DNA of 24,215 bases from a virus (IMGVR_UViG_3300030085_000679:1-24215), one strand, 5' to 3'; positions 1 to 24,215 are shown, counted from the stretch's first letter. Notes: generated from the sequence alone by a model not told the origin. Numbers and translations are program-made.

Positions 1-200
1 TGAGGCATCGCATGAACTTTTTCTATGTATGCTATTGTTTCATATGATCTATAAGCATTAGCAGCCATAGAGGCAGTTACTCTTCTACCAGCAATTGATG
101 GATGGCATTTATGTGTATACATATCTTTTTTTTCTGAACTAGCAAAGCATAATGCTCCACTAGCGCCAGGGTCTATTCCTATTACTGTTATAGGTCTCAT
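1..200 (-). CDS. RuvC-like Holliday junction resolvase (N-terminal part, cut by window edge)
   Basis: The first 66 residues of a protein that continues beyond base 1. It opens with MRPITVIGIDPGASGAL, the first strand and glycine turn of a RuvC/RNase H-fold nuclease, with Asp10 as the expected first metal ligand. Residues 58-66 (YIEKVHAMP) match the second acidic motif, with Glu60 as a ligand, in the form common to phage RuvC-like resolvases. Such enzymes cut branched DNA during recombination or before packaging. The ATG overlaps the stop of the upstream gene as ATGA (197-200), and AAGGATG lies 5-10 bases before it, so the two are probably translationally coupled. The family is clear from the motifs; the C-terminal catalytic residues are outside the window, so activity cannot be judged. 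Confidence 0.82.
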   Translation of the reverse strand, partial: MRPITVIGIDPGASGALCFASSEKKDMYTHKCHPSIAGRRVTASMAANAYRSYETIAYIEKVHAMP

Positions 201-550
201 TGTGCATCCTTTCTATATGAATAGTTATGTGCGCTTTTCACATACTTTTTCTTATATGTTTTGTATTGTCGTTTATATATTTTATACTTATCACTAAGTA
301 TCTCTCCATCAAATTTATTAAGTATAAGTTGTTGTTGTTCCGATACCGACTTTACCATATTAGTATTTTTGTATTTAGTACAACCTTTATCGTAAACTTC
401 TTCAGGTATGACTTTAGGGGGAATGCCATCAATATCTTTAAACCAATAACATTTATCCTCGATGCCGTAGTAGCATCCCCCACAAGTCTTACGCAACTGT
501 ATCTTTCTCCGCTTCTTTGTAATCGTTGTAGAACTTACATTTGTTACCAT
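197..550 (-). CDS. Small cysteine-containing protein of unknown function
   Basis: Lies between the helicase and resolvase genes. The protein has a cysteine-rich core (KTCGGCYYGIEDKCYWFK, then KGCTKY) that could bind a metal, followed by a long basic, tyrosine- and lysine-rich tail. The start is uncertain. The ATG at 550 gives 117 residues but overlaps the helicase end by 62 bases and has a poor ribosome site. A TTG at 496 gives 99 residues, overlaps by only 8 bases, and has GGAG about 10 bases upstream. I favour the TTG on spacing, but give the longer form because it keeps the standard start codon. The stop overlaps the resolvase ATG as ATGA. Function unknown; a nucleic-acid-binding role fits the charge and context but is inference. 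Confidence 0.65.
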   Translation of the reverse strand: MVTNVSSTTITKKRRKIQLRKTCGGCYYGIEDKCYWFKDIDGIPPKVIPEEVYDKGCTKYKNTNMVKSVSEQQQLILNKFDGEILSDKYKIYKRQYKTYKKKYVKSAHNYSYRKDAQ

Positions 551-1811
551 TGAATCCCATAGGATAAGTACCAATCTGTCCGTATCTGCTCTTAGCAACA
601 ATCACTTCACTCTTGTATCTGTTGTACTTTTCACTATCAAAGTTGTATCCATAGAATACAAACATTGCTGATTCAGCAGTTTGTTCTATCACACCTGACT
701 CTGCATAGTCACTCATTCTAGGTCTAGGATCAAATCGTTTTTCAATATCACGATTCAATTGCGATACAAGTATTGCAGAACAATTGTTTTGTTTTACTGC
801 CCATTTGTAGTCTTGTACAATCTTTTCAATCTCGAACCTTCTGTCTTTGTAACCTTGTCCTACATCAATCAATTGAATGTAGTCATCAATAACAACATCG
901 GGTTTACCTTTGTTAATCTCACGAATACAATCATCTAGACTTCGTATATCATCAAATGCTGTGAGTTTTTCATACTTCTCCTTAACATATTCAGATACAC
1001 TGTTGAGTGCAATCTTTTTATCTTCAGATATTCCAGAACGAATCATAGAATAACTAATGTCATTGGATTCCATTACATACAACTTCTTCATAGTTTCTAT
1101 GTTGCTCATCTCACGATTGAATAGCATAACACTATATCCTTGTTCAATCAATCCTCGAACTACATTCAGCATAAGAGTAGTCTTACCATGGCCAGGTCTG
1201 CCACCAAGAACTGTAATCTCTTTGCGAGTCATTCCACCTGCGAAATTATCTAATCTGCCAAGACCAAATTGTATTGTGTTAGAATCTTCTTGTAATGATT
1301 GGTTTGTTTCATCAACAATATCACTAATGTCTCTTGCTCTTGTAGGCTGTATGTGTCTTAGTTCATCAATCAATCTGCTGTGTTTTTCGATAATGTTACC
1401 TACTTCATTGTAGTTTTCATAACTAGCATTAAGTAAGTCTTGAGCTGATTTAGCAGTCTCTCTTTGTATATATCTTTCCCATACAATTTTAGAGTAGTGT
1501 TCAACTTTGCTTTTTGTAACTACATTATCTTGTAAATCCATAATGTATAAACTATCTTGCATACCAAATTTTTCTTGTACTTTGTTTGATAAAGTAATTA
1601 CATCAATAGGTATTTTATTATTGTATAGTTCTTTCATACATCTGAATATGTTTTTACATTTTTCTGAATAAAAAGCATCGTCTTCTCGTATCCATCCCAT
1701 TGCTATTTGCATTTCTACGTCTCCACCAATCAATACAGAACCAAGAACTGCTTCTTCAGCTTCTACATTTTGAGGCATTTGCTTTACTAATACATCCTCT
1801 ATTTTTTTCAT
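489..1811 (-). CDS. DnaB-type replicative DNA helicase
   Basis: About 440 residues, close to the usual DnaB length. The N-terminal helical domain is present (QNVEAEEAVLGSVL, residues 14-27), followed by a RecA-fold ATPase domain. Walker A is GGRPGHGKTT (203-212), Walker B is VVIDDYIQLI (306-315), then SQLNR (350-354), the DnaB signature SDYAESGVIEQTAE (367-380) and AKSRYGQIG (406-414). It should form a hexameric ring that unwinds DNA at the phage replication fork. The start is the ATG at 1811, preceded by AAGGAGATTAT; an in-frame ATG at 1853 would run into the methylase gene and lacks a better ribosome site. No primase domain is fused and no primase gene is visible, so priming is encoded elsewhere or by the host. 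The 3' end overlaps the next small gene. Confidence 0.93.
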   Translation of the reverse strand: MKKIEDVLVKQMPQNVEAEEAVLGSVLIGGDVEMQIAMGWIREDDAFYSEKCKNIFRCMKELYNNKIPIDVITLSNKVQEKFGMQDSLYIMDLQDNVVTKSKVEHYSKIVWERYIQRETAKSAQDLLNASYENYNEVGNIIEKHSRLIDELRHIQPTRARDISDIVDETNQSLQEDSNTIQFGLGRLDNFAGGMTRKEITVLGGRPGHGKTTLMLNVVRGLIEQGYSVMLFNREMSNIETMKKLYVMESNDISYSMIRSGISEDKKIALNSVSEYVKEKYEKLTAFDDIRSLDDCIREINKGKPDVVIDDYIQLIDVGQGYKDRRFEIEKIVQDYKWAVKQNNCSAILVSQLNRDIEKRFDPRPRMSDYAESGVIEQTAESAMFVFYGYNFDSEKYNRYKSEVIVAKSRYGQIGTYPMGFNGNKCKFYNDYKEAEKDTVA

Positions 1812-1821
1812 ATAATCTCCT

Positions 1822-2652
1822 TTAGAATAAACTTGTCTGGTTGACAGGTTCATAGTTTAATATTAAATACTCCTTTCTTTTCTTTAATCTGTTTTCGTCT
1901 GTAGCACCATGATACTTTAAATCAATAGTGATTACATTATAGTCTTTGTATAGATCATACACCTCGTCTCTATAGTCGTATGATACCATAAATTTACCAC
2001 CATTTTTATCTATATCATCTACTTTTTCCTTTAATCTAATGTGATCTTCAACAGTAAAGTTATGTTGATAGTAATCACCTTTATCTGTTGCGATGAAATA
2101 AGGTGGATCTAAGTACCAGAAATCTCCATTACGAGGTTTGTATCTATCTATAAAATCACCAAAGTCTAAGTTTTCTATTGTAGCACCTGCTATCTTTTCT
2201 CTAGAATACTTTAGTTCTGCTCCCCAATCTTTCTTCCAATCTTTTACCATTGACATTGGAGTATGTATAAGTTTGTTAAAACTATGTCTTATACAATAAA
2301 AGTATTTAGCAGCTTGATAAGGATCTGGTATTTCAATAGGTTTCTTTTCTCTAATATCTGCACGAAAGTCCTCAAATATTTTTCTTGATTTTGGTAACCA
2401 ATCTAGATTATAAACAAGTTCATCTAGTTTATGTATGACGCACATATATAGATTTACTATGTTATTATCTTTATCGTTTACTGTATTCCATGTTGCTTTT
2501 TCTTTGCGAAAAAACATAGATAAACCACCAGAAAATACTTCAAAATACCTTTCATGGGGGGGTATGTAAGGAACAAGTTTTTTGCTCAATTCATACTTCC
2601 CACCATAATAAGGTATAACTATAGGACAATCGTACCAATCAAGCGATGGCAA
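1822..2652 (-). CDS. DNA adenine methyltransferase (D12 / Dam class)
   Basis: 276 residues, the normal size for a Dam-type N6-adenine methylase. It has the N-terminal IPYYGGK (13-19) and EVFSGGLSMFF (38-48) AdoMet-binding motifs, the catalytic LDPPYF (181-186), and a C-terminal EYLILNYEP (261-269), in the order typical of the D12 class. It may protect phage DNA from host restriction or mark it for replication or packaging; the target sequence cannot be read. The only start that keeps the N-terminal motif is a TTG at 2652 with GAGG about 6 bases upstream. It overlaps the end of the DUF932 gene by 14 bases. The last residues, QTSLF, resemble a sliding-clamp binding motif (see findings). The family call is firm. 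Confidence 0.92.
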   Translation of the reverse strand: MPSLDWYDCPIVIPYYGGKYELSKKLVPYIPPHERYFEVFSGGLSMFFRKEKATWNTVNDKDNNIVNLYMCVIHKLDELVYNLDWLPKSRKIFEDFRADIREKKPIEIPDPYQAAKYFYCIRHSFNKLIHTPMSMVKDWKKDWGAELKYSREKIAGATIENLDFGDFIDRYKPRNGDFWYLDPPYFIATDKGDYYQHNFTVEDHIRLKEKVDDIDKNGGKFMVSYDYRDEVYDLYKDYNVITIDLKYHGATDENRLKKRKEYLILNYEPVNQTSLF

Positions 2653-3421
2653 CTTTAGCCTCTTTGTATGCTAGTTTCTTTATCTTAGGATAAAGTCTTT
2701 GCTCAATAGAATGTGTAGAGTTTAGTCCTCTGTTCATGTGATGTGTTAGTACGTTAGTTCCAACATTAAATAAATCCCAAAATGTTTTAGGATTATTTGC
2801 AATAATCTTATCTGTAATCAATGTGTTTGTATGTTCTGGAAACATCTTCATAAAGTCAAGCATATGCTTTTCTTTAAAGTTTGTTTCTGCAAGAATAGGA
2901 AACTCATCTTTGAATACTAATTTAGTTTTATCAACAGTTGCTTCCACTATATCACTAATATCATCTAATGACATATTGCTAGATATGTGTTTGTTTTTGT
3001 ATTTAGAAACAACAATGCCTATTACTGCTCCATTTAAACATATCAATCTAAATGCACCTGCCATGATATTTAAACCAACAGTCCCATCATAACTATTAGT
3101 AATGTTTATCTCAGGAATCATTTCATCCATCTTAGAAAACTTTACTTTTTCTTTTGGAAACTTCCAAGACATCATAGTTTTAGCACCATGATTAAGAACA
3201 TTAACTTCTTTCAATTCACCACCTAGTTTCTTAATAAGTGGATTTGCTTTTTTAATTATTGTTTCATTCTTTACAAGTTTGTAACTATCTGTCATACAAC
3301 TTAGTATTTTACCTGTGTCTTCTCTAACAATAAACTTGTATCCTGTTGAGTCTATCTCTCTATTAGAATCAACTCCTATTGCTGGAACTTCCTTAACAGG
3401 AAACTTAGCATTTTGTAACAT
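2639..3421 (-). CDS. DUF932 (phage/plasmid-like) protein
   Basis: 260 residues with the features I associate with DUF932 proteins: an N-terminal segment with CMTDSYKLVKNE, a central SYDGTVGLNIMAGAFRLICL block followed by NGAV, then a mainly helical C-terminal part. DUF932 members are frequent in phages and plasmids and lie near DNA-processing genes, but their function is not established. The ATG at 3421 follows AAAGGAGAGAGACT, a strong ribosome site. It is the first of a four-gene overlapping run (DUF932, methylase, helicase, cysteine protein) that reads leftward to the resolvase. The family assignment rests on remembered sequence pattern, not a search. Confidence 0.72.
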   Translation of the reverse strand: MLQNAKFPVKEVPAIGVDSNREIDSTGYKFIVREDTGKILSCMTDSYKLVKNETIIKKANPLIKKLGGELKEVNVLNHGAKTMMSWKFPKEKVKFSKMDEMIPEINITNSYDGTVGLNIMAGAFRLICLNGAVIGIVVSKYKNKHISSNMSLDDISDIVEATVDKTKLVFKDEFPILAETNFKEKHMLDFMKMFPEHTNTLITDKIIANNPKTFWDLFNVGTNVLTHHMNRGLNSTHSIEQRLYPKIKKLAYKEAKVAIA

Positions 3422-3442
3422 AGTCTCTCTCCTTTGTTTTTA

Positions 3443-3616
3443 TTATAATAAATCGTCATACATATCGTTAATATTTTTATCCAATATGTTTACTTTTTTT
3501 TCTATTCTATGAACTCTATATAGCATAGAAAGATTTAGTAAAAGTACCATTAGCATAGTAAACTCCCAATATGGAAAGTATTCTACACTAAATAGTGCTT
3601 CCCAATAATATCTCAT
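3443..3616 (-). CDS. Small single-pass membrane protein with charged C-terminal tail
   Basis: 57 residues starting MRYYWEALFSVEYFPYW. A hydrophobic segment (about residues 19-33, FTMLMVLLLNLSMLY) is followed by a basic stop-transfer-like stretch (RVHRIEKK) and an amphipathic tail (VNILDKNINDMYDDLL). The start is well supported: AAAAGGAGTAAAGT directly precedes the ATG at 3616, and this ATG overlaps the TGA of the preceding tiny gene. The topology is typical of small phage membrane proteins such as inhibitors, holin-like factors or membrane anchors, but there is no family motif. It lies 21 bases upstream of the DUF932 start, in the same transcript. Function unknown. Confidence 0.68.
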   Translation of the reverse strand: MRYYWEALFSVEYFPYWEFTMLMVLLLNLSMLYRVHRIEKKVNILDKNINDMYDDLL

Positions 3617-3723
3617 ACTTTACTCCTTTTCCAATATTTATGAATTAAATACATAATGTAATGTATTACTCCTAGTAAAAGTAATCCATTAAGTAAGTAT
3701 TCACTTATATCTAATATAAACAT
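3613..3723 (-). CDS. Very small membrane protein
   Basis: 36 residues beginning MFILDISEYLL. Residues 9-27 form one clear hydrophobic helix (NGLLLLGVIHYIMYL), followed by a basic end, HKYWKRSKV, consistent with an N-out/C-in single-pass peptide. The ATG at 3723 is preceded by AAAAAAGGAGAGATA, an excellent ribosome site, and its TGA overlaps the ATG of the next membrane gene. The pair is almost certainly translationally coupled. The gene comes just after a 12-bp inverted repeat that encloses the whole upstream gap. No family recognised. Confidence 0.62.
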   Translation of the reverse strand: MFILDISEYLLNGLLLLGVIHYIMYLIHKYWKRSKV

Positions 3724-3737
3724 TATCTCTCCTTTTT

Positions 3738-3847
3738 TATAAGCCTCTCTGATTAACTAATTTGCCAACAACAGTTTATTACAATAAATACATTGTCATT
3801 CATATTTTCTCAAATACCAATAACATATATATTGCGAGAGGCTTATA
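3738..3847 (-). promoter_or_regulatory. Long-range inverted repeat filling the gap before the small membrane genes
   Basis: Perfect 12-base arms at 3738-3749 and 3836-3847 (on minus, TATAAGCCTCTC and GAGAGGCTTATA) enclose 86 AT-rich bases. On the minus strand two inner hairpins are possible: CAATA/TATTG with a 7-base loop, and ACAAT/ATTGT with a 6-base loop, giving a branched fold. The outer stem ends about 6 bases before the GGAGAG ribosome site of the gene starting at 3723, and begins directly after the stop of the gene ending at 3849. It may be a leader that controls translation, or an RNA-processing or stability element. The inner stems are AT-rich and could be chance; the outer arms are the solid evidence. 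Confidence 0.45.
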
Positions 3848-3848
3848 T

Positions 3849-4217
3849 TTATTTTATAGGTGGAACTGATCCTAGTCTACGTCTCTCGTTTTCTAGAATC
3901 TCTTTATTGTTCTTACCTTGATTTCTAATGATTGCTTTTAAGTAAGCAAATCCTTTGTTTCTTTCAAAAACCCGGCTCTCATAATAATCATTTATACAAT
4001 AATTTACAACACTATCTTCAAATTCTTTAATTCCAAACAAAAATTTTTCAAATTGATACCTATCATCTTGAGGCACATTTGTAATAATTTGTTTTGCTAT
4101 TTTATTAATGTTCATTATTGTTTTTTTCCCTCTAACAGCAAGAAGTTTTCTTATACTTTGGCTTATATTTTTTCTTCTGTTGGAAGTATCGTATCCACAA
4201 GCAGGGCATTTCTTCAT
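3849..4217 (-). CDS. Small protein with N-terminal CxxC motif, unknown function
   Basis: 122 residues from the ATG at 4217, which overlaps the stop of the upstream zinc-ribbon gene as ATGA. It begins MKKCPACGYD, half of a zinc ribbon with no obvious second cysteine pair (a lone Cys lies near the middle), and continues as a charged, largely helical protein ending RRRLGSVPPIK. The segment KGFAYLKAIIRNQGKN loosely resembles the tail of DnaD-like primosome domains, which would fit a gene close to a helicase, but the likeness is weak and I do not call it. Longer in-frame starts at 4247 and 4238 would overlap the upstream gene further. The ribosome site is weak, so coupling is likely. Confidence 0.68.
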   Translation of the reverse strand: MKKCPACGYDTSNRRKNISQSIRKLLAVRGKKTIMNINKIAKQIITNVPQDDRYQFEKFLFGIKEFEDSVVNYCINDYYESRVFERNKGFAYLKAIIRNQGKNNKEILENERRRLGSVPPIK

Positions 4218-4420
4218 TGTGTAATACTTTCTTTGCATTTTGGACAAGTCTCCTTTGGTTTTCCATATGAAGGAAAGTTCTCGTAATAATTAGTTCTCAT
4301 TACTTGCCTTTTCTTTTTACTATTTGGAGCTTCCCAACATACAGAACATATTAAACAATGTTTTACTCGTTGATCTGCTAATCTAGCATCAAATTCAAAT
4401 CTAGCTTTTTCACTCTTCAT
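4214..4420 (-). CDS. Small zinc-ribbon protein
   Basis: 68 residues with two cysteine knuckles: HCLICSVCWEAP (residues 21-32) and ETCPKCKES (57-65), separated by a basic stretch and NYYENFPSYGK. This pattern is typical of small four-cysteine zinc ribbons seen repeatedly in phage early regions. The reading frame stays open further upstream to 4492, but that part overlaps, in another frame, a better small gene (4410-4511). I therefore take the ATG at 4420, which overlaps the end of that gene by 11 bases. No strong ribosome site is present, consistent with coupling. Likely binds zinc; the partner (DNA, RNA or protein) is unknown. Confidence 0.7.
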   Translation of the reverse strand: MKSEKARFEFDARLADQRVKHCLICSVCWEAPNSKKKRQVMRTNYYENFPSYGKPKETCPKCKESITQ

Positions 4421-4511
4421 TGTCTTGCCAAATATTACAATGTTCTTTACATTCTGAGCAAATGTCTGTGTCATCATACACTTTTGCTCCACAACATTCT
4501 GATCTATTCAT
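4410..4511 (-). CDS. Tiny zinc-ribbon protein (33 residues)
   Basis: The ORF MNRSECCGAKVYDDTDIC continues with SECKEHCNIWQDNEE. The layout CCGAKV...DTDICSECKEHC is a recognisable minimal phage zinc ribbon that I have seen in many phage genomes: one knuckle at residues 6-7 and one at CSEC, plus a nearby His and Cys. It starts at the ATG at 4511, overlapping the TAG of the upstream gene by 8 bases, and ends with TGA at 4410, 11 bases inside the next gene. It sits inside a longer open frame of the next gene, but the cysteine pattern and tidy end-to-end overlaps favour this frame. Function unknown. Confidence 0.66.
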   Translation of the reverse strand: MNRSECCGAKVYDDTDICSECKEHCNIWQDNEE

Positions 4512-4782
4512 TTTTTATTCTCACTTCAGTTTGTCCAGCCCACCTTACTGTTTTAAACCCAGCATCACTTGAATTTTTAGCACATACAATAGTAGCTGCT
4601 TCTGTATGATCTAAAACAATTGCTAGGTTGTCTGATTCAGTTTCTACAAGTTGGCCAGGTTCAACATCTTTAATATATACAAAACCTTTTTGTGGTTTCC
4701 ACTCAGGTTTATCAATCATCGCAGACTTCGCAATGTCTTGAATTTTCTTGAGTTTCTTTTTCCATTTGGTTTCTGGTTTCAT
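4504..4782 (-). CDS. Small basic protein of unknown function
   Basis: 92 residues. The N-terminal third is very lysine-rich (KWKKKLKKIQDIAKSAM), followed by a compact beta-rich part with DVEPGQLVETESDNLAIVLDH and a final KTVRWAGQTEVRIKNE. The ATG at 4782 is preceded by AAGGAGAGAAAGACA, a strong ribosome site, although it lies 71 bases inside the end of the upstream gene. The stop overlaps the tiny zinc-ribbon gene. The C-terminal half looks like a small beta-barrel, but I recognise no family. Confidence 0.68.
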   Translation of the reverse strand: MKPETKWKKKLKKIQDIAKSAMIDKPEWKPQKGFVYIKDVEPGQLVETESDNLAIVLDHTEAATIVCAKNSSDAGFKTVRWAGQTEVRIKNE

Positions 4783-4960
4783 TGTCTTTCTCTCCTTGTA
4801 TTATATCTGTTCTTATCTGAATGAAATCTTGTTTTATCTTATGTGTAAACATACTATCTGCATCAAAATGTTCAGCTGCTTCTTCGGTAAATTGCAAAGC
4901 ATTAATTACCATTTCTATTTCAGATTTAGTTAATTTAATTACTGCACTTGATTCTTCCAT
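4712..4960 (-). CDS. Small acidic helical protein with C-terminal HCxxC, unknown function
   Basis: 82 residues from the ATG at 4960, which follows AGGAGACGAA. The N-terminal half is an amphipathic helical region (KLTKSEIEMVINALQFTEEA) resembling small phage regulatory or accessory proteins; the end is hydrophilic and finishes RHCEVCDD. The last 24 codons overlap the next gene in another frame by 71 bases, unusually long for this genome. The real stop could be different if a frameshift is present. An upstream in-frame ATG at 5044 would extend through a hairpin region and lacks support. No family recognised. Confidence 0.6.
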   Translation of the reverse strand: MEESSAVIKLTKSEIEMVINALQFTEEAAEHFDADSMFTHKIKQDFIQIRTDIIQGEKDNETRNQMEKETQENSRHCEVCDD

Positions 4961-4977
4961 TTCGTCTCCTATAAAAT

Positions 4978-5037
4978 GAGGGTGATGCCGAGAGAGAGAC
5001 GAGTTCGGAGAGTATGGGTTGAATACACACCACCCTC
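4978..5037 (-). promoter_or_regulatory. GC-rich branched stem in the leader of the gene starting at 4960
   Basis: On the minus strand GAGGGTGGTG pairs with CATCACCCTC to give 10 pairs with one G-U; read on the plus strand, the same position is an A-C mismatch. Inside lie GTAT/ATAC with a 7-base loop and CCGA/TCGG with a 13-base loop, a three-way junction. The block is much more GC-rich than its surroundings. It sits between the SSB-like gene (ends 5099) and the AGGAG site of the gene starting at 4960. It could act as an attenuator, a partial terminator (ATTTTA follows the stem) or a translational control leader. The bases 5038-5098 hold no further gene. Confidence 0.48.
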
Positions 5038-5098
5038 GCCTCAAAATTACTTAGAATATATAAATTCTTTCAAGTAAAATCTCTCAACGTTTTGTTAT

Positions 5099-5731
5099 TT
5101 AGAAAGGTACATCATCATCCATCTCATCTTGAGATAGTTTTTCTCCACCTTTCCACAATGTAACTTCTTTTGCTTTCAATACAAACTTACGTTCTTGTTG
5201 ATCTACAGGTAGATCTTTTGTATCTCTTGTAACATAAGAATGTGTTTCTAGTTTAATATTAACAGGAAGTCCTATAACATCTTCTTCTTCCACAAGAACA
5301 AGTTTCTTTTTGCCATCATCTTCTTCAAGTTCTATATTAAGACCTTCAAGCAATTTAAAGTATCTACTATTTTTGTTAGCAGATTCTGATGTAGTAAACA
5401 CAAAGAAACCATTGTCGTAGTATTTTCTACCCGGCAGATGTGTGCAATTAGTATGCATTTCATTACCATCTTTATCAACAAGAGGTATTTTATTACCATT
5501 CACATCTTTTCTATGCTTATACCCATCCATCTCATACAGAGGTTGAGTAAGATCAGCAGCTTCATCTGCAATTGTGTAAGACATATTAACAATAATAGCT
5601 TCGCCCGCTCTAGTCATCACTTCTTTAGTATCAAGACTTGATATGTGAGCAGGATATGTACCTTCTTCAACAGGTACAAATGCATCTTGTTTTTTACTGT
5701 CAAACAATACACCTTCTAGTTCTCTTGCCAT
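5099..5731 (-). CDS. Single-stranded DNA-binding-like protein with SSB-type acidic tip
   Basis: 210 residues. The body is beta-rich (VEEGTYPAHISSLDTKE, then GEAIIVNMSYTI, FKLLEG, and KFVLKAKEVTLW), resembling DUF669-type phage ssDNA-binding proteins more than classical SSB. The C-terminus is acidic and ends MDDDVPF, very close to the DDDIPF tip by which bacterial SSBs recruit repair and replication enzymes. It probably coats ssDNA during replication and recombination and docks partner proteins. The ATG at 5731 follows AATAAGGAGAATAAA. It lies in the same run as the annealing protein and the Cas4-like nuclease, which fits. The fold is inferred; the tail is seen directly. Confidence 0.72.
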   Translation of the reverse strand: MARELEGVLFDSKKQDAFVPVEEGTYPAHISSLDTKEVMTRAGEAIIVNMSYTIADEAADLTQPLYEMDGYKHRKDVNGNKIPLVDKDGNEMHTNCTHLPGRKYYDNGFFVFTTSESANKNSRYFKLLEGLNIELEEDDGKKKLVLVEEEDVIGLPVNIKLETHSYVTRDTKDLPVDQQERKFVLKAKEVTLWKGGEKLSQDEMDDDVPF

Positions 5732-5741
5732 TTTATTCTCC

Positions 5742-6011
5742 TTATTTGTTAGTTGTAGTTGTGTATTTAGTTAATAGTTTATCGTATTCAGTTTGGAACT
5801 TTATCATTTCTTTTGATGGTTCTAGTCCTTTGCCTCCACGAAAGTAGAGGCTTGGAATTACATAAGTACCATTAGCAGTTTTGATATATCTTTTTACTGA
5901 TGTTCTTTTAGTTGATATAGAATTACTATTTTTCAACTCTTTTACAGCAGAAGCTGATAGCTTACCGCTTTCTTTTAGTCTGTCAATATCAGACTGTTTT
6001 ACTTTTCCCAT
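5742..6011 (-). CDS. Small protein of unknown function
   Basis: 89 residues beginning MGKVKQSDIDRLKESGKLSA. The first half is helical and charged, then a basic segment (STKRTSVKRYIK) leads to TANGTYVIPSLYFRGGKG and a helical tail ending TTTTNK. The ATG at 6011 follows AAGGAGACC at good spacing, and the gene overlaps its upstream neighbour by 13 bases. It is bracketed by the annealing protein and the SSB-like protein, so a recombination accessory role is possible, but no motif supports that. Confidence 0.68.
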   Translation of the reverse strand: MGKVKQSDIDRLKESGKLSASAVKELKNSNSISTKRTSVKRYIKTANGTYVIPSLYFRGGKGLEPSKEMIKFQTEYDKLLTKYTTTTNK

Positions 6012-6295
6012 TGATGGTCTCCTTTTATTTTATTTTGTATATGTACATCTACTTGAGATTCTAGTTCTTCTGGCAATGGATGTGGATCTTCTTGCATACT
6101 GAATGTATGAAACGAAGGATTTACCACAAGTGTTTTACCAGTTTGTAGTGTTTTGAATGTCATCATTGGTTTTCCGTTGAATTGCTTTCTACCAGTAAAT
6201 ATCATCTGATTGAACTCACGCCCATCAGAAGTACCCACAGCATACACTTCACCTTCTACCAATAAATAATCATTATTTTGATGTATCCTTTTCAT
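5999..6295 (-). CDS. Small beta-rich protein of unknown function
   Basis: 98 residues, starting MKRIHQNNDYLLVEGEVYAV and continuing with several short strands (MIFTGRKQF, MMTFKTLQTGKTLVVNP), then an acidic, proline-containing tail. The ATG at 6295 lies 23 bases inside the end of the annealing-protein gene, with GAGAGAG about 9 bases upstream. It looks like a small beta-barrel, but no family is recognised. Its position directly behind the annealing protein suggests co-expression. Confidence 0.66.
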   Translation of the reverse strand: MKRIHQNNDYLLVEGEVYAVGTSDGREFNQMIFTGRKQFNGKPMMTFKTLQTGKTLVVNPSFHTFSMQEDPHPLPEELESQVDVHIQNKIKGDHQWEK

Positions 6296-6911
6296 TTAAT
6301 TTATCTCTCTCTCTTTTTAATTTAGACAACGAACCATTGTAGTTCGATGTATTTAGTTTCTGGTCTTTGATTAGTTTATGTATTTGTTCCATTTTTGATT
6401 CACTTATATCAGATGCTACTACAAGAATTTCATTCTTCATTTCATCTGACAATTCAAGATCTTCAATCTGATTTCTGTATACGTCATCTGCAATATTCAA
6501 ATACATATTCATTGCTTTTTTCATACAATCTGTATTAGCAGCTTTGATGTCGTTACCTATATCTACGAAATCTCCAGTGCCTCTCTTAGTCTGTATTCTA
6601 TGAGCTGCTACCATATCTCCAGTTCGCCATATACCTTCATCATACCACTTCAATCTACCATGTACTACATAGGCAGCACTACCTAAGTTTTCTGTCTTTA
6701 CAATTTCCCAAGACCAGCCTGCATATTCTTTATCTGCAATTTCTCTCATGTATCCAATCTCTACATAATCCTGTCCTTGTCTTTGTTTGACAAAAGGAGC
6801 AGGAGTAGGAGTAAAAGATACTTTCTTGTGTTTTTGTGTGATTGCTTTTCTTATTTCGTTTGTTGTTGATAACGTAGATTCATCTACTATTATCTGCGTG
6901 TTATTACTCAT
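6273..6911 (-). CDS. Rad52-like single-strand annealing protein
   Basis: 212 residues. Residues 48-70 (DYVEIGYMREIADKEYAGWS) match the start of the Rad52/Sak-type core, followed by the strand VVHGRLKWYDEGIWRTG (82-98) and the family's helical signature DIKAANTDCMKKAMNMYLNI (121-140), which corresponds to the usual K-A..TDALKRA pattern. The C-terminal third is charged and helical. Such proteins anneal complementary single strands during phage recombination, often with an exonuclease; here the Cas4-like nuclease is encoded immediately upstream. The ATG at 6911 follows AAGGATAACA. The family call is from motif memory and is moderately strong; Erf and RedB families fit less well. Confidence 0.72.
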   Translation of the reverse strand: MSNNTQIIVDESTLSTTNEIRKAITQKHKKVSFTPTPAPFVKQRQGQDYVEIGYMREIADKEYAGWSWEIVKTENLGSAAYVVHGRLKWYDEGIWRTGDMVAAHRIQTKRGTGDFVDIGNDIKAANTDCMKKAMNMYLNIADDVYRNQIEDLELSDEMKNEILVVASDISESKMEQIHKLIKDQKLNTSNYNGSLSKLKRERDKLNEKDTSK

Positions 6912-6924
6912 TGTTATCCTTTGT

Positions 6925-7656
6925 TTATTTTATTGGTGTTGGACAGACATCATTATAACTACAATATCTACATTCCCAATCTTCAAAAGGTGTTCCATAT
7001 CCTATGCTTGGTTCTAATTCGTCAGCAAGATGAAACTCTTCTCCAAACTCATCAAGTATATCATTCGTATCTTCCCAATATTCTTTTGCTTCTTTAATAT
7101 AAGAACTATCAACAAGTTGTTCTCTCATCATAGAAGTATTTTTATTGTACCAGATAAGAAAAAGATTTACCTTTTCTATTTTTGGATTTTGCGATATTGC
7201 AAGACCATAAGTACCCAACTGTAACTTATAGTTTCTGTCTGTTGTTTTGACTCGGTTGTCTTTCCGACCAAACTTTGTTGTCCATTTGTAAGCTGCAACA
7301 GTTTTGTAATCATATATATCAAATACATTATGTCTTCTTTCACCTAGATCAAATGTTCCTACAACATTTAGTTCAGGTATAGATACTTTTTCTTCAATAT
7401 ATATATCTTTCTGAGGATTGTCATCTTGTATTTTAGACATTGCTCTTTCTAAGTCTTCATGTACAATTGTACCAAGACGTAAGAGCCTTAACGATTTATC
7501 ATCAAGGCCCTTTGTCTCATATCCAAAGAAAGAATACATTTGTTTTCTGTAACAACTACCAGCAGAAGATGCATGAAACTCTTCATTTTCTTTTTCTGCT
7601 TGTCTATCATCATTAATGTCTGATAGATATTTATTATATGATTGTATTATATCCAT
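6925..7656 (-). CDS. Cas4-like PD-(D/E)XK nuclease with Fe-S cluster motif
   Basis: 243 residues. It has all expected marks: an N-terminal cysteine in SSAGSCYRKQMY (Cys35), GTIVHEDLE (His66), GTFDLG (Asp103), the D-x-K motif IYDYKT (Asp116, Lys118), the QLGTY motif (Gln146), and a C-terminal cluster WECRYCSYNDVCPTP (Cys229, Cys232, Cys238). With Cys35 these would hold a 4Fe-4S cluster as in Cas4 and AddB. Phage members act as DNA exonucleases; here it is paired with an annealing protein, giving a Red-like module. No cas1 or cas2 is present, so no CRISPR role is implied. The ATG at 7656 follows AAGGAGAGACT. Confidence 0.88.
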   Translation of the reverse strand: MDIIQSYNKYLSDINDDRQAEKENEEFHASSAGSCYRKQMYSFFGYETKGLDDKSLRLLRLGTIVHEDLERAMSKIQDDNPQKDIYIEEKVSIPELNVVGTFDLGERRHNVFDIYDYKTVAAYKWTTKFGRKDNRVKTTDRNYKLQLGTYGLAISQNPKIEKVNLFLIWYNKNTSMMREQLVDSSYIKEAKEYWEDTNDILDEFGEEFHLADELEPSIGYGTPFEDWECRYCSYNDVCPTPIK

Positions 7657-7689
7657 AGTCTCTCCTTATGTACTCTAAATTTAACAATA

Positions 7690-8034
7690 TTAACATTTAC
7701 TATCAACAGTTGAGTTCAAATATAGTTTGAATTTGCTTAAATGTTCTGCACTTCTTTTATTTCCACCAATGTTGAATCTCAATGGTTTATCTAACATCCA
7801 CAAACCTTTTGGTGTAAAAGGATTACGTTTGTCATACAATGTAGTCCATTTCCAATCATACAATGTGAAAACTATATTGTCATTAATAAATGCATATTCT
7901 CCAGATATTTTGTAATCATCTCCCATATTTGGTTTACCAAATGTCTTAACAACATTTTTTGGTATTAGATCTATTTCACCTTGATAAAAAGTTCCACATA
8001 TTATATTCTGATCATCTGATAGAAAAAATTCCAT
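7690..8034 (-). CDS. Conserved phage protein of unknown function
   Basis: 114 residues from the ATG at 8034 (MEFFLSDDQNIICGTF), preceded by CAGGAGTTATA; the ATG shares a base with the TAA of the upstream gene (TAATG). The core, VVKTFGKPNMGDDYKISGEY followed by VFTLYDWKWTTLYD and a later RFNIGGNKRSAEHL, resembles a recurrent small protein I associate with the replication regions of many phages. Its function is not known to me. An in-frame start at 8064 would overlap the winged-helix gene and has no better ribosome site. Confidence 0.68.
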   Translation of the reverse strand: MEFFLSDDQNIICGTFYQGEIDLIPKNVVKTFGKPNMGDDYKISGEYAFINDNIVFTLYDWKWTTLYDKRNPFTPKGLWMLDKPLRFNIGGNKRSAEHLSKFKLYLNSTVDSKC

Positions 8035-8561
8035 TATAACTCCTGTTCTTTTATTATATACCAATACTTTCTGCCAGCGTCATCATCCCATACTGACATT
8101 TCTTTTAGTATATTAAGTGTGTTGTTTGATACTCTTGCTATATCTCCTTTTGCTATAGGTTCAAAGTAACCTACAACCAGAGATCTTTTAAACTCATGTG
8201 TTCTAAATTGTATATCTTTGTATCCATACAAGGTTAGCAATAGTTTTATCTTACCTTCCGCATCTTTCTGCATACCATCTATTTCATCAACAGGAACAAT
8301 AGCATTAACTGTTCTTTTTGAATAAGGACATTTCTTTTTGTCAAATGTAGTTAGTTTACCATCTTTCTTGAGATCGTTCACTCTACCACTTACTGCATTG
8401 ATTTCATATTCTGTTATAGCACATATCTCACGAAGAGACATACCTTTGCTATGTATATTATAATGCTCTGTTACAACTTTCATAATATTGTGTTTTTGTG
8501 TATAAGATACACCTTCTTCATTTATTTCTTTGTATGCTTGTTTACTTGTTTGTGTTACCAT
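8034..8561 (-). CDS. Winged-helix-like DNA-binding protein
   Basis: 175 residues. Residues 1-75 look like an N-terminal winged helix: HNIMKVVTEHYNIHSKGMSL is a helix before the recognition part, and REICAITEYEINAVSGRVND followed by LKKDGKL gives the helix-turn-helix and wing. KKCPYSKRTVNAIVPV then closes the domain. The remaining 90 residues are a mixed fold without a known motif (YGYKDIQFRTHEF, then a Trp-rich end). It probably binds DNA, either as a transcriptional regulator of the early block or as a replication initiator or accessory. The ATG at 8561 follows AAAAAGGAGAAGTAAC. The HTH reading is by pattern only. Confidence 0.68.
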   Translation of the reverse strand: MVTQTSKQAYKEINEEGVSYTQKHNIMKVVTEHYNIHSKGMSLREICAITEYEINAVSGRVNDLKKDGKLTTFDKKKCPYSKRTVNAIVPVDEIDGMQKDAEGKIKLLLTLYGYKDIQFRTHEFKRSLVVGYFEPIAKGDIARVSNNTLNILKEMSVWDDDAGRKYWYIIKEQEL

Positions 8562-8562
8562 G

Positions 8563-8757
8563 TTACTTCTCCTTTTTGTTTAGTTCATCAAACCCAAGAG
8601 CAAACTTAAGAGATTCTATTCTGCCTGTGCATACGTCTATAAGTGTTTCGTTTGCTTCCTCAAATTTGACATTTTGACTTCTTATAAGATATTCTTTCAT
8701 GCTCAATTCTTTTTCTAATGCAATTATTAGTTCATCTTTTGTTTTTACTTTTAACAT
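8563..8757 (-). CDS. Short helical (coiled-coil-like) protein
   Basis: 64 residues, almost entirely charged helix (MLKVKTKDELIIALEKELSM, later GRIESLKFALGFDELNKKEK). The ATG at 8757 has AAAGGATAAACA before it, and the stop lies one base from the next gene's start. It is the first gene after the structured region 8787-9067. No family recognised. Confidence 0.62.
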   Translation of the reverse strand: MLKVKTKDELIIALEKELSMKEYLIRSQNVKFEEANETLIDVCTGRIESLKFALGFDELNKKEK

Positions 8758-8786
8758 TGTTTATCCTTTTGTTTAGTTTAAAATTT

Positions 8787-8868
8787 TTGCCTACATCCGA
8801 CTCCAACGGATCGTAACGGAGCCACAGTTGAATGGAGCAAATAAACAACTGTTGCGTTAGATAGGCAA
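8787..8868 (-). ncRNA. Compact three-way-junction RNA element with tRNA-like T arm
   Basis: On the minus strand, outer stem TTGCCTAT/GTAGGCAA (7 Watson-Crick pairs plus one G-U). One arm is TAACG/CGTTA followed by ACAGTTG/CAACTGT with a 15-base loop. A second arm is ATCCG/CGGAT with a 7-base loop, TTGGAGT, abutting the 3' side of the outer stem with no gap. Junction linkers are only 1, 2 and 0 bases. The second arm imitates a tRNA T arm: 5 pairs, 7-base loop, G53-C61, T54, T55, R57, A58 and Y60 in place, with C56 replaced by G. There is no normal anticodon arm and no encoded CCA, so it is not a standard tRNA. It lies 30 bases before the gene starting at 8757. Confidence 0.5.
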
Positions 8869-8884
8869 TGGTATAGTTTGTATT

Positions 8885-8965
8885 CATCACTCTATACTTT
8901 TCACTCGTTAAACGACGTTACTAAGAAATAGGTGTCAACTATTAGCATCACTATACACTTCACAC
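8885..8965. repeat. Imperfect direct repeat in the structured intergenic region
   Basis: CATCACTCTATACTTTTCAC at 8885-8904 recurs as CATCACTATACACTTCACAC at 8946-8965, 61 bases apart. Short inverted repeats also occur here (GTATAG 8871/CTATAC 8892; CTATTAG 8939/CTAATAG 8965). On the minus strand TTGACA is present (8938-8933), but no convincing -10 box follows at 16-18 bases. The repeats could be operator or promoter sites between two RNA elements. No gene is supported in 8869-8989. Confidence 0.35.
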
Positions 8966-8989
8966 TAATAGCTGTTACTAGTAATAATT

Positions 8990-9067
8990 TAGGCACTGCT
9001 TTCATAGACGATGCGGAGTCTACTTTTTTACCACATTGTAGTTGTGAGTGGAAGGGAACAGTGCCTA
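8990..9067 (-). ncRNA. Second branched stem element upstream of 8787-8868
   Basis: The outer arms TAGGCACTG (8990-8998) and CAGTGCCTA (9059-9067) are perfect. On the minus strand the stem extends by one G-U and one A-T pair to 11 pairs, whereas the first extension is a C-A mismatch on the plus strand. Inside are TAGAC/GTCTA with an 8-base loop (9005-9022) and CCAC/GTGG or CACA/TGTG (9031-9051). The shape resembles the element at 8787-8868, though the sequence differs. It lies in the 354-base gap 8758-9111, which otherwise holds no supported gene. It could be an RNA element or a bidirectional terminator, since on plus TAAAATTTTTG follows the stem. Confidence 0.42.
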
Positions 9068-9111
9068 TAAAATTTTTGAGCAGTTTTACAACTTACTCAG
9101 GTTCAACCACA

Positions 9112-9315
9112 TCAATCAATAGGCACAATAGTACAAGCTTGATGCTTACTAAGCCAATCAATTGTAAACTTAATGATACGAATAAAAGAAAGCCGTTGAT
9201 CTGTTTTCACAGAACCTTTCTTTGTTCTATACCAAAAAGAATTGTTGTCTCTAGCAACTACTAAATAGTCACCAGACTTAGCAACAAATGTGATTGATGA
9301 TTTGTGATTCTTCAT
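9112..9315 (-). CDS. Small basic protein of unknown function
   Basis: 67 residues beginning MKNHKSSITFVAKSGDYLVV, with two to three predicted strands, a basic middle (WYRTKKGSVKTDQRL) and a helical end with one cysteine. The start at 9315 is chosen because CCTAAGGAGGTTCTT, a near-perfect ribosome site, sits right before it; the open frame extends to 9390, but that part would run through a hairpin. The site is partly enclosed by that hairpin (9325-9379), so translation may be controlled. No family recognised. Confidence 0.62.
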   Translation of the reverse strand: MKNHKSSITFVAKSGDYLVVARDNNSFWYRTKKGSVKTDQRLSFIRIIKFTIDWLSKHQACTIVPID

Positions 9316-9324
9316 AAGAACCTC

Positions 9325-9379
9325 CTTAGGTTGGTTAGCAAAATATTGATCTTTTTTATGCTTACTAACTATTCCTAAG
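9325..9379 (-). promoter_or_regulatory. Hairpin covering part of the ribosome site of the gene at 9315
   Basis: On the minus strand CTTAGG pairs with CCTAAG, then after a small internal loop GTTAGTAAG pairs with TTTGCTAAC (9 pairs including two G-U) around an A-rich loop. The 3' outer arm CCTAAG contains the AAG of the ribosome site AAGGAGG, so folding would hide part of the site. Both wobble pairs become mismatches when read on the plus strand. A TATAAA just upstream on the minus strand (about 9384-9389) could be a promoter -10 element that starts the transcript at the hairpin, but no -35 is clear. Confidence 0.45.
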
Positions 9380-9468
9380 TTTATACCCAAGTTATTCTAG
9401 AATGTAGTATATATAGAGGAAATATCTACATACCTTACATTTATACGCCTAACACGAGCAGTTGCGTA

Positions 9469-9491
9469 CTTATATACATGCTTATATACAT
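9469..9491. repeat. Tandem direct repeat, 12-base period
   Basis: CTTATATACAT occurs at 9469-9479 and 9481-9491, followed by a partial copy (TATACAT). It is placed between the terminator at 9528-9564 and the gene at 9112-9315, about 150 bases upstream of that gene's start. This fits an operator or promoter-associated site. The sequence is AT-rich and of low complexity, so chance slippage is also possible. No gene is seen in 9380-9527. Confidence 0.35.
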
Positions 9492-9524
9492 ATATACATA
9501 ATAATAATACTATAAAATTAAATA

Positions 9525-9564
9525 AAAGAGGTTGTGGGAGTTACTAAACTTCACTCCCATCCTC
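9525..9564 (-). terminator. Rho-independent terminator after the gene at 9566-9829
   Basis: On the minus strand GAGG-AT-GGGAGT pairs with ACTCCCA-CAA-CCTC; the central TGGGAGT/ACTCCCA is perfect with an 11-base loop, and TTTTATTTAATTTTA follows the stem. It begins just past the stop of the gene ending at 9566. It would stop or reduce transcription coming from the divergent promoter region, making the first gene a separate short transcript. Confidence 0.62.
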
Positions 9565-9565
9565 A

Positions 9566-9829
9566 TTACTTTAGAGTTCTAAGGCTCCATCCTATTTGAC
9601 CCCATTTCTTAGCTGCATATCTATCATTATTCATCTGAGCTTGAGTCTCATACAACTTAGCAGTAGCGGCTATATTCTTAGCAAGTCTACGCTTAGTAGC
9701 TAGAGGTTGGTCAGATAATTTTAGGATAGCTTCAGCCATGAACACATCAGCATCCATATGCATAACGTCAGATAATTTGTCATCTTCTGTTATGTTAGGT
9801 TGCTCCTTGTTTCTTTCTATTAGTGACAT
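9566..9829 (-). CDS. Small helical protein of unknown function, first gene of the leftward block
   Basis: 87 residues, mostly helical, with MSLIERNKEQPNITEDDKLS, an acidic middle (DVMHMDADVFMAEAIL) and a basic helical end finishing WGQIGWSLRTLK. The ATG at 9829 follows AAAGGAGGTGACAA, the best ribosome site in the left block, suggesting high early expression. It is followed by a terminator, so it is probably a single-gene transcript. Position and expression resemble an early host-takeover or regulatory protein, but no motif supports a specific role. Confidence 0.68.
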   Translation of the reverse strand: MSLIERNKEQPNITEDDKLSDVMHMDADVFMAEAILKLSDQPLATKRRLAKNIAATAKLYETQAQMNNDRYAAKKWGQIGWSLRTLK

Positions 9830-10061
9830 TTGTCACCTCCTTTATATTAGTTCAATAATTATTATTATAATATAAAATAGAAAATAACGAAAATTGTATT
9901 TTGGGAATCTCCCCGATAGGGGGTACATAGTATAAATAAGACTCTCTATCAAAATCATACAATTTTTCTACTAAATAACTGGGGTAACTACTTGTATTAA
10001 GTTGTATTATAGTTTAAATTAATGGGTGGTTGGGTCGGGATAAATAAAAGGTGTAATTAAA
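9830..10061. promoter_or_regulatory. Divergent intergenic control region
   Basis: 232 bases between the leftward and rightward blocks, with no gene. It contains an AT-rich stretch with TATAAT-like sequences toward the leftward gene. A hairpin CCCC-GATA-GGGG (9911-9922) overlaps an alternative stem GGGA/TCCC (9903-9913), so the two exclude each other. The direct repeat TTGTATTA occurs at 9992-9999 and 10002-10009, exactly 10 bases apart, just before a TATTAT box. Promoters for both blocks are expected here, but I find no clean -35/-10 pair, so the phage may use an activator or its own sigma or RNA polymerase. Confidence 0.5.
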
Positions 10062-10280
10062 ATGTCTGAAGTAATAGAAGGTTTATCAAACTTACCAGTC
10101 TCAGAACAAGAGAGAATACTGAATAAATTATCACAGGATTTAGTTCCTGTAGAAATAGACGACAAAGTATACCTTGTACCTAGAGAAGTAGACGAACTAA
10201 TAGATAGTTTATCTGCTCAAGTTATGTTATTAACTGAATATCAATTTAAATGGCAGAAAAAAGAAAAATTAAAAATGTAG
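10062..10280 (+). CDS. Small protein at the head of the packaging block
   Basis: 72 residues, acidic at the start (MSEVIEGLSNLPVSEQERIL) with a short VEIDDKVYLVPREVDELIDS core and a basic end. AAAGGTG lies about 8 bases before the ATG. It overlaps the small terminase gene by 31 bases. The segment DDKVYLVPREV resembles a small stretch seen in short proteins encoded beside phage terminases, but I cannot name a function. Confidence 0.66.
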   Translation: MSEVIEGLSNLPVSEQERILNKLSQDLVPVEIDDKVYLVPREVDELIDSLSAQVMLLTEYQFKWQKKEKLKM

Positions 10281-11038
10281 AACATTATGTCTATGAAGAC
10301 ATAGACGAGTTTAGAGAGACGTATCCAAATACAATAGTTCATCCAGATTGGCGAAAAGCAGAAGAAGGTGATTGGGTTATAAGTGACGATGATAGAATTG
10401 TACAATTGTTAAAAGTCAAAACAAACGTTAATCATCATTCAGATACAAAAAATTATAACTATGCAAACGGATGGGTGCGAACTGTAGTAGGTAGTTTTAT
10501 TAATAAACCTAGTACAAAAATGGATACAGATTTTAGTAATCATCCTAATAGATATACATTTTCTACAAAAATAAAAAATACTGCGGATAATTTTCGTAAT
10601 AGAAAAAAAGTCACAAATAAAGAAAAACAATTTGCTACAAATGTAGTAATAGGAATGGGGGCTGTAGAAGCATACAAAAATGCTTACAAAGAAGTCTCAG
10701 AACAAAAAGCAAGAAAAAAAGCAACCGTACTTTTAAAACAGGAAAGAGTCATGGAAGAAATACAAAAGTCTGTATTAGATGTCGCAAAAGGATTAGGGAT
10801 AGATCATGAGTATATTCTTAGTAAATTAAAGCATCTTGCAGATTATAGTGAAGACGATAATATTATATTACAATCAACAAAAGAATTAGGTAAAGTCATA
10901 GGTACATCTAATAATACTATTAAACAGAAAGAGGTAGGTTTAATAGGTATGTTTGAGGGTTTTTCTCCTGAACAATTAGAAGGTGCAAAAAGAAATGAAT
11001 TACCTATTGAAACAAAACAAATAAAATCCGAGGAATAA
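10250..11038 (+). CDS. Terminase small subunit (putative)
   Basis: 262 residues. The N-terminal 110 residues are an extra domain (DWVISDDDRIVQLLKVK, then NYANGWVRTVVGSF) not usual for small terminases. Residues 121-172 give the familiar DNA-binding pattern: NKEKQFATNVVIGMGAVEAY, then KNAYKEVSEQKARKKATVLL and VMEEIQKSV, i.e. the 'ekkFv..yl...na..Ay..aY....a...a..LL....V' layout. A helical oligomerisation part follows. It should recognise viral DNA for packaging, together with TerL at 12457. The ATG lies within the end of the previous gene with a weak ribosome site. The extra N-terminal domain makes the call probable rather than certain. Confidence 0.7.
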   Translation: MAEKRKIKNVEHYVYEDIDEFRETYPNTIVHPDWRKAEEGDWVISDDDRIVQLLKVKTNVNHHSDTKNYNYANGWVRTVVGSFINKPSTKMDTDFSNHPNRYTFSTKIKNTADNFRNRKKVTNKEKQFATNVVIGMGAVEAYKNAYKEVSEQKARKKATVLLKQERVMEEIQKSVLDVAKGLGIDHEYILSKLKHLADYSEDDNIILQSTKELGKVIGTSNNTIKQKEVGLIGMFEGFSPEQLEGAKRNELPIETKQIKSEE

Positions 11039-11039
11039 A

Positions 11040-12104
11040 ATGGGAGTAACTGAAGGAATTGTAAAAGATAGCGATGGAAATATTATATGTTGTTATCATT
11101 GCGGTTCTAGAAACATACACAAAAGTGGATTCTTATATAGGGCAAATTCTAAAAAACAACAATGGAAATGTTTAGCATGCGGTAAAAAAACAGTTAGACC
11201 TACTATATTAGAAAAAAGTCCATTTAAAGTAGAAGAGAGAGATCCAGAATCTATACCAATAGAAGAACTTATTGAGTTTAGAAAAAAACAATACAAACAA
11301 AAAAAGACATCTAAAGAAAATAGAAAACTTGTAAGAATTGATATAAACATAGATGGGCCAATAGGAATTGCACATTTTGGTGATCCTCATGTAGATGATG
11401 ATGGTACAGATTTATCTCAGATTATTCATTACATGACTTTAATTAATAATACAAAAGGAATGTTTGCTGGTAATCTTGGTGATATACAAAATAATTGGAT
11501 AGGAAGATTGTCTGCATTGTATGGACAACAATCTACAAGTGCAAAAGAATCATGGAGACTTACTGAATACTTTGTAAATAAATTAAATTGGTTATACTTA
11601 GTAGCAGGTAATCACGATGTTTGGTCAGGCGATGGCGATCCATTAGATTTTATTATGAGAGATCATCAGGGTTTATATGAAAAGTGGGGAGCAAGAATGA
11701 GACTTGTATTCCCTAGTGGTAAAGAAATACGAGTTAATGCTAGGCACACATTTAAAGGAAATAGTATTTGGAATACTGCTCATGGTGTAGCAAAAGCAGC
11801 TCAGATGGGATGGAGCGATCATGTTCTTACTTGTGGACATACTCATGTGTCTGGATACCAAGTTGTTAAAAGTCCTTCTAGTGGATTAATTAGCCATGCA
11901 TTGCAAGTAGCATCATTTAAAATTATGGATAGTTATGCAGATAAATTAGGATTAGATGATAAAAATATATTTAATTGTCCTGTTACAATTATTGATCCTA
12001 GATATGAAGATGATGATAACAGATTAATCACAACAATATTTAATCCAGAAACAGCATGTAAATACTTAACATACTTGAGAGAAGACTATGCAAAAAAGAA
12101 ATAG
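11040..12104 (+). CDS. Metallophosphoesterase with N-terminal zinc ribbon
   Basis: 354 residues. A zinc ribbon comes first (CYHCG, 18-22; KCLACGKKT, 43-51), then a basic linker, then a calcineurin-type phosphoesterase with all motifs in order: GDPH (114-117), GNLGD (144-148), AGNHD (189-193), ARHTF (His236) and CGHTH (265-269). These residues hold two metal ions for phosphodiester or phosphomonoester cleavage. Such enzymes are often encoded between terminase genes in marine phages; a role in DNA end processing or packaging is likely but not established. GAGGAATAAA precedes the ATG, two bases after the previous stop. Confidence 0.88.
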   Translation: MGVTEGIVKDSDGNIICCYHCGSRNIHKSGFLYRANSKKQQWKCLACGKKTVRPTILEKSPFKVEERDPESIPIEELIEFRKKQYKQKKTSKENRKLVRIDINIDGPIGIAHFGDPHVDDDGTDLSQIIHYMTLINNTKGMFAGNLGDIQNNWIGRLSALYGQQSTSAKESWRLTEYFVNKLNWLYLVAGNHDVWSGDGDPLDFIMRDHQGLYEKWGARMRLVFPSGKEIRVNARHTFKGNSIWNTAHGVAKAAQMGWSDHVLTCGHTHVSGYQVVKSPSSGLISHALQVASFKIMDSYADKLGLDDKNIFNCPVTIIDPRYEDDDNRLITTIFNPETACKYLTYLREDYAKKK

Positions 12105-12297
12105 TAAACATTTTTTAGACAATGTTCCAGATGAAATGGAATTAGATGAAGCTATTATAATGCTTAAAGATTTAAATAATAAAGTTAGAAAAGAATTTAA
12201 TCTTTATAGTATGTCTTCTAAAACATATACAAATATATTAAGAATGAGAAAAATAATAGAAATGCTACCTATACCTGAAAAAATGGAGACAACATGA
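12088..12297 (+). CDS. Small helical protein of unknown function
   Basis: 69 residues (MQKRNSKHFLDNVPDEMELD, then EAIIMLKDLNNKVRKEFN), charged and helical. It overlaps the phosphoesterase by 17 bases and the next gene as ATGA (12294-12297), so the three are coupled. No motif recognised; its place in the terminase cluster suggests a packaging accessory. Confidence 0.62.
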   Translation: MQKRNSKHFLDNVPDEMELDEAIIMLKDLNNKVRKEFNLYSMSSKTYTNILRMRKIIEMLPIPEKMETT

Positions 12298-12494
12298 AAT
12301 CTAAAAAACCTTTAACAAAACATGATTTAAAAAGAAAGATAAATGATTTAGAAAGAACAATTCTTTTTATAGCAGATAGATTACAAAGATTTGAAGTTGT
12401 ATTTAATGATTTTGTAGATATGACAAAACAAGCTAAAAAGTTAGAAAAGTATTTAGATGACAAATATAAACAAACGGAACGTAAACAAAGCTGA
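12294..12494 (+). CDS. Small coiled-coil protein of unknown function
   Basis: 66 residues: a lysine-rich start (MKSKKPLTKHDLKRKINDLE) and a continuous amphipathic helix up to YLDDKYKQTERKQS, consistent with a short coiled coil. It starts in an ATGA overlap with the previous gene and overlaps the large terminase start by 38 bases. Function unknown. Confidence 0.6.
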   Translation: MKSKKPLTKHDLKRKINDLERTILFIADRLQRFEVVFNDFVDMTKQAKKLEKYLDDKYKQTERKQS

Positions 12495-14025
12495 AGAAGC
12501 ATTACAATTAGCGTATAAAGATCTTATATCATTTGGCAAATTATTTTTACCAGATGACTTTATGCGTAGCGAAACTCCATTCTTTCATTACGAAATAGCA
12601 GATGCAATAGATAATAAAAATGTAAAACAAACTGCAATTATTGTACCTAGAGGACATGGCAAGACAGTCTTAACAAAAGCATCTATTATTAAAGACTTTG
12701 TTTTTGCTAAAAAAGAAAACTTTTTATTTTATGCATGGGTATCTGCTACCCAAAAATTAAGTGTAGGTAATATGGATTATATTAAATATCACTTAGAAAA
12801 TAACGATTCAATTAAATATTACTTTGGGCAAATGAAAGGTCGAAAGTGGACAGAAGAGGATATAGAACTTTCCAATGGATGTAAACTTATTAGTAAAAGC
12901 AATGTCGCAGGAATTAGAGGAGGTGCAAAACTACACAAAAGATATGACCTCATCGTACTTGATGACTTTGAACACGAAGCAAATACAATCACCAAAGAAG
13001 CTAGAGACAAAAATGCTAACCTTGTTACCGCTGTTGTGTACCCTGCCATTGAACCTCACACTGGTCGTCTTAGGGTTAATGGTACTCCTGTTCATTATGA
13101 TTCTTTTATAAATAATTTATTAAATAAATATGCTAAATCTAAAAAAGATAAAAAAGAATTTGCTTGGAAAGTAATTACATATAAAGCATTAATAGATGAA
13201 AAAACTCCATTATGGGAAGGATGGTTTCCATATTCTAAGATACAAGAAAAGAAAAAGTTTTATTCTGATTCAGGACAACCTCAAAAATTTTATCAAGAAT
13301 ATATGATGGAAGTACAATCTGAAGAAGATGCAATATGGAGAAGAGAACATATAAGATATTGGGAAGGGTATTTTAAACATGAAGATGGCGTTAATTACAT
13401 TATTAAAAATGGTTCTGATATTCCTGTTAATACATTCATTGGTTGCGACCCAGCAACAGATATTGATACAAAACATAGTGATTTTTCTGTAATAACAGTT
13501 ATAGGCATAGATGCAAATAATGAACTATATGTATTAGAATATGAAAGACATAGAAGCATTCCTACGATTGGATCTAAGAATCCTGAGACTGGTGAATTGT
13601 TTGGAAAAAAAGGAGTTGTAGATATAATCTTAGAACTTCATCAAAAATATAATTGTGTATCATCCACTGTAGAAGATGTTGCAATGAATAGAAGTATTTT
13701 TCAAGCATTAAACGATGAAAGAAGACGTTTAAATAAGTTTGACATATCTGTTATTCCACAAAAACCTGGCGGACAACAAAAAAGAAATCGCATTTATTCT
13801 GGACTTTCGGGTCGTTTTAGTACAGGAACAGTACATTTACGAAGAAATATGTTTGATTTAATTAACGAAATACTTACTTTCGGCCCTAAAATGGCTCACG
13901 ATGACACAATTGAGAGCCTTTATTACGCACAAATACACTCTTTTCCTCCAAATATGAAAAAGGATAAAGAAAAAAGAACTTGGTTTAAACCAAAAAGAAA
14001 AGCAAAAAGTTGGTTAGTATCATAA
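12457..14025 (+). CDS. terL: Terminase large subunit
   Basis: 522 residues, the usual size. The ATPase domain has Walker A PRGHGKT (64-70), Walker B DLIVLDD (164-170) and the coupling-region GTPVHYDS (209-216). The RNase H-like nuclease domain has the first acidic motif GCDPATD (329-335, Asp331), a likely second at VEDVA (405-409) and HDDTIESL (481-488) near the end. This motor pumps DNA into the capsid through the portal (14753) and cuts concatemers. The ATG at 12457 lies inside the previous gene with a weak ribosome site. All catalytic motifs are present, so it should be functional. The packaging strategy (pac or cos) cannot be read reliably. Confidence 0.95.
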   Translation: MTNINKRNVNKAEEALQLAYKDLISFGKLFLPDDFMRSETPFFHYEIADAIDNKNVKQTAIIVPRGHGKTVLTKASIIKDFVFAKKENFLFYAWVSATQKLSVGNMDYIKYHLENNDSIKYYFGQMKGRKWTEEDIELSNGCKLISKSNVAGIRGGAKLHKRYDLIVLDDFEHEANTITKEARDKNANLVTAVVYPAIEPHTGRLRVNGTPVHYDSFINNLLNKYAKSKKDKKEFAWKVITYKALIDEKTPLWEGWFPYSKIQEKKKFYSDSGQPQKFYQEYMMEVQSEEDAIWRREHIRYWEGYFKHEDGVNYIIKNGSDIPVNTFIGCDPATDIDTKHSDFSVITVIGIDANNELYVLEYERHRSIPTIGSKNPETGELFGKKGVVDIILELHQKYNCVSSTVEDVAMNRSIFQALNDERRRLNKFDISVIPQKPGGQQKRNRIYSGLSGRFSTGTVHLRRNMFDLINEILTFGPKMAHDDTIESLYYAQIHSFPPNMKKDKEKRTWFKPKRKAKSWLVS

Positions 14026-14037
14026 AAGGAGTACAAA

Positions 14038-14115
14038 ATGAAATATGGTAAAAAATCTGGATCAAAAAAGAAAGTAGCAAAAAAAACTAAACCTAAATCT
14101 AAAAAGAAATATTAA
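14038..14115 (+). CDS. Lysine-rich 25-residue peptide
   Basis: MKYGKKSGSKKKVAKKTKPK followed by SKKKY. Thirteen of 25 residues are lysine and there is no acidic residue. The ribosome site AAAGGAGTACAAA is excellent, and its TAA shares a base with the next ATG (TAATG), so it is very probably translated. It resembles histone-tail or nucleoid-like peptides; it might neutralise DNA, act in packaging, or bind RNA. Very short lysine-rich peptides near phage terminase and portal genes are something I have seen, but their role is unknown to me. Confidence 0.62.
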   Translation: MKYGKKSGSKKKVAKKTKPKSKKKY

Positions 14116-14495
14116 TGTATAAATTTGGTAAAAGAAGCAAACAAAGATTAAAAGGTGTAGATCCTAGACTTGTTAATGTTTTAAATGAACTTATTAAAAT
14201 TATGGATGTTACTATTATTGAAGGCTTGCGGAGTAAGGAGCGGCAACAGGAATTATTAGCACAAGGGAAAACTAAAACTAAGTATTCCAAACACATACAA
14301 GGAAAAGCTGTTGATCTCGCTCCTTACCCGATTAATTGGAATGATAGAGAAATGTTTCACTATATGGGTGGAATGTTAAGAGGCCTTGGTAAAGCAATGG
14401 GATTAAAAATTCGTTGGGGCGGCGATTGGGATAGTGATGGGGATATACACGATAATAATTTCGATGACTTAGTTCATGTAGAGATAAGGGATTAA
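14115..14495 (+). CDS. Endolysin: M15-type L-alanyl-D-glutamate or D-Ala-D-Ala peptidase
   Basis: 126 residues. It contains VTIIEGLRS (32-40), the zinc motif SKHIQGKAVDLAP (58-70; ligands His60 and Asp67), the RWGGDWDSDGD loop (100-110) and LVHVEI (119-124; His121 ligand, Glu123 nearby). This is the VanY/M15 layout used by phage endopeptidases such as that of T5. It cuts peptide cross-links in peptidoglycan at the end of infection. It has no signal peptide or cell-wall-binding domain, so a holin would be needed to reach the wall. Its location between TerL and portal, not beside a holin, is noteworthy. It overlaps neighbours by one base on each side. Confidence 0.9.
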   Translation: MYKFGKRSKQRLKGVDPRLVNVLNELIKIMDVTIIEGLRSKERQQELLAQGKTKTKYSKHIQGKAVDLAPYPINWNDREMFHYMGGMLRGLGKAMGLKIRWGGDWDSDGDIHDNNFDDLVHVEIRD

Positions 14496-14752
14496 TGCAA
14501 AAGAAAAAAAAGAAGTTTAATGCTGAAGGTTCTGGATATGATTATGAATCAGCTAAAAAATATGGAATAAAACCAGATTCAACTGGAAAATGGCAAAGTA
14601 GAGTTCCTGAAACTGGACTTCTTTTAAAAGGTTCAAAACATAAAACTTGGAAATTAACATTAGAAGGTGAAAAAAAAATGGGATGTAAGGTAATTAAAAA
14701 AAGTGGAAGATATTATTCTATATGCCCAGATGATTCATCAAAGAGAAAATAA
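14495..14752 (+). CDS. Conserved small phage protein beside the portal
   Basis: 85 residues starting with a lysine run (MQKKKKKF) then NAEGSGYDYESAKKYGIKPD, SRVPETGLLLKGSKHKTWK and a basic end with two cysteines. I recognise the pattern 'G.GYDY..A...G..PD..GHW.SR.P.TGLLLKG..H.TW' from proteins next to portal genes in many phages; no function is assigned. The start shares a base with the endolysin stop, and the portal ATG follows its stop directly. Confidence 0.68.
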   Translation: MQKKKKKFNAEGSGYDYESAKKYGIKPDSTGKWQSRVPETGLLLKGSKHKTWKLTLEGEKKMGCKVIKKSGRYYSICPDDSSKRK

Positions 14753-17008
14753 ATGGCAAGAGTAACAAAAAAATCTAAAGCACAAATAAATAAACAATTA
14801 TGGGATAAAGCAAATAATTCTCATAGACAAAGATGGCAAACCAAAAGTCAAAAAGGATATGATTTTTATCTTAATGAGCAATTAACTAAAGATGAACAAA
14901 CTATGTTGGAAGAATCTGGTATGCCAACATTTACTATAAATAGAATAACTCCTATTATAGAAATAATGAAATATTTTGTTACTGCTAATAATCCCAAATG
15001 GAAAGCTGTTGGAGCAACTGGAGACGATGTTGATATAGCTCAAGTTCATTCAGACATAGCAGATTATTGTTGGTATTTATCTAATGGAAAATCTTTATAT
15101 AGTCAGGTTATTTTAGATTCGCTTACAAAAGGATTGGGGTTTTTTCTTGTAGATATTGACAAAGATGCAGATAGAGGAATGGGTGAAGTTAGATTTAATA
15201 GAATTGATCCTTATGATGTATTTATAGATCCTGCTAGTAGAGATTTTTTATTTAGAGATGCTGGTTTTATTCAAATTAGAAAAAATATATCAAGAAGTGT
15301 TTTAATAAATATGCTACCTCAATTTCAAGCAAAAATTAAAAAAGTTACTAAAGGAACTGATGTTATTTCATATTCACAAAGAGATGAAGATTTTACAGAT
15401 AGTATACAACCTGAAGATGTTACATATGGAATTAATATGGAAGGAGAAGATGATGATATAATTCCATATTATGAAACATATTCAAAGAAAAAATTTAAAT
15501 ATCATAATGTTTATATAAAAATACAACCATCTCCTGCTGAATTGGAATTAATAAAAGAAAGTATTCAAGAAACATTATCAAGTTTTCAACAAGAAATAGA
15601 AGTTCAATTAATAGAAAAACAATTACAAATAGAACAACAAGTTCAAGAAGGTGAAATTATTCCAGAAAGAGCTAAGTTAATGATTGAAAATTCTCAAAAA
15701 ATGGCTGCTCAAGCTATACGAGAAAAAGAAATGGAACTTATATCCGAAGCTCAAGAACAAGCAACAATTATTAAACAACAAGTTTTAAGTGATTCTGATT
15801 TTAAAATACTAAAAGAAAGTGAAGAAGCTCAAAAAAATATTGTTGATTCTATAGAATTTTATGAAAATAGAATTGTAAAAACTTGTAGTGTAGGTGATGA
15901 TGTATTTTTATTTGAACAAATAATACCTATTAGTGAATATCCAATTGTACCTATTCCATATATGTACACAGGAACTCCATTTGCTATGAGCGCTATAACT
16001 CCATTAATAGGAAAACAACAAGAAATTAATAAAGCACACCAAATAATGTTACATAATGCAAATCTTTCTTCTAATCTTAGATGGATGTATGAAGAAGGAT
16101 CTGTACCTGAAGATGAATGGGAAAAATATTCTTCAGCGCCAGGCGCATTATTAAAATATAGACAAGGATTTTCCCCTCCCACACCAATACAACCAGCACC
16201 TATTAACAATGCTTTTTTTACAGTTGTTCAGCAAGGAAAAGCAGATGCAGAATATATTAGCGGAGTACCTTCTGCAATGATGGGTTTTTCTCAAGATCAA
16301 GCAGAAACATATAGAGGTTTACTTGCAAATGATGAATTTGGAACAAGAAGATTAAAAGCATGGATGAATAGTATTGTAGAACCTTCTTTAGAGCATTTAG
16401 GTAGAGTATTTAAAATGATGGCTCAAAAACATTATAATATTGAAAAAATATTTAGAATTGTACAGCCAGAAGCAGGCAATGATCAAGAAAAAGAAGTAAG
16501 AATTAACGTTAATTTATATAATGATTATGGTAAAGCTATCGGTAAATATAAAGATTACGCATCTGCAAGATTTGATGTAAGAATTATAGCTGGAGCAACT
16601 TTACCATTAAATAGATGGGCATTATTAGAAGAATACTTTAGATGGTATCAGGCAGGATTAATTGATGATATTGCAATGTTATCTGAAACAGATATACGAA
16701 ATAAAGAAAAAATAGTAGAAAGAAAATCTATGCTTTCGCAAATGCAAGGTCAATTACAATCTATACAAGAATTAGTAAAAGAAAAAAATGGTACAATAGA
16801 AACATTACAACGTCAATTAGTACAAGCAGGTATTAAAATGAAAGTTGGAGATGCTGGTAATGAAATACGAAAAGATGTTCTTGAAACTGAAGCACAACAA
16901 AAACTTCTAAGAGGAATGTTAAAAGTTGAATTTCAGAAAATGAAAGACGAAATGCAATCAGATATAAAATCAACAAGAGAGGATGTAAGGAGAAATGAGC
17001 AATCTTAG
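14753..17008 (+). CDS. Portal protein (P22-like)
   Basis: 751 residues, similar to the 725 of P22 gp1. Residues 8-85 (KAQINKQLWDKANNSHRQRW, then FTINRITPIIEIMKYF) and 105-175 (SLTKGLGFFLVDIDKDADRG, RIDPYDVFIDPASRDF) follow the P22-type portal pattern. A long glutamine- and glutamate-rich helical insert lies about 265-350, a core with PIVPIPYMYTGTP follows, and the C-terminal 100 residues form a coiled coil like the portal barrel. It makes the dodecameric gate through which TerL pumps DNA and to which the tail attaches. It directly follows the previous stop; the spacer 17009-17067 holds only the next ribosome site. The family argues for a podovirus. Confidence 0.9.
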   Translation: MARVTKKSKAQINKQLWDKANNSHRQRWQTKSQKGYDFYLNEQLTKDEQTMLEESGMPTFTINRITPIIEIMKYFVTANNPKWKAVGATGDDVDIAQVHSDIADYCWYLSNGKSLYSQVILDSLTKGLGFFLVDIDKDADRGMGEVRFNRIDPYDVFIDPASRDFLFRDAGFIQIRKNISRSVLINMLPQFQAKIKKVTKGTDVISYSQRDEDFTDSIQPEDVTYGINMEGEDDDIIPYYETYSKKKFKYHNVYIKIQPSPAELELIKESIQETLSSFQQEIEVQLIEKQLQIEQQVQEGEIIPERAKLMIENSQKMAAQAIREKEMELISEAQEQATIIKQQVLSDSDFKILKESEEAQKNIVDSIEFYENRIVKTCSVGDDVFLFEQIIPISEYPIVPIPYMYTGTPFAMSAITPLIGKQQEINKAHQIMLHNANLSSNLRWMYEEGSVPEDEWEKYSSAPGALLKYRQGFSPPTPIQPAPINNAFFTVVQQGKADAEYISGVPSAMMGFSQDQAETYRGLLANDEFGTRRLKAWMNSIVEPSLEHLGRVFKMMAQKHYNIEKIFRIVQPEAGNDQEKEVRINVNLYNDYGKAIGKYKDYASARFDVRIIAGATLPLNRWALLEEYFRWYQAGLIDDIAMLSETDIRNKEKIVERKSMLSQMQGQLQSIQELVKEKNGTIETLQRQLVQAGIKMKVGDAGNEIRKDVLETEAQQKLLRGMLKVEFQKMKDEMQSDIKSTREDVRRNEQS

Positions 17009-17067
17009 CACTTGCATTTTAGATTTTATAACTGCTAAATTAAAATAACCTTAAAATAGGAGATAGT

Positions 17068-17931
17068 ATGTCAGAACAAGTAGGTAACGCCAATCAGGCC
17101 CCCGAAAGTAAAAGCGTACAAGATGCCGTCATGGGAATGTCATCTAATGATTTCTTTGAATCTTTAGATAACCAAGTTAATGGTGGCATATTAGAACCTT
17201 CACAACCAACCTCGGAACAAAGCGGTAACACGCAGACGAGCCCTAATGTAGAAGTTCAGAACGAAGTACCAAATAATAATTTGGATACTTTACAAAAAAG
17301 GTATAGTGATTCTAGTAGAGAAGCAAAAAGGCTTAATTCTAAGTTAAAAGAATTAGAACCTTATATGCCTATACTAGATGCTATGCGAGAAGACCCTAAT
17401 TTAATTTCTCATGTTAGAAATTACTTTGAGGGTGGAGGCCAGACCCCTGAAACATTGAATCAAAAATTAAATTTAAATGAAGATTTTGTTTTCGATGCTG
17501 ACGAGGCTTTCAGTAAACCCGATTCTGATTCTGCAAAAGTATTAGGAGCAACGATTGATGGAGTAGTCCAACGTCGTCTTTCTAATGTCTTACAAAGTCA
17601 AAAGCAAGAAAATGCAAAAATGGCTAAAGAGGCTCAATTCAAACAAAAGATGAATATGTCTGAGGATGAATGGAAGAATTTTACCGAATTTGCAAAGTCT
17701 AAGTCTTTAGAACTTGAAGATATATATTACTTAATGAATCGTAAAAATAGGGATGTACAGATAGCTGATAACGCTAGACAAGAGATTCATAATAAGATGA
17801 GAGAAGTTCAACAACAACCTGCTACACTTGCAACACAAGGAAGCACACCAGTTGAAAAGTCATCCGATGACAAAGTTTTTGATACAATTTTGGGTTCTGG
17901 TAGTGAACTAGAAAAGGCTTTCAGTATATAA
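17068..17931 (+). CDS. Capsid scaffolding protein (putative)
   Basis: 287 residues between portal and major capsid genes, the classic scaffold position. It is hydrophilic: a disordered, Gln/Asn/Ser-rich N-terminal third, a coiled-coil piece (DTLQKRYSDSSREAKRLNSK), acidic middle and helical C-terminal half (EAQFKQKMNMSEDEWKNFTE), with a short hydrophobic end (SELEKAFSI). Scaffolds guide procapsid assembly and leave or are degraded; no protease gene was seen. The ATG at 17068 follows AATAGGAGATAGT. The call rests on position and composition, not sequence motif. Confidence 0.72.
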   Translation: MSEQVGNANQAPESKSVQDAVMGMSSNDFFESLDNQVNGGILEPSQPTSEQSGNTQTSPNVEVQNEVPNNNLDTLQKRYSDSSREAKRLNSKLKELEPYMPILDAMREDPNLISHVRNYFEGGGQTPETLNQKLNLNEDFVFDADEAFSKPDSDSAKVLGATIDGVVQRRLSNVLQSQKQENAKMAKEAQFKQKMNMSEDEWKNFTEFAKSKSLELEDIYYLMNRKNRDVQIADNARQEIHNKMREVQQQPATLATQGSTPVEKSSDDKVFDTILGSGSELEKAFSI

Positions 17932-17976
17932 AATAATATATTGACGGCCATTAACTCAAAATAAAGAGGTGACAAA

Positions 17977-19566
17977 ATGGCTGATGTATTCGGCATGGAA
18001 GAACTAGGAGCTTCACCAGACGCCAGAAGTGATGGTTATGGTACTCTACCTAGTACAGGCGACCTTAGACGTAGATATAATTTTGGGGATAGGATTTCTG
18101 AACTTTCAATAGCGCAAGACCCTTTCTTCCGATTTGTATCACAAGTCGCAAAAAAACCTACGGATGACCCAGAGTTTAAATTTACTGAACGAAGGGGTTC
18201 GTATCACAAACGATACGCTTATGTATCAAATCATGGAACATCTGCTCCTGCTTCGGCAGCTGGAGTACAAGCAACTGTAACACACACAAATGTAGACGCT
18301 GGTGATATTTATTATTTTTGTATGATTGGTGATTACAAGTCAGCAGGTAATATTCAAACTATTTATGGAAATAGTAGTTATGATGTTTTACCAGGCTCAA
18401 GTGGTTCTCAACCTACATTCTTTCTTCCAAATTCAATTGTGAAGATTCCTTATATTATTGCTGGTTCTAGCAATTTTAATGATTCTGAATCAGCTAGTGA
18501 TTGGGATGACTCAGGTGGAACAACTGATGTAGCAACAACTCCAGATGATTATCTTATTGTTAAAATATTATCAGTAGATAGTGATTCTGTATCTAATGCA
18601 GTTGTACTTAAAACAGAAGTAGTTAGTAAAGGTTCAGCAGGAGCTGATTTAGAATTAACTTCTTTTTATAAGCATAATCTATCATTAGATAGTGTTGATG
18701 TTTCTGGAAAATCAATAGCATTGTATCTTGAAAAGAAAAGATGTTACGTTGTAGGATCTGCTCATTCTCAAGGATCTGGATACCCAGAATCTTGGAAAGA
18801 TCAACCTTTCTCAAGTGCTGTTGGATTAACTCAAATCTTCAAAACTGCAATGGCAATGGATAATACTACAAGAGCAACTGTTCTTAAGTATGAACCTAAT
18901 GAATTTGCAAGAATCTGGAGAACAAAGTTAATTGAACATAAGTACGATATTGAAACAGCATTATTGTTTGGCGCTCAGGGAACTGATAGTTCTGGAGCTC
19001 AGTATACAGAAGGTGCAGTTAGTTTCATTACTAGTTACGGAAACATCTTTGATGGTTCTGGAATTGGTGGAACTGGTTCAAAGTCTCAAGATGATTTTCT
19101 TGACGATATGAGTAACTTTCTTGACCCAAGATACAATAATGCAAGTGCAACATTGTTTATGTGTTCTACTGATACATACAATTGGATGCATAAGTTGAGT
19201 GGTTACTTTTCAGCTAACGTTTCTAAAGTTAAAGACGGAAGTACAAACTTAGGTCGTGCAGACTTCAGTATGGCTGGAAAAAAGAACGTCTATGGATTAG
19301 ATGTTACACAAGTTATGACTCCTTATGGAGCTATGAATCTTGTTCGTAATATTCATCTAGATTCAACTGGCATTAAGATACTCGCAATTAACATGACTCA
19401 ATGTGCATACCGACCATTGGTAGGTAATGGATTGAATCGTGATACTGCGGTATACGTTGGAGTTCAAACTCTTGAGAATAGTGGTGTTGACCGTAGGGTT
19501 GATTTAATTCAAACTGAGGCCGGTATGGAATGGCGTATGCCAGAAGCCCATGCGGTCTGGAAATAG
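17977..19566 (+). CDS. Major capsid protein (putative)
   Basis: 529 residues. AAAGAGGTGACAAA precedes the ATG at 17977. The start, MADVFGMEELGASPDARSDG, is followed by a segment with RISELSIAQDPFFRFVSQVA, as in large coat proteins of P22-like marine phages. A Ser/Asp/Thr-rich region (about 100-230) with beta character looks like an inserted surface domain. Then come EPNEFARIWRTKLIEHKYDI and the core with YGLDVTQVMTPYG and a C-terminal GLNRDTAVYVGVQTL. An HK97 fold is expected. Codon choice is noticeably less AT-extreme than neighbours (more GGA, AAG, CGT), as often seen in highly expressed genes. The next gene is a probable decoration protein. Confidence 0.82.
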   Translation: MADVFGMEELGASPDARSDGYGTLPSTGDLRRRYNFGDRISELSIAQDPFFRFVSQVAKKPTDDPEFKFTERRGSYHKRYAYVSNHGTSAPASAAGVQATVTHTNVDAGDIYYFCMIGDYKSAGNIQTIYGNSSYDVLPGSSGSQPTFFLPNSIVKIPYIIAGSSNFNDSESASDWDDSGGTTDVATTPDDYLIVKILSVDSDSVSNAVVLKTEVVSKGSAGADLELTSFYKHNLSLDSVDVSGKSIALYLEKKRCYVVGSAHSQGSGYPESWKDQPFSSAVGLTQIFKTAMAMDNTTRATVLKYEPNEFARIWRTKLIEHKYDIETALLFGAQGTDSSGAQYTEGAVSFITSYGNIFDGSGIGGTGSKSQDDFLDDMSNFLDPRYNNASATLFMCSTDTYNWMHKLSGYFSANVSKVKDGSTNLGRADFSMAGKKNVYGLDVTQVMTPYGAMNLVRNIHLDSTGIKILAINMTQCAYRPLVGNGLNRDTAVYVGVQTLENSGVDRRVDLIQTEAGMEWRMPEAHAVWK

Positions 19567-19576
19567 GAGGTAAATC

Positions 19577-20056
19577 ATGGGAATCCCTTTATACGGACAA
19601 AATAAAGATGGTGGACAGCTTGAAAGAAAAGTTGGTTCAGTAGTAAAATGCACAGGAGGAGCAGCTGTTTCTCTTTCTGCTAGTGATAGTGGATCAATTG
19701 TGCATATTGCTGGAGGAACTAATGGAGCTGCAGCTTGTAGTTTACCACACATAAAAGGACAAGATGGTCTTGAGTTCACATTTTTACTAGCAGCTGCTAA
19801 CGGAACTGGTGATTTTGATATTGACGCTAGAGATGGTGTTGATTTCTTTGTTGGAAGTGTTGTTAGTGTTGAAGGTACTAGTGATGTTGGAATTGATTTC
19901 GACGGAGCTACACATGATCAATTAACTTTAGCGGCTTCTAAAGGAGCAGCTGGAGATAAAATTCACATTGTCTCTTGTGAAGGTAAATGGTGGGTTGAAG
20001 GTGTTACTAACGACCAAGATGGTTGGGCAGTTGGTACAGCTTCCGCTAACAGTTAA
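19577..20056 (+). CDS. Capsid decoration or stabilising protein (putative)
   Basis: 159 residues, with ATAGGAGGTAAATC before the ATG at 19577. It is Gly/Ala/Ser-rich and beta-rich: VGSVVKCTGGAAVSLSASDS, then a repeated strand pattern and KIHIVSCEGKWWVEGVTNDQ. The strands fit a small jelly-roll or beta-tulip type protein such as those that decorate capsids, and the place right after the major capsid gene supports it. The region ends with a strong hairpin, so capsid and this gene may share a stable mRNA. No specific family recognised. Confidence 0.6.
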   Translation: MGIPLYGQNKDGGQLERKVGSVVKCTGGAAVSLSASDSGSIVHIAGGTNGAAACSLPHIKGQDGLEFTFLLAAANGTGDFDIDARDGVDFFVGSVVSVEGTSDVGIDFDGATHDQLTLAASKGAAGDKIHIVSCEGKWWVEGVTNDQDGWAVGTASANS

Positions 20057-20068
20057 TAGTGAATAACA

Positions 20069-20100
20069 ATATATGGGGGAGTTTCGGCTCCCCTGTATAT
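20069..20100 (+). terminator. Strong hairpin after the capsid genes (terminator-like or mRNA-stabilising)
   Basis: A 13-pair stem (two G-U) with loop TTTCGG: the core GGGGAG/CTCCCC (20076-20081 and 20088-20093) is extended by AT pairs. It follows the stop of the decoration gene by about 12 bases. The downstream sequence is TGTATATAAAACAAAAG with no run of T, so it is not a classic terminator on the plus strand. A 3'-end stabiliser or partial terminator that separates capsid from tail expression is likely. Confidence 0.6.
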
Positions 20101-20114
20101 AAAACAAAAGTTAA

Positions 20115-21506
20115 ATGGCAATAACAGATATACAAGCAACAGTTCTAGCAAACACAGGAAATACACCTACTGCAAATAGCGTAGAGGATGCACAAAGATA
20201 TGTAGTATCAGTTATTCCTAAAGATTTATTAAAATGGGCTTCTTCTGAAACATCTCCTTCTTCACATGGCGGAAATACAAGCGCTACTTTAATTACTCTT
20301 CCAATAGGAACAGATAATGTAATTTCTGTAAGAAGAGAATCATATTCAGCAGAAGAAGTTTCAATAGAAGATAGAGGGTTTATAGCAAACAATTCTAGTT
20401 TAAAATTAGCAACTTCAGTTTTTCCTAAATATTTTAGACAAAGTGGAAATTCGATAGTTGTTAAACCAGATCCAACAGATAGCGCAACAGCTCATGTTAC
20501 ATATATAGATTATTCTAAATTAGATGATACTTCTGATTTAAGAAATGCAGTAATTAATTACACTACATCAAAAGAATTTTCTAGATTAGCATCTGATACA
20601 TTACCTTCTTGGAGTAATATTCTACCTCCAGTTAGTCCAGATATATCTAATAAATCTATTAGTTTCAATACAGATGCTCCTTCTTATATTAAACCAACAT
20701 TATCATTTACATCTTTTCCATCTTTATCTTGGAATTTACCATCAAGACCGGTATCTCCAATTATAAATGCAAATACTTCTTCAACTGGTGGAGCAGAAGT
20801 AGATACTTCTAAATTAGCAACAGTTCCTTCATTTGTTCCTCCTGTTATGCATCCTCCAGATAGATCAGATGTAGAAAATTGGATAAATACTGAAGAAGAT
20901 TCTGAAATGTTAGCTTCAAGAGTACAAGCTATTCAATCTCAAATTTCAGAGTATCAAGCAAGATTAAATGAGTCTAAATCTAAATTTGAACAAGAATCTG
21001 TAGAATACCAAGCAAAACTTCAAATAGCATTGCAAGATGCTCAACAAGCAAACACTGGTGATTCTGCATTAATAAATCAATTTAATTCAGATATACAAGT
21101 TTATCAAGCTGAGATAAATAGTATTATACAAAATAATGCAAATCAAATAAACGAATGGCAACAAGAAAATACTTTAAATTTTCAAAAATACAATTCAGAT
21201 ATTCAAAATGAATTAAATGAATTTAATAAAAACAACGTTGAATATCAGGCTCAGTTGCAAATATCAATACAAAATGCACAATTAGAAGATTCTGGAGATG
21301 CTAAAAAACTTCAAAAATATTCTCAAGAATTACAAGATTATCAATTTACAATTAACAAAAAAGCTAATGAAGTTCAAAATACACAACATTATGAAAGAGA
21401 ATCTGAACGATATTATAAATTTGCTCAAAGTGAAATACAACAATATATTCAAAATCATTCTCAGGTAATTGCAGCTACAATAGCTTCTCAATCTCAAAGG
21501 AGATAA
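20115..21506 (+). CDS. Structural protein with coiled-coil repeats
   Basis: 463 residues. Residues 1-150 form a compact domain (MAITDIQATVLANTGNTPTA, GTDNVISVRRESYS) possibly acting as head-tail connector. Residues 165-250 are Pro/Ser-rich. The C-terminal 200 residues are a Gln/Asn-rich coiled coil with an internal repeat: VEYQAKLQIALQDAQQ at 296-311 recurs as VEYQAQLQISIQNAQL at 375-390, offset by 79 residues. It probably belongs to the neck or an internal or tail virion part. The ribosome site is weak (AAAACAAAAGTTAA). I recognise the general architecture from uncultured phages as a coil-containing structural protein, but not a named family. Confidence 0.68.
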   Translation: MAITDIQATVLANTGNTPTANSVEDAQRYVVSVIPKDLLKWASSETSPSSHGGNTSATLITLPIGTDNVISVRRESYSAEEVSIEDRGFIANNSSLKLATSVFPKYFRQSGNSIVVKPDPTDSATAHVTYIDYSKLDDTSDLRNAVINYTTSKEFSRLASDTLPSWSNILPPVSPDISNKSISFNTDAPSYIKPTLSFTSFPSLSWNLPSRPVSPIINANTSSTGGAEVDTSKLATVPSFVPPVMHPPDRSDVENWINTEEDSEMLASRVQAIQSQISEYQARLNESKSKFEQESVEYQAKLQIALQDAQQANTGDSALINQFNSDIQVYQAEINSIIQNNANQINEWQQENTLNFQKYNSDIQNELNEFNKNNVEYQAQLQISIQNAQLEDSGDAKKLQKYSQELQDYQFTINKKANEVQNTQHYERESERYYKFAQSEIQQYIQNHSQVIAATIASQSQRR

Positions 21507-21509
21507 AAT

Positions 21510-22007
21510 ATGGCAGATAAAGTAACATATGCAGTTAGCTGTACCCCACAAGAAGAATTAACAAATGAAAATAGTGGAACAACATTTGTAATTGCAAGTG
21601 AAGTAAATACATCATTAGGTGGAAGTGGAGCAGCTGTAGTAACTGATTATAGTGGAACATCAGCAGTTCAAGGATATAAAGATGCATCTGTTTATTACAT
21701 AGAAGCTATTGATAGCGCTGACACAACCGATATAAGTTCTGAGTCTACTGCAAGTTTTGTATTTATAAAAAATACAGGGTACACTTATAGCTCAGCAACT
21801 GTTTTAGGAGATGCATTATCTAAGTCTTTAAAAGTTATGATTGGAACAACAACAATTTCTGTATTAGATGGAGGTGAAGCTATTATATTAAAAGATGATA
21901 ACGCAGGATTAGATTGCACTGGTATTCATGTAAGAACAGTTGATACAGATGGAAGTAACAATGCTAGCGCTGGACATTTAGCTGTAGAATTTTTGGTGGT
22001 AGACTAA
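21510..22007 (+). CDS. Small beta-rich virion protein (putative)
   Basis: 165 residues with AAAGGAGATAAAAT before the ATG at 21510. Composition is Ser/Thr/Ala/Gly-rich and beta-rich (TYAVSCTPQEELTNENSGTT, later STASFVFIKNTGYTYSSATV, TISVLDGGEAIILKDDNAGL), as in small tail or capsid-surface proteins. Its stop overlaps the next start (TAATG). No family assigned. Confidence 0.6.
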   Translation: MADKVTYAVSCTPQEELTNENSGTTFVIASEVNTSLGGSGAAVVTDYSGTSAVQGYKDASVYYIEAIDSADTTDISSESTASFVFIKNTGYTYSSATVLGDALSKSLKVMIGTTTISVLDGGEAIILKDDNAGLDCTGIHVRTVDTDGSNNASAGHLAVEFLVVD

Positions 22008-22297
22008 TGACTGTTTTAGAATTAATGGAACGAACAGGAATGAAAGAGGAAACTCTTGCAATAGCATACATAAAAGATGCAATACACCTTATTCAAAGTA
22101 ATACAAAAGAAAAATTAGATGTAAATAAACAAGATATAATAAATGCGCATGATTCAAATGATAATGTGTATATATTACCTAGAGATTTAATAGCGATAGA
22201 AAGTGTAAGTGTATTAGATACAAGTGATAATAAATATAAAAAAATTAAAAGATTAACAAATCAACCAAATTATATAGTTGAGGATACATCTCCATGA
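22007..22297 (+). CDS. Connector-like protein, N-terminal part (possible split gene)
   Basis: 96 residues: MTVLELMERTGMKEETLAIA, helical, then a strand region DSNDNVYILPRDLIAIESVS and DTSDNKYKKIKRLTNQP. This resembles the N-terminal half of head-tail connector proteins, where a helical start is followed by 'YdLP.D...i.sV...D....Y..i.r'. It stops at TGA, which overlaps the ATG of the next gene (22294). In related phages this pattern usually continues directly into a sequence like the next gene, so the two may be halves of one ancestral protein. Confidence 0.6.
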   Translation: MTVLELMERTGMKEETLAIAYIKDAIHLIQSNTKEKLDVNKQDIINAHDSNDNVYILPRDLIAIESVSVLDTSDNKYKKIKRLTNQPNYIVEDTSP

Positions 22298-22989
22298 GTA
22301 GTTATGTAGATAAAGATTATTTTTATTATTTAAAAGGAAGAGAAATTCTTCTTTATAAATTATCTGGAAGTAGAAATTCAGATAGAATTAGTCAAAGTGG
22401 AGTATTCCGATCTTATGATAATGAACTTGTATATCCAGATGAAGATATAGCAAATGGATTACGAATAGAATATACTAGAGTAAATGAACCTTTTATTTCA
22501 GAAGCATTAGAAACAACATTAGCATATGCTAGTGGAATTGGTATTGCTTTTGTAGATGGTGGAGGAGGTAGTGATACTATTACAGATAGTAATTCTGGAT
22601 TTGGAGATTTTTCAGATGGAGATAAAATAAGAGTGAGAGGTTCTTCTAGTAATGATGGAGATTATACATTATCTGGAACTGCTAATTCAGGAACATTAAC
22701 AGTTGCAACTGGTACATTTACAGCAGAATCAGCTTCTCAACGTATTACAATACAACAAATACCTAAAGAGGTAGTAAGCCCAGATTCTACATCTCATATA
22801 AATTTAAATAAAATGTTATCATTAGCAGTTGTAGATTATTGTAAAGCTATGATAGCAGAAAGAAATGGTGAAATAGATAAAAAAGAATATTTTATGAAAG
22901 AATTTTATGGTAAATTAGCAGACAACGAAAGCAATAAAAGAACAATATCTGTTGCTTCTCCTATAACTGCTTTTGCTGTAAAACTTTAA
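22294..22989 (+). CDS. Connector-like protein with inserted beta module
   Basis: 231 residues. It starts DKDYFYYLKGREILLYKLSG, a continuation that fits the previous protein, then RIEYTRVNEPFISEALETTL. Residues 81-153 are a glycine- and serine-rich beta module (GGGGSDTITDSNSGFGDFSD, GDKIRVRGSSSNDGDYTLSG) of a kind found in phage structural proteins, inserted before a helical end with VVDYCKAMIAERNGEIDKKE. It probably joins head and tail. The ATG overlaps the previous stop as ATGA; there is no separate ribosome site. The two-gene state could be real or an assembly artefact. Confidence 0.6.
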   Translation: MSSYVDKDYFYYLKGREILLYKLSGSRNSDRISQSGVFRSYDNELVYPDEDIANGLRIEYTRVNEPFISEALETTLAYASGIGIAFVDGGGGSDTITDSNSGFGDFSDGDKIRVRGSSSNDGDYTLSGTANSGTLTVATGTFTAESASQRITIQQIPKEVVSPDSTSHINLNKMLSLAVVDYCKAMIAERNGEIDKKEYFMKEFYGKLADNESNKRTISVASPITAFAVKL

Positions 22990-23011
22990 AATAGTTTATT
23001 AATGCCTTAGT

Positions 23012-23025
23012 GGCGGTGGGGGTGG
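23012..23025 (+). other. G-rich tract before the tail fibre gene
   Basis: GGCGGTGGGGGTGG, four G-runs of at least two separated by single bases, inside very AT-rich sequence, 20 bases before the tail fibre start. It could form a two-layer G-quadruplex in RNA or DNA and affect translation. The gap 22990-23044 holds no other feature. Confidence 0.4.
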
Positions 23026-23044
23026 ATAATATATAGGTAAAGTT

Positions 23045-24215
23045 ATGGCAGATAACTTAAGAAAGTATACGACACAAGAAGTGTTAAATAAAGTGTATAC
23101 TGATTCTTCAGATAACACAATAGGACTCCAAGCACAAACATCAAAAGAAACATTAAATGCAGTATTAAATACTTCTACTAATAGTTTAAATGTATCTTTA
23201 TCTGGTAGCAATACTATTTCAGGTGATGTTACAATTACAGGCGATTTAACTGTACAAGGTAATGGAACTGGTAATTATGATGAGATAGTACAAGGCAATC
23301 TTGAAATATCTGAAACTTTAAGATTAAATCCTACAATATCAAGCGGTTCTAAAACAACACTTGCTTTTATGAGAAGTGATGCAAATAAATGGAGATTTAT
23401 ACAACCACATGATGATAGCTATTTAAAGTTATACAATGATGGTGCAAGTGATACTCAGATGTATTTTGCATCTAATAATAGTATTGGTATTGCTACAAAC
23501 TCGCCAGTTGCTCAAGGATTAACATTAGCTAATGATGGAGATGTAAATCTAACTCTATTAGCAGATAGTGATGCAAATGCTGATAATAATTGGCCAATGA
23601 TAGATTTCAGGGTTGATAACACTTCTGGAAATCCTGAAGCAAGAATTTATTATAAACAAGATATTACTTCTTTAGTTTTAGCTACATCTAATACAAATGC
23701 TGTTTATGTGGATGAAAATCAAAATGTTGGTATTGGTGGAACGCCATCAAATCAGTTAACAGTTGTTGCCGATAGTGCAATAAAAAACATAAACATTCAT
23801 ACTAATGTTGATGCAGCTATTGTTTCTCCAACGGATGCTGGAGCAAGAATATTTACAACAGGCGATGGTGGAAGTGGTATATATGCAGAAAATGGTCATT
23901 TAGCTATACAAGGTAGACCATCAAGTGCAAGGGATATAATATTTTTAACTGGGGATTCTGCAAGTGAAGTTATGAGACTTACAGGAGATGGGTTAACTGG
24001 TATCGGAATGTCGCCAACAGAATTTGTTGATATTGAAAAAAGTGATAATACTCCTCGAGCATTACAGTTTTCAAATACAAATAATGGAACAAATGCCTCT
24101 GGAGGATTTAAAGCGACTTCTAATGCTGGAACTTTATTTATGAGATCTATTAGTTCAAGTTTTACAACATCTGGTCGCAACGTAGCTGGTACTAGTCAAA
24201 TATTAAGTACATCAA
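23045..24215 (+). CDS. Tail fibre / receptor-binding protein (N-terminal 390 residues, runs off the window)
   Basis: An open frame from the ATG at 23045 to the window end, at least 390 residues. The N-terminus (MADNLRKYTTQEVLNKVYTD) probably attaches to the virion; then come NTISGDVTITGDLTVQGNG, a collagen-free fibre-type strand pattern, and recurring 'GIG..P...LT' units: SIGIATNSPVAQGLTLANDG, NVGIGGTPSNQLTVVADS, LTGIGMSPTEFVDIEKSD. These repeats, with Ser/Asn/Gly richness, are typical of phage tail fibres that often end in an intramolecular chaperone. It likely determines host range. The ribosome site is AGGT, preceded by the G-rich tract. The C-terminal receptor-binding part is outside the window. 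Confidence 0.82.
   Translation, partial: MADNLRKYTTQEVLNKVYTDSSDNTIGLQAQTSKETLNAVLNTSTNSLNVSLSGSNTISGDVTITGDLTVQGNGTGNYDEIVQGNLEISETLRLNPTISSGSKTTLAFMRSDANKWRFIQPHDDSYLKLYNDGASDTQMYFASNNSIGIATNSPVAQGLTLANDGDVNLTLLADSDANADNNWPMIDFRVDNTSGNPEARIYYKQDITSLVLATSNTNAVYVDENQNVGIGGTPSNQLTVVADSAIKNINIHTNVDAAIVSPTDAGARIFTTGDGGSGIYAENGHLAIQGRPSSARDIIFLTGDSASEVMRLTGDGLTGIGMSPTEFVDIEKSDNTPRALQFSNTNNGTNASGGFKATSNAGTLFMRSISSSFTTSGRNVAGTSQILSTS

Follow-up and report, generated by a model that had tools for sequence, protein, structure and literature searches.

The leftward gene block of a virus from an uncultivated group contains at least four separate conserved folded RNA elements, unrelated to each other. 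These elements, named S1 to S4 (Table 1), are conserved minus-strand RNA folds, and not chance repeats or DNA palindromes; a fifth one, S5, is a plausible conserved RNA fold. According to the reading that we favour, to which a probability of about 0.45 is assigned, S1 to S4 are selected minus-strand folds, S1, S2 and S5 would act in cis, and S3 and S4 would be non-coding RNAs embedded in the operon, a role like that of the put RNA of phage HK022 being the likeliest. Few phage RNAs do their work as RNA, and each of them, such as put, pRNA and the gene 32 pseudoknot, has taught something basic. A single uncultivated group now adds at least four conserved families that Rfam lacks; in two of them (S3 and S4) core or loops stay the same although the terminases share only about 30% identity. 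Constant loops on freely varying stems point to a conserved binding partner.

Genome setting and comparison set

The window, i.e. the whole stretch of DNA analyzed (24,215 nucleotides, positions 1-24215), is part of a virus record of 41,062 bases. Terminase, portal and major head protein are encoded by rightward genes in its right part; a DnaB-type helicase, an adenine methyltransferase, a DUF932 protein, a PD-(D/E)XK nuclease and an SSB-like protein by leftward genes in its left part. Among named phages no close match was found to the DNA, the capsid, the nuclease or the SSB-like protein. Relatives of the nuclease were found at 51 loci in IMG/VR, at 48-96% identity; these loci, together with the stretches retrieved by pattern scans for S4 (51), S3 (25) and S2 (44), make up the comparison set. 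Two of the 25 S3 pattern matches (L108 and L109) are GC-rich, and were judged to be due to chance.

The spacer between the divergent blocks (9830-10061) had 49 matches, the most of any intergenic stretch in the record, and features inverted arms around AATTGTAT...ATACAATT. A search of the record for a single-subunit RNA polymerase gene gave no match, but the control was also without a match.

Table 1. Folded elements and adjacent genes in the window, and modules in relatives (L, locus). MFE z-scores are relative to dinucleotide shuffles
Feature	Coordinates	Strand	z, minus	z, plus	Description
S1 leader	3738-3847	-	-6.45	-5.05	12 bp closing arms UAUAAGCCUCUC/GAGAGGCUUAUA
S2	4978-5042	-	-1.92	-0.70	two crossing helices, A GAGGCGAG/CUCGUCUC and B GAGGGUGGU/AUCACCCUC
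S3	8787-8868	-	-2.57	-1.69	P1 UUGCCUAU/GUAGGCAA closes variable hairpin P2 and near-invariant core GUGGCUCCGUUACNAUCCGUUGGAGUCGGAUG
S4	8990-9068	-	-4.27	-3.82	three-way junction; P1 UAGGCACUGUU/AGCAGUGCCUA; P2 loop CACAACUACAA; P3 loop CUCCGCAU(C)
S5	9325-9379	-	-3.54	-2.30	two stacked helices, running into ribosome site CCUAAGGAGG
Gene directly after S2	4712-4960	-			start codon about 17 nt after S2 core
SSB-like gene	5099-5731	-			upstream of S2; acidic tail DDDVPF
M1	L003:2852, L015:1873, L027:3814, L032:3689, L033:362				next genes differ
M3	L019:4364, L025:5858, L033:1174, L050:5885, L080 (minus, 3746), L128:4280
M4	L007:681, L008:5897, L017:3367, L032:5897				CUUCAUCUAGUACGRGGCC

Strand sense and conservation of the folds

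The outer arms of all five elements were found where the first-pass annotation had placed them, and its proposal that the minus-strand RNA folds is borne out both by the z-scores, better for the minus than for the plus strand in five of five cases, and by covariation in relatives for S1 to S4. Minus-strand folds beat dinucleotide shuffles at all five spots. The low score of S2 is due to the fact that a nested fold cannot contain its two crossing helices. Homologous leaders back four of the five elements (S1-S4) by covariation, S5 having one diverged relative only, and it is mainly because of covariation that chance is excluded for S1 to S4. When the 41 kb record was scanned for MFE z-scores in fixed windows (24 shuffles), the five spots did not stand out, the windows being out of register with them; fold energy alone would therefore have missed them. 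A bias to G-U pairs in the minus sense, also claimed earlier, was found again: variable pairs of S2 include AU:15/GU:10, UA:13/UG:9 and GC:18/GU:8 in relatives, and S3 contains one invariant G-U pair and one U-G/U-A pair.

A ribosome site directly follows S1, S2, S3 and S5, none follows S4, exactly as previously described. The notion of one family of related leader RNAs had to be abandoned: each element has its own sequence, topology and distribution, and S3 and S4 are not bound to any downstream gene. The label of leader suits S1, S2 and S5, which end near a ribosome site. A part in RNA processing or in the timing of early genes, as suggested at first, is possible.

S1, S2 and S5

S1 carries a GUUGGC motif within its 3' half. 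Right after its end come AAGGAG and the first codons of a gene for a small protein (MFILDISEY...). In relatives the gene following S1 likewise encodes a small hydrophobic protein, and is kept in the 11 variants found. Place and GUUGGC motif are conserved, and the closing arms are rewritten completely between phages and still pair: in eight variants of the arms, own partners are 100% paired, partners swapped between phages 46%.

S2 had been described as a stem closing on inner hairpins. Relatives show instead two crossing helices of 8-9 bp each, of which only the outer one, helix B, had been noticed. The consensus pairs GAGRYGAG with CUCRYCUC in helix A, and GAGGGYRGU with its complement in helix B. 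In an alignment of 27 distinct sequences, 99.5% of 372 cells at 14 pairs are paired, five pairs are changed on both sides, and both helices covary; pairing falls to 44-63% when partners are shifted. The two helices share one GAG triplet, able to pair with either CUC, an arrangement that would suit a switch or branch migration. S2 may be a pseudoknot or two competing, mutually exclusive hairpins. The covariance model found S2 once per sense strand.

The gene upstream of S2 is called SSB-like because of its acidic tail ending in DVPF, present in 16 of 16 relatives, and of a weak resemblance of its fold to SSB proteins (best PDB E 8e-3). S2 lies behind this gene in every record where the gene was seen, at a distance of mostly 36-66 and up to 343 nt (148-343 nt in enlarged cases), and the next start codon is found 16-27 nt after S2, whichever gene follows. 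The family of the gene at 4712-4960 is replaced in some relatives by unrelated genes, encoding 140 aa in L005, 82 aa in L011, and 116 aa in L119, L120, L132 and L139. The 140 aa gene (L005:8698-9117) has entered precisely between the ribosome site of S2 and the gene that normally follows.

Two S5 sequences are available in all, the inner arm being rewritten in the diverged relative (L025). A conserved element, CGATAACTTGGGTATAAAC (here GAATAACTTGGGTATAAAC), is located directly before S5 at 9376-9400, and before M1 in L003. It was considered as a promoter; it occurs at most once per sequence, and is therefore not a repeated promoter.

S3 and S4

Many different genes are found downstream of both S3 and S4. 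The S3 core holds the hairpin GGCUCC/GGAGUC, and an extra pairing AUCCG/CGGAU is possible. CUCC/GGAG and AUCCG/CGGAU might together make a pseudoknot, formed by bases which never vary and with one very short linking loop. In 16 distinct sequences 98.7% of pairs are formed and three covary, P1 showing one full compensatory change. The P2 hairpin is rewritten in L003 and L105; outside P1 and P2, S3 is nearly fixed over more than 40 positions, and its inner helix, invariant in all sequences, offers no covariation to judge it by. The same core resides in L105, L107 and L115, the terminases of which are 29-31% identical to the one encoded here, which speaks for strong constraint or else for transfer from phage to phage.

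Unconstrained folding gave the three-way junction in most of 32 distinct S4 sequences. With the two motifs held unpaired, 34 distinct sequences comprise 25 P1, 18 P2 and 15 P3 variants: the loops CACAACUACAA and CUCCGCAUC hardly change while the stems vary freely. Invariance of the loops partly reflects selection of the sequences, since both motifs belonged to the search pattern. Members found by sequence similarity, not by pattern, share both motifs too, and only few of those detected by the covariance model vary at them (L020, L025 and L028). Hairpins of at least 5 pairs around CUCCGCA number 50, vs. about 0.6 for shuffled 7-mers. P1 covaries in relatives, and in distant members its helix is rewritten throughout, for instance as GGCGCGCAUG/CAUGUGCGCC. 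Own P1 arms are 100% paired and swapped ones 52%; as arms were chosen as paired, the contrast with swapped arms is the informative part. The covariance model matches the window with an E of 1e-17.

Nearly all of the whole records searched, up to 54 kb in length, have a single S4, apart from the copy in L002 divided by an insertion, and S4 extends to phages with terminases 31-34% identical, in the records of which the SSB-like gene was not found. Most S4 copies of the main group are located 0.8-2.2 kb past the strand switch, with up to 15 more ORFs still ahead. In a clade made up by L071, L075, L085 and L093 the block has run for 5.8 kb and is near its end when S4 is reached, and only 0.8 kb separates S4 from an ORF on the opposite strand, a position which argues against a strict start-of-operon role. 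An insertion splits S4 in L002 (3973-4119) and L103, the halves in L002 scoring separately in the covariance model; S4 may therefore be dispensable. Three pattern matches in 84,980 bacterial GTDB genomes do not bear the fold, and were judged to be due to chance.

Known families and comparable systems

No match reaching its gathering score was obtained by comparing the window to Rfam 15 at E up to 5, and 0 matches at gathering score in 125 kb of relatives. A search of open-licence papers retrieved comparators, but not S1-S5 themselves. S1 to S4 are filed as new families among structured phage RNAs, lying outside Rfam, GTDB and named phages in the searches made.

S2 resembles the pseudoknot of T4 gene 32, known from SSB autoregulation (PMC535899, PMC3014915), in being a pseudoknot-like RNA close to a ribosome site and beside the SSB gene of a phage. 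As in the gene 32 type, S2 has two crossing helices, A and B, which may form together or exclude each other. The T4 pseudoknot is located in the leader of gene 32 itself; unlike it, S2 lies behind the SSB-like gene and before the next one, not in the SSB leader.

HK022 put, an RNA with a length of about 70 nt and two stem-loops, belongs to early operons and acts on distant terminators, not on the gene that follows it; the phage genome has two copies, each early promoter being followed by one (PMC9378689). It contacts the polymerase via residues of both stems, and suppresses pausing and termination through the beta' zinc-binding domain (PMC9378689). S4 has two hairpins and a closing P1, hence a three-way junction. 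It differs from put in this closing stem, in being single copy in nearly all records searched, and in conserving apical loops. The motifs manA, wcaG and PhotoRC-II are structured RNAs of environmental DNA and cyanophages (PMC2864571). They are tied to metabolic or photosynthesis genes, and S1-S5 match no Rfam model. A riboswitch serving one downstream functional class does not fit S2, S3 and S4, the genes after them being changeable, and is ruled out for S3 and S4; S1 keeps its small-protein gene in the 11 variants found. The RNase III processing sites of T7 are structured intercistronic RNAs set before ribosome sites in a long operon. They are alike in placement, but cleavage by RNase III leaves the conserved loops and cores found here unexplained.

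Possible functions

In the reading that we favour the block would be transcribed leftward, and its RNA would contain several unrelated, selected structures. S1, S2 and S5, set at ribosome sites, would act in cis on the next cistron, either controlling translation start, or marking and protecting a processed mRNA end. S2, with helices sharing GAG, one of which ends a few bases before the Shine-Dalgarno, may be a switch or a pseudoknot recognized by a protein. The stems of S3 and S4 would serve only to present the fixed core (S3) or loops (S4) to a partner that would be the same across distant phages. An operon-level role is the likeliest for both, because they are single copy, come after 1-3 ORFs of the leftward block in phages of the main group, and tolerate any next gene; judging from position and distribution, they possibly act as put does on the elongating polymerase, a small trans-acting RNA being next likeliest.

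S3, S4 and similar modules might indeed be released from the operon transcript as small RNAs acting in trans, their invariant loops pairing with or binding a target in host or phage, for example as decoys for a host factor. Position regardless of gene, the single copy, the fixed S4 loops on free stems, the S3 core unchanged where terminases are 29-31% identical, and the combinations of modules changing among relatives all fit such RNAs, the main rival to the reading that we favour, and less likely than it; searches for a pairing partner in E. coli rRNA and inside the phages gave none. Complementarity of loops and core to rRNA of E. coli, taken as stand-in host, was best for a hand-picked piece of S3 (p 0.025; whole, 0.24), and is therefore not supported; extra matches to loop complements inside phages looked like the antisense of the elements or stray partial ones, with no clear target.

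It is unlikely that all elements are mRNA processing or stability elements (RNase III or RNase E sites, 3' end caps) in which only stems matter, as in T7 early mRNA. Sites between cistrons, closing stems near ribosome sites, freely exchanged S1 arms, and S2 having a constant upstream and a changing downstream gene are all in line with processing, which leaves unexplained the conserved S4 loops, the near-invariant S3 core and the conservation of both crossing helices of S2. Inverted repeats working at the DNA level, as protein sites or ends of replication or mobile elements, would account for the perfect inverted repeats of the S1 arms, and for modules present or absent between relatives; they are very improbable given G-U pairs on one strand, one-sided G-C/G-U changes, minus folds better throughout, conserved loops on covarying stems, and the crossing of the S2 helices.

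Further modules in relatives

Closing stems of at least 9 bp number 110 in the non-redundant intergenic DNA of the group, vs. 22-32 in shuffled DNA. Recurring modules outside the window are M1, M3, M4, M5 and M6, and their combinations differ between phages. It is conceivable, if distinctly unlikely, that S3, S4 and M1-M6 constitute an exchangeable kit of folded RNA cassettes, each with its own fixed loops and partner, which are shuffled between phages as accessory genes are and have the host as their target.

M1 is a closed branched module of about 120 nt, AAAGAGCAAGGUCGC...GUCUUGCUCUUU, closely followed by a ribosome site and a start codon; DNA flanking it gave one short microvirus match, covering 24% of the query. 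M3 features GGUGGCNCG...GUUGUAACUAUCCA, also written GGUGGCNCGNGCAU...UUGUAACUAUCCA, and closing arms that differ between phages. M4 resides just upstream of the nuclease gene in L008 and L032, where the window has a short spacer only. Several modules follow in a row over 0.5-0.7 kb in L018 and L019. The L018 stretch (3920-4560) is free of large ORFs, and in it S4, S3 and several other closed stems come one after another; the 981 nt starting at 3920 fold with -218 kcal/mol.
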